This document shows positions 1 through 64,000 of a DNA stretch of 64,000 nucleotides, in pieces. The DNA is taken from assembly GCA_035295165.1 (NCBI GenBank), contig DATGJN010000089.1, positions 1 to 64,000 on the forward strand. Reading direction: 5' to 3'. The position numbers were made by a program, and so were the translations under genes. The notes under the pieces were generated by a model. It saw only the letters and a program-made list of their open reading frames with translations, had not been told where the DNA came from and ran no database searches. Numbering within the stretch: position 1 is the stretch's first letter; each line of letters starts with the position of its first letter. This DNA is from a bacterium (GTDB taxonomy: Bacteria; Sysuimicrobiota; Sysuimicrobiia; Sysuimicrobiales; Segetimicrobiaceae).

Positions 1-153
1 GCGTGAGGCACATACCCGCGTTGCTCGTGGTCCTTGCGCCACCGGCGCGGACGCGCTAACCGACGGACGCGCGCTGCGAACTGATTGCGGTTCCGGAGGC
101 ATGGTCATGCTCGCACCTGATTTTTCCGTAGCCTGCTAGAGCGGAATCCTCGG

Positions 154-1104
154 ATGGCTCGGTATGTCGTCGGCCGTCTTCTGCTGCTCGCCCCGACGCT
201 CGTCGGGATGTCGGTGCTGATTTTTGTGCTGGTGCGTCTCCTTCCCGGGGACGTCGTCGACGCGATGCTCACCGGCGACGTGGGGGCGAGCGCGAGCGCG
301 AAGCAGGCCGTCCGGCAGGCGCTCGGCCTCGCCGACCCGCTGCCCGTGCAGTACGTCAAGCTCGTCGGCGGCGTTCTCACCGGCCACTTGGGCAACTCGC
401 TCACGAGCGGCGAGCCGATCGCGCGGATCATGGCCCGCGCGGTCCCGATCACCGCGGAGCTCGCCGTGCTGGCGGTCGTGCTCGCGACCGCCGTCGGGAT
501 CCCGCTCGGCGTCCTCTCCGCGGTGCGCCGGAATTCGGTCTCCGATTTCCTCGCCCGGGTCGCCGGGCTGGCGGGGCTGTCGGTGCCGAACTTCTGGTTC
601 GCGACGCTCGCGCTGCTGGTGGGGTCGCTCGTGTTCCATTGGATCCCCCCGGTGACGTGGATCCCGCCCTGGCAGCACCTGTGGGCCAATTTGGGGCAGA
701 TGGCGATTCCCGCGCTCGCGATCTCGGTGTATCTCATGGCGATCGTCATGCGGATGACCCGGGGGACGATGCTCGAGGTGCTCGGGCTGGACTACATTCG
801 GACCGCGAGGGCGAAAGGGGTCTCGGCGCCGTCGGTCGTCTTCCGCCACGCGCTCCGCAACTCGTTGATCCCCGTGATTACCGTGATCGGGTTCCAAGTC
901 GGCACGCTGATGGGCGGCGCGACCGTGGTGGAGGTGATCTTCGGGCTGCCGGGGATGGGCTACACACTGGTGCAGGGCATCTTCGGACGCGACTACCCGG
1001 TGATCGAGATCTCCGCGATGTTCCTGGCCGCGGTGTTTGTCTTTGTCAACCTCCTGGTCGACCTGCTCTACGGCGTCCTGGACCCCAGGATCGAACAGGC
1101 GTGA
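154..1104 (+). CDS. Peptide/nickel-type ABC transporter permease (DppB-like)
   Basis: Inner-membrane subunit of a DppB/OppB-type ABC importer, 316 aa, the usual length. A first membrane helix spans about residues 9-29; the remaining helices start near residue 98. The cytoplasmic coupling loop that docks on the ATPase is visible as YIRTARAKGVS from residue 214, and the protein ends in the family-typical LYGVLDPRI. The next permease starts inside its stop codon (GTGA overlap), so the two are translated together as the heterodimeric channel. The binding protein and ATPases are not in the window and may lie just upstream. The substrate cannot be read from the sequence; peptides are the family default, and the hydrolases downstream suggest acylated amino compounds (inference). 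Confidence 0.9.
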   Translation: MARYVVGRLLLLAPTLVGMSVLIFVLVRLLPGDVVDAMLTGDVGASASAKQAVRQALGLADPLPVQYVKLVGGVLTGHLGNSLTSGEPIARIMARAVPITAELAVLAVVLATAVGIPLGVLSAVRRNSVSDFLARVAGLAGLSVPNFWFATLALLVGSLVFHWIPPVTWIPPWQHLWANLGQMAIPALAISVYLMAIVMRMTRGTMLEVLGLDYIRTARAKGVSAPSVVFRHALRNSLIPVITVIGFQVGTLMGGATVVEVIFGLPGMGYTLVQGIFGRDYPVIEISAMFLAAVFVFVNLLVDLLYGVLDPRIEQA

Positions 1105-1994
1105 GCACGACGCCGACCGTCGAGATACGCGGGGGATCCCGCGCCACCGTGGCACGGCGCCGCCGGTGGCTCGCCCCGCGCCGCGTGTGGCGCAATCCAA
1201 TCGGGTTGACGGGTGCCGCGATCATCCTCGTCACCGTGCTGATCGCGCTCCTGGGGCCGCTGGGGTGGCGTGTTGACTACGCGAGCGAGGCGTCCCACCG
1301 CCTGTTGGCGCCGAGCGCGCCCCACCCCATGGGGACCGACGAGTTGGGGCGCGACGAGCTCGCGCGGGTGATCCACGGCGCGTGGGTGTCGCTCCAGGTG
1401 GGCATCGTCTCGGTGCTGATCGCGTTCGTGCTGGGGAGCACCACGGGGATCGCGGCGGGGTTCTACCGGGGCCGGACCGACGCCGTGCTCATGCGCATGA
1501 TCGACGTCATGTTCGCGATCCCCGGGCTGGTACTCGCGATCCTGATCGCGGGACTCCTCGGGCCGAGCCGTACCAACGCGATGATCGCGATCGGCATCGT
1601 CTACGCTCCGGCGTTCGGCCGCGTGGTGCGAGGATCGGCGCTCAGCGTCATGAGCTTGCCCCACGTCGAGGCGGCCCGGAGCCTCGGGGCGTCGGATCTC
1701 AGGATCATCGCGCGCCATCTGGTGCCGAACCTGATCGCGCCGCTCATCATCTTGACGACGGTGTACCTGTCGACCGCGATCCTCACCGAGGCCGCGCTGA
1801 GCTTCCTCGGGTTGGGCACCCAGCCGCCCGAGCCGTCCTGGGGCAGCATGCTGAACGCGTCCCGCTCGTACATGGAACTGGCGCCGTGGCTCGCGGTGTT
1901 TCCCGGGATCGCGATCATGGTGGTGGTGCTGGGGTTCAACTTTCTCGGGGATGGGTTGCGTGATCTGCTCGATCCCCAGTTGCGCGAGGTGTAG
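1101..1994 (+). CDS. Peptide/nickel-type ABC transporter permease (DppC-like)
   Basis: Second permease of the same importer, 297 aa. I start it at the GTG overlapping the stop codon of the preceding gene, which gives the expected short basic N-terminus before the first helix (about residues 33-53). The periplasmic signature HPMGTDELGRDELARVIHG, typical of DppC/OppC, follows that helix. The coupling loop is HVEAARSLGAS, and the C-terminus NFLGDGLRDLLDPQLR is diagnostic of the family. The long open frame that reads upstream of 1101 is only the third frame of the preceding gene. The aspartoacylase-family gene begins six bases after the stop. Confidence 0.9.
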   Translation: MSTTPTVEIRGGSRATVARRRRWLAPRRVWRNPIGLTGAAIILVTVLIALLGPLGWRVDYASEASHRLLAPSAPHPMGTDELGRDELARVIHGAWVSLQVGIVSVLIAFVLGSTTGIAAGFYRGRTDAVLMRMIDVMFAIPGLVLAILIAGLLGPSRTNAMIAIGIVYAPAFGRVVRGSALSVMSLPHVEAARSLGASDLRIIARHLVPNLIAPLIILTTVYLSTAILTEAALSFLGLGTQPPEPSWGSMLNASRSYMELAPWLAVFPGIAIMVVVLGFNFLGDGLRDLLDPQLREV

Positions 1995-2000
1995 CCGGCG

Positions 2001-3026
2001 ATGAGCGATCTCTCCGTCACCAGCACGGTCGACTTCGACCGTCCAGGCAAACAGATTGGACGGTTGCAAGTACCGCGGTCCACCAACGAGAGCGGCTGGT
2101 CGAACCTGTTCATTCCCGCGATCTGCATCGCGAACGGCAGGGGCCCCACGGTCGTCGTGACCGGCGGCGTCCATGGGGACGAGCCGGAGGGACAGGTCGC
2201 CGCGCTCAAGCTCGCGCGCGAGACCACCCCGGAGGACGTCCGCGGTCGGCTCATCATCCTCCCGTGTCTATCGCCGGATGCCGCGCGCGCGTACTCGAGG
2301 CTGTGGCCGAGCGGCGCGAATCTCAACCGGAGCTTCCCGGGCTCGCCGACCGGGACGGTCGACCAGCAACTTGCCGACTACGTCACGCGCGTGCTCTTTC
2401 CGCTGGCGGACGCCGTGTGCGACATCCATAGCGGGGGGCGCTCGATGATGTGCCTGCCGTGGTCGGAGATGCACATGGTCGAGCACCCGGACCAGCGCCG
2501 GGCGATGGTCGACGCGATGCTGGCGTGGGGCACCGACTACCACGTTATCTACATTAACATCGCGGGGGGCGGGCTCCTCGTGGATGAGGCGGAGCGCCAA
2601 GGCAAGATCACGATCGGCACCGAGTTGGGCGGGGGCGGGCACGTGACGGCGGCGATCCACCGGCTGGCCGAGCGCGGCCTCCGCAACTTCCTCCGGCACC
2701 TAGGTGCGCTCGCGGGGCCTGTAGAGACACGCGCGTCGCGGGGGCTGCCCGAGGCGGTGATCCTGCGCGCGGTGGACGCCGACGACTACCTGCTCGCGCC
2801 CGAGGGCGGGCTGTTCGAGACGCTGGTCAGCCTCGGCGAGGACGTGACGGTCGGGGACGTCGTCGGTCGGATGCACTTTCCCGAGCGGCCGGATCGCGCC
2901 CCCGTCGACGTGCGGGTCGGCAGCACCGGGGTCGTGTGTTCGATCCGGGCGATCGCCACGACACAGCAGGGCGATTGCCTGGTGGTGACGGGGCGTCGTT
3001 GTGGACGAGAGGAGTTGTTGGGATGA
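2001..3026 (+). CDS. Succinylglutamate desuccinylase/aspartoacylase-family hydrolase
   Basis: Zinc-dependent amidohydrolase/carboxypeptidase-fold enzyme of the AstE/AspA family, 341 aa. The metal site is visible: H58 and E61 in GGVHGDEPEG and the third ligand H143 in CDIHSGG. Members remove acyl groups from N-acyl amino acids or act on related amides; the exact substrate here is unknown. The last ~80 residues look like a small beta-rich domain (LLAPEGGLFETLVSLGEDV), common in this family. It follows the permease pair by six bases and overlaps the long frame of the next gene only in a region upstream of that gene's better start. A role in processing what the adjacent importer brings in is likely but is inference. 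Confidence 0.85.
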   Translation: MSDLSVTSTVDFDRPGKQIGRLQVPRSTNESGWSNLFIPAICIANGRGPTVVVTGGVHGDEPEGQVAALKLARETTPEDVRGRLIILPCLSPDAARAYSRLWPSGANLNRSFPGSPTGTVDQQLADYVTRVLFPLADAVCDIHSGGRSMMCLPWSEMHMVEHPDQRRAMVDAMLAWGTDYHVIYINIAGGGLLVDEAERQGKITIGTELGGGGHVTAAIHRLAERGLRNFLRHLGALAGPVETRASRGLPEAVILRAVDADDYLLAPEGGLFETLVSLGEDVTVGDVVGRMHFPERPDRAPVDVRVGSTGVVCSIRAIATTQQGDCLVVTGRRCGREELLG

Positions 3027-3042
3027 GAGGGCAGGAGGCGTC

Positions 3043-4440
3043 ATGGTAAGCACACTGCTCGCCGGCGCGGCGGAAGCAGACATCACACCGCCTTACGGGC
3101 TCCCGCATGGGGCGTGGCGCTTGCGCACCGGTGTGGCTGTGGGGAGGCGCGAGCCACTCCTCGCCCAAGCGCTGGTGCTCGACGACGGCCGGCGGAAGGT
3201 GGCGCTGGTGACGTCCGACCTCGTGTTCGTGGGGCACGACCTTGCGCGCGAGGTGCGAACGCGTGTGCAGGCGATGACCGGCATCCCGCCGGAGGCGGTA
3301 CTGCTCAACGCCTCCCATAACCACAGCGCGCCGAGCCTGTCCCGAGGCACCGGGGTCGCCGCGTTGAGCCATCAGCGCGGGTTCGATGGGTACGAGCGTG
3401 TGCTGCGGGACTTGCTCGCCGGAGTGGTCTACTCGGCGCACTACCACCGGCGGCCCGCCCGCGCGGGCGGTGGGGCGACGCGGGCGCCAGGGCTGACCAC
3501 AAATCGGGTGCTGCCCGACCAGCCGGTAGACGACACCGTCGCCGTGCTCAGGGTGGATGGGGAGGACGGTCGGCCGATCGCCGTGGTGGCGTCGTTCGCG
3601 TGCCATCCGATCTCGATGGCGGGGCACACCCTCCTGTGGAACGCGGAGTTCCCGGGGCCGTTCCGCACCGCAGTGGCGGGAGCGTATCCTGGCGTCGTGG
3701 CGATGTTCGCGCAGGGATGCGCCGGCGACATCGGCCCGTGGAACTACTGGTTCGGCAACCCCGAGGCCCTGCCGCAGACATACGAGCACCGGGACCGTCT
3801 CGGACGGGCTCTGGCCGACCGGGTGCTGGCGCTGCTTCCGGGCGTTGCAACCCGGCCCTCCCAGCCGGTCTCGGGGCGCAGCCTGCCGCTCGCTCTGACA
3901 CGCCGCCGGCTGCCGTGGCCGTCCGCGGAGGTTCTCGCGATGGACGCCAAACTGGCCGCCATGCCCGAACCGGACTACCCTGAAGTGTGGCCGTCCGACC
4001 TTCACACGATGAACTCGGCCCAGCGCTTCCCCCTCCTGTACCAGAAGGGGGCGGTGACGATGTACAAGGAGATGCTGCGCCTGCAGGACGAGCCGATGGA
4101 CGTCGAGGTGCAGGCGCTCGCGGTCGGAGACACCGCGATCGTCGGGAATCCATTCGAGCTCTTCAACCGCTGCGGCCAGCGCATTCGCGAGCACAGTCCG
4201 TTTGAGACTACGCTCGTCCTCGCCTACTGCAACGACTATCTCGGCTATCTCCCCGGCACCGAGGAGTTCGATTGCATTCCCGCGGGCCCGCTTGCGGAGA
4301 TCCTCGACCAGGACCGCAACCGGTGGGCCTACGGACTCACGAACACGAACCTCGCGCGGGGCGAGGTGGACCGGCTGATCGACGCCAGCGCGGAGGTCCT
4401 CCTGGCCGTGCGGATCGGGCTCACCGGCCCGGCCCGGTGA
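3043..4440 (+). CDS. Neutral/alkaline ceramidase-like hydrolase
   Basis: Protein of 465 aa resembling the N-terminal catalytic domain of neutral/alkaline non-lysosomal ceramidases, zinc amidohydrolases that split N-acyl sphingosines. The opening AEADITPPYGLPHGAW and the metal-site stretch LNASHNHSAPSLSRG match the family, as do FACHPISMAG and FAQGCAGDIGPWNYW. I start it at the ATG at 3043 because AGGAGG lies just upstream; an in-frame GTG at 3001 has no such site. It lacks an obvious signal peptide and the C-terminal beta domain of the classical secreted enzymes, so it is probably cytoplasmic and may act on other N-acyl amides. Its pairing with an aspartoacylase-family enzyme and an ABC importer suggests a small amide-scavenging unit (inference). 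It converges on the protease gene downstream. Confidence 0.75.
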   Translation: MVSTLLAGAAEADITPPYGLPHGAWRLRTGVAVGRREPLLAQALVLDDGRRKVALVTSDLVFVGHDLAREVRTRVQAMTGIPPEAVLLNASHNHSAPSLSRGTGVAALSHQRGFDGYERVLRDLLAGVVYSAHYHRRPARAGGGATRAPGLTTNRVLPDQPVDDTVAVLRVDGEDGRPIAVVASFACHPISMAGHTLLWNAEFPGPFRTAVAGAYPGVVAMFAQGCAGDIGPWNYWFGNPEALPQTYEHRDRLGRALADRVLALLPGVATRPSQPVSGRSLPLALTRRRLPWPSAEVLAMDAKLAAMPEPDYPEVWPSDLHTMNSAQRFPLLYQKGAVTMYKEMLRLQDEPMDVEVQALAVGDTAIVGNPFELFNRCGQRIREHSPFETTLVLAYCNDYLGYLPGTEEFDCIPAGPLAEILDQDRNRWAYGLTNTNLARGEVDRLIDASAEVLLAVRIGLTGPAR

Positions 4441-4471
4441 TCACGCGACTCGACGACCCGGCGCCGAGTCC

Positions 4472-5380
4472 TTACCCCGCGCGCGCGCTGCGCCGCTCGC
4501 CGGGCACCACCGGAAGATCTCGGAGCTCGCCCGCCCGGACGACGCGGAGTGGAACCGAGGTCCCGATCTGGCCTTCACCGAGCAGACCCCACAGATCGTC
4601 GACCCGGCGTACCGGTTGGCCGCCGAGGGCCACGATGGTATCGCCAAACACCACCCCGGCCCGGGCGGCCGGCCCGTCCTGCTCGATCGAAAACACCAAC
4701 AATCCGGTGCGCTGGCCGAGTTGCTGTCGCAGCAAGGGCGGGAGCGGGACCGCGTGGGTGGCGATGCCGAGGAAGCCGCGACGGATGCGGCCGTGCGCGC
4801 GCAGGGCGTCGACCACGCGGCGCACCGTGACGGTCGGCACGGTGACGACGGCGCCGCGCACCAGGCCGGTGGTGTGGACCCCCAGTACGCGACCGGCGGT
4901 ATCCACGAGCGCCCCGCCCGAGAACCCCGGCAGAGGCGCCGCGTCGGTCTCGATGTAGGTGTCGACCTCGCCGCCGGCCGGAGTCCGCCAGGACCCGCCG
5001 AGCGCGCTCAGGATCCCCAGGGTTGCGCGGACCGTCCTCCCCGGTCGTCCGAGCGCGAGCACCACATGGCCGACTCTCGCGCCATCGACGTCGCGCCAGG
5101 CCGCGGCGGCGAGCCCCTCGGTCTGGATTTGCAGGAGCGCGAGATCGGTGCTCGGATCGCGGCCGACGAGGGTCGCCGGAACCGACTCGCCGTCCGGCAA
5201 TCCCACCATGACCCCTTCATCGCGGTGCACGACGTGGTCGGCCGTGACGACGAGGCCGTCCGACGACCACACGACGCCGCTCGCCGGCCGCCGGCGCGCA
5301 TCGACTCGGACGACATAGGGGGCGCCGGCCTCGACGGCGGCGGCCGCAAGATCGGAAAGCGTTTCACTGGCGTTGCTCAC
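4472..5380 (-). CDS. HtrA/DegP-like trypsin-fold serine protease with PDZ domain, no signal peptide
   Basis: Serine protease of the HtrA type, 302 aa: trypsin-like domain (about residues 15-205) followed by one PDZ domain (about 210-295). The triad is visible as H49 (VTADHVVH), D79 (DPSTDLALLQ) and S154 (PGFSGGAL; the more usual GNSGG is GFSGG here). I start at the GTG at 5380, preceded by AAGGGAGGA. The longer open frame to 5491 would add a proline/arginine-rich extension without export features. With the GTG start there is no signal peptide or membrane segment, which is unusual for HtrA proteins and implies a cytoplasmic enzyme, or a partner-dependent location. It is probably monocistronic, converging with the ceramidase-like gene. 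Confidence 0.85.
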   Translation of the reverse strand: MSNASETLSDLAAAAVEAGAPYVVRVDARRRPASGVVWSSDGLVVTADHVVHRDEGVMVGLPDGESVPATLVGRDPSTDLALLQIQTEGLAAAAWRDVDGARVGHVVLALGRPGRTVRATLGILSALGGSWRTPAGGEVDTYIETDAAPLPGFSGGALVDTAGRVLGVHTTGLVRGAVVTVPTVTVRRVVDALRAHGRIRRGFLGIATHAVPLPPLLRQQLGQRTGLLVFSIEQDGPAARAGVVFGDTIVALGGQPVRRVDDLWGLLGEGQIGTSVPLRVVRAGELRDLPVVPGERRSARAG

Positions 5381-5667
5381 GAAGGATTCCTCCCTTGGTG
5401 TCTGTGGGGGCATCGGGCGCGCGCGCCGGACGCCGTCCAACTGTTGTCGTCGTTGAGTGTACCGTGGCAGGGAGGTCCTCACATCCCCCACGTTGCCGGG
5501 GACTGGCCATCAAAACGGGCAGGGGGAACCCAGATAGGCGGACGGGGGGAGTCGGGTGAGCGACCCCAGACGGACCCCAGGCACGACGGCTTCCGTGGCG
5601 GAATCGGCCATTGACCCCGACGAGCTCGCAGCTGACTACGATGGTTGAGTTGGATCGACGATGCGGT
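5381..5667. other. Intergenic region between protease and glycosyltransferase
   Basis: A 287-base gap with no convincing gene. Short open frames on the plus strand lack codon bias and family resemblance. The GC content falls towards 5610 and stays low through the glycosyltransferase (31 of 60 bases are G/C at 5641-5700). I see no clear promoter for the protease here. Confidence 0.5.
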
Positions 5668-6567
5668 TTATTGAGGGGTGAGGGATTGGTGCAGATAGCC
5701 CAATTCGTACCAAAAAGCCAGCTCGGCTGCAAAACGTCGACCCTCGGGGGCCGGTCGCCTCCGCAAGACCCGCATTTTGTTCTTGGCCACCAACAACGCT
5801 GACGAGATGACAGTCGGCCGCCTGCGTACGCCAAGGAGAAACACCGTTCTGCCCTCCCAGTACGCACGGTTGCGAAAAAATCGGCGTTCCAGGCGTGATG
5901 AGGGGACGCGATGCACCACGACGGCGCGTCCATTGTAGAACACGCCGCCGCCCGCACGCTGAATCCGCCAACACATCTCGGTGTCTTCACCTGATCGGAG
6001 AAGGGAGCCTCGGCGGCCAAGGCGCGGGAGAAACGCGCCCACGCGAGCGATGGCGCTTCTTGCAACCGAGAAATTGGTGCCGTAGAGCTCTCCAGGGTAG
6101 CCGACCCTCACGATCTCTTCGCCAAGGTCTAGTTCGCTGAGATACCCAGTCACGGATGGATCAAACCACCGGGGAAGGTTGTCCGGTAGATCCAGGACGA
6201 TCTTCCCGCCTACACACCATGCGTCGGGGAACCGTGCATACACCTTATGCAACTCCTCAAGCCAATTCGGGGCAGCGGTCGCATCATCGTCCACAAAGAC
6301 GATGATCTCGCCCGTCGAGTGCGCGATCCCGGTGTTTCTCGCGTAGGCAAGACCTTGCCGACCCTCGAAGACGTAGCGGACCTTGTCAACGGAACGCACC
6401 GCGGCCGGGGTGGAGTCCGATGAGTTGTTGTCGACAACGACGACCTCAAAATCGCACGCGGTATTCTGTCGAAGCAGGCTGTTCAAGGTCGGCACGAGCT
6501 GATTGGCCCGATTGTACGTGGGCACTACGATAGAGAACGAGAGCACACGCCGAAACCCCCTTGACAC
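5668..6567 (-). CDS. Glycosyltransferase family 2
   Basis: GT-A-fold glycosyltransferase of 299 aa that would move a sugar from a nucleotide donor onto a cell-surface glycan or lipid. The N-terminal SIVVPTYNRANQL, the nucleotide-binding VVVDNNSSDSTPAA, the metal-binding FVDDDATAAPNWL (DxD) and the acceptor-site SGEDTEMCWRIQRAGG are all present. No membrane helix is evident. The start is a GTG at 6567; another GTG seven codons in is also possible. The gene lies in a patch of clearly lower GC (33 of 60 at 6241-6300) with different codon choice, and no polysaccharide genes are beside it, suggesting acquisition by transfer. The acceptor and the sugar are unknown. Confidence 0.85.
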   Translation of the reverse strand: MSRGFRRVLSFSIVVPTYNRANQLVPTLNSLLRQNTACDFEVVVVDNNSSDSTPAAVRSVDKVRYVFEGRQGLAYARNTGIAHSTGEIIVFVDDDATAAPNWLEELHKVYARFPDAWCVGGKIVLDLPDNLPRWFDPSVTGYLSELDLGEEIVRVGYPGELYGTNFSVARSAIARVGAFLPRLGRRGSLLRSGEDTEMCWRIQRAGGGVFYNGRAVVVHRVPSSRLERRFFRNRAYWEGRTVFLLGVRRRPTVISSALLVAKNKMRVLRRRPAPEGRRFAAELAFWYELGYLHQSLTPQ

Positions 6568-6684
6568 TTTACATCGATTGGGAGTGCGTTCTCGAGGATA
6601 CGCCTCGTTTGTGACGAAGCGATAACCAACAGAACGTCCGCCTCCCTGTTTCTTCCCCCATTTTCCCTCCCGGTATCGCCGAAT

Positions 6685-7323
6685 TCAGAGGGTCAGTAAC
6701 CCCAGGCGGACCGCGCGCACGACCGCCTCGGTGCGATTCTGCGTCCCGAGCTTGCCGAGCAGCGCCCGCACATGGAACCGTACCGTGTGCTCGCTGATGC
6801 CGAGCCGGTCCGCGATCTCCTTGTTCGCCATGCCCTCGCCGAGCAGTGAGAGGACCTCCGACTCGCGCTCGCTCAGCGGCTCCACGGGCGGGGCCGCCGG
6901 CTCGGCCCGCGCCGCCGGCAAGAACGCGCCGAGCGTCGGATGGATGGCGATCAATCCGTTCCCCACGGCCAGTGCGACAGCGGCCAGGGTTTCCGGGGCC
7001 GCGTCCCGCGGCGCCAGGCCCCTCGCACCCGCCGCCAGCGCGTCCGCGGCGGAGGTCCCGTCGGGGAGCAGCGCGACGATGGCTGCGGCCCGGTCGCGCG
7101 CGTCGTCCAACCGCTCGAGCGCGTCCTCTGGATCGCGGCCGAGGTCCCACAGCAGCACCTCGGGGCGCGTGGCGTCGACGACTGCGGCGAGGTCGTCGCT
7201 GCCGGCGGCCTGTCCGACGATCGTGCACCCCGGTTGATCGGCGAGGAGCGCCGACAGTCCGGCACGTGCCAGCAGATCATCGGCCACGATGAGAATCCGG
7301 AGCGTTGCCGTGGAATTCCTCAT
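6685..7323 (-). CDS. LuxR/NarL-type DNA-binding response regulator with atypical receiver
   Basis: Transcription regulator of 212 aa: receiver-like domain (about residues 8-120) and a C-terminal LuxR helix-turn-helix (LSERESEVLSLLGEGMANKE, then IADRLGISEHTVRFH). The acidic pair (IVADD) and an aspartate in LLWDLG are kept, but the conserved Thr/Ser region reads VALLPDG and the conserved lysine of the usual GYLLKD is replaced in RGLAPRD. It may therefore not be switched by phosphorylation. I start at the ATG at 7323; the longer open frame adds an unsupported low-complexity stretch. No histidine kinase is next to it. It is divergent from the Liv-type operon, about 160 bases away, so control of that operon is plausible (inference). 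Confidence 0.8.
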   Translation of the reverse strand: MRNSTATLRILIVADDLLARAGLSALLADQPGCTIVGQAAGSDDLAAVVDATRPEVLLWDLGRDPEDALERLDDARDRAAAIVALLPDGTSAADALAAGARGLAPRDAAPETLAAVALAVGNGLIAIHPTLGAFLPAARAEPAAPPVEPLSERESEVLSLLGEGMANKEIADRLGISEHTVRFHVRALLGKLGTQNRTEAVVRAVRLGLLTL

Positions 7324-7484
7324 GGAGAAGCCCTCGCCCGCCCACAACGGCCGGGAATCCCGGCGGATTCCCGCGACCGGTGGAGGGTTCTGGGGGCGCT
7401 CGCAGGATGGAATTTGGCCGGAGGTCACGAACATCCCGCTGTCATTGTCGCACCGGACGTCGACGCACGACGGGGAGGATGACG

Positions 7485-8678
7485 TTGAACACACGCGCGA
7501 TTCTTGGAGCGGCGGTTGGGGTGGCGTTGCTGGTTGCCGCGTGGGGACAGGCGGGGCCAACTCGGGCGGCGGCTGCCGCCAAGACGACCGTGCGGGTCGG
7601 TATGGTCTATTCCGGCACCGGGCCGCTGGCGGGCTACGGGGCGCAGTACAAGGACGGATTCGAGGTGGGCCTGGCCTACGCGACCGGAGGGACCGGGACG
7701 GTCAACGGCCACAAGATCGACGTCTCGTGGAACGACGACGCCGGGGACCCCGCGAAGGCCGTGTCCGAGGCCAAGGACCTGATCGGTCAGGGGGTCAAGA
7801 TCCTCGCGGGACCGGTGAGTTCCGCGGTCGCACTTCAGGTGGCGCCCCTCGCCGCCCAGAACAAGGTGCTGCTCATCTCCGGCCCGGCGGCCGCTGACGC
7901 GGTCACGGGGCTCAACCGGTACACGTTTCGCTCGGGGCGTCAGACCTACCAGGACATCCTGACGGCGAAGTCCTTCATCGGGGATGTCGGCGGCAAGAAG
8001 ATCGTCGTGTTTGCCCAGGACTACGCGTTCGGGCAGGCGAACGTCGCGGCCGTCCGGGGCGTGCTGGGTACTGCGGGCGCCCAGGTCAGCCAGATCTTGG
8101 TGCCGCTCAGCGCGAACGACTTCACGCCGTTCGCGCTGCAGGTCAAGCAGGCCAAGCCGGATCTGCTCTTCGTGGCGTGGGCCGGAAACACGGCCCCCGC
8201 GATGTGGCAGTCGCTGGATCAGCAGGGCGTCTTTTCGGTCACGACGGTCGTGACCGGGCTCGACCAGCGGTCGACGTACGCGACGTTTGGCCCGGTCGCC
8301 TCCAAGATCAGTTTCCTGTCGCACTACGTGTATCAGGCGCCGCGCAACAGGGCGAACACCTATCTCGTCGACGCGCTGAAGAAGCGCGGTGCGGTGCCGG
8401 ATCTCTTCGACCCGGACGGGTTCGTGGCCGCGCAGATGATCGCCCACGCGGTGCAGACCGCGGATGGGGACGACGTGGAGGCGATGATCAAAGCGCTCGA
8501 GAACTGGACGTTCTTGGCGCCGAAAGGCCAGCAGTTGATCCGCGCGGCCGATCACGCGATGCTCCAGCCGATGTTTCAGGTCAAACTGGTGGGCGCCGGC
8601 GGCGGCTACGAGCCGCAGTCGGTGAAGAACCTTGCGCTCCAAACGGTGGTTCCTCCGGTCACGCCGTTCAAGCCCTGA
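7485..8678 (+). CDS. Branched-chain amino-acid-type ABC transporter substrate-binding protein
   Basis: Periplasmic type I binding protein (LivJ-like family), 397 aa. A signal peptide with a hydrophobic core (ILGAAVGVALLVAAWGQ) ends near TRAAAAA, after which the mature domain starts with VRVGMVYSGTGPLAGYG, typical of the family. The TTG at 7485 is preferred as start because GGAGG lies six bases before it; the in-frame ATG at 7479 would touch that ribosome-binding site. It opens an operon with two ATPases and two permeases of the same class. Family members bind leucine-type amino acids, amides, urea or aromatic compounds; the ligand cannot be deduced here. A LuxR-type regulator is divergent upstream. 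Confidence 0.88.
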   Translation: MNTRAILGAAVGVALLVAAWGQAGPTRAAAAAKTTVRVGMVYSGTGPLAGYGAQYKDGFEVGLAYATGGTGTVNGHKIDVSWNDDAGDPAKAVSEAKDLIGQGVKILAGPVSSAVALQVAPLAAQNKVLLISGPAAADAVTGLNRYTFRSGRQTYQDILTAKSFIGDVGGKKIVVFAQDYAFGQANVAAVRGVLGTAGAQVSQILVPLSANDFTPFALQVKQAKPDLLFVAWAGNTAPAMWQSLDQQGVFSVTTVVTGLDQRSTYATFGPVASKISFLSHYVYQAPRNRANTYLVDALKKRGAVPDLFDPDGFVAAQMIAHAVQTADGDDVEAMIKALENWTFLAPKGQQLIRAADHAMLQPMFQVKLVGAGGGYEPQSVKNLALQTVVPPVTPFKP

Positions 8679-8745
8679 CCGGCGTGGCGTGGGACCCATC
8701 GCTGTCCCGCTCGGATCCGCCGCCCCGGGCGGCGGGGATGCGCCG

Positions 8746-9501
8746 GTGAGCGCGGGGTTCGTTCTGCGGACCGACCGGTTGAGCTTTCACATCGGCGGCG
8801 TCGTGATCGTGGATGAGGTCTCTCTCGACATCCGGCGGGGTGAGTTCGTGTCGGTGATCGGCCCGAACGGCGCCGGCAAGACGTCGCTGTTCAATCTCCT
8901 CTCGGGGCTGTACCGCGCAACCGGCGGTCGGATTGAGCTGGACGGTCGCGAGATGACCGACACGCCGCCTGCGCGCCGGGCCCAGGCCGGGCTCGGACGC
9001 ACCTTCCAGATGTCCAGCATCTTCCCGGCGTTGACCGCGCTCGAGAATGTGCGCCTGGCGATTCAGATGCGTTCCGCCGGCGCCGGTCCGTTTGGACGCT
9101 CCCGGACGGATCCGGCAGAGACCGCGCGGGCGCGTGAGGCGCTCGCGCGCGTCGGCCTGGAACGGCGCGGGGCCGACCGGGCCGGCGCCCTGAGTCACGC
9201 CGACCGGCGCAAGGTGGAGCTCGCGATGCTCGTGGCCCCCGAGTTCGGCGTCGTGCTGCTCGACGAGCCCACCGCCGGCGTGAGCGCGGAGGATATCCCC
9301 CTGCTGCTTCGCGTCATCCGATTCCTCCACCGCGAGCAGGGGAGGACCGTGCTCATGGTCGAGCATCGGATGGACGTCGTTGGCGAGCTCTCCGATCGGA
9401 TCGCGGTCATGCACCACGGGCGTCTTTTGACGTGCGCGTCTCCCGGCCAGGTGATTGCCGACAAGGCGGTGCAGGAAGCCTACCTCGGGGACGCGCTGTG
9501 A
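8746..9501 (+). CDS. livG: ABC transporter ATP-binding protein, LivG type
   Basis: ATPase subunit of the Liv-type importer, 251 aa. Walker A is GPNGAGKTS, the LivG-specific region GLGRTFQMSSIFPALTALEN follows, and Walker B is VVLLDEPTAG; the H-loop histidine is in MVEHRMDVV. The ABC signature is odd: where LSxGQ is expected the protein reads LSHADRRKVELAM, lacking the glycine. The GTG at 8746 is the first start that gives a normal N-terminus (VLRTDRLSF); in-frame codons upstream to 8632 overlap the binding-protein gene. The next ATPase begins inside its stop codon (GTGA). Confidence 0.88.
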   Translation: MSAGFVLRTDRLSFHIGGVVIVDEVSLDIRRGEFVSVIGPNGAGKTSLFNLLSGLYRATGGRIELDGREMTDTPPARRAQAGLGRTFQMSSIFPALTALENVRLAIQMRSAGAGPFGRSRTDPAETARAREALARVGLERRGADRAGALSHADRRKVELAMLVAPEFGVVLLDEPTAGVSAEDIPLLLRVIRFLHREQGRTVLMVEHRMDVVGELSDRIAVMHHGRLLTCASPGQVIADKAVQEAYLGDAL

Positions 9502-10208
9502 CGGCGCTCCTCGAGGCGCAGGATCTCCACGTCGTGCTGGCCGGATCGCACATCCTGCGGGGTGTCGACGTGGTCGTGCCGGAAGGCGGCGTGACCGCGC
9601 TGCTCGGCCGCAACGGGGCCGGCAAGACCACGACCCTGCGGGCGATCCTGGGGCTCGTTCCGCGCGCGGGACGGGTGCGGCTCGGGGGCCGCGACGTGAG
9701 CCGCGCGTCGACGCACGCGATGGTGCAGGCGGGGATCGGGTACGTCCCCGAGGGGCGCGACGTGTTCGCGGGGTTGACGGTGGCGGAAAACCTGCGGCTC
9801 GCGGAACGGACGGCCCATCCGCGCTACGACCAGGTGTACGAGATCTTCCCGGAGCTCAGCGCGCGCGCGTCGCAACGCGCCGGCACGCTCTCGGGAGGAC
9901 AGCAGCAAATGGTCGCCATCGCCCGCGCGCTACTCAACCCGAACCGGATCTTGTTGGTCGACGAACCGACGAAGGGACTAGCGCCGCGGGTGGTGGCTCG
10001 GGTGATCGAGATACTCGCCGCGGTCTCGCGCGAGGTCACGGTCTTGCTGGTGGAGCAGAACCTCGCTGCGGCGAGGGGGCTCGCGCGGCACGCGATCGTG
10101 CTCGACCAGGGCACGACCGTGTACGCCGGCGGCTTCGCGGAGTTCGTGGGCGACCGCGAGCGGGTCCACCGCCATCTCGGCGTCGCCCTCGCCCCGGCGG
10201 GTCCATGA
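9498..10208 (+). CDS. livF: ABC transporter ATP-binding protein, LivF type
   Basis: Second ATPase of the importer, 236 aa. Walker A (GRNGAGKTTT), a canonical signature (LSGGQQQMVAIARAL), Walker B (LLVDEPTKGLAP) and the H-loop region (LLVEQNLAAA) are all intact, in contrast with its degenerate LivG partner, so the heterodimer may have one competent composite site. The GTG start overlaps the stop of livG by four bases, and the stop overlaps the ATG of livH, so the genes are translationally coupled. Sequence such as GYVPEGRDVFAGLTVAENL is typical of LivF. Confidence 0.9.
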   Translation: MTALLEAQDLHVVLAGSHILRGVDVVVPEGGVTALLGRNGAGKTTTLRAILGLVPRAGRVRLGGRDVSRASTHAMVQAGIGYVPEGRDVFAGLTVAENLRLAERTAHPRYDQVYEIFPELSARASQRAGTLSGGQQQMVAIARALLNPNRILLVDEPTKGLAPRVVARVIEILAAVSREVTVLLVEQNLAAARGLARHAIVLDQGTTVYAGGFAEFVGDRERVHRHLGVALAPAGP

Positions 10209-11095
10209 GCACGATTGTGCTCCTCGGTATCACGGGCCTGGGATTGGGGGGCCTCTATTTCTTGATGGCGTCGGGATTATCGCTCACGTACGGCCTGCTG
10301 CGCGTCCTCAACTTCGCCCACGGCGTCTTTCTCACGGCTGGCGCGTACACGGCGTGGCTGATCGTGTCACGCATGGGCGGAACCGGGCCGACGCGCTTCG
10401 CGGTGGCGGTGCTCGGAGCGCTCGTGGTCGGCGCCGCGATCGCCGCGGCGGTCGAAGTGACGTTGATTCGGCCCCTGTACCGCCGGCACATCGAGCAGGT
10501 GCTCGCGACGGTCGGCGTCGCGCTCGCACTCGGCGCGCTCGCGCAGGGGATCTTCGGCGCGGACCCGCGCCCGGTCCCGGTGCCGCCCTGGATGCAAGGG
10601 GTCACGTCGGTGCTGGGCGCCGCCGTGCCGAACAGCCGTCTCGTGACGATCGCCGCGGGCGCAGTGGTCCTCGGGGCCCTCGGCGCGTTCCTGCGCCTGA
10701 CTCGTTGGGGCCTGATCGTGCGCGCCGGGGTCGAGAACCGAGAGATGGTGCAGGCCCTCGGCATCGACGTGCAGCGCGCGTTCACGCTGGTGTTTGCCCT
10801 CGGCGGCGTGGCGGCCGCGCTCGGCGGGGTGCTGAGCGACGGGTACTTCGGCACCGTCGACCCAGCGCGCGGCACCGCGATGCTCATTTACGCGTTCGTC
10901 GTCGTCGTCATCGGCGGCCTCGGGTCCATCGCCGGCTCGGCCATCGCCGCCGTCCTGGTCGGGCTGATCCAGCAGTTCGCGAACTACTACGGCTCGGTGT
11001 GGTGGAGCTTCCCGTCCAGCGGAGACCTCGCCGTCGTGCTGCTGCTCGTTGCGGTGCTGCTCGTCCGCCCGCGGGGGCTCGCCGGCGGGGTGTGA
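10205..11095 (+). CDS. livH: Branched-chain amino-acid-type ABC permease, LivH
   Basis: Integral membrane permease of 296 aa with about eight hydrophobic segments spread over its length. The N-terminal GLYFLMASGLSLTYGLLRVL and the following NFAHGVFLTAGAY are the hallmark of LivH, and the coupling segment VENREMVQALGID lies near the middle. It begins with an ATGA overlap on livF and is followed after one base by livM. It forms the channel with LivM. Confidence 0.9.
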   Translation: MSTIVLLGITGLGLGGLYFLMASGLSLTYGLLRVLNFAHGVFLTAGAYTAWLIVSRMGGTGPTRFAVAVLGALVVGAAIAAAVEVTLIRPLYRRHIEQVLATVGVALALGALAQGIFGADPRPVPVPPWMQGVTSVLGAAVPNSRLVTIAAGAVVLGALGAFLRLTRWGLIVRAGVENREMVQALGIDVQRAFTLVFALGGVAAALGGVLSDGYFGTVDPARGTAMLIYAFVVVVIGGLGSIAGSAIAAVLVGLIQQFANYYGSVWWSFPSSGDLAVVLLLVAVLLVRPRGLAGGV

Positions 11096-11096
11096 G

Positions 11097-12152
11097 ATGA
11101 GACGCGGCGCGGGCGTCGTGGGGCTGCTCGGTGCGCTCGCGGCCGTGCCGTTTGTCACGCTGAGCGTGCCCGTGATCTTCCCCGCGCCGGTCAACGCCCC
11201 GGGGACGCTTCAGTTGCTGGCCCTGTGCCTCGTGTTCGGCGGCGTGGCCCTGAGCTACGCGCTTCTCTTCGGCTACACGGGGCTGCTCTCGTTCGGGCAC
11301 GCGCTGTTCTTCGCGACCGGCGCGTATACGATCGACGTCGCGCTCTCCCGGTGGCAGTGGCCGCTCCTCCCGGCACTGGCGGTGACCGCGGTCGTGAGTC
11401 TGATCCTGCCGCTGATCCTCGGGGCGGTGGCCCTACGCGTGAGCGGGATCGCGTTCGCGATGGTGACGCTGGCCTTCGCGCAGGCCGGGTCCATCCTCGC
11501 GTTCAGCAATCCCGGGGGGTTGACCGGCGGGGAGGAGGGGCTGGGGCTCGTCGTGGACCGGCTGCCAGCGCGCCTCGTCGGCGTGGTCAACACCCGGTAC
11601 CTGTACTGGGTCGCGCTTGGCTATCTGGTGGTCGCGTGTGTAGTGAGCTGGCGAGCGGTCACATCGAGACCCGGCCGAATCTGGCCGGCGATCCGGGAGA
11701 ACGAGCTGCGGGTGGAAGTGCTGGGCGCGACCCCATATGGCTACAAGTTGCTGGCATTTGTGATCGGATGCTTCCTCGCCTCGCTGGGCGGCATCGTCTA
11801 CGTGCTGCTCACCGGCGGCGCGTCTCCCGGCATTACCACGGCCAATCTCAGTCTGGCCCTGCTGCTCATGGTAGTGCTCGGCGGGACGGGGAGCCTCTGG
11901 GGCGCGGTGCTCGGCGGCGTCTTCTACGAGTATCTCGACTTCCGGCTGGTGGCGCTCGCGGGATCGCGAGCGATCCACGCGTTGCCCGGCTGGTTCAGCG
12001 TACCGCTTGGGCAGCCGTTGTTCATCCTGGGGATGCTCTTCATCCTCCTCGTGCTGTTCTTCCCGGGAGGGATCGCGGGCATCTCCGACCGCTACCGGGT
12101 CGCGCGCGCGCCGCACAGACGCATGCTCCGGAACGAGGAGGGGACGTCATGA
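11097..12152 (+). CDS. livM: Branched-chain amino-acid-type ABC permease, LivM
   Basis: Second permease, 351 aa, with multiple hydrophobic helices. FGYTGLLSFGHALFFATGAY and the coupling region AIRENELRVEVLGATPYGYK identify LivM. I start at the ATG at 11097, one base after the livH stop; the frame open upstream overlaps livH and is not expected. The stop codon overlaps the start of an alpha/beta hydrolase gene (ATGA), which extends the operon beyond transport. Confidence 0.9.
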   Translation: MRRGAGVVGLLGALAAVPFVTLSVPVIFPAPVNAPGTLQLLALCLVFGGVALSYALLFGYTGLLSFGHALFFATGAYTIDVALSRWQWPLLPALAVTAVVSLILPLILGAVALRVSGIAFAMVTLAFAQAGSILAFSNPGGLTGGEEGLGLVVDRLPARLVGVVNTRYLYWVALGYLVVACVVSWRAVTSRPGRIWPAIRENELRVEVLGATPYGYKLLAFVIGCFLASLGGIVYVLLTGGASPGITTANLSLALLLMVVLGGTGSLWGAVLGGVFYEYLDFRLVALAGSRAIHALPGWFSVPLGQPLFILGMLFILLVLFFPGGIAGISDRYRVARAPHRRMLRNEEGTS

Positions 12153-13009
12153 GCACGGGGGCGGCGGCGCAGGAGCTCGACCTTGAGGTCGGCGGCGGCC
12201 GGCTGCACGCGATTCGGCGCGGCCCCGCGTCTGGCGAACCGGTGTTGTGCCTCCCCGGGCTCACCGCGAACGCACGCGGCTTCGACCTGATCGGCGACCG
12301 CCTCGCCGCCGAGGGGCTCCGCCCCGTGGCCTTGGATCTGCGCGGGCGAGGCCGAAGCGAGCTTACCGGGCCGGGCACGTACGGCTGGCCCGCCCACGCC
12401 CGTGACGTGCTTGACGCCGCGGATCGTTTGGGCGCGGCGCGGTTCGCGCTCGTGGGTTGGTCGATGGGCGCGTTCGTGGCGGTGCAGGCGGCGGCGCTTG
12501 CGCCCGGACGTATCACGCGCGCCGTGCTCGTCGACGCGTGCGGCCAACCCCCGGCCGACGCGATCCCGCTGATCCAGCGGGCGGTCGACCGGCTGGGGAT
12601 CGTGCACCTCTCCGTGGAACGCTATCTGGACCTGCTGCGCGGCCTCGGGACGATCACGCCCTGGCATCCGCTCTGGGACGCGTACTTTCGGTACGAGCTG
12701 GTGGAGACGGCGGGCGGCGTCCGGGCCAGGACCAGCCGGGAGGCGGTGCTCGAGGACTTGGCCTACGGCGAGCGGCACGATCCCCGGGCGCTGTGGCCGG
12801 CGCTCACGATGCCCGTGTTGCTGCTCCTGGCGTTGCGCCCGCTCATCCCGGGCGGTCCCGGGATCGTGGCCGCGGAGGACCGCGAGCGCTTCGTTCGGGA
12901 GGTGTCCGGGGCCCGCGTCGTCGCGGTCGACGCCAATCACTACGGCATCGCGACCCATCCCGCGACCGCAGACGCGATCGCGGCGTTCCTGAGGGGACGT
13001 TCGATGTGA
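12149..13009 (+). CDS. Alpha/beta-hydrolase-fold protein
   Basis: Hydrolase of 286 aa with a classical alpha/beta fold. The oxyanion region is LCLPGLTANARGFD, the nucleophile elbow is VGWSMGAFVAVQ (serine in G-W-S-M-G), and the catalytic histidine is probably in VDANHYGIATHP near the C-terminus. No signal peptide is seen. It starts within the stop codon of livM, so it very likely belongs to the transport operon and acts on the imported compound, an ester or amide (inference). The carbamate kinase remnant directly downstream hints that the old pathway released carbamoyl groups, but this is speculative. The long open frame starting at 11225 is mostly out of frame with livM and not real. Confidence 0.82.
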   Translation: MSTGAAAQELDLEVGGGRLHAIRRGPASGEPVLCLPGLTANARGFDLIGDRLAAEGLRPVALDLRGRGRSELTGPGTYGWPAHARDVLDAADRLGAARFALVGWSMGAFVAVQAAALAPGRITRAVLVDACGQPPADAIPLIQRAVDRLGIVHLSVERYLDLLRGLGTITPWHPLWDAYFRYELVETAGGVRARTSREAVLEDLAYGERHDPRALWPALTMPVLLLLALRPLIPGGPGIVAAEDRERFVREVSGARVVAVDANHYGIATHPATADAIAAFLRGRSM

Positions 13010-13021
13010 GGAGGCGACGTG

Positions 13022-13411
13022 ATGGAGCGGAGCGTGCTCGTGGCGATCGGCGGACACGCGCTCATCCGGGACGGGCAGCGCGGCACGATCGCCGAACAGG
13101 CGGAGAACGTGCGTGACGCGGCACATCCCATCGCGGCGCTCGTCGCCGAGGGTTGGCGGGTCGTCGTCACGCACGGCAATGGGCCGCAGGTGGGTCCAAC
13201 GGGGGCTGGCCCGGCTGACGGTCTCGGAGGCCCGCCGGTACCTCGACGCGGGGGAGTTTCCGCCGGGGCGCATGGGCCCCAAGATCGAGGCGGCGATCAT
13301 GTTCCTGGAACGCGGCGGCGGCGAAGTGCTGATCACCTCGCCGTACCGGCTGGCGGAGGCGGTGGCCGGGCGCACCGGCACCCGGATCGTGCCCCCGACG
13401 CGCCGCGGTGA
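13022..13411 (+). pseudogene. Carbamate kinase remnant (internally deleted and frameshifted)
   Basis: Carbamate kinase makes ATP from carbamoyl phosphate. The first ~58 codons from the ATG at 13022 are a clear N-terminus: LVAIGGHALIRDG, then VVVTHGNGPQVG. From about 13206 a different frame encodes the C-terminal part: LTVSEARRYLDAGEFPPG, MGPKIEAAIMFLERGG, and GRTGTRIVP. A normal enzyme is about 310 aa, so around 190 internal residues are missing and the join shifts the frame. Translation from 13022 ends at 13411. The gene is dead unless the assembly is wrong at about 13190-13206. It sits 12 bases after the hydrolase gene and may once have been the last gene of the Liv operon. Confidence 0.82.
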
Positions 13412-13426
13412 TCGACGCGCGCGGTC

Positions 13427-14332
13427 CTACGTCATCTTGCGCAGACGGGGATCCAGCACGTCCCGGATGCCGTCGCCGACCAGGTTGAACCCCAACACGA
13501 GGGCGAGGATCGCGATCGCCGGAGACGTCGCGATCCACCACTGTTCCATCAGGAAACGCCGGCCTTCGGAGACCATGAGCCCCCACTCCGGCGTCGGTGG
13601 CTGCGCGCCGAATCCGATGAACGAGAGCCCGGCGGCAATCAGGATGATGTTGCCGACGTCCAGCGTCGCCTGGACCAGCAGCGGCGCGATCGCGTTGGGG
13701 ATGAGGTGGCGGAAGATGATCTTCACGTCCGTCGCCCCTTCCGCCCGCGCCGCCTCGACGTAGTCGCGCGATCGCAGGGACAACACCTGTGCGCGCGCGA
13801 GCCGCCCGTACGGCGGCCACGACGTGACCGCGATCGCGATCAGCGCGTTCGTCAGACTGGGCCCCAGGATCGCCGAGATCGCGAGCGCAAGCACGAGGCT
13901 CGGGAACGCGAGGAACATGTCCGTGACCCGCATCAGCGCCTCGTCCCACCAGGCGCCGCGCCACCCGGCGAGCGTGCCCGCCGCGGTGCCGAACGTGATC
14001 GCCGCCGTCACCACCGCGATGCCGGAGACGACGGAGATCCGCGCGCCGTAGACCACCCGGCTGTACACGTCCCGGCCGAGCGAGTCCGTGCCAAACGGGT
14101 GGTGCAGGGTCGGCGGCGCCAGCCGCTGGCTGAGGTCCTGCGCGATCGGACTCTGCAGGGCGAGCCACGGCGCGAGAAACGCGATCCCCGCGAACAACAC
14201 GATGACCATCGTCCCCGAGAGCGTGAGCGGGCTCCGGCGCAGCATTCGCCAGACGGCCCGCGCCGGGCTCAGCTCGGCGGTCCCGCGCTCAGGTGTACCG
14301 GATCTGCGGATCGAGATAGGCGTAGAGGACAT
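13427..14332 (-). CDS. Peptide-type ABC transporter permease (DppC-like)
   Basis: Permease of 301 aa, last gene of a three-gene minus-strand operon with a binding protein and DppB-like permease. HPFGTDSLGRDVYSRVVYG after the first helix, the coupling loop DYVEAARAEGATD and the end NLVGDGIRDVLDPRLRK are family hallmarks. Its ATG at 14332 lies 44 bases inside the upstream permease gene, an overlap longer than usual; a later start would remove the basic N-terminal tail. No ATPase genes accompany the operon, so it must share ATPases encoded elsewhere, perhaps with the importer at the start of the window. Confidence 0.88.
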   Translation of the reverse strand: MSSTPISIRRSGTPERGTAELSPARAVWRMLRRSPLTLSGTMVIVLFAGIAFLAPWLALQSPIAQDLSQRLAPPTLHHPFGTDSLGRDVYSRVVYGARISVVSGIAVVTAAITFGTAAGTLAGWRGAWWDEALMRVTDMFLAFPSLVLALAISAILGPSLTNALIAIAVTSWPPYGRLARAQVLSLRSRDYVEAARAEGATDVKIIFRHLIPNAIAPLLVQATLDVGNIILIAAGLSFIGFGAQPPTPEWGLMVSEGRRFLMEQWWIATSPAIAILALVLGFNLVGDGIRDVLDPRLRKMT

Positions 14333-15302
14333 CGACCACCAGGTTGGCGATGGAGTAGATGATCGCGATCACGAGCGTGACACCGAGGACCGCCGGAATG
14401 TCGATGTTCGTGACCGAGTTCGTGGCGTACCGGCCGATCCCTGGCCAGGAGAAGATCGTCTCGGTCAGCACCGCGCCGGAGAGGAGATTCCCGTAGGTCA
14501 GCCCGATCACGGTGACGGTCGGCAGCAGCGCGTTGCGCAGTGCGTGGCGAAGGACCACGCGAAGCTCCACCACCCCTTTGGCCCGTGCGGTTCGCACGTA
14601 GTCCTGGCGCATGACCTCGAGCATGCTGCTTCGCGTCATGCGCGTGATAATGCCGGTCGAGGCGTAGCCGAGGACGAAGGCTGGCAGGACGAGGTGTCGC
14701 AGCGCGTCACCGAGCGCCGGCCAGTCGCCCGACAAGAGCGCGTCGACGGCCACCATTCCCGTGATCGCGGGGGGCGGGGAGGTGTAGAGGCTGAGTTGGC
14801 CGGGACCGGGCAACACCCCGAGGCGCGAGTAGAGCAGGCCGAGGAGCAGCAGCGCGACGTAAAAGACCGGGAGCGAAGCCCCTCCGAGCGCGAACACGCG
14901 CGCCACCTGGTCCGCCCAGCCGTCCTTGTGCAGCGCGGACACGATGCCGGTGGGGACCCCGATCAAGATGGCCACGAGCATCGCCGCCGAGGACAGCTCC
15001 GCGGTCGCGGGGAGGTATTGAGCTAGATCCTGGCTCACCGGCCGGCTGTTCATGATCGAGATGCCCAGGTTCCCGTGCAGCAATCCGCCCAGGTAGATCC
15101 CGAACTGCACGGGCAGCGGTCGGTCCAGGCCGAGCTGATGCCGGACCTGTTCCACCATCGCCGGTGGCGCGTGATCCCCCAGGTAGGCGACGACCGGGTC
15201 GGCGGGCACGACGTGGGACAAGAGAAACGTGATGATCGTGACGCCGAACAGGACAAACACCGTCAGGCCGGTGCGCCGCGCCAGGAATTGGGGAAAACTC
15301 AT
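14289..15302 (-). CDS. Peptide-type ABC transporter permease (DppB-like)
   Basis: Permease of 337 aa with an N-terminal helix (LTVFVLFGVTIITFLLSHVV), the DppB periplasmic segment DRPLPVQFGIYLGGLLHG, the coupling loop DYVRTARAKGVVE and the terminal DVLYAYLDPQIRYT. It follows the binding-protein gene by 50 bases and overlaps the DppC-like gene. Together they form the channel of a second peptide-type importer, distinct in sequence from the pair at 154-1994. Confidence 0.9.
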   Translation of the reverse strand: MSFPQFLARRTGLTVFVLFGVTIITFLLSHVVPADPVVAYLGDHAPPAMVEQVRHQLGLDRPLPVQFGIYLGGLLHGNLGISIMNSRPVSQDLAQYLPATAELSSAAMLVAILIGVPTGIVSALHKDGWADQVARVFALGGASLPVFYVALLLLGLLYSRLGVLPGPGQLSLYTSPPPAITGMVAVDALLSGDWPALGDALRHLVLPAFVLGYASTGIITRMTRSSMLEVMRQDYVRTARAKGVVELRVVLRHALRNALLPTVTVIGLTYGNLLSGAVLTETIFSWPGIGRYATNSVTNIDIPAVLGVTLVIAIIYSIANLVVDVLYAYLDPQIRYT

Positions 15303-15352
15303 CGCGCGATGGGGCGGGGAGCCGCTTCTGGCTCCCCGCCCCCCAACCTATG

Positions 15353-16948
15353 CTACTGCTTCGTCATCGTCTGGAAATCGGGGCCGTTGACGGCGTCGAA
15401 CACCATGTTGTGGATGCGCCCGGACACGCCGTACGAGATCATCGGCTGGTACAGGATTGCGAACGGGCCGTCTGTGGTCATCATGTCGTTGAGCCGCTTG
15501 TAGATCGCGCCCCGCTGCGGGGTGTTCTCCATGCTCCCCGCGTCGTCGGCGAGCTTCGCGGCCGGATCGCTGTAGTACTGCAGGCGCCACGCGAGCGACT
15601 TCTGGGTGTAGTCGGCGAACGGCTTCGCGAAGTCGTCCGGATCCGGATAGTCGACGAACCAGTTCACGAGCACCATCTGGGACTGCTGGCCGCGGTACGT
15701 CTTGTAGAGCTCGTCGGCGGCCACCTGGCGGATGTTGATCGTCACCCCGATCGCCGCGAGGTCGTTCTTGATCTTGGCAGCGAGGTCCGCCGCCGCGACG
15801 CCGCCCGCGGCGGTGCCGGTCGGCGCAAGGAGATCGGCCGTGAACCCGCTTCCAGCCCCGCCCTCCTGTAGGAGTGATTTGGCCTTTGCCACGTCACGAT
15901 GGAACGGGATGTCCGGCGTGTACCCGAACAGCCCCTTGGGGATGACCCCTTGCAACGGCAGCCCGTTTCCGGCGAGGAGATCCTTCACGATCCCGTCGTA
16001 ATCGATCGCCCACCGCACCGCCTGGCGCACCTGGGGTTTCTGCAGCGCCGGCACGTTCTTCACGTCCATCCCGAGATACTCCATGCCGAGGTCCGGAATC
16101 TGCGCCACGTAATACTTGGTCTCCTTGCGAAGCGCCGCGAGTTGGGGCGCGGACAGGTCGTGCGCGAGGTCCACGTCACCGCGGCCGAGCGCGTCGCGCT
16201 GCACGGTGTTCTCCGTGATGTTCGGCCACACGACGCGCTTGATGGACGGCGCGGGGCCCAGGTTGTAGTTGGGGTTTGCGACGATCTCGATCGCGACGAG
16301 GCGCTCCCACCGCGCGAGCTGGAACGGCCCGCTGCCCGCCGAGTGGTCGGTCAGCCAGCCGGCGCCCCAGTCGCCGTTCTGCACGTGCGCCTTGACCGTC
16401 TTGCTGTCCACGATGCCCGCAACGGCGTTGGCCATGATCGAGAGGAACGCGCCGGGACTGAAGGGCTTCGGCAGCGTGATGACCACCGTGTACGGATCGG
16501 TGGCCTTGACGTCCTGGTCCACATTCTTCGGGTCGAGCCCCATCTGCGTGATCAGCCACGATGCGGGGTCTTTCGGGATGTTGACGACGCGCTCGAACGT
16601 GTAGACGACGTCGTCGGCGGTGAGGAGGTTGCCGCTCGCGAATTTGACGCCGTGCCGCAGGTGGAACGTGTACGTTTGGCCGTCCTTGCTGACCTGATAC
16701 GATTGGGCGAGTTGCGGTTTGACCTGAGTCAGGTTGCCCGTCGTGAACTGGACGAGGTTCGAGTAGACGTTGTGGACGGGAATGAGAAACTCGTAACCGA
16801 CCTGCGGATCCAGCGAGACAACGCTGGTGATGTCTTGGGCGATTACGACGGTTTGCTGCGGACCGTACGCCGGGGCCGATCGCCCCGGAGCCACGGCCCA
16901 GACACCCATCAGGAAGATGGCTAACCCGATTGCCACACCACGCCGCAC
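15353..16948 (-). CDS. Peptide-type ABC transporter substrate-binding protein (family 5)
   Basis: Extracytoplasmic binding protein of 531 aa, normal for DppA/OppA-like proteins. A signal peptide (GVAIGLAIFLMGVWAVAPG) is followed by VVIAQDITSVVSLDPQVGYE; the domain hallmarks YTFHLRHGVKFASGN and LTADDVVYTFERV follow. I choose the GTG at 16948, which has AAGGAGG in front; the frame is open to 16987 but lacks a site. No lipobox cysteine is present, so the mature protein would be soluble in the periplasm. First gene of the operon with the two permeases. Confidence 0.9.
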   Translation of the reverse strand: MRRGVAIGLAIFLMGVWAVAPGRSAPAYGPQQTVVIAQDITSVVSLDPQVGYEFLIPVHNVYSNLVQFTTGNLTQVKPQLAQSYQVSKDGQTYTFHLRHGVKFASGNLLTADDVVYTFERVVNIPKDPASWLITQMGLDPKNVDQDVKATDPYTVVITLPKPFSPGAFLSIMANAVAGIVDSKTVKAHVQNGDWGAGWLTDHSAGSGPFQLARWERLVAIEIVANPNYNLGPAPSIKRVVWPNITENTVQRDALGRGDVDLAHDLSAPQLAALRKETKYYVAQIPDLGMEYLGMDVKNVPALQKPQVRQAVRWAIDYDGIVKDLLAGNGLPLQGVIPKGLFGYTPDIPFHRDVAKAKSLLQEGGAGSGFTADLLAPTGTAAGGVAAADLAAKIKNDLAAIGVTINIRQVAADELYKTYRGQQSQMVLVNWFVDYPDPDDFAKPFADYTQKSLAWRLQYYSDPAAKLADDAGSMENTPQRGAIYKRLNDMMTTDGPFAILYQPMISYGVSGRIHNMVFDAVNGPDFQTMTKQ

Positions 16949-17153
16949 GGGTAATCCCTCCTTGACGTGCTCAGACGTTTCGCACACGTAACCCGCGTAG
17001 TTGGACGTGAGTGTTCGGCAAAAGGCTGACGGGCCCTGCCGGACGCGGCGGGGCCGTTACATGGTATGGGAAAGAAGACGCCGCTCCCAGACGGCGGCGA
17101 CCCGTACGCGGCACTCTGTCCCGGACCCCGCGTCCGACCCCGGGGAACGGGGA

Positions 17154-18047
17154 TTAGGAGCGCTGGACCAACGCGATTCCGCACGTGATCATGGCGAGAC
17201 CGGTCACGTCCCGCAACGAGACGTGTTCGGCGAGCAGCATCGCGCCGAGCGCCAGGCCAAACACGGGTGTCAAGAAGTAGTACGCGCTCACGCGACTCGC
17301 TTCGCCGCGCGCGAGGAGGGTGAACCAGAGCAACGACGCGCCGACGCTGATCACCAGGACCAGGTACGCGAACGACGCGACGAGCCCGCGTGTCACGACG
17401 AGCCGGAGCGGTCCTTCCAGCATTGCCGCCGCGGGAATCAGCAGCGCCGAGGCACTCGCGAGTTGGGCAGCGTTGATGACGAGCAGGTCGTGCCTGGACT
17501 GGATGCGCTTGAAGACGATCGTAGAGAGGACGAGCGCGACCGTGCCCGCGATCGCCAACGCCACGTCGATCGGCCGGGCCGCCTGCGTGCCGGCGCGCGT
17601 CACCATCATCGCGACCACGCCGGCAAATCCCAGTGCGGTTCCGAGCGCCTTGCGCGCGGTCAACGGTTCGTCGAGCAGCCGCGGCGCCAGCAGGGCGAGG
17701 ATCAGCGGATTCAGACTCGCGATGATCGCGCCCATGCCCGACGAGAGGTGCTCGAGCGCCAAATAATTCAGTCCCAAGTAGCAGGCGTTGGCCAGCGCCC
17801 CGAGGAGCGCCGGCTCGAACCACGCGGCCGCCGTCGTCGGCAGACGCCGGCGCATCGCGACCGCAAGGGCGGAGAGTATCAGGGCGGCGGCGAAGAAGCG
17901 GAACACCAGCATCCACAGCGGTTGGGCTTCTGTCGCCAGGATCTTGCTCGGCACGAACGCCGAGGCCCACAGGAAGACGTACAGGATCGCCAGCGTCGCG
18001 CCGCCCGAGCGGGCTGGGACGGCGGCGCGGCGGTCGGGGTGCGCCAT
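17154..18047 (-). CDS. EamA-family (DMT superfamily) transporter
   Basis: Membrane exporter of 297 aa built of two EamA repeats with about ten helices: ATLAILYVFLWASAFVPSK opens the first repeat and ALAIAGTVALVLSTIVFKR the second. Relatives export amino acids or metabolites, but the substrate is unknown. The gene is divergent from an MFS exporter, only 60 bases apart. The 205 bases between this gene and the binding-protein operon show no feature I can support. Confidence 0.85.
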   Translation of the reverse strand: MAHPDRRAAVPARSGGATLAILYVFLWASAFVPSKILATEAQPLWMLVFRFFAAALILSALAVAMRRRLPTTAAAWFEPALLGALANACYLGLNYLALEHLSSGMGAIIASLNPLILALLAPRLLDEPLTARKALGTALGFAGVVAMMVTRAGTQAARPIDVALAIAGTVALVLSTIVFKRIQSRHDLLVINAAQLASASALLIPAAAMLEGPLRLVVTRGLVASFAYLVLVISVGASLLWFTLLARGEASRVSAYYFLTPVFGLALGAMLLAEHVSLRDVTGLAMITCGIALVQRS

Positions 18048-18107
18048 GCCTCACAGCGTAGCCGCTTGTTCGCCGGGTTGCAAAGGAGCAGCGGAGACCC
18101 CCGACTG

Positions 18108-19487
18108 ATGACGGACGCCGACGGCCTGCCGACTCCCCAACGGTACTGGGCGATCCTGACGGTCGCCATTGCGCTCGCGATGTCGGCGCTCGACGGCGCC
18201 ATCGCCAACGTCGCGCTGCCGACGATCGCCACGGACCTTCGCGCGAGCGCGGCGTCGTCGATCTGGGTCGTGAACGCCTACCAACTGGCGGTGATGATGT
18301 CGCTCACATCGTTCGCCGCGCTCGGAGACATCATCGGCTACCGGCGTGTCTACGTGATGGGGCTCGCCGTGTTCACGCTGGCGTCGCTGCTGTGCGCGCT
18401 GTCACACTCGCTGACGGGACTGGCGCTGGCGCGGGGACTGCAGGGCTTCGGCGCGGCGGGCATCATGAGCGTGAACGCGGCCCTCGTCCGGTTCACGTAT
18501 CCCCGCGCGCGGCTGGGACAGGGGATCGGGTTGAACACGCTCGTGATCGCGACCTCGTCGGCCGCCGGGCCGACGGTGGCGGCCGGGGTACTCGCGGTCG
18601 CGTCGTGGCCGTGGTTGTTCCTGATCAACGTGCCGCTCGGTGCCGTCGCGTTCGTCCTGGCGGTGCGCGCCCTCCCGCGCACCGAACCTTCCGGGCACCG
18701 GTTTGACGTCGCGAGCGCCGTGCTCAGCGCGATGTGTTTCGGCCTGCTGATCGTCGGCATCGACAGCCTCGGGCACGGCTTCGGCGTCGCCGCGGTGGCC
18801 GCCGAACTGGCCGGTGCGGGTGTGCTGGGGACGGTACTCGTGCGACGGCAGGCCGGGCTGGCCATGCCCATGGTGCCAGTCGACTTGTTCAGGCGGCCGA
18901 TCTTCGCGCTGTCCGCCCTGACGTCCGTGTGCTCGTTTACCGCGCAGGGGCTGGTATTTGTGGCGCTGCCGTTTTATTTCCAAGACGTCCTTGGTCGGTC
19001 GCAGGTTGAGACCGGTCTCTTGATGACGCCGTGGCCGCTCGCGGTCGCCGCGATCGCGCCCATCGCGGGCCGCCTCGCGGACCGCCGCCCCGCGGGCGTC
19101 CTCGGCGGCGTCGGCTTGGCGATGCTCAGCGCGGGGCTGGTGCTGGTGGCGCTGTTACCAGCGCATCCGACCGCCTCCGACATTGTCTGGCGTATGGGGA
19201 TCTGCGGGTTCGGCTTCGGGTTCTTCCAGTCCCCGAACAATCGTGCCATCATCTCCAGCGTGCCGCGCGAGCGGAGCGGAAGCGCCGGCGGGGTCGTCGC
19301 CACGGCGCGGTTGTTGGGGCAGACGACCGGTGCGGCACTGGTTGCGCTCGTGTTCGGGCTCATCGCCGAGCATCCGGGGGGCATGGGTCGTGGGACGACC
19401 GTCGCCGTGGTGCTCGCGGCGTGCTTCGCCGCGATCGGCGCCGGGGTGAGCAGTCTGCGGCTGGTCGAGTTCCGAGACGCGGCGTGA
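18108..19487 (+). CDS. MFS drug-efflux-type transporter (DHA2/EmrB-QacA-like)
   Basis: Major facilitator protein of 459 aa. The N-terminal ALDGAIANVALPTIATDL corresponds to motif D1 of 14-helix drug exporters, followed by WVVNAYQLAVMMSL and the loop motif ALGDIIGYRRVYVMG (motif A). FFQSPNNRAIISSVPRERSG in the second half is also typical. The start at 18108 is the first ATG after a weak GGAG site; the much longer frame reading from 17001 runs antisense to the DMT gene and is not real. It overlaps the next MFS gene by four bases (GTGA). Confidence 0.87.
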   Translation: MTDADGLPTPQRYWAILTVAIALAMSALDGAIANVALPTIATDLRASAASSIWVVNAYQLAVMMSLTSFAALGDIIGYRRVYVMGLAVFTLASLLCALSHSLTGLALARGLQGFGAAGIMSVNAALVRFTYPRARLGQGIGLNTLVIATSSAAGPTVAAGVLAVASWPWLFLINVPLGAVAFVLAVRALPRTEPSGHRFDVASAVLSAMCFGLLIVGIDSLGHGFGVAAVAAELAGAGVLGTVLVRRQAGLAMPMVPVDLFRRPIFALSALTSVCSFTAQGLVFVALPFYFQDVLGRSQVETGLLMTPWPLAVAAIAPIAGRLADRRPAGVLGGVGLAMLSAGLVLVALLPAHPTASDIVWRMGICGFGFGFFQSPNNRAIISSVPRERSGSAGGVVATARLLGQTTGAALVALVFGLIAEHPGGMGRGTTVAVVLAACFAAIGAGVSSLRLVEFRDAA

Positions 19488-20740
19488 CGTCCGGGGGCGA
19501 CCCGCTTCGGCGGTTGCGGCGGCACGTGATCGACACGGCGCCGTTGCGCGAGTTCCGAGAGTTCCGACTGCTGTGGATCGGGCAGTCGGTCTCCAACCTG
19601 GGCAACCGGGTCACCCAGGTCGCGCTGGCGTTTCAAGTCTATCAGCTCACGGGATCGTCGCTTGCGGTCGGGCTGCTCGCGCTGGCCAGGGTCGTGCCGC
19701 TGCTCGCGTGCTCCTTGCTTGGCGGGGCGATCGCGGACGCGGTGGATCGACGCCGCTGGCTGCTCTGGGCCCAAACCGCCGCGGCGGCGGGTTCGCTTGC
19801 GCTGGCGGTCAATACCTTCGCGTCGCCCCGTCTCTGGGCGATCTACGCGCTGACGGCGGCGCTGTCTGCGGTGCGCGCGTTGTACTCGCCCGGGCTCGGA
19901 TCGCTGGTGCCGCTCCTCGTGCCGCGCGCGCAGCTGCCCGCGGCACTCGCGCTCAACACCGTCTACGGCACCGCGGCGGCGCTCGTCGGGCCCGTCCTCG
20001 GCGGGGTGCTGATCACCCGCCTTGGGGTCGGGGGCGCGTACCTCGTCGATGTCGGGACGTACACTGCGGCCCTGGCCGCCCTCGCGGCGATGGCTCCGGT
20101 TCCGCCCGTGCGGGGCACCCCGCCGCCCGGGCTCGGCTCGATCCGCGAAGCGCTGCGCTTCCTCAAAGGGCGGCCGGTGCTCCAATCGACGTTCCTCGTC
20201 GACCTCAACGCCATGGTCTTCGGCATGCCGACGTCGCTCTTTCCGGCACTCGCCGCGCGCGTCGGAGGTGGCGCGCAGGTGCTCGGCCTGCTGTATGCGG
20301 CGCCGTACGCGGGGGCGCTACTGGCGTCGCTGATGAGCGGTGGGGTCGGCCGGGTCCGCCGCCAGGGGCGGGCCGTCATGGTGGCCGTGGTCATGTGGGG
20401 TGCGGCGATCGCGGCGTTCGGGTTCGCCCGCTCGCTGTGGGTGATGGCCGTCTTGCTGGTTCTCGCCGGCGCAGCCGATTTCGTCAGCGCGGTGTTCCGC
20501 GATACGATCGCGCAGGCGGTGGTGCCGGACGCCATGCGCGGTCGTCTGTCCGGCATGGAAGAGGCCGTCGTCGCGTCCGGGCCGGAACTCGGCGACATCG
20601 AGGCGGGCGTCGTCGCGTCGCTCGTGAGCATCCCCTTCTCGATTGTCTCGGGCGGGCTCGCCTGTATCGTCGGGGTCGCCGCTCTGGCGCTCGCCGTCCC
20701 GGAGTTTCACCGGTACGACACGCAACACCCGACGCCGTAG
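19484..20740 (+). CDS. MFS transporter (MFS_3/enterobactin-exporter-like)
   Basis: Major facilitator protein of 418 aa. FRLLWIGQSVSNLGNRVTQV at the N-terminus and GGAIADAVDRRRWLLW are typical of the MFS_3/EntS-like exporters, which often carry siderophores or macrolides. The start codon is a GTG overlapping the previous stop; a GTG further in (before IDTAPLREF) would also work. The tandem of two unrelated exporter types in one operon suggests broad efflux capacity. It converges on lgt. Confidence 0.85.
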   Translation: MTSGGDPLRRLRRHVIDTAPLREFREFRLLWIGQSVSNLGNRVTQVALAFQVYQLTGSSLAVGLLALARVVPLLACSLLGGAIADAVDRRRWLLWAQTAAAAGSLALAVNTFASPRLWAIYALTAALSAVRALYSPGLGSLVPLLVPRAQLPAALALNTVYGTAAALVGPVLGGVLITRLGVGGAYLVDVGTYTAALAALAAMAPVPPVRGTPPPGLGSIREALRFLKGRPVLQSTFLVDLNAMVFGMPTSLFPALAARVGGGAQVLGLLYAAPYAGALLASLMSGGVGRVRRQGRAVMVAVVMWGAAIAAFGFARSLWVMAVLLVLAGAADFVSAVFRDTIAQAVVPDAMRGRLSGMEEAVVASGPELGDIEAGVVASLVSIPFSIVSGGLACIVGVAALALAVPEFHRYDTQHPTP

Positions 20741-20786
20741 TCCGGGCGAACTCGACCGCGGGTGTGGGATCGCCGAGCCGTGTGCG

Positions 20787-21539
20787 TCAGCGCGGCACCG
20801 TGGCGACCCGGCGGCGGCCGGTCCAGAGGAACCACGTGCCCCACGCGATCAGGACGAGCGCGGCCATCTGTCCAAGCGTGAGCACGACCACCGTGCGGTC
20901 GTCGCTGCGCAGCAGATCCAGGAGGACCCGGAGCACCGACGAGGCGACGATCGCCGACCAGAACAGCGCGCCGTCGAACGCGCGGTGCCGCGCCCGCCCG
21001 AGGATCCAGGCGAGAATCGCCGCGGTGCCCGCCATCTCGTAGAGCGGCAGCGGGTGGCGCGGCCCGCCCGGCACGCCGGGCACCGCGACGCCCCAGGGGA
21101 GCGAGGTCGGGTCGCCGAAGAGCTCGCCGTTCATGAAGTTGCCCCAGCGCACCAGGATGATCGCCACAAGGACCGCCGGCGCCATGGCGTCGAGGACGCG
21201 CCACATCGGGAGCCGATGCCGCCCGCACCACCACCAGAGAAACAGCAGCCCCGCCGCGATCGAGCCGTGAGACGCCAAGCCGGCGTACGGCGGCAGGACG
21301 GCCGCGAGCGGGTCGTGCACGAACTCGCCGGGGTGGGAGAGGACGTACGCGAGGCGCGCGCCCACGAGCAGAGAGGCGAGAAACGGCACGGCGAGATGCT
21401 CGGTGATCAGCGTCCGGGAGACACCGAATCGTTCACCGAAATGCGCGGTAATCGGCACCGACAGAAACAGGGCGAGGCCCATCATGACGCCGTACCATCG
21501 CAGGGTGAACACGCCGAAGTGGGCGAGGGTCGGATGCAT
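20787..21539 (-). CDS. lgt: Prolipoprotein diacylglyceryl transferase
   Basis: Inner-membrane enzyme of 250 aa that moves diacylglycerol from phosphatidylglycerol to the lipobox cysteine of prolipoproteins, the first step of lipoprotein maturation. It shows the family segments YGVMMGLALFLS, LASHGSIAAGLLF, VRWGNFMNGELFG (the Lgt signature, normally GRIGNFINGE) and HPLPLYE, plus several hydrophobic helices. Its ATG is only a few bases downstream of a TGATATACT extended -10 element, so the transcript is probably almost leaderless. A likely client, the Skp-like lipoprotein, is at the end of the window. Confidence 0.92.
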   Translation of the reverse strand: MHPTLAHFGVFTLRWYGVMMGLALFLSVPITAHFGERFGVSRTLITEHLAVPFLASLLVGARLAYVLSHPGEFVHDPLAAVLPPYAGLASHGSIAAGLLFLWWWCGRHRLPMWRVLDAMAPAVLVAIILVRWGNFMNGELFGDPTSLPWGVAVPGVPGGPRHPLPLYEMAGTAAILAWILGRARHRAFDGALFWSAIVASSVLRVLLDLLRSDDRTVVVLTLGQMAALVLIAWGTWFLWTGRRRVATVPR

Positions 21540-21547
21540 GCAGGCTC

Positions 21548-21556
21548 AGTATATCA
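21548..21556 (-). promoter_or_regulatory. Extended -10 promoter element of lgt
   Basis: On the minus strand this reads TGATATACT, a TGn-extended -10 box. Transcription would start about seven bases further, practically at the lgt ATG (21539). I see no good -35 box, which extended -10 promoters can lack. Confidence 0.5.
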
Positions 21557-21611
21557 TCGAACGCGACGCCGGCACGCGCGTGTGGGACGGCGTCGAAGGG
21601 GGGCGCACGAC

Positions 21612-22130
21612 ATGGGCACGCGATCGGGACCGCCCGGGCGCCGTTTGAACGGCAGCGCCGACGCGCTGGCGCGGCGCGACCTCGCCAGGTTTCGCGATGA
21701 CACCTTCGGGGAGCGGAACTGGGGGCACAAGGGATTGCGCGCCGCGCTGCGGGGGGTGTCGCTGGAGGAGGCCCTCTGGACACCCGGCCGCGGCGTCCAC
21801 TCAGTATGGGAGCAGATCAACCACGTCGCGCACTGGAAGCGCTACGTCTTGGAGCGCCTGCACGGCCGCAGCCGACAGACGAATCAGGCGTGGCCGGCCG
21901 CGGGGCGGACGGCCGGCGATCTCCGCCGTGCGATCGTTGCGCTCGACCGGCTCCACCGCGCCCTGCAGCACGCGATCCTCCGGCTGTCCCCCGGAGCGTT
22001 CGAGGCAGGCGCCGGGCCGCGGTACTCGACGACCCAGTTGCTGCTCGGCGAGGCGGCGCACGACGCGTATCATACCGGCCAGATCTTCCTCACGCGAAGA
22101 CTCTACCGCCAGCGCCGTCGGGCCGTGTGA
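21612..22130 (+). CDS. DinB/DUF664-like metal-binding protein
   Basis: Protein of 172 aa with the four-helix DinB/YfiT-like fold. The usual three-histidine metal site is visible: a histidine in EQINHVAHWKRYVLE and the pair in GEAAHDAYHTGQIFL. Family members include thiol-dependent S-transferases and proteins of unknown role; nothing here decides which. The start is the ATG at 21612; the open frame extending far upstream is antisense to lgt. It is divergent from lgt and converges with the MDR reductase gene. Confidence 0.78.
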   Translation: MGTRSGPPGRRLNGSADALARRDLARFRDDTFGERNWGHKGLRAALRGVSLEEALWTPGRGVHSVWEQINHVAHWKRYVLERLHGRSRQTNQAWPAAGRTAGDLRRAIVALDRLHRALQHAILRLSPGAFEAGAGPRYSTTQLLLGEAAHDAYHTGQIFLTRRLYRQRRRAV

Positions 22131-22179
22131 AGCGCGCGCTGATCGCCTCGCCGCCGCGCGGCCGCACGCGACCGTCCGT

Positions 22180-23190
22180 TTACGACGCCACGCGTACCAC
22201 CAATTTACCGAAGTTGCGACCCTGCAGCAGGCCGATGAACGCGTCGGGCGCGCGCTCCAACCCCTCGACGATGTCCTCTCGGTATTTCACGCGACCGTCG
22301 CGAACCCACGCCGAGACGTCGCGCAGGAAACCGCCGATCCGTTCGGCGTGGTCGGACACGATGAACCCGCGCACGGTGAGACGCTTGCTGAGCACCGACG
22401 AGAAGTTGGGCCCGGGTTGCGGGACCGCGTCGTTGTATTGCGCGATGAGACCGCACACCGGCACGCGCGCAAAATCGTTGAGGAGCGGCCAGACCGCGCG
22501 CTGGACCGCGCCACCGACACTCTCGAAGTAGACGTCGACGCCGTCCGGGCAGGCCCGCGCGAGCGCCTCGCCGAGCTCCGGCGCACGGTGGTCGACGCAC
22601 GCGTCGAGGCCGAGCACGTCGACGGCGTAGCGGCACTTCTCGTCGCCGCCGGCGACTCCGACGACGCGACATTCCTTGATCTTTGCGATCTGGCCGACCA
22701 CGGACCCGACCGCTCCTGACGCGGCCGACACGACCACGGTCTCCCCCGCACGCGGCCGGCCGATGTCGAGGAGGCCGACGTACCCCGTCATCCCCGGCAT
22801 GCCGAGCACGCCAACCGCGGTGGAGATCGGGGCGAGCGTTGGATCCAGTTTGCGGAGCCCCCGGCCGGGCAGGACCGCGTAGTCCTGCCAGCCTCCCGAA
22901 CCGACGACAATGTCGCCGACGGCAAAGCCAGGATCGCGCGTGGCGACGACCCGTGCGACGGTGCCGCCGACCATGACCCCACCGATCGGCACCGGCCGGG
23001 CGTAGGACTTCTTGTCGCTCATCCGGCCCCGCATGTAGGGATCGAGGGAGAGCCACAGGGTACGGGTCAACACCTCGCCGTCATCCGGCTCCGCGATCGG
23101 ACCTTCCTCCATCGCAAAGTTCGCCGGTGTCGGCGGTCCGTCCGGTCGACTCTTGAGCACGATCCGTCGGTTGACGGATGACCCTGGCAT
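22180..23190 (-). CDS. MDR-family NADP-dependent oxidoreductase (CurA/leukotriene B4 dehydrogenase-like)
   Basis: Zinc-independent medium-chain reductase of 336 aa. The N-terminus NRRIVLKSRPDGPP and LWLSLDPYMRGRMSD are characteristic of the subfamily that reduces alpha,beta-unsaturated ketones and aldehydes with NADPH. The Rossmann segment is VVSAASGAVGSVVGQIAK. The structural zinc cysteines of alcohol dehydrogenases are absent, as expected. The ATG at 23190 has GGAGGGG in front; the longer frame would cover an unrelated arginine-rich stretch. It faces the riboswitch region but is transcribed away from it. Confidence 0.88.
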   Translation of the reverse strand: MPGSSVNRRIVLKSRPDGPPTPANFAMEEGPIAEPDDGEVLTRTLWLSLDPYMRGRMSDKKSYARPVPIGGVMVGGTVARVVATRDPGFAVGDIVVGSGGWQDYAVLPGRGLRKLDPTLAPISTAVGVLGMPGMTGYVGLLDIGRPRAGETVVVSAASGAVGSVVGQIAKIKECRVVGVAGGDEKCRYAVDVLGLDACVDHRAPELGEALARACPDGVDVYFESVGGAVQRAVWPLLNDFARVPVCGLIAQYNDAVPQPGPNFSSVLSKRLTVRGFIVSDHAERIGGFLRDVSAWVRDGRVKYREDIVEGLERAPDAFIGLLQGRNFGKLVVRVAS

Positions 23191-23356
23191 GGTTCCCCTC
23201 CGCGGTGACGTCCTGCTGCGTCCGGGCGCACACCGGTGACGTACGCATTGCACGGTCACCGTCCGCCTTCCTTCGCGTACACCGGATGACGGTTTCCCGC
23301 GCGATCTGCACGGCGGGATCGCCGCACGAAGACATCGGATTTTTCGCGTCTCTTTC

Positions 23357-23385
23357 TTGACATGCTTGTGGGCGCGTGCTAACGT
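23357..23385 (+). promoter_or_regulatory. Sigma-70-type promoter of the SAM-riboswitch operon
   Basis: TTGACA at 23357-23362, a 17-base spacer and TAACGT at 23380-23385. Transcription would begin near 23392, about 14 bases before the first riboswitch helix. Confidence 0.7.
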
Positions 23386-23405
23386 AGGCTCAAACTTCAT
23401 AGCAA

Positions 23406-23519
23406 CCCTTATCAAGAGTGGTCGAGGGACGGGCCCGATGACACCCGGCAGCCTACCAGGTACCCGCCTGGTGTGGTGCTAACTCCCGCGGAAGATCCAA
23501 TTCCGGTAGATAAGAGGGA
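23406..23519 (+). promoter_or_regulatory. SAM-I (S-box) riboswitch
   Basis: The sequence follows the S-box pattern from end to end: closing helix P1 strand CTTATC at 23408-23413, AAGAGTGGTCGAGGGAC, the GGCCC/GATGACACCCGGCAGCC core, a P3 arm around 23455-23481, then GGTGCTAACTCC, and the other P1 strand GATAAG at 23509-23514. Binding of S-adenosylmethionine stabilises P1 and normally allows the following terminator to form, turning expression off. The terminator is six bases downstream. A covariance-model scan with the SAM riboswitch family would confirm it. Confidence 0.93.
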
Positions 23520-23524
23520 GTGAT

Positions 23525-23551
23525 CCCCCTCGGAGTTGGAGGGGGCTTTTT
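23525..23551 (+). terminator. Intrinsic terminator, expression platform of the SAM-I riboswitch
   Basis: Seven-base-pair perfect stem CCCCCTC / GAGGGGG (23525-23531 with 23539-23545), seven-base loop, then CTTTTT. It lies between the aptamer and the PLP-enzyme gene and would stop transcription when SAM is bound. The remaining ~100 bases up to the start codon hold nothing else that I recognise except the ribosome-binding site. Confidence 0.9.
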
Positions 23552-23650
23552 GTTGTGCGCGTGCGGTGATTCTGGGCCTCCGGCCGTCGCCTGTTTCCGT
23601 CGAGGGAACAGCCAACCTGCGATCGGGTGGAGTGAAAGGGGAGGGGAGAG

Positions 23651-24883
23651 ATGGGAGTTGTCGGGCTCGCGTGCCGGGAGTGCGGGAGGCGCTATCCGGT
23701 TGAGCCGATCTTTGTTTGCGAGCACTGTTTCGGCCCGCTGGAAGCGCAATACGACAATGGAGACCTGAGCGGTCCCGCTCTTCGCGACAGTATCGAACGC
23801 GGTCCGGCATCGATCTGGCGTTACGAGGCACTGCTGCCCGCGACGCGCGTCCCGGAATGGGACCTCGCGCCGGGCTTCACCCCGCTGGTGCGCGCGGAGC
23901 GCCTCGGCCGCGCGATCGGGTTGAACGATCTCTACATCAAGAACGACACGCGAAACCCCACCTGGTCGTTCAAGGACCGCGTCGTTGCCGTCGCCCTCGC
24001 GGCGTCTCAGCGGTTCGGGTTCGACGTGCTCTCCTGCGCCTCGACCGGCAACCTCGCGAACGCAGTCGCTGCGCACGCGGCGAAGGCGGGCATGCGCGCC
24101 GTTGTGTTCATTCCGAAAGGCATCGAGCGCGCCAAGGTGGTGACGACCTCGGTCTATCGCCCGATGGTCGTCGAGGTGGAGGGTACCTACGACGACGTAA
24201 ACCGCCTGTGCCTCGAGATCGGGGAAGAACACCGCTGGGCGATCGCCAACGTGAACCTTCGTCCCTACTACTCGGAGGGCGCGAAGACACTCGCGTTCGA
24301 GGTCGCCGAGCAACTCGGCTGGAAGGCACCGGACCGGGTGATCGTGCCGATCGGCTCAGGGAACATGTTCATGAAGATCCACAAGGGGTTTGAGGAATTT
24401 CAGCGGCTCGGCGTCATCCCGGCGCACACCGTCCGCATGACGGCGGCGCAGGCGGAGGGGTGCGGGCCGGTGGCGACCGCCTATCGCAACGGCGCCGAGG
24501 CGGTGATCCCGGTCCGGCCGCACACGATCGCGCACTCGCTTGCGATCGGCAGCCCCGCCGACGGCGGGTACGTGTTGGACGTGATCCGGCGCACCGGCGG
24601 CGCGGCGGAGGCGGTGACCGACGCGGAGGTCGTAGACGCGATCCGGCTCCTCGCGGAGACCGAAGGGCTGTTTACGGAACCGGCGGGCGGCGTCACCGTC
24701 GGCGTCCTGCGAAAGCTGGCGCAGGCCGGGGTGATCGGCCCCGATGAAGTCACCGTGGCGTATATCACCGGGATTGGCCTGAAGGCGATCGAGGCAGTAG
24801 AGCAGGTCGTGGCGGCGTCGATCACGATCAAACCGACGCTGCGGTCGTTCGAGGAGCACGTGCTCGCACCGGCGGGTGCCTAG
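23651..24883 (+). CDS. thrC: Threonine-synthase-family PLP enzyme under SAM-riboswitch control
   Basis: Fold-type II PLP enzyme of 410 aa. An N-terminal zinc ribbon (C8, C11, C23, C26; CRECG and CEHCFG) is typical of one threonine synthase subgroup. The PLP lysine is K108 in WSFKDRVVAV, and the phosphate-binding loop is SCASTGNLANAV. Threonine synthase converts O-phosphohomoserine to threonine. The context is unusual: a SAM-I riboswitch precedes it and a CysO-like sulfur-carrier gene follows 31 bases later. Repressing threonine synthesis when methionine supply is high makes little sense, so the enzyme may instead use the carrier thiocarboxylate to make homocysteine or cysteine (inference). 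GGGGAGGGGAGAG precedes the ATG. Confidence 0.85.
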   Translation: MGVVGLACRECGRRYPVEPIFVCEHCFGPLEAQYDNGDLSGPALRDSIERGPASIWRYEALLPATRVPEWDLAPGFTPLVRAERLGRAIGLNDLYIKNDTRNPTWSFKDRVVAVALAASQRFGFDVLSCASTGNLANAVAAHAAKAGMRAVVFIPKGIERAKVVTTSVYRPMVVEVEGTYDDVNRLCLEIGEEHRWAIANVNLRPYYSEGAKTLAFEVAEQLGWKAPDRVIVPIGSGNMFMKIHKGFEEFQRLGVIPAHTVRMTAAQAEGCGPVATAYRNGAEAVIPVRPHTIAHSLAIGSPADGGYVLDVIRRTGGAAEAVTDAEVVDAIRLLAETEGLFTEPAGGVTVGVLRKLAQAGVIGPDEVTVAYITGIGLKAIEAVEQVVAASITIKPTLRSFEEHVLAPAGA

Positions 24884-24914
24884 CCGAACGCGAGCTCTCA
24901 GTGGAGGTGAGGAG

Positions 24915-25196
24915 ATGGCGGCACACGTACGGATCCCGACCCCGCTGCGCCGGCTGACGAAGGGCGAGCGCGTCATCGAGGTGAGCGGCGGGGACCTGGG
25001 GCAGGTGATCGACGAGCTCGAGCAACGGTACCCCGGTATCCGAGAGAAGTTGGTGGACGAGCGGGGCGACGTGCTCCGATTCGTGAATATCTTCGTGAAT
25101 GAACAGGACATCCGGTTTCTTGCCGGCCTGAAGACGCCGCTCGGCGCCGGTGCGGAGGTGTCGATCGTCCCGGCGATGGCGGGTGGGGCCGGCTAG
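24915..25196 (+). CDS. CysO-like sulfur carrier protein (MoaD/ThiS family)
   Basis: Ubiquitin-fold carrier of 93 aa. RFVNIFVNEQDIRFLAGL and VSIVPAMAGG closely resemble the C-terminal half of Mycobacterium CysO, as I remember that protein. The diglycine is followed by two further residues (Ala-Gly), so it cannot be activated as encoded: a protease must first expose the GG end, as JAMM proteases do for some related carriers. After adenylation and sulfuration, the thiocarboxylate donates sulfur to a PLP enzyme, in the CysO case CysM. Here the partner is presumably the preceding threonine-synthase-like protein. The adenylating enzyme and the JAMM protease are not in the window. The ATG at 24915 has GGAGGTGAGGAG in front. 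Confidence 0.85.
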   Translation: MAAHVRIPTPLRRLTKGERVIEVSGGDLGQVIDELEQRYPGIREKLVDERGDVLRFVNIFVNEQDIRFLAGLKTPLGAGAEVSIVPAMAGGAG

Positions 25197-25233
25197 GCAC
25201 AGCCGTCGTCACGCGTGTTCTCCGATCGATCCA

Positions 25234-25262
25234 GGCGGCGGCGCCCCCGGGGCGCCGCCGCC
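25234..25262 (+). repeat. GC-rich inverted repeat after the sulfur-carrier gene
   Basis: A perfect inverted repeat with 14-base arms (25234-25247 and 25249-25262) and a one-base centre; as RNA it would form roughly 12 pairs with a small loop. No T-tract follows, so it is not a textbook terminator, but it may stabilise the 3' end of the operon or act as a factor-assisted stop. The rest of the 238-base gap to ligA contains nothing I can assign. Confidence 0.6.
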
Positions 25263-25395
25263 GCGTCGCGTGAGCGCGCACGACGTTGGGACACGACGCG
25301 GCACGTCGCCCGCCTCGCGCGGGCCGCTAGGGAGGGGTGTGGTCCGCGCCGAATGCCCTGACGGTGATGCACGTGGCGAGGCCCTTCGTGCGTAG

Positions 25396-27476
<2,081 letters not shown>

Positions 27477-27477
<1 letters not shown>

Positions 27478-28058
27478 TGGCGGGACGACGCGGGCGCGGG
27501 GCCAGACGGCGGGCCGCGAATCGGGGTCCCCTGTGGTGGGTCCTCGCGTTGGCGGTGCTCGCGGTCGCCGTTGTGATCGGCGCTCGGGTCCTGCATGTGG
27601 CCGGGCCGCGTCCGGCGTCGCGGGCGGGAATGGTGCTGTTCTTCGTCCGCTACTCAAACGGCGGCCGGACGGGCGTGTTGGTCGAGGTGCCGCGCCCCGC
27701 CGTCTCGGGCGCGGCCAACGCCCGCGCGGAGACGGCGCTCCGCCGACTGCTGGCCGGGCCGTCCGCCGCGGAGCGGGCGAAGGGGATCGTCAGCGAGATC
27801 CCGACCGGGACGGGTCTTCGGAGCGTGGCCCTGAACGGCGACGTGGCGACCGTAGATCTGACGGCCGCGTTCTCCGCTGGCGGCGGCAGCACGAGCATGT
27901 TGGCGCGCGTGTGGCAAGTCGTGTACACGGCGACGCAAGTCCCTGAGGTCCATGCGGTTCAGATACTGATCGGCGGACGTCACGTGCGGGCGCTCGGCGG
28001 CGAAGGGGTGATGATCGACCAGCCGATCGAGCGGCCCGCGGCGATGCCGGCGTTTTAG
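27477..28058 (+). CDS. GerMN-domain protein with N-terminal membrane anchor
   Basis: Protein of 193 aa. A basic N-terminus (RRGRGARRRAANRG) precedes a single helix (LWWVLALAVLAVAVVIGARV) that would anchor it in the inner membrane with the rest outside. The external part matches the GerMN domain: ETALRRLLAGPSAAERAKG, then VATVDLTAAFSAGGG and VWQVVYTATQVPEVHAVQI. In Bacillus GerM acts in sporulation and germination, but GerMN domains are common in non-sporulating bacteria, so sporulation should not be inferred. It is coupled to ligA by a TGATG overlap. Confidence 0.85.
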
Positions 28059-28165
28059 GCGCGACGTTCGCCGGAGCCGTCCTGACCGGACGCTTCGCGG
28101 CGTTTCGTCCTTGTGACATGCCGGCTGGGCAGGGACGCCTTTGCCGCTGGGAGAATAGCCGGGCG

Positions 28166-29434
28166 ATGCCCAAGGAAGTCTTCGCGGAAGACATCGAGCG
28201 CCTGATCGGCGCCCTCGACGGCGTAACCGCCGCCCGCGTGTTCACGACGCACGGCGGAGAAATCGCGCAGGTGTACGTCACGGTGGATCCCGCCGCGGAC
28301 GTGCGCGCCGTGCGGCGCGGCGTCGGCACCGCGCTCGTGTCCTCGTACGGCATACCGATCGAGCCCTGGCGCATTCAGATCGCGCAGCCGCGCACGGGGC
28401 CGGATGCGCGTTCCCCGTTTCGCGTGCTGCGGGTCGAGGAGGCCGTCGGGGCGGCCGAGATGACGGCGGTGGTTCAACTCGCGTGGACGCGCGGCGGTGG
28501 GGAGCGCGTCGTGTCGGGTCGGGCCCGGGGCCCGGTCGGCTCTGCGCACCGCCTCCGCACGCTCGCCGCGGCCACGGTCGACGGGGCGCGCGAGTCGTTG
28601 GATCCGTCGTACCGGAAGATCGCCGCCGAGGAGGCCTCGCTGGTGACGTTCTCCGGCCGGCCGACGGTATTGGTCGGCGTCTCGGTGACCACGGCGCGTG
28701 GCGACGTGCGCGCCTGTGGGATCGCGCAGGAAGACGCATCGTCGGACGCCGCGGTTGCTGCGACCCTGGACGCCGTGGCGAAGTTGTCGGCGCAAGTCGC
28801 GATCGTCGCGGCGTTGCCGGATAACCGCCGGGCCAGGCTCGAGGCGATGCGCCGCTATGTGAAATCCGCCGAGCGCGCGCCGTCATCGGGCGATAGCGAA
28901 GGGGATCCCGGCTCGGCGAGGGAATCTCCGCGGGACGCCGTGCCGCAGGCCGGTCGGGGGACGCCTGCGGGAGCCGGGGAGTCCGGCGCGGGCCGTGGCC
29001 CCGGGGCGTTCCACGGGGCGCCGGAGTGCATGTACATGCGCCGGGCGCCCGCGTTTGCCGGGCGCGCGACCGGGGCGCACGCGGCCGAGTTGCCGAACGG
29101 CGAGGATCCGGACGGGCCGCCGGTGTTGCCGCAGATCCGGTCCGTGCAGAAGGGAGTGACGGCGATGCCCGTGCGTCAGGACCTCCCGCACGCGGGGGCC
29201 GTTCCATCCGGCCCCGGTCGTGTCTCGATCGAGGAGGTGTGGTATCAGTCGCTGATCGCCAACCGCACGCCGGTGCACGTCCGCTGCCGCGACGGCTACG
29301 AACTGCACCCCGCGGTGCTGCGGGATGTGGACACCGAAAGTGTCCTCCTTGAGGTGAACGGGGCGACCGAATTGGTGTACAAGCACGCCATCCTCTCGAT
29401 CCGTCCCTTGACGGATCCCCGGGCGGAGGCGTAA
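28166..29434 (+). CDS. Large protein with C-terminal Hfq domain
   Basis: Open frame of 422 codons. Residues about 1-230 form a conserved-looking alpha/beta region that I do not recognise; two units each contain a beta-rich segment and a helix, and [16 protein letters not shown] plus [20 protein letters not shown] weakly recall the LeuA regulatory-domain pattern (a guess). Residues about 235-333 are a low-complexity, Gly/Pro-rich linker. The last ~75 residues are an Hfq/Sm domain: [15 protein letters not shown], and V404-YKHAI-409, the hallmark Sm2 motif of the RNA chaperone. A strong internal start (29165) would give a free Hfq of normal size. The start at 28166 is the first ATG with a GGGAGA site; 28118 is an alternative. 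pccB-like carboxyltransferase follows after 8 bases. Confidence 0.75.
29165..29434 (+). CDS. hfq: Probable internal in-frame start giving stand-alone Hfq
   Basis: The ATG at 29165 is in frame with the larger gene and is preceded by AAGGGAG (29150-29156) at an eight-base spacing, a better site than that of the long form. Translation would give an 89-residue protein with a short N-terminal tail and a complete Sm fold ending after [11 protein letters not shown], matching the usual 70-100 aa of Hfq. Either both forms are made, or the upstream frame is only accidentally open into hfq. I favour at least some independent initiation. Confidence 0.55.
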
Positions 29435-29442
29435 CCTCGCCG

Positions 29443-30999
29443 GTGTCGGACGGCCGCGAGGCCCGCCTGGCGGAGTTGCGCGCCCGGCGGGCCCGTCTGG
29501 AGGCAGGTGGCGGCCCGGAGCGCATCGCGCGCCAGCACGAGGCCGGCAAACTGACCGCACGCGAGCGCCTGGCGGAGCTGCTGGATCCCGGCACCTTCGT
29601 GGAGCTCGACCGGTTCGTGACGCATCGCGCCACGGCGTTCGGGATGGATCGGGTCGAAGCGCCCGCGGACGGCGTCGTCACGGGCTATGGGGCAATCGGC
29701 GGCCGCCTCGTCTACGTGTTCTCGCAGGACTTCACGGTGCTCGGTGGCTCGCTGGGTGAGGCGCACGCGCAGAAGATCTGCAAGATCATGGACCTTGCCA
29801 TGCGAAATGGCGCCCCGGTGATCGGCCTCAACGATTCCGGGGGCGCCCGCATCCAGGAGGGGGTTGTGAGCCTCGGTGGGTACGCCGAGATCTTCCTCCG
29901 GAACACGCTCGCAAGCGGCGTCATCCCGCAGATCTCGGCGATCATGGGCCCCTGCGCCGGGGGGGCGGTGTACTCGCCGGCGATCACCGACTTTACCGTG
30001 ATGGTGCGCGGCACGAGCTACATGTTCGTGACCGGGCCCCAAGTCGTGAAGGCCGTGACCCACGAGGACGTGACGTTCGAGCAGTTGGGGGGCGCGGAGG
30101 TGCACGCCGGCGAGAGCGGCGTCGCGCACTTCGTGGCGGACAGCGACGCGGACGGTCTGCACCTGATTCGACGCCTCCTCGGGTACCTTCCCCAGAATAA
30201 CCTCGAGGAGGCCCCGCGGGTGGCGTGCGCCGACGATCCGGGGCGCCAAGACCCGCTGCTCGATACGATCGTGCCGTTGGACCCGCACCAGCCCTATGAT
30301 ATGCGCGACGTGCTCGCTCGCGTTGTCGACGGCGGTGAGTTCCTCGAGGTGCACCAGGCGTTCGCTGCCAACCTCGTGGTGGGGTTCGCGCGGCTCGGCG
30401 GTCGCGCCGTCGGGATCGTAGCCCAGCAGCCGGCGGTCCTCGCCGGTGTGCTGGACATCAACAGCTCCGTGAAAGGCGCCCGATTCGTCCGATTCTGCGA
30501 CGCGTTCAACATCCCGCTCGTCACGTTCGTGGACGTGCCGGGGTTTCTGCCTGGGACCGTCCAGGAGCACGGCGGGATCATCCGCCAGGGGGCGAAGCTG
30601 TTGTTCGCGTACTGCGAGGCCACGGTGCCGAAGCTCGCGGTGATCACGCGGAAGGCGTACGGCGGCGCGTACGACGTGATGTCCAGCAAGCACATCCGCG
30701 GCGACCTGAACCTGGCGTGGCCCAGCGCGGAGGTCGCGGTGATGGGACCGGAGGGCGCCATCGATATCATCTTCCGCCGAGAGCTGGACGAGGCGCCCGA
30801 CCGCGAGGCCGCACGCGCCCGGCTCGTGGCCGAATACCGCGAGCAGTTCGCCACCCCCTACATCGCCGCGGCTCGGGGCTACGTGGACGACGTGATCGAG
30901 CCCCGGGAGACGCGGCCGCGCCTGATCTCGGCCCTTGAGGCGCTGCAGGGGAAGCGGGATCGCAACCCCCCGAAGAAGCACGGGAACATCCCGCTCTGA
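29443..30999 (+). CDS. Acyl-CoA (propionyl-CoA) carboxylase carboxyltransferase subunit
   Basis: Carboxyltransferase beta subunit of 518 aa, as in PccB/Mmd[20 protein letters not shown] opens the chain; the N-domain oxyanion glycines are in [18 protein letters not shown] and the C-domain ones in [18 protein letters not shown]. Carboxybiotin donates CO2 to propionyl-CoA to give methylmalonyl-CoA. The substrate is inferred from the mutase and epimerase downstream. The GTG start lies 8 bases behind the Hfq-domain gene. KHGNIPL at the end is the typical C-terminus of this family. Confidence 0.93.
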
Positions 31000-31056
31000 C
31001 GCGCCGGGGACGAGGTACCGTGCCGGCATGACTCCGCGGCGCGCGCCGCGAACTGA

Positions 31057-32544
31057 GTGACCATGGTCGGTCGCGCAATCCACAAGGTCCTCGTCGCCAA
31101 CCGCGGTGAGATCGCGCTGCGTGTGATTCGCGCCTGCCGCACGCGGGGCATCGCGACCGTGGCCGTGTACAGCGACGCGGACCGGTCGGCGCCCCACGTC
31201 TGCGCCGCCGACGAGGCGCGTCGGATCGGTCCCGCGCCCGCCTCGGAGTCGTACCTGCGCATCCCCGCAATGGTGGAGACAGCGCGCGAGACGGGCGCGG
31301 ACGCGGTCCATCCCGGCTACGGGTTTCTCGCGGAGAACCCCGCGTTCGCGTCGGCGTGCGCCGACGCGGGTCTGGTCTTTATCGGTCCCACGGCGGAGAC
31401 GCTTGCGCGCTGCGGCGACAAGGCCGAGGCTCGGCGGGCGATCCGGGCCGCGGGCATTCCGGTGCTTCCCGGGACGGACCCCGTGGATGATGAGGAGGCG
31501 GCGGCCGCGGCGGCCCGTATCCGCTTCCCGGTGTTGATCAAGGCGGCCGGCGGCGGCGGCGGCAAGGGCATCCACCGCGTGAGCCGCGCCGAAGACCTGC
31601 CGGGGGCGTTGCGCTTGGCCCGCGGGGAGGCGCGCGCGGCGTTCGGCGACGACCGCGTCTACCTCGAGCGCTGGGTCGATGATCCCCGCCACGTGGAGAT
31701 GCAGATCGCAGCGGACGCCCACGGCGCGGTGGTGCACCTTGGGGAGCGCGAGTGCTCGATCCAGCGGCGGCATCAAAAGCTCCTCGAGGAAGCCCCGTCC
31801 TTAGCGCTCGACGGCCGGCTGCGGAGGGCGATGGGCGCGGCGGCCGCCGAGGCCGCGCGGGCCGTGGGCTACCGTAACGTTGGCACCGTGGAGTTCCTCG
31901 TCGACGGCCCGCGGTTCTACTTCCTCGAGATCAATGCCAGGCTGCAGGTGGAACACCCGGTGACCGAACTGGTCACCGGCATCGATCTCGTCGGGTTGCA
32001 ACTGGAGATCGCCTCGGGGGCGCCGCTGCCGTTGCGGCAGGAGGACATCGTGTTTCGGGGGCACGCCATCGAGTGCCGGGTCTCCGCGGAGGACCCGGCG
32101 GCGCAGTTTCTGCCGTCGGCCGGGCGCGTCGGGGAGGTCATCCTGCCCGGCGGGCCGGGGGTCCGCGTGGACGCCGCGCTCGTTTCCGGGATCGAGGTCA
32201 CGCGGCACTACGACCCGCTCCTCGCCAAGATCATCGCTTGGGGCGAGACGAGGGAGGAGACGATCGCCCGAATGGCGGCGGCCCTCTCGGAGATGGTTGT
32301 GACCGGCGTTCCGACGACGATTCCGTTCCACCGGTGGGCGCTCCGGCATCCCGCGTTTGCCGCGGGGCGGTACAGCACGCGGTTTACCGACCTGGAATGG
32401 GCCCGCCGTGCGCCGATCGACCCGGCGCTCGCCGCTGTTGCGGCCGTCGTGCTGGCGCATCGCGACGGCCGCCGTCCGCCGACGCTCCCGGTCCAGGAGG
32501 CCCCCGGTTGGAAGGCGGCGGCGAGGCGGGAAGCGCTGTCGTGA
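31057..32544 (+). CDS. Biotin carboxylase subunit of acyl-CoA carboxylase
   Basis: ATP-grasp enzyme of 495 aa that carboxylates biotin. KVLVANRGEIALRVIRACR is the family N-terminus; KAAGGGGGKGIHRV is the glycine-rich ATP loop; MQIAADAHGAVVHLGERECS and FLEINARLQVEHPVTE carry the metal and bicarbonate residues. Unlike PccA-type alpha chains it stops before the biotin carrier, which is a separate gene coupled by a GTGA overlap. A GTG at 31057 and an ATG at 31063 are nearly equivalent starts. Confidence 0.93.
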   Translation: MTMVGRAIHKVLVANRGEIALRVIRACRTRGIATVAVYSDADRSAPHVCAADEARRIGPAPASESYLRIPAMVETARETGADAVHPGYGFLAENPAFASACADAGLVFIGPTAETLARCGDKAEARRAIRAAGIPVLPGTDPVDDEEAAAAAARIRFPVLIKAAGGGGGKGIHRVSRAEDLPGALRLARGEARAAFGDDRVYLERWVDDPRHVEMQIAADAHGAVVHLGERECSIQRRHQKLLEEAPSLALDGRLRRAMGAAAAEAARAVGYRNVGTVEFLVDGPRFYFLEINARLQVEHPVTELVTGIDLVGLQLEIASGAPLPLRQEDIVFRGHAIECRVSAEDPAAQFLPSAGRVGEVILPGGPGVRVDAALVSGIEVTRHYDPLLAKIIAWGETREETIARMAAALSEMVVTGVPTTIPFHRWALRHPAFAAGRYSTRFTDLEWARRAPIDPALAAVAAVVLAHRDGRRPPTLPVQEAPGWKAAARREALS

Positions 32545-33083
32545 CCGCGTACCTGGTGCGCATCGGCAGCGCGGAGATCGAGGTCGTCGTGGAAGACGAC
32601 GGGGACACGCTCTTCGCATCGTCGGGAGGCCGCACGCGGCAGGTTGACATCGCCGAGATCGTCCCCGGTTGGTACTCCGTGATCGTAGAGGGCGTGTCGC
32701 ACGACCTGGGGATCGTGCCCGGCTCCGCAGACGGGGGGATCCTCGGGCGGCACGACCCCGGCGGGCCCCGACGCCACACGCTCGTGCTGGACGGGGAGAT
32801 GTACACGGTCGAGGTCCTGCGGGGCCGCCGAGGGACGACATCGCGTTCCCGTGCCGCCGGCGCGGCCGGCGGCAGCGAGGTGCGGGCGCCCATGCCGGGG
32901 CTCCTGGTCGCCGTTCGGGTGACCGAGGGCGCCGAGGTCGCCAGCGGGCAGTCGCTGGTTATTATGGAAGCGATGAAGATGCAGATGGAGATTCGTTCGC
33001 CGGTCGAGGGAACCGTCCGGCGCGTGCACGTCGAGGCGGGCGTCGAGATTGCGGGCGGGCAGGTGTTGGTGACCATCGGTTGA
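32541..33083 (+). CDS. Biotin carboxyl carrier protein of acyl-CoA carboxylase
   Basis: Protein of 180 aa. The C-terminal ~75 residues are a biotinyl domain with the biotinylated lysine in VIMEAMKMQMEI; VRAPMPGLLVAVRVTEGAEV starts the domain. The N-terminal ~100 residues (HTLVLDGEMYTVEVLRG and preceding strands) resemble the linker/BT domain that in PccA-type fused chains contacts the carboxyltransferase. The gene is therefore the split-off C-terminal part of a PccA-like alpha chain. GTG start overlaps the stop of the carboxylase gene. Confidence 0.9.
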   Translation: MTAYLVRIGSAEIEVVVEDDGDTLFASSGGRTRQVDIAEIVPGWYSVIVEGVSHDLGIVPGSADGGILGRHDPGGPRRHTLVLDGEMYTVEVLRGRRGTTSRSRAAGAAGGSEVRAPMPGLLVAVRVTEGAEVASGQSLVIMEAMKMQMEIRSPVEGTVRRVHVEAGVEIAGGQVLVTIG

Positions 33084-33137
33084 CGGGACAGCGTCATCCG
33101 GGCGAATTCGTAAGGTAGGCCAGAGGGGTGGGCGGCG

Positions 33138-34844
33138 ATGCCTGGCGATTCGGATCGAACGCGGCGCGGGAACGGCGGGGCTGCCCCTGGGTCCGACCGG
33201 CGGCGGGATCGGTGGGAGGCCGAGGTGCTCGGCCCCGCGCTCGCCACCGCCCCTGAGCGAGCCGGGGCGTTTGCGACGTCATCGCAGATCCCGGTGGCGC
33301 GGATCTACACACCGGACGATGTCGCGTCGCTTGACTACGAGCGCGATCTGGGGTTCCCGGGCGCGTACCCGTACACCCGCGGTATCTATCCGACGATGTA
33401 CCGCGGCCGACTGTGGACGATGCGCCAGTACAGCGGCTACGGTGGCGCGGAGGAATCCAATCAGCGGTTCCGCTACCTGCTCGAGCAGGGGCAGACCGGG
33501 CTGTCGGTGGCGTTCGACCTGCCCACGCAAATGGGATACGACTCGGACCACCCGCTGGCGGAGGCCGAGGTCGGGAAGGTCGGCGTTGCGATCGATTCGC
33601 TCGCAGACATGGAGGTGCTCTTCGACGGCATCCCGCTGGACCGCGTGAGCACCTCGATGACCATCAACGCCACCGCCGCGATCCTGCTGTGCATGTACCT
33701 CGCGGTGGGCGAGCGGCAGGGCGTCCCGCCCGCGCGGTTGGCCGGCACCACCCAGAACGACATCCTGAAAGAATACATCGCACGAGGCACCTACATCTAC
33801 CCACCCGGCCCGTCGCTCCGCCTGGTCACGGACGCGATGGCGTTCTGTGCCGAGCGGCTCCCCCGATGGAACCCGATCAGCATCAGCGGCTACCACATCC
33901 GGGAGGCGGGCGCCACCGCGGTCCAGGAAGTCGCGTTCACGCTCGGGAACGCGATCGCATACCTCGAGGCCGCGCGGGCCGCCGGACTCGGCGTCGATCA
34001 CATCGCGCCGCGGCTCGCGTTCTTCTTCGACGCGCAGATGGGGTTCTTCGAGGAGGTCTCGAAGTTCCGGGCCGCGCGCCGGCTGTGGGCCCGGATCACG
34101 CGGGAACAATTCGGCGCCCGGGACCCGCGATCGTGGATGCTCCGGTTCCATACGCAGACCGCGGGGGTCTCGCTGACCGCGCAGCAACCCGACAACAACG
34201 TCGTGCGCGTCGCGGTCCAAGCGCTGGCGGCCGTCCTCGGCGGCACCCAGTCGCTCCACACGAACGCCCGGGACGAGGCGCTCGCGTTGCCGACGGACGA
34301 GGCGGCGCTGCTCGCCCTGCGCACGCAGCAGATCATCGGCCACGAGAGTGGGGTGGCCGATACGATCGACCCGCTGGCCGGTTCCTATTATGTGGAGTCC
34401 CTCACGACCGAGATCGAGCGGCGGGCGGTGGCGTATCTCGACCGCGTCCGCGAGATCGGCGGCATGCTCCGGGCGATCGAGACGGGATACGTGCAGCGGG
34501 AGATCGGCGAGGCGGCGTACCGAGACCAGCAGGACGTCGAGGCCGGACACCGCGTCATCGTGGGCGTCAATCGCTTCCAGGCCGCTGAAGAGCGACCGCC
34601 CGAGATCCTCCGTGTGGATCCGGCGGTCATCGACCGGCAGCAGGCCCGGCTGCGGCGCGTTCGGGCGGAGCGGGACGGGGCGCGCGTCAATGCCGCCCTG
34701 ACGGCGCTGGGTCGGGAGGCAGGGGGACGGGCAAACCTCCTGCCGTCGATCCTGGAGGCTGTGCGCGCCTACGCGACGGTGGGCGAGATCTGCGACGCGC
34801 TGCGGCGGACGTTCGGGGCGTATCGCCCACCGGTCGTGGTTTAA
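33138..34844 (+). CDS. Methylmalonyl-CoA mutase, large (catalytic) subunit without B12 domain
   Basis: TIM-barrel subunit of an acyl-CoA mutase, 568 aa. [39 protein letters not shown] and [20 protein letters not shown] are canonical. The substrate-determining position in the RQxSG stretch is Y98, as in methylmalonyl-CoA mutases (Ile in hydroxyisobutyryl and Phe in isobutyryl mutases), supporting the conversion of methylmalonyl-CoA to succinyl-CoA. The chain ends where the cobalamin-binding domain would begin; that domain should be a separate small subunit, which this window lacks. MeaB follows after four bases. Confidence 0.93.
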
Positions 34845-34848
34845 TCCG

Positions 34849-35787
34849 GTGACGCTCGCCAAGGACGTGCTCCAGGGTTCCCCCCATGCGGTGGCCAGGC
34901 TGATCTCGCTTGTGGAGAACCGGCCCGCCGACGCGGTGGCGGTGCTTCGCGAGCTGCACCCCCACACCGGGCGTGCGTACGTCGTGGGCGTGACCGGTCC
35001 GCCCGGTGCCGGCAAGAGCACGCTGATCGCCGCGCTCGTGGGGACGATCCGGCGCGACGGGCGTCGGGTCGGCGTCGTGGCGGTCGACCCGACGAGTCCG
35101 TTCACCGGAGGTGCCGTCCTGGGCGACCGCATCCGCATGCAGGATCACAGTACCGATCCCGGAGTGTTTGTGCGAAGCATGGCCACGCGCGGCTACCTCG
35201 GCGGGCTTGCTCCTGCGACCACGGGGGTCGTGGACGTCCTTGACGCTTCGGGCTGCGACCTGGTGTTGGTGGAGACCGTCGGCACCGGCCAGGCGGAGGT
35301 CGACGTGGTGCGACTCGCGGACACCGTAGTCGTAGTGACCGTACCGCACCTGGGAGACGGCGTGCAGACGCTCAAGGCCGGCGTCATGGAGATCGCCGAT
35401 CTCTTCGTCGTGAACAAGGCGGATCGGGGGGACGCGGACCGGACCGCGACGGAGATCAAGACGATGCTGGGACTCGCGCCTGACCGACGGGGGTGGAGGC
35501 CACCGGTGTTGCTCTCGACCGCGACCGATGGGACCGGGGTGGCCGAGATCCTCGCGGAGATCTCCCGGCACCGGGAGTACCAGACCGCCCACCGTCTCTT
35601 GGAACGGCGGCGCCTCGCCAGACGGCGGGAGGAGATTCTGATGGTGGCCGAATCTCGCCTCAGAAACCGGATCCTCGGCGCGATCGGCGCAGAGCGTCTG
35701 GACGCGCTTGCCTCCCGCGTCGCCCGGGGGGAGACGGACCTCTACACGGCCGCGGACACGCTGCTCAGCGGGGCGGGCCTTCAATGA
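34849..35787 (+). CDS. meaB: Methylmalonyl-CoA mutase-associated GTPase MeaB
   Basis: G3E-family GTPase of 312 aa that loads and protects the B12 cofactor of the mutase. P-loop GPPGAGKSTLIAALVG, VDPTSPFTGGAVLGDRIRM, LVLVETVGTGQAEVDV and the base-recognition NKADRGDAD are present. The position between mutase and epimerase is the classical one. It starts at GTG 34849, and its stop overlaps the epimerase ATG. The older name ArgK would be misleading. Confidence 0.93.
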   Translation: MTLAKDVLQGSPHAVARLISLVENRPADAVAVLRELHPHTGRAYVVGVTGPPGAGKSTLIAALVGTIRRDGRRVGVVAVDPTSPFTGGAVLGDRIRMQDHSTDPGVFVRSMATRGYLGGLAPATTGVVDVLDASGCDLVLVETVGTGQAEVDVVRLADTVVVVTVPHLGDGVQTLKAGVMEIADLFVVNKADRGDADRTATEIKTMLGLAPDRRGWRPPVLLSTATDGTGVAEILAEISRHREYQTAHRLLERRRLARRREEILMVAESRLRNRILGAIGAERLDALASRVARGETDLYTAADTLLSGAGLQ

Positions 35788-36233
35788 GCGCAGGGACCCC
35801 CGGGAAGGCCAGGCGCGCGCCGGTGCTGGCCCACGTTGCGGTCGTCGTCCGTCAGCTCGAGGTGGCGGAGGAATGGTTCCGCAATCGGCTCGGGCTGGCG
35901 TCTGAAAGCCGTGAGAGCCTGCCGTCGCGGGGCGTGCGCATCGCGTTCGTCCCGATCGGCGCGGGGGCGATCGAACTCGTCCAACCCACCGGCGCCGGGC
36001 CTCTGGAACGGTTTCTGGCCGCAAGCGGCGAGGCGGTGCACCACGTCGCTCTGGAGGTTTCCGACATCGACGCCGCCATGGCGGTCGCCCGATCTGCCGG
36101 CTTCCGCCTGATCGACGAGACGGCGCGCCCCGGGGCCCACGGGACGAAGGTGGCGTTCGTCCATCCGCGTTCCACGCATGGCCTGCTTGTTGAGCTGGTC
36201 GAGCGAGCGGACGATCGCGACACCAGCGGGTGA
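35784..36233 (+). CDS. mce: Methylmalonyl-CoA epimerase
   Basis: VOC-fold metalloenzyme of 149 aa that interconverts the S and R forms of methylmalonyl-CoA, linking the carboxylase to the mutase. The expected ligands are visible in LAHVAVVVRQLE, VHHVALEVSDID and GLLVELVE, and the catalytic-site region AIELVQPTGAGPLERFL matches the family. It closes the propionate operon through an ATGA overlap with meaB. Confidence 0.92.
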   Translation: MSAGTPGKARRAPVLAHVAVVVRQLEVAEEWFRNRLGLASESRESLPSRGVRIAFVPIGAGAIELVQPTGAGPLERFLAASGEAVHHVALEVSDIDAAMAVARSAGFRLIDETARPGAHGTKVAFVHPRSTHGLLVELVERADDRDTSG

Positions 36234-36338
36234 CCTTCGCGATCTGGCGGTAACCTCGAGGCGGGGAGTCAGCACGGAGCAGCACCGGTCGCGAGGCGGA
36301 ACAAGCTAATAGCAGGGAAACCTCAGCACCCTCACCCC

Positions 36339-36367
36339 TTGCATTGAAATTCGTCTATAGGTATAAT
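36339..36367 (+). promoter_or_regulatory. Sigma-70-type promoter of the G5/3D gene
   Basis: TTGCAT at 36339-36344, a 17-base spacer and a perfect TATAAT at 36362-36367. The start point would be near 36374, giving a leader of about 195 bases. A direct repeat GTCTATAG (36353-36360 and 36385-36392) brackets the -10 region with a 32-base period and could be a regulator site. Confidence 0.75.
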
Positions 36368-36392
36368 CCCTATTGGACGATTCAGTCTATAG
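36353..36392 (+). repeat. Direct repeat flanking the -10 box (possible operator)
   Basis: GTCTATAG occurs at 36353-36360 and again at 36385-36392, 32 bases apart, about three helical turns, one copy on each side of the TATAAT box. Nothing else nearby repeats. A dimeric or cooperative regulator could bind here; no candidate is identified. Confidence 0.4.
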
Positions 36393-36453
36393 TTCCGATG
36401 TGTCCGCTATGTGTCGCTCGAGGAATCGCACCCTCATCGCCGCAGCGCTCGAG

Positions 36454-36518
36454 CTCCGAAAGATCCGTCAGGCTTCAATCAATCCTCCATCAAACCTGAC
36501 GGACCCGGAGAGGTTTTT
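36454..36518 (+). terminator. Terminator-like hairpin in the leader of the G5/3D gene
   Basis: CTCCG (36454-36458) pairs with CGGAG (36506-36510), and TCCGTCAGG (36464-36472) with CCTGACGGA (36495-36503), a 14-pair stem with a small internal loop, followed by AGGTTTTT. It lies 50 bases before the start codon, so it could halt transcription in the leader unless an alternative fold forms. The full untranslated stretch 36234-36568 otherwise holds the promoter and repeat listed separately; the short open frame at 36373-36609 has no ribosome-binding site. Confidence 0.5.
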
Positions 36519-36568
36519 GGGGGAGTTTCTACCCAGGACTGATCGACGTCGGCGAAGGGGGGGAGCCC

Positions 36569-37615
36569 GTGCAAGAGGCGATGTCCTACGGTTCCGCTGC
36601 GCTCGCTAGGCGCCTTCGGCTCCGCTCGGTTCGATCGGTCGTGTACGCGTGCGCGGGACTCGGTCTTCTGCTGGCCGTCGTGACGATCTCCGGAACCTGG
36701 GGACTCCCAATCCTCAGGACGGTCGACGTGTCCGTGGACGGCAAGGACATGACCGTCCATACGTTCAAGCGAACCGTCGGCGGCGTGCTCGCCGCAGGCG
36801 GGATCTCGCTCCAGGCCGATGATCGGGTGACCCCGGCCGCGGACACGCTCGTGTGGCCGGACATGCGGGTCACGGTGGTTCGCGCGGTTCCGTTCTCCGT
36901 GGTGGTCGCCGGCCGGTCCTACCCGCGGCGGGTCGCCGCGGAGACCGTCGGAGAAGCCCTGCGGACGCTCGGGATTCGGGTGGGGCCGATCGACAAGGTG
37001 TACCCGGGCCTGCAGGCTGCCCTGCGTCCCGGCGCTCGGGTCACGATCGAACGGCGGGAGTGGCGGACGTGGGTCGAGTACGGAGCGATCCCGTTCGGCT
37101 CGGCGGTCGTGAACGACGTCAGCCTCTTCAAAGGGAACACGGTGGTGCGCAGTACCGGCCGCGTCGGAACCAAGGAGCGCAGCGTCAGGGTGCTGTACGC
37201 GAACGGCAAGCCGGCGATGATGGAGCCGCGGGCGTGGGCGGTGGCCCAGGCCCCGACGCCCCGAGTGATCGCCGTCGGCACGCGGGCCATGATCGCCTCG
37301 CGCGGGGAGTTCGCCGGGCGAGAGTACATGATGCTCGAAGCGACCGCCTACTACCCCGGTCCGAACAACTTCGGCGGCGGCGTCGGCCCCCGAACCGCGA
37401 TCGGCATGGTTGCGCAGCGGGGCATCGTCGCAGTCGACCCGTCGCTGATCCCGCTCGGGAGCCACCTGTACATCGAGGGCTACGGGTACGCGGTGGCCGG
37501 GGACACCGGCGGATCGATCCGAGGCCGCCGCATCGACCTCTGTTACAATAGCTACGGCGAGGCGATCCAGTTCGGCCGCCGGGAGGTCAAGGTCTACATC
37601 ATCGGCGGCCGCTGA
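36569..37615 (+). CDS. G5 and 3D domain protein, YabE-like cell-wall enzyme
   Basis: Exported or anchored protein of 348 aa. One N-terminal helix (VVYACAGLGLLLAVVTISG), then two DUF348 repeats (about residues 50-90 and 108-150), a G5 domain (about 155-230) and a C-terminal 3D domain (MLEATAYYP, MVAQRGIVAVDPSLIPLGS, DTGGSIRGRRIDLCY) named for its three conserved aspartates; such domains belong to lytic transglycosylases that cut peptidoglycan. The GTG start at 36569 has a G-rich site before it. In Bacillus the equivalent yabE also lies just upstream of rsmA. It has its own promoter and a possible attenuator. Confidence 0.88.
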   Translation: MQEAMSYGSAALARRLRLRSVRSVVYACAGLGLLLAVVTISGTWGLPILRTVDVSVDGKDMTVHTFKRTVGGVLAAGGISLQADDRVTPAADTLVWPDMRVTVVRAVPFSVVVAGRSYPRRVAAETVGEALRTLGIRVGPIDKVYPGLQAALRPGARVTIERREWRTWVEYGAIPFGSAVVNDVSLFKGNTVVRSTGRVGTKERSVRVLYANGKPAMMEPRAWAVAQAPTPRVIAVGTRAMIASRGEFAGREYMMLEATAYYPGPNNFGGGVGPRTAIGMVAQRGIVAVDPSLIPLGSHLYIEGYGYAVAGDTGGSIRGRRIDLCYNSYGEAIQFGRREVKVYIIGGR

Positions 37616-37707
37616 CCGCGGCCATTTTCGCGCGGATCCGTGTTCCGCGCCGAGGGAAGCACATCCCACCCGAGTCCTCGCTGGTCACGCCCCAGGGCAC
37701 GCGGGCC

Positions 37708-38544
37708 GTGCTTCGACGGTTCGGCATTCGACCGCTCAAGCGTTTCGGGCAGCACTTCCTGGTCAGCCAGCGCGCGCTCGACCAGATCGTGGCCGCGGCC
37801 GCGCTTTCCGAGGCCGACGCGGTGCTTGAGATCGGCGCGGGACTCGGCACGCTCACGCAGGCGCTGGCCGCGAGGGCCGGGCATGTCACCGCAGTGGAGC
37901 TCGATCGGCGCCTGATTCCTGTTCTGGACGACACCCTGTCCGCGTATCCCGCTGCTCGGATCGTCGCCGGCGACGTGCTCAAGCTTCCTCTGGATCGGCT
38001 CTTCGGGGGAGCCCCGGACGCTCCCCGGAAGATCGTGGCCAATCTTCCCTACAATATCGCGGCGACGGTGCTGATCCGGCTGCTCGCCCCCGCGCTTCGG
38101 ATCGAGCGCCTCGTCGTGACCGTGCAACGCGAGGTGGCTGAGCGGATCACCGCTTCGGCGGGGACCGCGGCCTACGGGCGGCTGTCCATCGCGATCCAGT
38201 TTCGCGGTGCGGCCCGGGTCGTGTGCCGGATCCCGCGGGGGGCGTTTCTCCCGCCTCCCGACGTCGACTCGGCCGTCGTGCAAATCGTGCCCTCCCCGGA
38301 ACCCCGCGTCGCCGTGCCCGACGCCGATGAGTTCTTCCGGATCGTCGCGGCCGGATTCGGACAGCGGCGGAAGACGCTGCTGAACGCGCTGACTCACGGG
38401 CTCGGCCTGCCGGCCGGCGTGGTGGCAACCGCGTGCGCCGAGTGCGGCATCGAGCCGGGGGTGCGCGCCGAGCGATTGGGCTTGGACGCGCTGGGCGCAC
38501 TCGCGCGCGCCCTGCATCCGGTGCCGGGGCGTCCCGCCGGTTAA
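37708..38544 (+). CDS. rsmA: 16S rRNA (adenine(1518)-N6/adenine(1519)-N6)-dimethyltransferase
   Basis: KsgA-type dimethyltransferase of 278 aa that modifies two adenines in the 3' hairpin of 16S rRNA during 30S maturation. FGIRPLKRFGQHFLVSQ, the SAM-binding LEIGAGLGTLTQALA and the catalytic VANLPYNIAATVL are all present. GTG start at 37708. Its stop overlaps the end of the convergent LCP gene by four bases, so the two mRNAs are complementary at their ends. Confidence 0.95.
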   Translation: MLRRFGIRPLKRFGQHFLVSQRALDQIVAAAALSEADAVLEIGAGLGTLTQALAARAGHVTAVELDRRLIPVLDDTLSAYPAARIVAGDVLKLPLDRLFGGAPDAPRKIVANLPYNIAATVLIRLLAPALRIERLVVTVQREVAERITASAGTAAYGRLSIAIQFRGAARVVCRIPRGAFLPPPDVDSAVVQIVPSPEPRVAVPDADEFFRIVAAGFGQRRKTLLNALTHGLGLPAGVVATACAECGIEPGVRAERLGLDALGALARALHPVPGRPAG

Positions 38545-39845
38545 CGGTGCGCGGGCGGGTCGGGCGTTGCGGCCTCGGGATTCCGCCCCAGGACGACGGA
38601 CAGGTCGGGGCCGCCCTGCGCGGGTGTCCTCACAATTCGGCGAACCCCGATGATCCCGGCAACGACGTGCGCCACGGCGGGATCGCCGCGGTGCACGATC
38701 AGTACCGCCTCGGACGCGTCGGCGGCCGTGGCCACGCGAACGACGCGAAGTCCGAGCGCGTTGAGGCGGGCGAGCGCGTCCGTGGCGATGTCTCGGCTGC
38801 CGCTCGCGTTCACGACCTCGATCGTCGTGCCGGAGAACGCCGCGGCATCCATCCCGTAGAAGAATTTGATGACGAGCGCCCGATCCTTCGCCGGATCCGG
38901 TAACCAGTAGCCGTCGTATCCGCCGAAGCGCCCCGGCAGCGTCTCGCGGACGAGCCCCCCCTGGGGCAGGCGGGCCCCAAACACCCCGAGCGCGACGAGT
39001 TGCGTTTGGTCGAGGTTCGTGGTGGTGTCCTGTCGGAGCACGGTGAGCACCCGGTCCGCTCGCAGCGCGATCCGCGGCTGGCGCAGCTCCACGAGCAACG
39101 CGTCCAGCACCTCTTGTTGGCGCTGGATCCGCCCGATGTCGCCGAGCGGATCGTGGCGAAACCGCGAGAACTCCATCGCCTCGGCACCGCCGAGGCGGCG
39201 GTGACCGCGCTTCAAATGGATGTGGAGCCCGTCCCAGTTGTCGTCGTAGTTTAGATCCGTGGGGATACGGACGGTGACGCCGCCGACCGCGTCGATCAGA
39301 TGCACCAGACCGCGGACGTGGAGCTCGATGTAGTAGGGGAACGGCACCCCCAGCAGGTTCTCGACCGTGCGGGTCGTCAGCGGCGCTCCGGCGTACGCGT
39401 GTGCCGCGTTGATTTTGTCGAACCCGTGGCCGGGGATCGCCGTGCGCGTGTCGCGCGGGATGCTCAGAAGATAGACGTGGTGTGTTGCCGGGTCGAAGCT
39501 CGCGGCAATCAGCGTGTCCGTGCGGCTCACCGGGTACTCAACGTTGGGATTCTGGTCGCTGACGGTGCGATCGAGTCCCATGATCAGGATGTTGGTGCGG
39601 CCGGTGATCTTGAGCGGCCACCCAAACGTGGGCCCCGCGGGCGTCGCATGCATGCTCACGTATCCGGCGACTCCGGCCAGTCCAAGAGTGAACGCGATGA
39701 ATACCCCGAGCAAGGTCCACCGGACGACCTGCGGCCATCTGGGCGGCCGCGGCGCGGCCGGTGGGGTGGACGCCGACTCCGCCTCGGGCGCAACGTCGGC
39801 CTCCAGAGGCGGCAGCGATGAGGAGTCGTCGGGGGTGTTGGCCAT
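38541..39845 (-). CDS. LytR-CpsA-Psr (LCP) family protein with LytR_C domain
   Basis: Cell-wall glycopolymer ligase of 434 aa: cytoplasmic acidic/proline tail (1-38), one helix (about 40-62), catalytic LCP domain (NILIMGLDRTVSD, RTDTLIAASFDP, LLSIPRDTRTAIPG, HGFDKINAAHAYAG, EFSRFRHDPLGDIGRIQRQQ) and a C-terminal LytR_C domain (IEVVNASGSRDIATDALARL). LCP enzymes attach undecaprenyl-linked polymers to peptidoglycan or related acceptors, which fits the WecA/TagO-type gene further on. I choose the ATG at 39845 because the promoter just upstream would start transcription there; ATGs upstream lie within the -10 box. Confidence 0.88.
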   Translation of the reverse strand: MANTPDDSSSLPPLEADVAPEAESASTPPAAPRPPRWPQVVRWTLLGVFIAFTLGLAGVAGYVSMHATPAGPTFGWPLKITGRTNILIMGLDRTVSDQNPNVEYPVSRTDTLIAASFDPATHHVYLLSIPRDTRTAIPGHGFDKINAAHAYAGAPLTTRTVENLLGVPFPYYIELHVRGLVHLIDAVGGVTVRIPTDLNYDDNWDGLHIHLKRGHRRLGGAEAMEFSRFRHDPLGDIGRIQRQQEVLDALLVELRQPRIALRADRVLTVLRQDTTTNLDQTQLVALGVFGARLPQGGLVRETLPGRFGGYDGYWLPDPAKDRALVIKFFYGMDAAAFSGTTIEVVNASGSRDIATDALARLNALGLRVVRVATAADASEAVLIVHRGDPAVAHVVAGIIGVRRIVRTPAQGGPDLSVVLGRNPEAATPDPPAHR

Positions 39846-39852
39846 AACCCAC

Positions 39853-39880
39853 ATCATAGGCGTTTTATGGAAGGTGTCAA
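39853..39880 (-). promoter_or_regulatory. Promoter of the LCP gene, probably giving a leaderless mRNA
   Basis: On the minus strand TTGACA (39880-39875), a 16-base spacer and TATGAT (39858-39853). The expected start point, six to eight bases on, coincides with the ATG at 39845, leaving no room for a ribosome-binding site. Confidence 0.65.
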
Positions 39881-39964
39881 GGCGCGAGGACAAGGGAGGA
39901 AACTACGCAGGCGGCGAGAAAAGGGGGACAGTGGCAAGTTGTTCCCGGCGAAGGAGGACCGGAG

Positions 39965-40039
39965 ATGCGCCGGTCATGGGTAACGCCGATACCGCCGGTC
40001 GTCGTGCCGTCCGTGATTCATCCCGCGGAGGCCGCCTGA
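39965..40039 (+). CDS. Putative 24-residue leader peptide upstream of ispE
   Basis: A small open frame with an excellent ribosome-binding site (AAGGAGG at 39951-39957, seven bases before the ATG). The peptide begins MRRSWVTPIPP, is rich in Val and Pro in its centre, and ends HPAEAA. Its stop codon (40037-40039) falls in the loop of the terminator-like hairpin that precedes ispE, so ribosome position would decide whether the hairpin can form. No relatives are known to me; coding is inferred only from the ribosome-binding site and arrangement. Confidence 0.45.
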   Translation: MRRSWVTPIPPVVVPSVIHPAEAA

Positions 40040-40064
40040 GGGTGGCTCCGCGGGTTGTGTTTTT
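40022..40064 (+). terminator. Terminator-like attenuator hairpin before ispE
   Basis: CCCGCGGAG (40022-40030) pairs perfectly with CTCCGCGGG (40046-40054), followed by TTGTGTTTTT. It ends one base before the ispE ribosome-binding site, the position of an attenuator rather than of a terminator of an upstream gene, since the upstream gene runs the other way. Confidence 0.65.
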
Positions 40065-40082
40065 GGGAGGGAGGTTGCGGCA

Positions 40083-40949
40083 TTGAAAGAGCTGCACCTG
40101 AACGCGTACGCGAAGATCAACCTCACGCTCGATGTTCTTGGTGACCGCCCCGACGGCTATCACGACATCGAAACCGTGCTGCACACCGTCGAACTGCACG
40201 ATTCGATCATCCTCCGCGAAAGCGACAGCGGGATCACGATCCGTTGCGCGAGCCCCGATGTGCCGCCGGATACACAGAACATCGTGTACCGGGCCGCCCA
40301 ACACCTCAAAGAGGCCTTCCGGATTCCGAAGGGGGTCGAAGTGGAGCTCACCAAGTGTATCCCCATCGCATCGGGGCTGGGTGGCGGTTCCAGCGACGCG
40401 GCGGTGACCCTCCTCGGATTGGCGCAGATGTGGAAGCTGCGTCTGTCCGACGGGCAACTGCTCGATCTCGCCGGCCACGTCGGGTCGGACGTGCCGTTCT
40501 TTCTCGCCGGTGGCGCCGCGCTAGCGCTGGGCCGGGGCGAGCGCATCCGTCCGCTGCGCCCGCTTCCGACGACGTGGGTCGTGCTCGCGCGTCCGCCGAT
40601 TCAGATTTCGACGGAGTGGGCGTATCGCGTGCTCGATCATCCGGACACTCACCGCCGCCCCGACACCCAAGCCGTCGTGCGCGCGATCGAGGCGGAGGAC
40701 GCGGTACAGGTGGGCCGGCTTGTGTGCAATGTGTTCGAAGACGTCGTGACCGCCCACTACCCTGCGGTCGCGGCCGTGCGCGACCGCATGCTCGCGCACA
40801 AGCCGCTCGGCGTGGCGCTGTCCGGTACGGGTCCCGTGGTCTTCGCGCTGGCCGCCAACGAGGCCGACGCGCGGGCGATCGGTGCCGCATTGTCGGAGCC
40901 GGGAGATCTCGAGGTCATCGTCACGCGTACGTTCGCCGAGGAGCGTTAG
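40083..40949 (+). CDS. ispE: 4-diphosphocytidyl-2-C-methyl-D-erythritol kinase
   Basis: GHMP kinase of 288 aa in the MEP pathway of isoprenoid synthesis, phosphorylating CDP-methylerythritol. AYAKINLTLDVLGDRPDGYH is the diagnostic N-terminus and PIASGLGGGSSDAAVTLLGL the ATP-binding loop. The start is a TTG at 40083, supported by GGAGGGAGG upstream and by the conserved N-terminus. The neighbourhood (rsmA before, purR after) is that of Bacillus ispE. Expression may be governed by the leader described separately. Confidence 0.95.
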   Translation: MKELHLNAYAKINLTLDVLGDRPDGYHDIETVLHTVELHDSIILRESDSGITIRCASPDVPPDTQNIVYRAAQHLKEAFRIPKGVEVELTKCIPIASGLGGGSSDAAVTLLGLAQMWKLRLSDGQLLDLAGHVGSDVPFFLAGGAALALGRGERIRPLRPLPTTWVVLARPPIQISTEWAYRVLDHPDTHRRPDTQAVVRAIEAEDAVQVGRLVCNVFEDVVTAHYPAVAAVRDRMLAHKPLGVALSGTGPVVFALAANEADARAIGAALSEPGDLEVIVTRTFAEER

Positions 40950-40958
40950 CCGGTCCGG

Positions 40959-41813
40959 ATGCCCGACGCGCAGACGAGTCCCGGGCCGCGCGCCGGGCAG
41001 GCGCACGCCGGAGTCTCCGACGTGCTCGCGGTCACCGTGGTGGTGCTGGCGGGCGGCAAGCCGGACCCGGCACTGACGGGCGCGCCGCTACCGAAGGCGT
41101 TCGCGCCTCTGTGCGGCCGGACGATGGTGGAGTTTGTGCTCGATGCGCTGCGCGGGACGAACCGGACCCGCCGCATCATCTTGGTTGGACCGGAGACGCC
41201 CCCGCCGGCACTCGCGGCCGTGGTGGACGTGACGGTGCGAGAGCGCGGCGGGTTGCTCGAGAACCTCGCCGCGGCCCTCGCTGAACTTCCCGGAGACGCG
41301 CCCGTGCTCGCCGTCGCGGCGGACGTTCCCCTCCTGACTCCCCTGGCGGTGTCGGCCTTTCTCGACGCCGCGCTCGCGCTCGATGCCGACATCGTGTACG
41401 GCGTCGTGCCGAGAGCCGACGTGATGCGCGTCTATCCGGACGCGCGCAAGACGTTTGTGCGCCTGCGGGATGGCGTGTTTACAGGCGGCAGCCTCGTGCT
41501 GCTGCGCCCGCGGGCATTCGAGCGGGCGCGGCCCGTCCTCGAGCGTGCGATTCGCGCACGCAAGCGGCCGTGGGATCTTGCGCGCCTGTTTGGGCCTGCG
41601 ACGCTTCTCGGTCTCGCTACGGGCCGCCTCCGAATCTCGGGCCTGGAAGCGCGCGTGGCTACGATCGCCGGTGTTCGCGCGCGTGCGGTGATCTGTCATG
41701 AGCCGGAAATCGCCGTCGACGTGGACCGCGCCGAGGACTTGGTCTTGGCGGAAGGCTGGCTGACCGCGCAGGCCGTCGCGTCCCATGGGACCGAGGCGGG
41801 GGAGCACCGGTGA
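40959..41813 (+). CDS. MobA-like nucleotidyltransferase
   Basis: Nucleotidyltransferase of the GT-A-like NTP_transf/MobA type, 284 aa. The nucleotide-binding motif reads VVVLAGGKPDPALTG, followed by PLPKAFAPLCGRTMVEFVLD, with the metal-binding aspartate in LAVAADVPLLTPLA. Relatives transfer a nucleotide to sugar phosphates or to molybdopterin; the substrate is undefined. It sits between ispE and purR, where Bacillus has no such gene but many Clostridia-like genomes do, as I recall. A later start before the AVTVVVLAGG strand is possible. Its stop overlaps the purR start. Confidence 0.78.
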   Translation: MPDAQTSPGPRAGQAHAGVSDVLAVTVVVLAGGKPDPALTGAPLPKAFAPLCGRTMVEFVLDALRGTNRTRRIILVGPETPPPALAAVVDVTVRERGGLLENLAAALAELPGDAPVLAVAADVPLLTPLAVSAFLDAALALDADIVYGVVPRADVMRVYPDARKTFVRLRDGVFTGGSLVLLRPRAFERARPVLERAIRARKRPWDLARLFGPATLLGLATGRLRISGLEARVATIAGVRARAVICHEPEIAVDVDRAEDLVLAEGWLTAQAVASHGTEAGEHR

Positions 41814-42655
41814 GGCGGCTGCGGCGAGGCGACCGCATGGTGGCGATCGCCCACCGCCTCTTCCAAGAGCCGCACAAGCTCTTTTCGCTTGGCACGTTCA
41901 TGGACGCGCTCGGCGCGGCCAAGTCCACGATCAGCGAGGACGTCGCCGCGCTACGGCAGGTGTGCGACCTGCTTGAGCTCGGTCGGATCGAGACACTCGC
42001 CGGTGCTGCGGGGGGTGTGCGATACGCACCCTTCTGCACCCCGGCGCAGATCCGCGGGCTCGCCGAGGACCTCGCCGGCCGACTCCGCGACCCCGCGCGG
42101 ATTCTCCCAGGCGGGTTCCTCTACACGACCGACCTGCTCTCTTTGCCCACGCTGATCGGGCGACTCGGCGACGCGTTCGCGACGTTTTTCGCGGACCGCC
42201 GGCCGGACGTGGTGCTCTCGGTGGAGGTCAAGGGGATCCCACTCGCCCTGATGACAGCGCGCGCGTTCAACGTCCCGCTCGTGACGATCCGCCGCGGCGG
42301 GCGCGTCACCGAAGGATCGTCCGTGACGGTCAACTACGTTTCCGGGTCGTCCCGAACGGTTCAGTCGATGACGCTGCCGCTCCGCGCAGTGCCACCCGGC
42401 GCGAGGGCGCTGTTCGTCGACGATTTTCTCCGGGGCGGTGGGACCGCGCGCGGCGTGTACGATCTGATGCGCGAGTGCCAGGCGGACGTTGTCGGCATTG
42501 GGGTATTGATCGAGGCCGTCCAGCCACGGGAAAAACTGGTTGATGGATACGTGTCGGTGCTGACGTTCGATGGCGTGGACGAGAGCCAGGGGACCGTCCG
42601 GATCGCTCCGAGCCGGTGGGCGCTCGGACAGATGGCCGATGTAACCGGTCGGTGA
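41810..42655 (+). CDS. purR: Pur operon repressor, Bacillus type
   Basis: Regulator of 281 aa, normal for Bacillus-type PurR: N-terminal winged helix (MVAIAHRLFQEPHKLFSLG, AKSTISEDVAAL) and a phosphoribosyltransferase-like effector domain with the PRPP loop ALFVDDFLRGGGTARG. In Bacillus it represses purine synthesis genes when PRPP is low; no pur genes are here, so targets lie elsewhere. Its GTG start overlaps the previous stop. It is unrelated to the LacI-type PurR of enterobacteria, another sign of Bacillota-like ancestry. Confidence 0.92.
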   Translation: MRRLRRGDRMVAIAHRLFQEPHKLFSLGTFMDALGAAKSTISEDVAALRQVCDLLELGRIETLAGAAGGVRYAPFCTPAQIRGLAEDLAGRLRDPARILPGGFLYTTDLLSLPTLIGRLGDAFATFFADRRPDVVLSVEVKGIPLALMTARAFNVPLVTIRRGGRVTEGSSVTVNYVSGSSRTVQSMTLPLRAVPPGARALFVDDFLRGGGTARGVYDLMRECQADVVGIGVLIEAVQPREKLVDGYVSVLTFDGVDESQGTVRIAPSRWALGQMADVTGR

Positions 42656-42689
42656 GCGGTCCCAAGGAATCGCGGCATGCAGCATGTTG

Positions 42690-42718
42690 TTGACATGGCG
42701 AGACCTGCAGGGTATGCT
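42690..42718 (+). promoter_or_regulatory. Promoter of the TetR-TolC operon
   Basis: TTGACA at 42690-42695, a 17-base spacer and TATGCT at 42713-42718. The start point would lie near 42725, inside the palindrome listed next. Confidence 0.75.
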
Positions 42719-42735
42719 GAATGAGCGCCCATTCA
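42718..42735 (+). promoter_or_regulatory. Palindromic operator, probable TetR-family binding site
   Basis: TGAATGAGCGCCCATTCA, with perfect six-base arms TGAATG / CATTCA, covers the end of the -10 box and the expected transcription start. Bound protein would block the promoter, so the adjacent TetR-family protein very likely represses itself and the TolC-type gene behind it. Confidence 0.7.
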
Positions 42736-42792
42736 TTAAACACATAGAACGGCGGCGGGGGAGTGTAAAGTGACAGGCATGCGGGGTTGGCG

Positions 42793-43446
42793 ATGGTACG
42801 CCTGAGCGAAGCGGCGAGAGACGAGAGGGCGGAGGAACGCCGCGGGCAGATTCTCCGGGCGGCGCTCGTTGTGTTCAGTCAGAAGGGGTTTCACGGCGCC
42901 ACGATCCGAGAGATCGCGTCAGCGGCGGGGCTGGCCGAAGGCACGATCTACCTCTATTTCCCGAGCAAGCAGGAGGTACTCCGGGGCGTGTTTGCACTGA
43001 TCGCCGAGGAGGCCTCGGTAGCGACGAACGGGAACGCGCTTACGGATGGCGATGACGAGTCGTTCCTCCGCGGGCTCCTGCAGAGCCGCATCACGAGCCT
43101 GTCCAGATACGCGCCGTTTCTGCGACTGAGCGTGCACGAGGCCGATCTGCACGAGAGTCTGCGGCAGGAGTTCTTTGCAAGACTCTGCGAGCCGTTTGTG
43201 GCGCGGCTCGAGACGTATCTGCAGGGGCGTATCGCCGAAGGGGTGTTCCGGCCGGTCAAGACGGAGCTGACCGCGGCGATTTGTTTTCGCATGCTGATGA
43301 GCCATATCATGGTCCAGCACGTGCTCGACGTGGATGCGTCCGCGGCCCGACACGCCGACGAGGACTACGTGGGGGCGATGGTGTCCCTGATTCTGTACGG
43401 TCTCGTGGCGCGTCCGGCACCCGCGGGGTCAAGCGAAGCGCTCTAG
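42793..43446 (+). CDS. TetR/AcrR-family transcriptional regulator
   Basis: Repressor of 217 aa. The N-terminal DNA-binding domain is unmistakable: ILRAALVVFSQKGFHGATIR, EIASAAGLAEGTIYLYFPSK. The ligand domain (about residues 60-210) is helical and resembles the FadR/AcrR-type group, but the ligand is unknown. The start is the ATG at 42793; a TTG two codons upstream is also in frame. It precedes the TolC-type gene by 16 bases and has a palindrome on its own promoter. Confidence 0.9.
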   Translation: MVRLSEAARDERAEERRGQILRAALVVFSQKGFHGATIREIASAAGLAEGTIYLYFPSKQEVLRGVFALIAEEASVATNGNALTDGDDESFLRGLLQSRITSLSRYAPFLRLSVHEADLHESLRQEFFARLCEPFVARLETYLQGRIAEGVFRPVKTELTAAICFRMLMSHIMVQHVLDVDASAARHADEDYVGAMVSLILYGLVARPAPAGSSEAL

Positions 43447-43462
43447 ATCGAGGAGGTTCAGC

Positions 43463-44911
43463 ATGTCCGTCTGGTTCCATCGCGCTGCCTTTGTGCTCTT
43501 CTGCGTCGTTCTCGCGCTGCCCGCCGCGGCGCAGCAGCCACCCGCGGCGCCGACGCCGTACACGCCGCCGTCCGGTTCTGGCCTGCCGACGATTCCCGCC
43601 GTGCCGGCCGTGCCGACGATCGGCCAGGGGCAGCCCCTGTCGCTCACCGACGCGGTTGGCACCGCGCTCCAGAAGAACTACGTGATCCAGCAGGCCGCGT
43701 TGCAGGTCGCGCTTGACCGCGCGAGTCTGGCCCAAGCCGAATCCGGGCTGTGGCCTACCGTGCAGTACAAGGCGGGCTATACGCAGCAGACGGCGGGGAA
43801 CCCGCAGACCCTGCCGATCCAGGGGAGCATCACGATCGGCGGGGTTCCCACCCCCTTCAGCACGTCGATCACTCTCCCCGGATCGCAGACCCCGGCCTAC
43901 GCGACGAGCTTCGCGTTGACGTATCCGCTGTACACCGGGAACGCGCTTCAGGACCAGATCACGATCGCGCAGCAAAAGGTGGCGGCGGATCAGGCTGCGT
44001 TCGCCGCGCAGGCGGCGACGATCGTCCTGCAGGCGCGCCAGGCATACTACAATGTCGAGGCCGCCGCGGCGCAGGTCGCCGCGGCTCAGCGGGCGGTGGA
44101 TGCGTCACGGGAGAACGTGCGCGTGACGCAGGCGCAGGTCACCGTGGGCACGTCTCCGCAGTTCAACCTGCTTCAGGCACAGACGCAGCTCGCGAGTGCG
44201 CAACAGGTGCTCACCCAACAGAAGGCCGCCGCGGTGCAGGCTCAGTACACGCTGGCGATCGTGTTGAACCTGCCGCAGGCGACGATCATCACGCCGGCGA
44301 CGCCGCTCGGGCTGCCGAACCCGCCGCAGGACCTGAACGCGCTCATCCAGATGGCGCTGCGGCAGCGTCCCGAACTACAGCAGGCGCGCGCGAACATCGC
44401 GGGCGCGCAGGCGGCGATCGACCTCGCCCACGCCGGTTTGCGGCCGAACATCACGGTGTCCGGTGGACCGTTCATCCAGACGAACAATCTGTCGAACCCT
44501 CCGGTGGACTGGACCGGGACGATCGCGCTGACGCTCACGATCTTCGACGGCGGGCTGACGAAATCGAAGGTGGAGGCAGCGCAGGTGCAGCTGCAGCAGT
44601 CGCAGGTGAGCGAGCAGCAGACCGAGCAGAGCGTGGAGAGCCAGGTGCGCACCTCCTACCTGAATCTTCAGCAGTCGGCGGAGCAGCTGGCCGCCGCCGA
44701 AGCGGGGTTGGTGTCCGCCCGGGAGCAGCTCCGCATCGCGAACGTGCGGTTCCAGGCAGGCGTCGGCACGCAACTAGAGGTCGTGACCGCGATCCAGAAT
44801 TCGGCATCGGCCGACAGCAGCGCGATCGCGGCGGAGTACAACTACAACCTGGCGCTGGCCCAGATCGATCAGGCGGTCGGCACGCAGGTTCAGGTGCCTA
44901 ACCGACCGTAG
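43463..44911 (+). CDS. TolC-type outer membrane efflux channel protein
   Basis: Outer-membrane factor of 482 aa with a signal peptide (AAFVLFCVVLALPAAAQQ) and two OEP repeats (about residues 60-265 and 285-475), rich in long Gln/Ala helices (QAALQVALDRASLAQAESGL) as in the periplasmic alpha barrel. It would form the exit duct of tripartite efflux or type I secretion systems. No adaptor or inner-membrane pump is beside it, so partners are elsewhere; the TetR gene in front suggests inducible export. The presence of such a channel shows that the cell has an outer membrane. GAGGAGG precedes the ATG. Confidence 0.92.
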   Translation: MSVWFHRAAFVLFCVVLALPAAAQQPPAAPTPYTPPSGSGLPTIPAVPAVPTIGQGQPLSLTDAVGTALQKNYVIQQAALQVALDRASLAQAESGLWPTVQYKAGYTQQTAGNPQTLPIQGSITIGGVPTPFSTSITLPGSQTPAYATSFALTYPLYTGNALQDQITIAQQKVAADQAAFAAQAATIVLQARQAYYNVEAAAAQVAAAQRAVDASRENVRVTQAQVTVGTSPQFNLLQAQTQLASAQQVLTQQKAAAVQAQYTLAIVLNLPQATIITPATPLGLPNPPQDLNALIQMALRQRPELQQARANIAGAQAAIDLAHAGLRPNITVSGGPFIQTNNLSNPPVDWTGTIALTLTIFDGGLTKSKVEAAQVQLQQSQVSEQQTEQSVESQVRTSYLNLQQSAEQLAAAEAGLVSAREQLRIANVRFQAGVGTQLEVVTAIQNSASADSSAIAAEYNYNLALAQIDQAVGTQVQVPNRP

Positions 44912-44994
44912 TGGCGCGTCGTGGGCGTTCGGGGAGGCGGCGTGCGGGCGAACCCGGCGCGCCTCAATCGCATCCCCAGGGAAGGGGCGGCCGT

Positions 44995-45498
44995 GTGGAT
45001 CCGCAGGATGGCGTGAGTGAAGCGCTGTTTCGCGAGACGCTCGCCCACTTCGCCACCGGCATCACGGTCGTCACCGCGCCGGGCCCGGAGGGGCCCCACG
45101 GCGTGACCGTCAACGCGTTTGCGTCCCTGTCGCTCGTCCCGCCGCTCGTGCTCATCTGCATCGAGCGGCAGCGCCTGTCCCACGAGGTGCTCGAGCGCGC
45201 CGGCGTCTTCGCGGTGAATATCCTCGCCGCGGGGCAGGAAGCCGTGTCCCGCTTCTTCTCCGCCAACGACCGGCCGGAAGGGCCCGATGCGTTCCGCGGC
45301 ATCGCGTTTCGATCCGGGCGCGTCGGCGCGCCGCTGCTCGACGGGTGCGTGGCGCATCTCGAGTGCCGAATCACTGCGGCGCATCCCGGCGGCGACCACA
45401 CGATCTTCGTCGCGGCGGTCGAGGCCGCCGCGAGCACGCCGGGGCGCCGCCCGCTCCTGTACTTTCACCGCGCGTACCGCACGCTCGCCGAGCCATAG
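44995..45498 (+). CDS. Flavin reductase-like domain protein
   Basis: FMN-binding split-barrel protein of 167 aa. HFATGITVVTAPGPEGPHG, VTVNAFASLSLVPPLVLICI and FAVNILAAGQEAVSRFFS are hallmarks of the flavin reductase family, which supplies reduced flavin to monooxygenases or acts as an oxidoreductase. The partner is unknown. I choose the GTG at 44995, with AAGGGG upstream; the frame is open to 44911 but that part overlaps the TolC gene end. Confidence 0.85.
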   Translation: MDPQDGVSEALFRETLAHFATGITVVTAPGPEGPHGVTVNAFASLSLVPPLVLICIERQRLSHEVLERAGVFAVNILAAGQEAVSRFFSANDRPEGPDAFRGIAFRSGRVGAPLLDGCVAHLECRITAAHPGGDHTIFVAAVEAAASTPGRRPLLYFHRAYRTLAEP

Positions 45499-45626
45499 CG
45501 CGCGTCCTCCCGGGCGCCCGTTGAAGGCCGCGCCCCGCGCCGGCGCGAACTTCTCTGCACGAAGAGACGCCGGGGCCCGTCCCGTGGTGCGCGGCGATCC
45601 CGGCACGATCGAGGAGGGAGAGGGCA

Positions 45627-46007
45627 ATGGACAAGCGGATCGTGAGGACTGACGCGGCGCCAGCGGCGATTGGCCCGTACTCACAGGCGGTCGTGGCGAA
45701 CGGTATGGTGTACGCGGCCGGACAGGTGCCGCTCGATCCCGGCACGGGACAGCTCGTGCCCGGGGACATCCGCGCGCAGACCAAACGCGTGATGGAGAAT
45801 CTCAAAGCCGTGCTCGCCGCCGCCGGCTCATCGCTGGACCGAGTGGTGAAGACCACGGTGTTCCTCCGCGATCTCAACGACTTCGGGACGATGAACGAGA
45901 TCTACGGCGAGTACTTCCGCGAGCAGCCGCCGGCCCGTTCGACCGTGCAGGTCGCGAAACTCCCCCGGGAGGCCGCAGTCGAGATCGAGGTGATCGCGCT
46001 CGTCTGA
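45627..46007 (+). CDS. ridA: RidA-family reactive enamine/imine deaminase
   Basis: Protein of 126 aa of the YjgF/YER057c/UK114 family that hydrolyses reactive 2-aminoacrylate and related enamines. APAAIGPYSQAVVANGMVYA, GDIRAQTKRVMENLKAVL and the end PPARSTVQVAKLPREAAVEI are typical; the substrate-carboxylate arginine is in PARSTVQ. It corresponds to Bacillus yabJ, which also lies between purR and glmU. GAGGAGGGAGAGG precedes the ATG. Confidence 0.93.
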   Translation: MDKRIVRTDAAPAAIGPYSQAVVANGMVYAAGQVPLDPGTGQLVPGDIRAQTKRVMENLKAVLAAAGSSLDRVVKTTVFLRDLNDFGTMNEIYGEYFREQPPARSTVQVAKLPREAAVEIEVIALV

Positions 46008-46059
46008 ACGGACCGTGCCCGCGGTCCGACCGCCGGTCCGGCCTCGCGTCCGGCGCCGC

Positions 46060-46088
46060 TTGCGGCTCCGGGTAGGTTACGCTACCAT
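46060..46088 (+). promoter_or_regulatory. Probable promoter of the tRNA-Gln gene
   Basis: TTGCGG at 46060-46065, a 17-base spacer and TACCAT at 46083-46088. A start near 46095 would leave a very short 5' leader on the tRNA precursor. Confidence 0.5.
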
Positions 46089-46101
46089 CGCTGTGGAGCG
46101 G

Positions 46102-46175
46102 TGGGGGGTCGGCTAACGGTAGGCCATCAGACTTTGGATCTGAGTGTCCAGGTTCGAATCCTGGCCCCCCAGCCA
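46102..46175 (+). tRNA. tRNA-Gln (anticodon TTG)
   Basis: Complete cloverleaf of 74 bases. Acceptor TGGGGGG pairs with CCCCCCA; anticodon stem TCAGA/TCTGA encloses the loop CTTTGGA with anticodon TTG; the T arm contains GTTCGAATC; CCA is encoded. A hairpin with eight-pair stem follows at 46215-46237 but has no T-tract. It stands alone between ridA and glmU. Confidence 0.96.
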
Positions 46176-46309
46176 TCCGCACCGGGGTCGGCGGCGTCCC
46201 CGACGCATCACGCCGACGCGGAGCGCGCGTCCGCGTCGCAGGGGCGGTGCCGCTCCGCCGCGAATCACGTGGAGCACCCCGGTACGCGCAGCGTTTCGGA
46301 GGCAACCCA

Positions 46310-47662
46310 GTGGAACAACCGGCCGCCGTCATTCTGGCCGCGGGCTATGGCACGCGGATGAAATCCGCCCTGCCCAAGGTTCTGCACCCCTTGTGCGGCC
46401 GCCCCATGCTGGCGTACGTGTTGCAGGCCGCACGACGCGCCGGCGCCGGCCGGATCCTCGTGGTCGTAAACCGCGAGAGTGGTGCGATCCGGGAGGCGAT
46501 CGGGGGCGGCGCGGACTACGTCGTGCAGGACCCCCCGCGCGGGACCGGTGACGCGGTGGCCCGCGCGCTCCCCAGGACGCGCACAGGACTGGCCTACGTG
46601 ATCTACGGCGACATGCCGTTCGTGTCGGTGGACACGTTGCGCGCCCTGCGGCGGGCGGTCGGGCGCACCGGCGCGGCCTCGCTGGCGACGCGGGTCGTGG
46701 AGCAGACGCGGCGGTTTGGACGGATCGTGCGGGATCCAGCCGGCCGGTTTGCGCGCATCGTCGAGGAGAAGGACGCGACCCCCGAGGAGGCGGCGATTCT
46801 CGAGGTCAACGCCGGGATGTACTGCGTGCGGGTGGCCGAGATGCGCTGGGCGCTCAGGCGTGTGCGGCCGGACAACCGTCAGGGGGAGTACTATCTCACC
46901 GACGCGGTGAACGTGCTCGCGGCCGCTGGGCGGGACGTCACCACGGTAACCGTCGAGGACCCCGACGAGATGGTCGGCATCAACACGCGCGACGATCTTG
47001 CGGACGCCGATGCGGTGCTGCGCCGACGGATCCTGCGGCGGCTGATGCTCGACGGGGTGACGGTGGTGGATCCCGCGTCCACGTTTGTCCACGACAGCGT
47101 TCGGATCGGTCGCGACACCGTGCTGCATCCGTTCACGATCGTGACCGGGCGGACCGTGATCGGCCCCGCCTGTGAGATCGGCCCGGGCGCTCGTCTCCAC
47201 GATGCCGTCGTCGGGCGGGGCGTGCGGGTGCGGGACTCATCGCTCGAGCAGTGCCGCCTCGGCGACCGAACGGCCGTCGGACCGTACGCGCACCTTCGGC
47301 CGGGCACGGTGGTGGGCCGGAACGTCGAGATCGGGAACTACGCCGAGATGAAGCAGGTGCGCATCGGCGATCGCACGAAGGTGCATCATAAGAGCTACCT
47401 GGGCGACGCTTGGATCGGGACGGATGTGAACATCGGGGCCGGGACGATCACGTGCAACTACGGCCTGGACAGGCGGAAGCACCGAACCACGATCGGCAAC
47501 GGCGCCTACATCGGGAGCGACTCGATGCTGGTGGCGCCGGTGCGGATCGGGGCGGGCGCCGTGACCGGCGCGGGTTCGGTCGTGACGAAGGATGTCCCCG
47601 CACGCGGCGTGGCGGTCGGCGTGCCCGCGCGCGTGATCCGGCGGCTCAACGGCCGGCGATAG
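46310..47662 (+). CDS. glmU: Bifunctional UDP-GlcNAc pyrophosphorylase / glucosamine-1-phosphate acetyltransferase
   Basis: Enzyme of 450 aa making UDP-N-acetylglucosamine for peptidoglycan and surface glycans. The N-terminal uridyltransferase shows VILAAGYGTRMKSALPKVLH and YGDMPFVSVDTL; the C-terminal left-handed beta helix carries YAHLRPGTVVGRNVEIGNYA, HHKSYLGDAWIG and CNYGLDRRKHRTTIG, the acetyl-CoA site. The GTG at 46310 has CGGAGG in front. It precedes prs as in Bacillus, and its product feeds the WecA/TagO-type transferase and WecB encoded downstream. Confidence 0.95.
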   Translation: MEQPAAVILAAGYGTRMKSALPKVLHPLCGRPMLAYVLQAARRAGAGRILVVVNRESGAIREAIGGGADYVVQDPPRGTGDAVARALPRTRTGLAYVIYGDMPFVSVDTLRALRRAVGRTGAASLATRVVEQTRRFGRIVRDPAGRFARIVEEKDATPEEAAILEVNAGMYCVRVAEMRWALRRVRPDNRQGEYYLTDAVNVLAAAGRDVTTVTVEDPDEMVGINTRDDLADADAVLRRRILRRLMLDGVTVVDPASTFVHDSVRIGRDTVLHPFTIVTGRTVIGPACEIGPGARLHDAVVGRGVRVRDSSLEQCRLGDRTAVGPYAHLRPGTVVGRNVEIGNYAEMKQVRIGDRTKVHHKSYLGDAWIGTDVNIGAGTITCNYGLDRRKHRTTIGNGAYIGSDSMLVAPVRIGAGAVTGAGSVVTKDVPARGVAVGVPARVIRRLNGRR

Positions 47663-47770
47663 GCGTGCCCGTCGGCGGCGAGCGCGGCGACGGCCGCGGC
47701 CGGCCCGATGCGTCGGGTGACGAGCGCGCGGCGGGGCGTCGTGGGGGGCGGGCGGCGGAGGGAGTGCGGA

Positions 47771-48751
47771 ATGGCGGGGTCGGGCGTGCGGGTGTTCAGC
47801 GGGACCAGTAATCCCAGCCTCGCGCGGGGCATCGCCGACTACCTGCGCGTCCCGCTCGGGGCGATGCACGTGTTCCGGTTCGCCGACGGCGAGATCGGCG
47901 TTCGGATCGACGAGAGCGTGCGCGGACTCGACGTGTTCGCGGTCCAACCCACCTGTCCGCCTGCCAACGAGACGCTGATGGAGCTGCTCGTGATCATCGA
48001 CGCGCTCCGTCGCGCGAGCGCCGCTCGCGTCACCGCCGTCATTCCCTACTTCGGATACGCGCGCCAGGACCGGAAGATCAAACCGCGGGAACCGATCACT
48101 GCAAAGCTCGTCGCCAACCTGCTGACGACCGCCGGCGCGGACCGGATCCTCACGCTCGATCTGCACACGGGACAGCTGTGGGGCTTCTTCGATATCCCGC
48201 TCGACCACCTTCCCGCCCGGATGATCCTGGGAAACCACTTCCTGTCCCTCGGCCTCGAGAACGTCGTGGTCGTCTCTCCAGACATCGGGGGCGTCAAGCG
48301 CGCGCGCGAGTTCGCGGAATACATCCGCGCGCCGCTGGCGATCATCGACAAGCGTCGTGACCGTCCCAACCAGGTCGCCGAGATCGTCCACGTGATCGGC
48401 AAGGTCTACCGGAAAACCGCGATCCTCGTAGACGACATCATCGATACCGGCGGCACCCTGACGAGCGCCGCCGAGGCGCTGATGAAACGGCAGGCGCTCG
48501 GCGTCTACGCGTGTTGCACCCACGCCATCCTGTCACCGCCCGCGGTCGCACGGATCCAGCGCTCGCCGATCGAGCAGCTCGTGGTCACCGACAGCATCCC
48601 GGTGCCGCCTGAGAAGCGGACGTCCAAGCTCACGGTCATCTCGGTCGCCGGGCTCGTCGGCGAGGCGATCCAGCGTATCCACGGCGAGCAGTCCGTCAGC
48701 GAGCTGTTCAGTACCCCCCGTGTGATGCAGCCGGCGACCGAAGGGGACTAG
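47771..48751 (+). CDS. prs: Ribose-phosphate pyrophosphokinase (PRPP synthase)
   Basis: Enzyme of 326 aa making PRPP from ribose 5-phosphate and ATP. VFSGTSNPSLARGIADYL, VIPYFGYARQDRKIKPREPI, LTLDLHTGQLWGFFDIPLDH and the PRPP loop AILVDDIIDTGGTLTSAAE are all intact. PRPP is also the effector of the PurR encoded 5 kb upstream. The ATG at 47771 has GGCGGAGGGAG in front; the earlier in-frame GTGs give an arginine/glycine-rich tail unlike the family. Confidence 0.96.
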   Translation: MAGSGVRVFSGTSNPSLARGIADYLRVPLGAMHVFRFADGEIGVRIDESVRGLDVFAVQPTCPPANETLMELLVIIDALRRASAARVTAVIPYFGYARQDRKIKPREPITAKLVANLLTTAGADRILTLDLHTGQLWGFFDIPLDHLPARMILGNHFLSLGLENVVVVSPDIGGVKRAREFAEYIRAPLAIIDKRRDRPNQVAEIVHVIGKVYRKTAILVDDIIDTGGTLTSAAEALMKRQALGVYACCTHAILSPPAVARIQRSPIEQLVVTDSIPVPPEKRTSKLTVISVAGLVGEAIQRIHGEQSVSELFSTPRVMQPATEGD

Positions 48752-48758
48752 GTCCCGC

Positions 48759-49883
48759 ATGACGATCTCCCCGCTCGTCGTGGCCGGCCTGATCGGCCTC
48801 GTCGTCGCGTACCTGTTGACCCCCCTCGTCCTGTGGCTCGCCACGCAGTTCGGCGTCGTCGCGAAGCCGGGCGGCCGTCACATCCACCTCCGTCCCGTCC
48901 CGCGCCTCGGGGGGCTGGCCGTGTACGTGGCGTTCGTGGCCGCGGTCGTCGTCGGCCTGCCGGTCGGGCATCCGATCCACGTGGCGATCGGCGCGCGGCA
49001 GGTGCTGGTCACGATCCCGTACACGCCGGCGATCGACCGTCCGATCATCGGGCTGCTGCTCGGCGCCACGCTGATCACGCTGCTCGGCGCGATCGACGAC
49101 GTGCACGGCGTCCCGCCGCTGACGAAGCTGGCTGGGCAGTTGCTGGCGGCCGCCGTGCTCCTGCCGTTCGGCGTTGGCATGGACGTGCTCAGCAACCCGC
49201 TCGGCGGCATGTTCTTCGTCGGCCCGTTGGGCGCCGTCGTCACGGTCGCGTGGCTCGTCGCGCTGTGCAACGTGATGAACCTGATCGACGGTGTGGACGG
49301 GCTGGCGACGGGGATCGCCACCATCGCAGGGGCGACGCTGCTCATCGCGTCGTACCTGCGGGGTGACGTGGGGACCGCGGTCGTCGCAGCCGCGCTCATG
49401 GGGGCGGCGCTCGGCTTCCTGCCGTACAACTTCAACCCGGCGCGGGTCTTTCTCGGCGACACGGGCTCGATGCTGCTCGGCTACATCCTGGGCGGCCTGT
49501 CGGTGCTCGGGACGTACAAGAGCTACACCGCGCTGTCGCTGCTGGTTCCGCTTGCCGCGCTGGGTGTCCCGGTCGCGGACACGGCTCTAGCGATCATGCG
49601 CCGCTGGCGCAGCCGGCAGCCGATCTTCCAGGCCGATACCGGCCATCTCCATCACCAGTTGTTGCGGCGGGGGTTGAGCCAGCGGCAGACGGTCGCGGTG
49701 CTCTACCTGGTGACGGGCGTGCTTGGGGCCAGCGCGCTCGTGCTGAGCGGGATCCACCGGTTCGACCTCATCGCCGTGCTTGGGGTCCTGCTCGCCATTC
49801 TCGCGGTCGGCGCGCGCCGCACCGGGCTCCTCGTGGGACGGGGCGGGAGCGCGGCCGCCGGGTCGGGAGGCGCGCCGCGGTGA
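48759..49883 (+). CDS. Undecaprenyl-phosphate sugar-1-phosphate transferase (WecA/TagO/MraY family)
   Basis: Polytopic enzyme of 374 aa with about ten helices that starts a lipid-linked glycan by moving a sugar 1-phosphate, probably GlcNAc-1-P, to undecaprenyl phosphate. Family motifs: KPGGRHIHLRPVPRLGGLA, IDDVHGVPPLTKLAGQ, NVMNLIDGVDGLATG, YNFNPARVFLGDTGSM and HLHHQLLRRGLSQRQ. It supplies precursors of the kind the LCP ligase would attach to the wall, or of an O-antigen-like glycan. GTGA overlap with wecB. Confidence 0.9.
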   Translation: MTISPLVVAGLIGLVVAYLLTPLVLWLATQFGVVAKPGGRHIHLRPVPRLGGLAVYVAFVAAVVVGLPVGHPIHVAIGARQVLVTIPYTPAIDRPIIGLLLGATLITLLGAIDDVHGVPPLTKLAGQLLAAAVLLPFGVGMDVLSNPLGGMFFVGPLGAVVTVAWLVALCNVMNLIDGVDGLATGIATIAGATLLIASYLRGDVGTAVVAAALMGAALGFLPYNFNPARVFLGDTGSMLLGYILGGLSVLGTYKSYTALSLLVPLAALGVPVADTALAIMRRWRSRQPIFQADTGHLHHQLLRRGLSQRQTVAVLYLVTGVLGASALVLSGIHRFDLIAVLGVLLAILAVGARRTGLLVGRGGSAAAGSGGAPR

Positions 49884-51037
49884 CGGAGCGCCGGCGCGTC
49901 ATGGTGATCTTCGGTACCCGCCCGGATGCGTTGAAGATGGCGCCGGTGGTCCGCGCGCTGCGAGCGCATCGCGACGAGCTTGCACCCGTCGTGGTGGTGA
50001 CCGCGCAGCATCGCGAGATGCTCGATCAGGTCCTGCGGTTGTTCTCGATCGACCCCGACTATGATCTGAACGTGATGACGGGGGCACAGTCGCTGGCGGA
50101 CATCACGATCCGCACGCTGCGCGGGCTCGAGCAGGTCATCGAGCAGGTCGCCCCGGCGATCGTCGTCGTGCAGGGCGACGCCGCGCCGAGCTACGTCGGC
50201 GCGCTCGCCGCATTCTACCGGAAAATCGCCGTGGCGCACGTCGAGGCCGGGCTGCGCACCGACGACAAGTACCAGCCGTTTCCCGAGGAGATGTACCGGC
50301 GGATGACCTCGGTCCTGGCGGATCTCCACTTCGCGCCCACGGCGACGGCCCGGGCCAACTTGGAGCGGGAGGGGGTGGCCCGCGCGCGCATCACGGTGAC
50401 GGGCAACACTGTGATCGACACGCTGCTCGACGTCGCTGGACGGGCGGACCTGGCGGTGGACCCCGGGGTGCGGGAGCTGCTCGCGCGGCCGGGACGGTGG
50501 GTGCTCCTGACGACTCACCGCCGGGAGAATTGGGGGGAACCCCAGCATCGCATCTTTCACGCGGTGCGCGACCTGCTCGATCGCTTCGTCGACCTCGAGT
50601 TGGTGTTTCCCGTGCACCTCAACCCCGTGGTGGGCGATCCCGCCCGGGCCATCCTGGGCACACATCCGCGGGCCCATCTGTTTCCGCCGTTGGACTACGC
50701 GTCGATCGTCCGTACCATGCAGGCCGCGACCCTCATCCTGACGGACTCCGGCGGGATTCAGGAAGAAGCGCCGGCGCTCGGGCGACCCGTGCTCGTGCTC
50801 CGGGACACGACGGAGCGGCCGGAGGGCATCCTCGCCGGCACGGCCAAGCTGGTCGGCACCGATCCCGCCGCGATCCTCGACGCCGCCGCGGAGTTGCTCA
50901 CCGATCGCGCCGCGCACGCCCGCATGGCGCAGGCGCGGAACCCGTACGGGGACGGCCGGGCGGCCGAGCGGATCGTCGCGGTGCTCCGGCGGCAACTCGG
51001 GTTCGAGGTGAACATTCCCGCGGAGTTCGCCGTTTGA
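49880..51037 (+). CDS. wecB: UDP-N-acetylglucosamine 2-epimerase (non-hydrolysing)
   Basis: Enzyme of 385 aa converting UDP-GlcNAc to UDP-ManNAc, a building block of linkage units and capsules. VMVIFGTRPDALKMAPVV (usually PEAIK), HVEAGLRTDDKYQPFPEEMY, TTHRRENWGEPQ and LTDSGGIQEEAPALGRPVL are the conserved segments. Translationally coupled to the transferase before it. The promoter of the next gene overlaps its stop codon. Confidence 0.94.
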   Translation: MTERRRVMVIFGTRPDALKMAPVVRALRAHRDELAPVVVVTAQHREMLDQVLRLFSIDPDYDLNVMTGAQSLADITIRTLRGLEQVIEQVAPAIVVVQGDAAPSYVGALAAFYRKIAVAHVEAGLRTDDKYQPFPEEMYRRMTSVLADLHFAPTATARANLEREGVARARITVTGNTVIDTLLDVAGRADLAVDPGVRELLARPGRWVLLTTHRRENWGEPQHRIFHAVRDLLDRFVDLELVFPVHLNPVVGDPARAILGTHPRAHLFPPLDYASIVRTMQAATLILTDSGGIQEEAPALGRPVLVLRDTTERPEGILAGTAKLVGTDPAAILDAAAELLTDRAAHARMAQARNPYGDGRAAERIVAVLRRQLGFEVNIPAEFAV

Positions 51038-51063
51038 CAGTGAGAAGGCGCGATGCCTATAAT
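51034..51063 (+). promoter_or_regulatory. Near-consensus promoter of the envelope-assembly block
   Basis: Perfect TTGACA (51034-51039), an 18-base spacer and perfect TATAAT (51058-51063). The -35 box covers the stop codon of wecB. This is the strongest promoter I see in the window and would drive the secreted small protein and probably the S55, TamB and later genes. Confidence 0.85.
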
Positions 51064-51090
51064 GAACTGATGTTCGTGAGGTGGTGCGGT

Positions 51091-51423
51091 GTGAGCCGCC
51101 TGCGGCACGTTGGGCTCGTCGGACTGACCGTCGTTGCACTTGCGGTCGCGCTTCCCGCTGCGAGCGTGGCGCAGAGTGTGATTGTGGTGCGGGCGGCGAT
51201 GTCCGGTCAGGTGCTGCCGCTGCGGCTCGCGACCGTGGGCGAGATGGTGAAGCGCGGCGATCCGCTGGTGTTTGTCCAGACGAGGACGAGCACGACGACG
51301 ACGGGCGGCGCAGTGCCGACGGCGGTAGCGCCCGTCGATGGGCAGGTCACGCAGGTGATGGTCGGCACGGGCGACTTCGTGAACATCGGCGATGCGGTCG
51401 TGGCGATCACACCGACGCACTGA
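51091..51423 (+). CDS. Small secreted protein with barrel-sandwich (lipoyl/HlyD-like) fold
   Basis: Protein of 110 aa: signal peptide (VGLVGLTVVALAVALPAASV, cleavage near AQS) and two half-domains, SGQVLPLRLATVGEMVKRGD and APVDGQVTQVMVGTGDFVNI, separated by a Thr-rich loop. The pattern is that of biotinyl/lipoyl-like or HlyD barrel-sandwich domains, but there is no modifiable lysine, so a structural or binding role outside the cytoplasm is expected. The GTG at 51091 is preferred: GAGGTGG lies six bases before it, and the ATG at 51070 falls at the expected transcription start. Function unknown; it leads the envelope block. Confidence 0.72.
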   Translation: MSRLRHVGLVGLTVVALAVALPAASVAQSVIVVRAAMSGQVLPLRLATVGEMVKRGDPLVFVQTRTSTTTTGGAVPTAVAPVDGQVTQVMVGTGDFVNIGDAVVAITPTH

Positions 51424-51572
51424 GTCGCCGGTCGGGAACGAACACGGGCGGTCTGTGAGGGGCAGCGGTGCCCCTCCTGCTGTTTTTGAGGCGGGTTCCC
51501 ATCATGCCGCCACATCCCGACCTCGTGCGGCGCCCTCGCCGGCGAGGGACGGCCAACGATAGGGGGGACAAC

Positions 51573-53378
51573 GTGCGGAAGGCGTGGACGATCGCCATCA
51601 TCGCCGCGACGGTTCTCGGCGGGATAGCGCCCAAGGGGTTGGCGCAGGGTCCCGCGGCCCCGCCGACGATGCCCCTCAGCGCCGTGCGGCCGGGGATGAC
51701 CGGGTACGGTCTGACCGTCATCCACGGGACCGCGATCCAGCGGTTCGATGTGACGATCCTCGGCATCCTTCACGGCGGCGCGGCGGCCGGCGACCTCATC
51801 CTGTTCCGCGCCGGCGGGTCGCTTATAAAGGATGCCGGCGGCAGCGCCGCAGGGATGAGCGGCAGTCCCATTTACATCCGCGACCGGATGATCGGCGCCT
51901 TGAGCTACGGGTATCAGTTCCCCGGCCCCGACGCCGACCTCAGCCTCGCCACGCCGATCGATCAAATGCTCAAGGTCTTGGGGAACGCATCCCCGCCGGC
52001 GTCGACGTCGGCGCCTCGCGTGTACACTGCGGACCACCCCGTGGCCACACCGGCCGGACCGGTGACGCGCGTCCTCGTGATGGACTCCGCGGCCGACGCG
52101 GCGGCGTACAATGCTCGCCCCCTACCGGGCATCGCCGCCGTGGTGCCGACCGCCGTTCCGCTGTTCTCGTCTGGACTCAGTCCCAACGCGTTCGGACTCC
52201 TGTCGCGCGTACTCCGCCGGTACAACGTGGTGCCGCACCAACGGTACGCGAGCGCCCGGGCGTTCGTGGCGCCCCCGCTCCAGCCGGGCAGCTCGCTCGG
52301 CGTAGAGCTCGTGCGCGGGGACGCCGACGTCGGCGCGATCGGGACGGTGACGTACCGCCGAGGCGATCGGATCTTGGCGTTTGGCCATCCGTTCCTCAAC
52401 GCGGGAACGGCTTCGATGCTGCTGTCGACGGCGTACATCGACACGGTCGTGCGCGCCCTCGACCAGCCCTTTAAGGAAGGAAGCATCGGCTCGCTGGTGG
52501 GGACGGTCAGCCAAGATCGGAGCGTTGGGATCTCCGGGACCGTGGCCAAGTTCCCCCGTACGTTCGGCGTGCGCGTGCAAATCCGCGACGCCGACGCGGG
52601 CATCATGCAAACGCTCGGCGCGCAGGTCGTCCGCCGGCCGGATCTCGCGGAGGGGCTCGTGCCGACGGCCGTGTTGAGCCTTGTCCAGCGGGGCCTCGAC
52701 CGGGTCGCGGGGGGCTCCGCTCAGGTGCGGATCGTGCTGCGCGCCCGGCAGTTCCCCAGCGAGATCGTCCGCGAGGATCTCGCCTACGACATCGGCGACA
52801 TCGCGACGGCGTCCGTGCTGGACGTGCCGGCCGCCACGCAGCTGTTGTTCGGCAACTTCTTCAGCAGCGTGGATCCCATCGATATGTCGATCAGCGTGAC
52901 CGTCACGAGACGTCCGAACACGGCGCTGCTGGTCGCCGCGCGCCCGAACACGACGACGGTGCACCCCGGGGATACGGTGCGGGTGGGCGTCGCGTTGCGC
53001 CCGTACGGCGACGGGGACCAGGTGAGCCAGGTCATCCAGTTTGTGGTTCCGCAGAGCTTTCCGTCCGGCCCGGCGTTTCTGCTGGTCGGAACGGCGGGGA
53101 CCCTCAACAACGCGAACGGCGCGTCGCCCGCCGATGAGTTTCAGGCGCTGGTGCAGCAGGAGGGCACCCCGTCCGGCGCGGCGTCGCTCGGTGAAGCGAT
53201 CGACGAGTTCCAGCACGTCGGGAAGAACACCGAAGTGTTGGTCGAACTCGTGCCGGAGGGCGTGCTAACGGCCGTGGGCAACAACGCGAACCCCGGGTTC
53301 GACGTGCCGGCCGGTACGACCATGCCTACGCCGTGGATCGTCCTCGGCAAGTTCCAGATTCCGGTGACGGTCAGGTAG
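51573..53378 (+). CDS. Secreted SpoIVB-type (S55) protease-like protein with permuted domain, copy 1
   Basis: Protein of 601 aa with a signal peptide (AWTIAIIAATVLGGIAPKG). Residues about 36-150 contain IKDAGGSAAGMSGSPIYIRD, like the C-terminal catalytic part of SpoIVB (serine S96). Residues about 250-330 contain TVTYRRGDRILAFGHPFLNA and GSLVGTVSQDRSVGISGTV, like the part of SpoIVB that carries the catalytic histidine (H272 here). In SpoIVB the histidine segment comes first, so the order is permuted. The last ~230 residues are beta-rich, with PGDTVRVGVALRPYG as in an Ig-like domain. It has no PDZ domain that I can recognise. The GTG start follows AGGGGGG. Tandem paralogue follows; substrate unknown. 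Confidence 0.75.
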   Translation: MRKAWTIAIIAATVLGGIAPKGLAQGPAAPPTMPLSAVRPGMTGYGLTVIHGTAIQRFDVTILGILHGGAAAGDLILFRAGGSLIKDAGGSAAGMSGSPIYIRDRMIGALSYGYQFPGPDADLSLATPIDQMLKVLGNASPPASTSAPRVYTADHPVATPAGPVTRVLVMDSAADAAAYNARPLPGIAAVVPTAVPLFSSGLSPNAFGLLSRVLRRYNVVPHQRYASARAFVAPPLQPGSSLGVELVRGDADVGAIGTVTYRRGDRILAFGHPFLNAGTASMLLSTAYIDTVVRALDQPFKEGSIGSLVGTVSQDRSVGISGTVAKFPRTFGVRVQIRDADAGIMQTLGAQVVRRPDLAEGLVPTAVLSLVQRGLDRVAGGSAQVRIVLRARQFPSEIVREDLAYDIGDIATASVLDVPAATQLLFGNFFSSVDPIDMSISVTVTRRPNTALLVAARPNTTTVHPGDTVRVGVALRPYGDGDQVSQVIQFVVPQSFPSGPAFLLVGTAGTLNNANGASPADEFQALVQQEGTPSGAASLGEAIDEFQHVGKNTEVLVELVPEGVLTAVGNNANPGFDVPAGTTMPTPWIVLGKFQIPVTVR

Positions 53379-53388
53379 CCTCGGGGCG

Positions 53389-55185
53389 ATGCACGTGCGG
53401 GGCAGCGGGGTGACGCGGGGGATCCTGGCCCGGTGGGCCGTGCTCGTTCTGGCCGCGGCGTTCGCCGCATCGGCTGCGCCGGTCCCGGCGGCGTCGAGTC
53501 AGGGGACGGTCCTGTTCCCTGAGTCCGCGATCCGAATCGGTATGGTCGGGGTCGGCAAGACGGTGCTGGTCGGCACCCGGATCTCGGAGTTTCAGGTGCG
53601 GATCCTGGGTATATTACGGAATGGAGGACCCGCGGGCGACCTCGTGTTGTTCCGTGCGTCCGGCGCGGCCATTTCGAGCGTGGGCGGTCTTGCGGCGGGG
53701 ATGAGCGGAAGTCCGATCTACCTCGGCGGTCGTCTCGCGGGCGCGTTTAGCTATTCACTGGAAGGGTCCGATCCGATGGTCGGACTGTTCACCCCGATCG
53801 AAGACATGATGCACGACCTCCCGCACGCCGTGGGTGGTCCGGCGAAGACCGTGGCGATCGCGCCGGTCGACGTCGACGGTCGAATGGTGCGCCGGATCAC
53901 CGTTGCCGCGTCGGCGGCGCAGGTGCCGAGCTCCGGTGACGGCACGCTCGTCGCCGCTCCCGCCGCGACGCCGTTGTTCGTGTTCGGGCTCGGCGCACGC
54001 GAACAAGAAGCGTTGACGCGGTTCCTCGAGCCGATGGGCGTGATCCCCATGGCCGGCGGATCGTCGGCCGACCTGCCTGCGTCGCTCCCGCTGGACCCGG
54101 GCAGCGCGATCGGCGTCGCGCTGATGCGCGGCGACATCGGTCAGTACGCGGTCGGCACGGTGACGTACCGCGATGGCAACCGGATCCTCGCGTTCGGACA
54201 TTCGTTCACGAACGCCGGGCCGTCGCGCTACCTGTTGACCAACGCGTCGATCCTGCAAGTCGTGCGGGGGACCGCGCGGAACATCAAGGTGGGAGCCGCC
54301 GGCCCCGTGGTCGGAATCATTTCCGAGGACCGGCCCGCGGCGGTGGCCGGCACGGTCGGGATGCTCCCCCGCGTTTTCGGCGTGCGCGTCCGGGTGACGG
54401 ACGCGGACACCGGGGCGGTGCGCCAGTTCACATTCCAGATCGTGCCCGACAAGACGCTGGTGCCGACGCTCGTGACGCTCGGGGCGCAGGGAGCGATCGA
54501 GCGGGCGCTTAACAGATCCGGTGCGGGGACGGCGGAGGTACGAATGGTGCTCCGCGGGCGAGGCATCGACCAGGCGATCGTGCGCGTCAATCGATTCTAC
54601 AGCGGCAGCGACATCGGCGCGCGGGCGCTGACCGAAGTGCCGGCCGCGATGCAGCTCGTGTTCGACAACGACTTCGCCGACGTGGTACCCACGGACATGG
54701 ACATGGATGTGCGCGTGACGAGCCATCAGGACACGGCGGTGATCACCGCGGCGGATGTCGGTCAACGATCCCTGGCCCCGGGAGACACGATCCACGTGCA
54801 CGTCACCATCAGGCCGTTCCGGGGGGACGTGACCGCCAAGGACGTCGACCTCGCCGTTCCGGCCACGTTCGTGCCCGGCCCCTCGCTGCTGATCGTCCGA
54901 GCGGGCGGGCCCGGTCTGGCCCCGCCGCTTGGCGCCGCCGCGCACCCGCCGGACAGCCCGACCCCAGCGCCCGAGGCGGCGCAGAGCCTGCCGGATGCAA
55001 TCACCGCCTTCGAGCAACAGGAGAAGAACACCGACATCGTCGTCGAGTTGATCGGCGGCCGCGTGGCGCCGACCGACTCGGGGACCGGCGCGGACGCGGG
55101 CCGGCCGACCGCCACATCGACCACGCCGTGGGTCCTCAACGGCCGCATCCAGATTCCAGTCCTCATTACCGGAGGCGCACACTGA
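53389..55185 (+). CDS. Secreted SpoIVB-type (S55) protease-like protein with permuted domain, copy 2
   Basis: Paralogue of the preceding gene, 598 aa, same architecture: signal peptide (WAVLVLAAAFAASAAPVPA), serine segment VGGLAAGMSGSPIYLGG (S106), histidine segment TVTYRDGNRILAFGHSFTNA (H271), and a C-terminal Ig-like region (PGDTIHVHVTIRPFRGD) ending in a proline-rich stretch and a final strand (WVLNGRIQIPVLI) shared with copy 1 (WIVLGKFQIPVTV). Both catalytic residues are kept, so both copies may be active. It starts 10 bases after copy 1, and the tamB-like gene begins at or before its stop. An in-frame GTG seven codons in is an alternative start. Confidence 0.75.
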   Translation: MHVRGSGVTRGILARWAVLVLAAAFAASAAPVPAASSQGTVLFPESAIRIGMVGVGKTVLVGTRISEFQVRILGILRNGGPAGDLVLFRASGAAISSVGGLAAGMSGSPIYLGGRLAGAFSYSLEGSDPMVGLFTPIEDMMHDLPHAVGGPAKTVAIAPVDVDGRMVRRITVAASAAQVPSSGDGTLVAAPAATPLFVFGLGAREQEALTRFLEPMGVIPMAGGSSADLPASLPLDPGSAIGVALMRGDIGQYAVGTVTYRDGNRILAFGHSFTNAGPSRYLLTNASILQVVRGTARNIKVGAAGPVVGIISEDRPAAVAGTVGMLPRVFGVRVRVTDADTGAVRQFTFQIVPDKTLVPTLVTLGAQGAIERALNRSGAGTAEVRMVLRGRGIDQAIVRVNRFYSGSDIGARALTEVPAAMQLVFDNDFADVVPTDMDMDVRVTSHQDTAVITAADVGQRSLAPGDTIHVHVTIRPFRGDVTAKDVDLAVPATFVPGPSLLIVRAGGPGLAPPLGAAAHPPDSPTPAPEAAQSLPDAITAFEQQEKNTDIVVELIGGRVAPTDSGTGADAGRPTATSTTPWVLNGRIQIPVLITGGAH

Positions 55186-58100
55186 TCGGTCAGACGCCGG
55201 GATCGCCCCGGCCGGCAGACAGGCGCGCGGCCCCGCGGTGGGTGTGGGCCGTCATCGGAGCCGCGTTGCTGGCGGCGGTGGGGACCGCGTCCTGGACGTT
55301 TCTCGTGTCGAGCGGGTGGCTCGCCGGGCAGATCCGGCAGACTCTGGTGGCGCGCCTCGAGGAGTCGCTCAACCGACCCGTCGCGCTCGGGGGCGTCGAC
55401 GGCGATCTCCTCCGAGGGATCGACCTTCGTGACCTGGTGATCGCCGAGTCGGGCGGCTTCAGCCACGGCGTGATCTTCTCCGCGGACCGCATTCACGTGG
55501 CGCTCGACCTCAGCGCGCTGGTACGCCACCCCCAGGATCTCATCCAGACGGTTGTCGGGGTGCAGGTCGTCAACCCCCGCCTCACCGTGTCGCGGAGTGC
55601 GTCTGGTGCGTGGAATCTCGCCTCTCTGTTGGGCCGTCAGCAGGCCACGCCGCTTGGCCCCGCGTTCCAGGGTCGGGTGATCGTGCAGAACGGGCTGGTC
55701 GGATATAGCGACGGCTGGGAGTCCACGGCGACCCCGTTCGTCTCCCGATTTTCCGGGGTCACAGGGACGATCGAGTTTCGCGCCGGGCACGAGATCGCGT
55801 TCGACCTAGCCGCCCGTGGCGCCGACGGCGAGCAGGCGGCGTTTCGCGGGGAATACCTCGCGAGCGACGGCATCTACGACATGGACGTGACGGCGAAGAA
55901 CGTCGACGTGCGACGCTGGGCCACCTACATCGTGCACCTGCGCCAGGTGCAGTGGGCCGGGGGCCGCTTCGATGGGCGGATGCATTTATTGCTGACGCCC
56001 GCCGGCGACGGGATTACGTTGGACTATTCGGCGACGGTCCGGTTGCACGATGCGGCGGCGGAGTACGTGCCGCGCCGTGTGATGCTGCGCAGCGTCTCCG
56101 GCGATCTGATCCTGGGGAACGGGCGCCTCGCGACGCCCGGGCTCTCGCTCGTGGCCAACGGCTCGGCCGTGCAGATTCGGGGCGATGTGGGGTATCCCAG
56201 CGCCGGCGGGACGCAGCTCGACCTCCTCGTGGTGTCGCCGCGGCTCGACCTGGGGTTGATGCGGACGCTGTTCTTCCCAGGCGCCCATCTCGGGCTGGCC
56301 GGCCAGGCGAGCGGCAACGTGTGGATCAGTGGGCCGTTGAGCGCGCCGTACCTCGACGGCGACATTACGGCGGCGGCGGGCCGGCTGAACCAAGAGGCGT
56401 TCGCGGATCTCCGGATGCGGTTCCAGTACGGGGCGGGAATGCTTGCGCTGCATCAGCTGTCGGCTCGGATCGGCGGCGGCCAAGTCGCCGGCGACGGGGT
56501 GCTGGGCGTCTCCGCCGGCGACGGGTCGTACACGTTTGCGGCGACCACCTCCGATCTCGACATCGCCGCGCTGCCGCGGTTGGGTCTGCCGGCGCTGGGC
56601 GACCTGAGCGGCCGCGTGTCCGGGGAAATCGCGGGGATGCAGATGGACGGGCGCACACGCGTGATGGCCGCGATGACGATGCCGTCCGGATCGGTCCGGA
56701 GGCTGGCGTTCGAGGACCTGCGAACGCTCTTCTGGGATGACGGCGGGGCCGTGGCGCTGGACTTCCTCGGAGTACGCAAAGGCGCTACGGACGTGTATGC
56801 GTCCGGCGATATCTCTGCCGCGGGCGGCTTGGACCTGGCGCTGTCCGGGTACGGGGTCCCGCTCGGTGACGCACTCGGATGGGCCGGGCTCGGCACGACC
56901 GGCAATTCGACGCTGTCCCTGGCCGGGCAAGCGAACGTGGACGGGCGCCTCTCCGGAACCGTCCGGGCGCCGGTCCTCTCGGGCGACGTCACGGCGTGGG
57001 ACGGGCATCTTGGGCCCGTGCCGTTCGCCCTGGCCACGGGGCCGCTTGCGATCGGCCCCAGAGACGTGCGCACGTCCGGCTTCGCGCTGGTGAACGGCCC
57101 CACGAGCTACCAGATCCGCGGCGGTGTCGCGTTCCAGCCCATGGCGGCCGAAGCACTTTCCATCGACGCGCAAGGCGTGTCGGTCGCGCCGCTGGCACGG
57201 GCGTTCGCGCCCGGCGCGGATGTCACCGGGACCGTGTCGGGGCACGTGGCGGCGACGGGGCCCTTTGCGCACCCCGTGGTCTCGGGCGACGTCTCGCTGC
57301 TCGACGGTTCGGTCGGCGGCCAGCCGGTCGACGGCATGACCGCGCGGTTCACCGGGAACGGGCGGCAGATCCAGATCGAGACCGCGACGGCCCGGATCAA
57401 CCGCTCACGCCTTGAGGTGTCAGGCAGCGTTGACCTGTCGGGGCCGCTCAATCTCCGCCTCGCCGCCGATCAGGTGCGTCTGTCCGACATCAGGTCGATC
57501 GGGGCGCTCGGATTTGTTCCCGGGGGCACGGTGAGTCTCTCCGGGGCCGTCACGGGAACGCTTCGCGATCCGGACCTGTCCGGCACGCTCACGTCGCCCG
57601 ACCTGTCAATCCACGGGCAAACGTTTCAGGCGTCGGGGGTTGTCGACTATCGCCATGGGACGCTGACCGTGTCGCCGGTCGAACTTGCGCAGGGGGGCGC
57701 CCGCTACGGGGTGACCGGCTGGCTCCGCGGCGGCGCCCGGCCCACCGCGGATCTGACGTTCAGCGTCGAACACGGGCAGATCGCGACCGTCGTGGCCGCC
57801 GCGGCGGTGAAGCCGTTCGTCTCAGTCGGCGGGACGATCGACGGTACGGTTGGCCTCCAGGGTCCGCTCGACGACCCCGCGGCGCACCTTGTGCTGTCGA
57901 TGCACGACGGCGAGGTTGGCGGCGTGCCGATCGGCACCGGGGACGCCGACCTGACGCTTACCCACGGCACGGTGGACATCCAGAAACTCGCGTTGCACCC
58001 CGCCCAAGGCCAACTCGCGGCGCAGGGCCGGGTCGAACTGCACGGCACGAGCGCGGTCGAAGTCTCCGGCCAGAACCTGGATGTGAACGTGCTCCGCCCG

Positions 58101-59618
58101 CTGTTCCATACCGACCAGCCGCTCGCGGGGGCGCTGAACTTCACGATTCAGTGGAGCGGCCCGACCAACAATCCGACGGCTGGTCTCTCGATGGAGGCGT
58201 TGAACGCGGGGCTTCCAGGCGCGACCGCGGATCGGATCGCCTCGCTCGCATACTACAAGGACGGCACCATCACGATTGAGACCGGGACGATCGAGAAGGG
58301 GACGCATAAGCTGCTCGTCGCGGGAACGGTGCCGGTGATCCCCGGCGGGTTCGCGCTCGCCCCCGATGGTCCGCTGAACCTGCAGGTGTCGCTCGAGGAC
58401 GCTGATCTCAGTCTGTTGACCCTGCTCACCCCCGAGATCCAGGACGGCAGCGGGACGGTGGCCGGCCAGGTTGCGATCGGCGGGACCGTGGCCGCCCCCG
58501 AGATGAGCGGCACCGTGCAATCGCACGGCGGCCGGTTCCGGTTTGCGCCCGTGACGACGCCGCTTGAGAACGTGAGCGCGGACATCGCGTTTTCCCAGTC
58601 GGAGGTCCTGGTGCGCGATCTGTCGGCGACGGTCGGGGCTGGCACGATGCAGTTGCAGGGAACGATCGGGATCAAGAACCTGCGACCCGATGTCGTGGCG
58701 CTCAACCTCGCGGCCCGGGGCGTGACGTTCACAATGCCCGGTCTGTATACGGGCGGAATCGACGGAACGCTCAGCCTGACCGGTGCCGCATCGCGTCCCA
58801 CGCTGGGAGGGACGGTGACGCTGTCGCACGGCAACGTGGCGCTGGCCGGTGGGGGCGCGCCGACGAGCGCGCGCGGGATCCCCGTCGCCCTGGACGTCTC
58901 GGTGAATCTCGGCGACGCCGTCGCCTACGCGCAGGGCCCTGTGCGCGCTGACCTCGCGGGAGGGTTGCACGTCGGCGGGACGATCAGCGATCCGGCGGTG
59001 TCCGGAGCGATCCGGTCCCTCACCGGGACGATCTCGCTGCTCGGCACGCCGTACACGGTGACGGAGGGCCAGTTGGTGTTCTCCGAAGCCAGCGGGTTAA
59101 ACGCGCAGATCACCGCCCACGCACAGGCGATGTATGGAGACACGCGCGTCTTCCTCGACATTCTTGGCGTGCTCCCGTCGCCGACGGTCACGTGGAGCTC
59201 GGATCCGCCGATGAGCCAGGACAAGATCTTGGCCCTCGTCGCCGGCACGAGCGGCGCGTCGGGGTCTCCGGCGTCGCTGTTGAGCCAGGTGGTGTTGGGG
59301 TCCATCACGCAGACGCTGCAGCAGGCGCTGCGCTTAGACGCGTTCACGATTTCGTACGACACGCAAAACCCGTTGACGCTGCAGATCGGCAAGTATCTCT
59401 TCAGGAACGTCTATCTCTCGCTGGCCGAAGTGATCGGGCGTTCGTCGACGACAACGACGCTGCCATCGATCGGCAGCTTGACCCCGCTCAACCCGTCCGG
59501 GCAACCGTACACCGTCCTGGGCATCCAGTACTACCTGAGCCCCACGGTGTCGTTGACGTATAATGTCAACAGCCTGGGCGACAGCGGGGTCTTCCTGCTG
59601 GCGCGGTTCCCCTTCTAG
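55182..59618 (+). CDS. tamB: TamB-like translocation/assembly module protein (DUF490)
   Basis: Very large protein (about 1478 aa) with one N-terminal helix (VWAVIGAALLAAVGTASWTF) and a long repetitive beta-rich body of AsmA/TamB type, for example GLAGQASGNVWISGPLSAPY and similar GxxxGPLxxPxxxG units repeated throughout. The DUF490 C-terminus (MSQDKILALVAGTSGASG, then a strand ending in LLARFPF) is characteristic. Such proteins bridge the periplasm and help insert outer-membrane proteins or carry lipids. The start is uncertain: a CTG at 55182 has GGAGG six bases upstream and overlaps the previous stop, while in-frame GTGs at 55128 and 55242 lack good sites. Confidence 0.9.
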   Translation: MIGQTPGSPRPADRRAAPRWVWAVIGAALLAAVGTASWTFLVSSGWLAGQIRQTLVARLEESLNRPVALGGVDGDLLRGIDLRDLVIAESGGFSHGVIFSADRIHVALDLSALVRHPQDLIQTVVGVQVVNPRLTVSRSASGAWNLASLLGRQQATPLGPAFQGRVIVQNGLVGYSDGWESTATPFVSRFSGVTGTIEFRAGHEIAFDLAARGADGEQAAFRGEYLASDGIYDMDVTAKNVDVRRWATYIVHLRQVQWAGGRFDGRMHLLLTPAGDGITLDYSATVRLHDAAAEYVPRRVMLRSVSGDLILGNGRLATPGLSLVANGSAVQIRGDVGYPSAGGTQLDLLVVSPRLDLGLMRTLFFPGAHLGLAGQASGNVWISGPLSAPYLDGDITAAAGRLNQEAFADLRMRFQYGAGMLALHQLSARIGGGQVAGDGVLGVSAGDGSYTFAATTSDLDIAALPRLGLPALGDLSGRVSGEIAGMQMDGRTRVMAAMTMPSGSVRRLAFEDLRTLFWDDGGAVALDFLGVRKGATDVYASGDISAAGGLDLALSGYGVPLGDALGWAGLGTTGNSTLSLAGQANVDGRLSGTVRAPVLSGDVTAWDGHLGPVPFALATGPLAIGPRDVRTSGFALVNGPTSYQIRGGVAFQPMAAEALSIDAQGVSVAPLARAFAPGADVTGTVSGHVAATGPFAHPVVSGDVSLLDGSVGGQPVDGMTARFTGNGRQIQIETATARINRSRLEVSGSVDLSGPLNLRLAADQVRLSDIRSIGALGFVPGGTVSLSGAVTGTLRDPDLSGTLTSPDLSIHGQTFQASGVVDYRHGTLTVSPVELAQGGARYGVTGWLRGGARPTADLTFSVEHGQIATVVAAAAVKPFVSVGGTIDGTVGLQGPLDDPAAHLVLSMHDGEVGGVPIGTGDADLTLTHGTVDIQKLALHPAQGQLAAQGRVELHGTSAVEVSGQNLDVNVLRPLFHTDQPLAGALNFTIQWSGPTNNPTAGLSMEALNAGLPGATADRIASLAYYKDGTITIETGTIEKGTHKLLVAGTVPVIPGGFALAPDGPLNLQVSLEDADLSLLTLLTPEIQDGSGTVAGQVAIGGTVAAPEMSGTVQSHGGRFRFAPVTTPLENVSADIAFSQSEVLVRDLSATVGAGTMQLQGTIGIKNLRPDVVALNLAARGVTFTMPGLYTGGIDGTLSLTGAASRPTLGGTVTLSHGNVALAGGGAPTSARGIPVALDVSVNLGDAVAYAQGPVRADLAGGLHVGGTISDPAVSGAIRSLTGTISLLGTPYTVTEGQLVFSEASGLNAQITAHAQAMYGDTRVFLDILGVLPSPTVTWSSDPPMSQDKILALVAGTSGASGSPASLLSQVVLGSITQTLQQALRLDAFTISYDTQNPLTLQIGKYLFRNVYLSLAEVIGRSSTTTTLPSIGSLTPLNPSGQPYTVLGIQYYLSPTVSLTYNVNSLGDSGVFLLARFPF

Positions 59619-59724
59619 GGACACGGGTCGGGCGTCCCGCGCCGGCGTCGCCGGTGGGGGATGGCGGTCGTGGAGGAGAGTCCGCCTCGGGGGGCACGGA
59701 CATTGTAGGAATGGAGCGTGATCT

Positions 59725-60369
59725 GTGTTCACAGAGTACCTGCGCGAGCTGCAAAAAGTTGCGTTGCTCCGACCGATGGATGAGGCGCGCCTGTGGCATG
59801 CGTACCGGGGGCGCGGTGACGGCCGGAGCCGTGCGCGGCTGATCGAGGCGTACCAACCGCTCGTGTTCAAGGTTGCCATGCAACTGCGGCTGCGCGAGGC
59901 GATCATCATGGACATGATCCAAGAGGGGACGGTGGGGCTGATCGAGGCGGTCGAACGGTTCGACCCGGAGCGGGGTGTACGGTTCAGCACCTTCGCCACG
60001 TTCCGGATCCGCGGCCGCATCCTCAACGCGTTGCGACGCGAGCGTCCCGCGGCGCGGGACGTCGCCAGCCACGACGAGTCGTTCCTGGAGCGTGTTCCCG
60101 ATCCCGCGGCCACCGACCTGTTGGGGGCCGTCGAGGACGAGGTGTTGGTGGAGCAGATCGTCGCCGCGATCGACCGGCTTCCGGACGAGCGAGAGCGCCG
60201 GATCCTGCACGGATCTTTCCTCGGCGCGGAGGAACCCCGCCGCATCGCCGGCGAACTGAAGATCAGTCTGTCTCACTTCTACCGCCTGCAGAAGCACGCG
60301 CTGCAGCGGATCCGGGAACTGGTCGCTCCGGCCGCGGGCGGACTGCGGGCACAAGGAGTCCACGAATAA
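59725..60369 (+). CDS. Sigma-70-family RNA polymerase sigma factor
   Basis: Small sigma factor of 214 aa. EYLRELQKVALLRPMDEARL resembles region 1.2; region 2 is complete (IEAYQPLVFKVAMQLRLREA, then DMIQEGTVGLIEAVERFDPE and GVRFSTFATFRIRGRI); region 4 is IDRLPDERERRILHG to ISLSHFYRLQKHALQRI. Region 3 seems reduced, so it is intermediate between group 3 and ECF types. The position between tamB and bamA, with a membrane-anchored protein six bases downstream, suggests it controls envelope genes (inference). GTG start with GGAGCG upstream. Confidence 0.88.
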   Translation: MFTEYLRELQKVALLRPMDEARLWHAYRGRGDGRSRARLIEAYQPLVFKVAMQLRLREAIIMDMIQEGTVGLIEAVERFDPERGVRFSTFATFRIRGRILNALRRERPAARDVASHDESFLERVPDPAATDLLGAVEDEVLVEQIVAAIDRLPDERERRILHGSFLGAEEPRRIAGELKISLSHFYRLQKHALQRIRELVAPAAGGLRAQGVHE

Positions 60370-60374
60370 GCGCG

Positions 60375-60938
60375 ATGCGCGAGCCAGACGCGTTGCTCCA
60401 CCACCTTAGGCACGCCGAGGAGTGGCTCCGGTGGGCCCGGAGTGACTATCGGAGAGGCGACTTTCGGGGCGCGGTGCTGCGCCTGCTGCTGGCCGAGGCC
60501 GAGGTGCGGCACGCGCGCGAAGCGGGCTCCCAGCCGATCGAAGAGACCTCCGCGCGGCCGTTCCGTCGGACGCGGCTTGTGACCGTGGGGGCGCTCGGCG
60601 CCGCCGTGCTGCTGGCGGCGGCATGCGGCGCGTTTCTGTCAGGGGCGGCAACGCCGCGCGCCGCGGCGTTCCCGGTCGCACACGCCGCCCACATGGCGCC
60701 GCTGGGCAACGAGTCGTGGGGGGTTGTGCGGCTGGATACCGGGGACTTTCTGACGCTGATGTCGTCCGGTCCGCAGGCGTCGCCCGGGCCAACGACCGGG
60801 GTGGGTTCCGGTCTCTCCGGCCAGCAGTTTGTGGATGAGTTGATGTCCCAGTTTGGACAGTTCACGCCGACTTCTGCGAGCGGACCGGCGATGCTCGCCA
60901 CACCTGGGGATCTCGATCATCCTGCCGCTGCCTTCTGA
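60375..60938 (+). CDS. Membrane-anchored protein of unknown function, partner of the sigma factor
   Basis: Protein of 187 aa that I do not recognise. Residues 1-55 are helical and charged (HAEEWLRWARSDYRRGDFRG), slightly HEPN-like; a single helix (about residues 68-92, VTVGALGAAVLLAAACGAF) would place the C-terminal ~95 residues, rich in Ser/Thr/Pro/Gly, outside the cytoplasm. A cytoplasmic helical part plus one membrane span next to a sigma factor gene is the arrangement of anti-sigma factors, so that role is possible, but no anti-sigma domain is visible. The cysteine in the helix could also be a lipobox-like site; its context (LAAAC) is imperfect. Confidence 0.6.
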   Translation: MREPDALLHHLRHAEEWLRWARSDYRRGDFRGAVLRLLLAEAEVRHAREAGSQPIEETSARPFRRTRLVTVGALGAAVLLAAACGAFLSGAATPRAAAFPVAHAAHMAPLGNESWGVVRLDTGDFLTLMSSGPQASPGPTTGVGSGLSGQQFVDELMSQFGQFTPTSASGPAMLATPGDLDHPAAAF

Positions 60939-61005
60939 CGCCCGCCCCGAAGTGGGGCGGCGGGGTGCCGGTTCGGGAAGACCATCACGCAGCATGGAGG
61001 ACAGC

Positions 61006-62940
61006 GTGGCCGTGCCCAAACGACGGATGCGAGCGGTGCGCGCAATAGGGGCAGGTCTGATCTGGGTGCTCCTCCTGGCGTGGCCGGGCTCCGGATGGTT
61101 GGCGGCGCAGCCGTCGACCGCACCGACGACGCAACCGAACCAGGCGCAGCCGACGGCGCCGACCACCCCACCCGCGACGCAACCGGGCCAGGCGCAGCCG
61201 CCGGCGCCGACCACGCAGCCGGCTCAGCCGGGCCAGCAAACGCCGCCGTCGCCACCCGCGCCGTCCCCATTCCAACCCATCCCGGGGACGCCGCAGCAGA
61301 CGCTCCCGCCGCAGAAGGTGCTGGACGTCGTGGTGCGCGGTAACGATCACGTCCCCACCGACACGGTGCTCGGGGCCGTCTCGACGAAGCCGGGCGACCC
61401 CTTGAACGAGGAGCGCCTGCGCAACGACGTGCAGGCGATTCTCAGCCTCGGCCTGTTTGCGGACGCCGTGCTGCGGCTCGAGCCCTCCGCGGACGGGGTG
61501 ACCGTGGTGTTCATCGTGGCGGAAAACCCGGTGATCAGCGCCGTCAAGATCACGGGCAACACCGTCATCTCGACCGCAGACATCGAGCAGGCGCTTAAGG
61601 TGCCGGCTGGACAGGTCCTGAACACGATCGCGATGCGGCAGGGCGCGCAGGCGGTAGAGAGCCTCTACCAGGGTAAGGGGTACGCGCTGGCCAGGGTGTC
61701 GGACATCTCCGTGGACGAGAAGGGCGTGCTGTCGCTCGTCATCACGGAGGGACGGATCGAGGCGATCAAGATCGAGGGCCTGCACAAGACGAAGGACTAC
61801 GTCGTCCGCCGCGAACTGACGTTCAAGCCCGGAGACGTCTTCAACGTGAACGACGTGAATGCGAGCCTAAAAACGCTGTTCGCCTCCCGGTACTTCTCCG
61901 ACGTGAAGGCGGATCCGGGTCCCGGCACCCAACCCGACACGGTGGACGTGACGATCACGGTGACCGAGCAGCGGACGGCGACGTTGAGTTTCGGCGCGGG
62001 CTACAGCACGGTCACGGGTTTGGCTGGCCTCGTCGGCGTCCAGGACATCGACTTCGGCGGGAACGGGCAGACGGTGAGCGCTCAGTACGACAGCACCACC
62101 CTGAACGGCAACAACTTCACGTTCACCTTCCACGAGCCGTACTTCCAGGGCAGCCGGACCGTGCTCGACTTCTCCGCGTTCAACCAGACGACGATCCCGA
62201 CCGACTACAGCCTCGGGTTGAACAACCAATTCCAGTACACGATGTACCAGTCCGGTGGCCAGTTCACGTTCACGGCGCCGATCCGCACCGATCCGAAACA
62301 GTTTTTCGAGTACGGACTCAAGTCCGTGAGCACGCAGTTCGGCGCGTCGATCCTCACGACGTCGACGATCCCGACCGGGTTTGTCTTCACCCCGGGCATC
62401 GTCAACGCGGTCTTGCTCGGCGCGTACCAGGACACGCGGAACGACATGGTGAACCCGACGACGGGGCAGGTCATCGCGCTGAACACGGAGTCCGCGATTG
62501 CCGGAGACTTCCGTTTCGAGAAGTACGAGCTCGACGTCATCCAGTACTGGCCGACCGGCAACGCCACCATCGTGGGGCACGCCCACTTGGGAACGGGGAG
62601 CGGGGTGCTGCCCATCCAGGAACAGTTCTACCTCGGAGGCCAGACCTCGCTGCGGGGGTACGCGACCGGGCGGTTCCGCGGCGACGAGATGGCTATCGTC
62701 ACCGGGGAGTACCGGTTCCCGTTGAACTCGCTCCCGCTTCTCAAGTCGGTCGGCGGGATCACCGGGATCGTTTTCGCCGATGCCGGCGACGCCGAGCCGT
62801 ACGGGACGGCTCCCACCAACTTCAAGATCGACTACGGCTTCGGGATCGCGGCGAAGACGCCGATTGGGTTGTTCAGGGTCGACTACGGCGTCGGGTCCGA
62901 GGGCGGGCAGTTGTGGATTTCCACCGGAACGACGTTCTGA
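61006..62940 (+). CDS. bamA: BamA/Omp85-family outer membrane assembly protein
   Basis: Protein of 644 aa: signal peptide (IGAGLIWVLLLAWPGSGWLA), a Pro/Gln/Thr-rich linker (about 36-100), three POTRA domains (first strand VLDVVVRGNDHVPTD from residue 105, then ISAVKITGNTVIS and IEAIKIEGLHKTKDY) and a 16-strand barrel (about 335-644) with the conserved loop motif LRGYATGRFRGDEM and a C-terminal strand ending in TTF. It would insert beta-barrel proteins into the outer membrane. Three POTRAs rather than five is usual outside Proteobacteria. The GTG at 61006 is preferred over the ATG at 60994, because that ATG overlaps the GGAGG which serves the GTG. Confidence 0.93.
   Translation: MAVPKRRMRAVRAIGAGLIWVLLLAWPGSGWLAAQPSTAPTTQPNQAQPTAPTTPPATQPGQAQPPAPTTQPAQPGQQTPPSPPAPSPFQPIPGTPQQTLPPQKVLDVVVRGNDHVPTDTVLGAVSTKPGDPLNEERLRNDVQAILSLGLFADAVLRLEPSADGVTVVFIVAENPVISAVKITGNTVISTADIEQALKVPAGQVLNTIAMRQGAQAVESLYQGKGYALARVSDISVDEKGVLSLVITEGRIEAIKIEGLHKTKDYVVRRELTFKPGDVFNVNDVNASLKTLFASRYFSDVKADPGPGTQPDTVDVTITVTEQRTATLSFGAGYSTVTGLAGLVGVQDIDFGGNGQTVSAQYDSTTLNGNNFTFTFHEPYFQGSRTVLDFSAFNQTTIPTDYSLGLNNQFQYTMYQSGGQFTFTAPIRTDPKQFFEYGLKSVSTQFGASILTTSTIPTGFVFTPGIVNAVLLGAYQDTRNDMVNPTTGQVIALNTESAIAGDFRFEKYELDVIQYWPTGNATIVGHAHLGTGSGVLPIQEQFYLGGQTSLRGYATGRFRGDEMAIVTGEYRFPLNSLPLLKSVGGITGIVFADAGDAEPYGTAPTNFKIDYGFGIAAKTPIGLFRVDYGVGSEGGQLWISTGTTF
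61129..61224 (+). repeat. Imperfect 48-bp tandem repeat in the BamA linker
   Basis: Two adjacent copies of a 48-base unit (starting ACGCAACC at 61129 and 61177) encode the 16-residue units TQPNQAQPTAPTTPPA and TQPGQAQPPAPTTQPA. In-frame slippage of such units would lengthen or shorten the linker between the signal peptide and the first POTRA domain without disrupting the protein. Confidence 0.75.
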
Positions 62941-63010
62941 CGCAGCAGGGGGGCCGTACGGCGGCGATGCGCGAGTCGCCGCCGCGCGGGCGCGAGGAGG
63001 GAGATCAGGG

Positions 63011-63466
63011 ATGATGCGATGGAACGTGAAGACGATCGGGATCGCGGTCGCGGTGATCGTCGTGCTGGCGGCGGCCGGGTACGTCGCGACGCGGACGGGG
63101 TCGGTGTTCGGCAGCCAGACCGGGACGATCGGCTACGTGGACATGCAGCGGGCGCTCAACGCACACCCCGGCAAGGCGGCCGCCGAGTCGGCCCTGCGCG
63201 ACTACGCGCAGGCGCAGATCGCCGACGCCCAGCAGAAGATGAAGACGATGTCGCCGGGTCAGCGGCAGCAGCTGCAGGGCCAGGTGGACCAGTCGATCCT
63301 CCAGAAGCGGGCGGAACTGCTCGGCGGCCTCGACAAAGACATCCGCAACGCGATCCAAAAGGTCGCGGCGCAGCAGGGCATCAACGTGGTGCTCGACCGC
63401 ACGGTGGTGCTCTACGGCGGCGTCGACCTCACGGATCAGGTCGCGAAGTTGCTCAGCGGTAAATAG
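63011..63466 (+). CDS. OmpH/Skp-like periplasmic chaperone, membrane-anchored
   Basis: Protein of 151 aa. An N-terminal helix (IGIAVAVIVVLAAAGYVA) without a clear cleavage site suggests it stays anchored. IGYVDMQRALNAHPGKAAAE is the OmpH/Skp N-terminal strand and turn, followed by a Gln-rich helical region (QIADAQQKMKTMSPGQRQQL) shorter than in E. coli Skp, and the closing NVVLDRTVVLYGGVDLTDQV. Skp holds unfolded outer-membrane proteins for BamA, which is encoded just before. ATG at 63011 with GAGGAGGGAG upstream. A stem-loop (62960-62983) lies between bamA and this gene. Confidence 0.88.
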   Translation: MMRWNVKTIGIAVAVIVVLAAAGYVATRTGSVFGSQTGTIGYVDMQRALNAHPGKAAAESALRDYAQAQIADAQQKMKTMSPGQRQQLQGQVDQSILQKRAELLGGLDKDIRNAIQKVAAQQGINVVLDRTVVLYGGVDLTDQVAKLLSGK

Positions 63467-63504
63467 GGGCGTGTCGAGAATGTCCCTCGAGAGAGCTCGG
63501 GGCG

Positions 63505-64000
63505 ATGGCCGCGCAGTACGCTGATCCGCGGCCCCGCCGGGGCGGCGCAGATCGCCGGGTCCTGTGGGCATGCGCGGGCGCGGCGGTGGTGTGCGTGTTG
63601 AGCGGATGTCAGGGGCGCACGCCGGTGTCTCATTCGACCGCGCCGCCGGCGGCCACCGTTCCGGCCGGGCCAAAAGTGGCGGTCGTGGACTTCACACGGG
63701 CGCTGCACGCGCACCCGCGGTGGCCCGAGGTCGATGCGATCGACCGCCGGATCGCCCAGCTTCAGGCGCAGCTCGCGACGCCGACCGCACCGCAGTTCCA
63801 GATGCCGCAGGTCAACATTCAGCCACAGATGCAGGCGGCCGCGCAGCAGGCGGTCGAGCAGATGCGGCCTCAGTTCCAGCAGCAGTTCACCGAAACGGCG
63901 ACGGCCATGCGCGACGCCGGACGGAAGGAACTCGAGGCGTTCGTCGCCCAGGTCCGAGCCGCCGATCAGGCCCAGTTCGATCAGAAGCAGCAAGCGCTGC
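63505..64000 (+). CDS. Skp/OmpH-like lipoprotein, cut by the window end
   Basis: Open frame from the ATG at 63505 to the window edge (165 codons seen, no stop). A basic N-terminus and hydrophobic core (VLWACAGAAVVCV) end in the lipobox LSGC, so it should be a lipoprotein. The mature part begins with VAVVDFTRALHAHPRWPEVD, parallel to the start of the preceding Skp-like protein, and continues as a Gln-rich helix (QMQAAAQQAVEQMRPQFQQQ). It is probably a second, lipid-anchored Skp-like chaperone made by duplication and divergence. It depends on Lgt, encoded at 20787-21539. Confidence 0.78.
   Translation, partial: MAAQYADPRPRRGGADRRVLWACAGAAVVCVLSGCQGRTPVSHSTAPPAATVPAGPKVAVVDFTRALHAHPRWPEVDAIDRRIAQLQAQLATPTAPQFQMPQVNIQPQMQAAAQQAVEQMRPQFQQQFTETATAMRDAGRKELEAFVAQVRAADQAQFDQKQQAL

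Follow-up and report, generated by a model that had tools for sequence, protein, structure and literature searches.

Why a gene that reads as a threonine synthase should stand behind a SAM riboswitch and in front of a small sulfur carrier is the question raised by a locus in the 64,000-nucleotide stretch of DNA analysed here (the window; positions 1 to 64,000 of contig DATGJN010000089.1, assembly GCA_035295165.1), which comes from an uncultured lineage of the order Sysuimicrobiales. The source genome (G000) comprises 4.79 Mb in 121 contigs and is 98% complete. The locus consists of the following features:

23357–23385, plus strand: putative promoter, read directly from the sequence (TTGACA at 23357–23362, 17-nt spacer, TAACGT at 23380–23385)
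23406–23516, plus strand: SAM-I (S-box) riboswitch aptamer, RF00162 (cmscan 79 bits, E 6.4e-17)
23525–23555, plus strand: intrinsic terminator of the expression platform, CCCCCTC-GGAGTTG-GAGGGGG followed by CTTTTTGTTG
23651–24883, plus strand: metM orthologue, a ThrC-like PLP enzyme of 410 aa, predicted to be an O-phosphohomoserine-dependent homocysteine synthase
23672–23728, plus strand: N-terminal CxxC...CxxC motif inside metM (C8, C11, C23 and C26, from the sequence)
23972–23974, plus strand: PLP lysine K108 in an SFKDR motif inside metM, aligned with K61 of T. thermophilus threonine synthase
24248–24289, plus strand: clade signature NVNLRPYYSEGAKT inside metM (aa 200–213), in place of the NSxNPxR[IL]EGQKT of threonine synthase
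24915–25196, plus strand: metO orthologue, a ThiS/CysO-like sulfur carrier of 93 aa, directly downstream of metM

The first-pass annotation had described a complete promoter, an S-box aptamer and a terminator in front of a two-gene operon, the latter composed of a threonine-synthase-like gene and a gene for a CysO-like carrier ending in GG-Ala-Gly. Both genes were confirmed in position and description by matches to TIGR00260, PALP and ThiS. The aptamer was also borne out: its match spans model positions 1–108, that is, the full aptamer, lies well above the gathering score of RF00162 (79 versus 44.4 bits), and is the single match to this model in the whole genome. The terminator, with a 7-bp stem at 23525–23545, was found by a terminator scan and is also present in the predicted fold of the leader; the z-score of that fold (-1.14) is unremarkable and carries no weight as evidence. 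As for the promoter, the TTGACA-17-TAACGT pair is present, but the claim of completeness was not sustained: scanning the leader for consensus sigma-70 promoters gave 0 calls, the pair falling below the consensus cut-off. TAACGT is compatible with TAnnnT, the -10 motif given for S. lividans (PMC8079986), and a promoter is plausible here from the sequence, if weaker than had been claimed. Divergent from the operon lies a gene for a curcumin/dihydrocurcumin reductase-like NADPH oxidoreductase (22180–23415, minus strand), whose real start is probably further inside than that of the listed ORF.

By profile, the metM product belongs with threonine synthases: it scores 296.5 bits against TIGR00260 (cut-off 167) and also matches PALP. 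It has the fold family and the PLP lysine motif of canonical ThrC, from which it differs in falling into a separate clade, in having the NSxNPxR[IL]EGQKT motif replaced, in being paired with a carrier, and in standing under a SAM riboswitch. In a quick tree, 54 aligned MetM members, including Streptomyces sequences other than S. albulus MetM itself, formed one clade apart from canonical ThrC (SH-aLRT 99), the actinobacterial members being 55–58% identical to window MetM. The CxxC...CxxC motif, probably a zinc ribbon, also occurs in relatives of the MetM clade in the alignment.

A comparison of the active site with true threonine synthases, as suggested in the first-pass annotation, revealed systematic differences in the substrate-site residues. 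The canonical motif NSxNPxR[IL]EGQKT, found in the 24 grouped true ThrC sequences, is absent from window MetM; N[VI]N[LMV]RP[YF]YxEGxKT occurs instead throughout the clade (N[VI]N[LMV]RP in 54 members). S155, R160 and N188 (T. thermophilus numbering) are changed to N, Y and S in 54/54 clade members, and T88L, F134Y, N188S and A194K, in the same numbering, are further fixed changes. R204 and K242 of window MetM are invariant across the clade and absent from threonine synthase. Since T88, S155, R160 and N188, which we take to be the substrate-phosphate contacts of the T. thermophilus enzyme, are all replaced, the acceptor site of MetM appears to have been rebuilt relative to threonine synthase, and O-phosphohomoserine must be held in a different pose.

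The metO product matches ThiS with 55.5 bits, and the solved structures nearest to it are chain C of 3dwg, which we take to be M. tuberculosis CysO, and a ThiS/MoaD-family carrier in 4n6e. Its C-terminus, AMAGG-AG, extends two residues past GG. Elsewhere in the genome, contig C33 (L031 7645–10344) carries a CysO-like carrier ending in GGSS, an SbnI/SerK-like gene (a weak match to serine kinases, with a reading frame overlapping the 3' end of the carrier gene), CysM, and a JAMM protease with the HxHPx6SxxD motif (HSHPATQAHPSATD); an Rrf2-like reading frame is found directly behind the JAMM gene. This cluster is probably an O-phosphoserine-based thiocarboxylate pathway to cysteine. A second JAMM-family match was rejected as a protease candidate, as by eye it sits in a RadC-like protein, which leaves the C33 enzyme as the one credible candidate. 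One part of a MoeZ-like, rhodanese-containing E1 lies at the end of contig C16 and the other at the start of contig C86. Both the JAMM protease and the MoeB/ThiF homologue that the first-pass annotation had proposed to look for are therefore present, and with the carriers they make up all the parts for thiocarboxylate chemistry. The residues beyond GG in MetO and in the C33 carrier would need trimming.

Two further proposals of that annotation, a canonical thrC free of a riboswitch and a check of the conventional methionine route, were also followed up. The metM product has three closer paralogues in the genome, one of which is the thrC of a canonical hom-thrC-thrB operon on contig C103, without a riboswitch. 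The acylated-homoserine enzymes are absent: MetA was not found in the source genome, and its MetX match was rejected, like the others of 17–30 bits seen in many genomes, as a chance alpha/beta hydrolase match. The genome encodes two full-length PF01053 Cys/Met-metabolism PLP enzymes, one methionine-gamma-lyase/CGS-like and below all model cut-offs shown, the other a cystathionine beta-lyase above its cut-off.

From these results, we consider it very likely that metM and metO form a SAM-regulated operon for the synthesis of homocysteine from O-phosphohomoserine with carrier sulfur. Direct observation covers the riboswitch, both genes and their partners, the way these lie together, the separate clade and the lack of MetA and MetX; the catalysis in this lineage and the response of the operon to SAM are what we infer. 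The following course of events may be proposed. The Ala-Gly of MetO would be trimmed first, probably by the C33 JAMM, after which the MoeZ-type enzyme (C16/C86) would adenylate and sulfurate the GG terminus to give the thiocarboxylate. ThrB would supply O-phosphohomoserine to MetM, which, as a presumed descendant of threonine synthase, would eliminate phosphate and accept the carrier sulfur at C-gamma, not water at C-beta. Homocysteine would be released either directly or via a carrier-homocysteine adduct cut by JAMM. At high SAM, the ligand would bind to the S-box leader and transcription would be terminated.

Such a route has a precedent. In S. albulus, MetM is a homocysteine synthase acting via O-phospho-L-homoserine, and metM is accompanied by the carrier MetO and an upstream SAM riboswitch (Hasebe, Adachi, Maruyama, Hamano 2024, AEM 90:e01247-24, as cited in PMC12172450). 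The first-pass annotation had proposed that a ThrC-like enzyme makes homocysteine from O-phosphohomoserine and a carrier thiocarboxylate, which agrees with the published S. albulus system as it is related in the citing article (PMC12172450). It had also regarded this as a third variant of such pathways; according to that article, however, a 2024 study had already reported the route from Streptomyces, and the window operon is not a new pathway. In S. lividans, RF00162 precedes the orthologous pair, with RNA-seq support, and the genes are annotated as threonine biosynthesis (PMC8079986); in S. coelicolor, the expression of SCO4293/SCO4294 correlates with that of sulfate assimilation and cysM genes (PMC2267785). 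As far as the cited account of S. albulus extends, the window operon shares with it the ThrC-like enzyme, the adjoining carrier, the SAM riboswitch and the predicted O-phosphohomoserine substrate, and is distinguished by its uncultured lineage and by a carrier with two residues past GG; operons of sister families differ further in adding thrB or hom-thrC-thrB-lysC. Four genomic features of a MetM/MetO operon, namely a clade shared with Streptomyces, a carrier downstream, a SAM riboswitch and a separate canonical ThrC, are found for the window, and the conversion of O-phosphohomoserine to homocysteine with the carrier thiocarboxylate is predicted.

Pathways of the Wolinella HcyS type combine MetY, an enzyme of fold type I, with acylated homoserine; here, in contrast, the genome has no MetA or MetX and the linked enzyme is ThrC-like. 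What the two have in common is methionine biosynthesis dependent on a protein thiocarboxylate, as it is cited for Wolinella (PMC5764234, PMC6225789). The CysO-CysM-Mec system of M. tuberculosis, in which MoeZ makes the carrier thiocarboxylate and a PLP enzyme acts on a phosphorylated acceptor (PMC3227635), likewise resembles the window operon in its ThiS-like carrier, PLP enzyme and phosphorylated acceptor, and has a similar cluster here on C33. That system, however, makes cysteine from O-phosphoserine with CysM, whereas the PLP enzyme of the window operon is derived from ThrC.

The MetM clade was detected in 37/43 genomes of Sysuimicrobiales and in 16 single representatives of other families, and it also occurs in Streptomyces, Sphaerisporangium, Nocardiopsis, Pseudonocardia, Actinospica, a Chloroflexota MAG and a zetaproteobacterial MAG. 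A carrier gene adjoins metM at most of the relatives' loci; none was found beside metM in the f3 and f4 families, Pseudonocardia and two distant genomes. A SAM-I riboswitch lies upstream of metM or its operon at 29 of the 36 loci scanned and in further genomes. At L037 and L038 (the same as L066 and L067), from two sister-species MAGs, the contig starts at the metM start codon and the riboswitch is missing, probably owing to a common assembly break. In sister families thrB stands between the riboswitch and metM, and no other thrB there exceeds the cut-off; the gene order in G015 is SAM-I, hom, thrC, thrB, lysC, metM, metO. One distant genome has metM, thrB, carrier and MoeZ in a row; other distant lineages combine metM with carrier, E1, JAMM and CysM in various ways. 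The near-complete f4 genome G014 (2.14 Mb read), with no carrier beside metM, has a single CysO-like carrier in the neighbourhood of CysM and JAMM and a MoeZ at another locus, so that a single carrier probably serves both pathways.

Several loci deserve separate mention. In the f4 family (L130, L131, L060–L062, L065), the only thrB above cut-off lies under a SAM riboswitch and canonical thrC is located elsewhere, and for this reason SAM may limit threonine synthesis as well. Two carriers beside metM are fused to a C-terminal NIL domain (L142 9729–10274, L145 6557–7072), a domain also known from the archaeal/Desulfovibrio homocysteine pathway. At L136 (8716–10631), two rhodanese-like genes, thiosulfate sulfurtransferase-like by eye, are found between a metM-carrier pair and CysM-NIL-E1-JAMM, and their products are possible sulfur donors to the carrier.

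MetA occurs in only four genomes of the order, all of one genus and all without MetM, and is absent from 37/37 MetM genomes; this exclusion may reflect a single replacement event. Of the 37 MetM genomes, at least 34 also have a canonical ThrC. Genome G018 (93% complete) has metM, and a canonical threonine synthase was not found in it, which may be due to assembly loss or to a bifunctional enzyme. Across unrelated families the exclusion between MetM and MetA/MetX is a trend only (2/16 versus 20/59, p 0.08), and the pooled p-value, which takes no account of relatedness, is given no weight. MetX is found alongside metM in 7/16 named genomes, all seven of them actinobacteria, indicating that the MetM route is redundant in some organisms. 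Other MetX matches were a longer one in G003 (253 bits) and partial ones in G001, G013 and G038 (95–113 bits); the longest ORF of L091 was rejected as a MetX, as it behaves like a Cys/Met-metabolism enzyme. A gap at homocysteine has been remarked for Acidimicrobium and Aquifex (Price et al. 2018).

Could the metM product simply be a second threonine synthase that happens to respond to SAM, next to a carrier for molybdopterin or tRNA thiolation? The full TIGR00260 match above cut-off and the annotation of the S. lividans operon as threonine biosynthesis (PMC8079986) would agree with this, as would a Microcystis homologue that is reported to have threonine synthase and threonine deaminase activity in vitro and not clearly to act as a MetM (PMC12172450). 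Nevertheless, we find this very improbable: nearly all genomes of the order with metM possess canonical ThrC, MetM forms a separate clade with an altered substrate-site motif, the Streptomyces orthologue is reported as a homocysteine synthase in the account cited above (PMC12172450), and the SAM control, the carrier linkage and the exclusion of MetA would be left unexplained. The two PF01053 enzymes, one CGS-like and one a cystathionine beta-lyase, raise another scenario, in which a plant-like route, with CGS acting on O-phosphohomoserine and cystathionine beta-lyase completing it, is the main source of homocysteine and MetM makes some other thiolated product. This is scarcely credible, as neither enzyme is under SAM control given the single riboswitch of the genome, the CGS-like protein is nearest to methionine gamma-lyase, and the orthologous metM-metO pair is, in the same cited account, the homocysteine route in Streptomyces (PMC12172450).

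A variant of the preferred explanation itself is that MetM draws on free sulfide in vivo, with the carrier serving just to improve sulfur delivery, in which case neither the carrier adduct nor the JAMM step would be needed. Lineages without an adjacent carrier exist, many carriers, those of Streptomyces included, end at GG or GGC, and in the Microcystis work MetM activity was mimicked with sulfide as the source of sulfur (PMC12172450). We hold this variant to be possible, if rather unlikely, since G014, which lacks a carrier beside metM, keeps a CysO-like carrier, JAMM and MoeZ, and in distant lineages metM is clustered with JAMM and E1.

For the metM-metO pair as a homocysteine operon, the operon partners, the replacement of MetA and the clade residues provide independent comparative-genomic support for a recently described methionine route. 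To that route this study adds an uncultured lineage, the growth of the operon to thrB, hom and lysC, the replacement of MetA, the clade signature and a case of a shared carrier. MetM is still called 'threonine synthase' by annotation pipelines, an error that could be put right in many genomes with a simple sequence signature, so that methionine auxotrophy would no longer be wrongly predicted. The operon arrangements suggest that some methionine riboswitches control homoserine kinase, coupling the supply of methionine with that of threonine. For the order as a whole, we are inclined to favour a picture in which the carrier-dependent O-phosphohomoserine route is the sole de novo route to homocysteine, and cysteine and homocysteine would both arise from a phosphorylated acceptor and a protein thiocarboxylate, the two carriers sharing one JAMM and one activating enzyme. 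In several families the riboswitch would have been extended to homoserine kinase, and in one genome to hom, thrC, thrB and lysC too, so that SAM would also throttle the supply of threonine.
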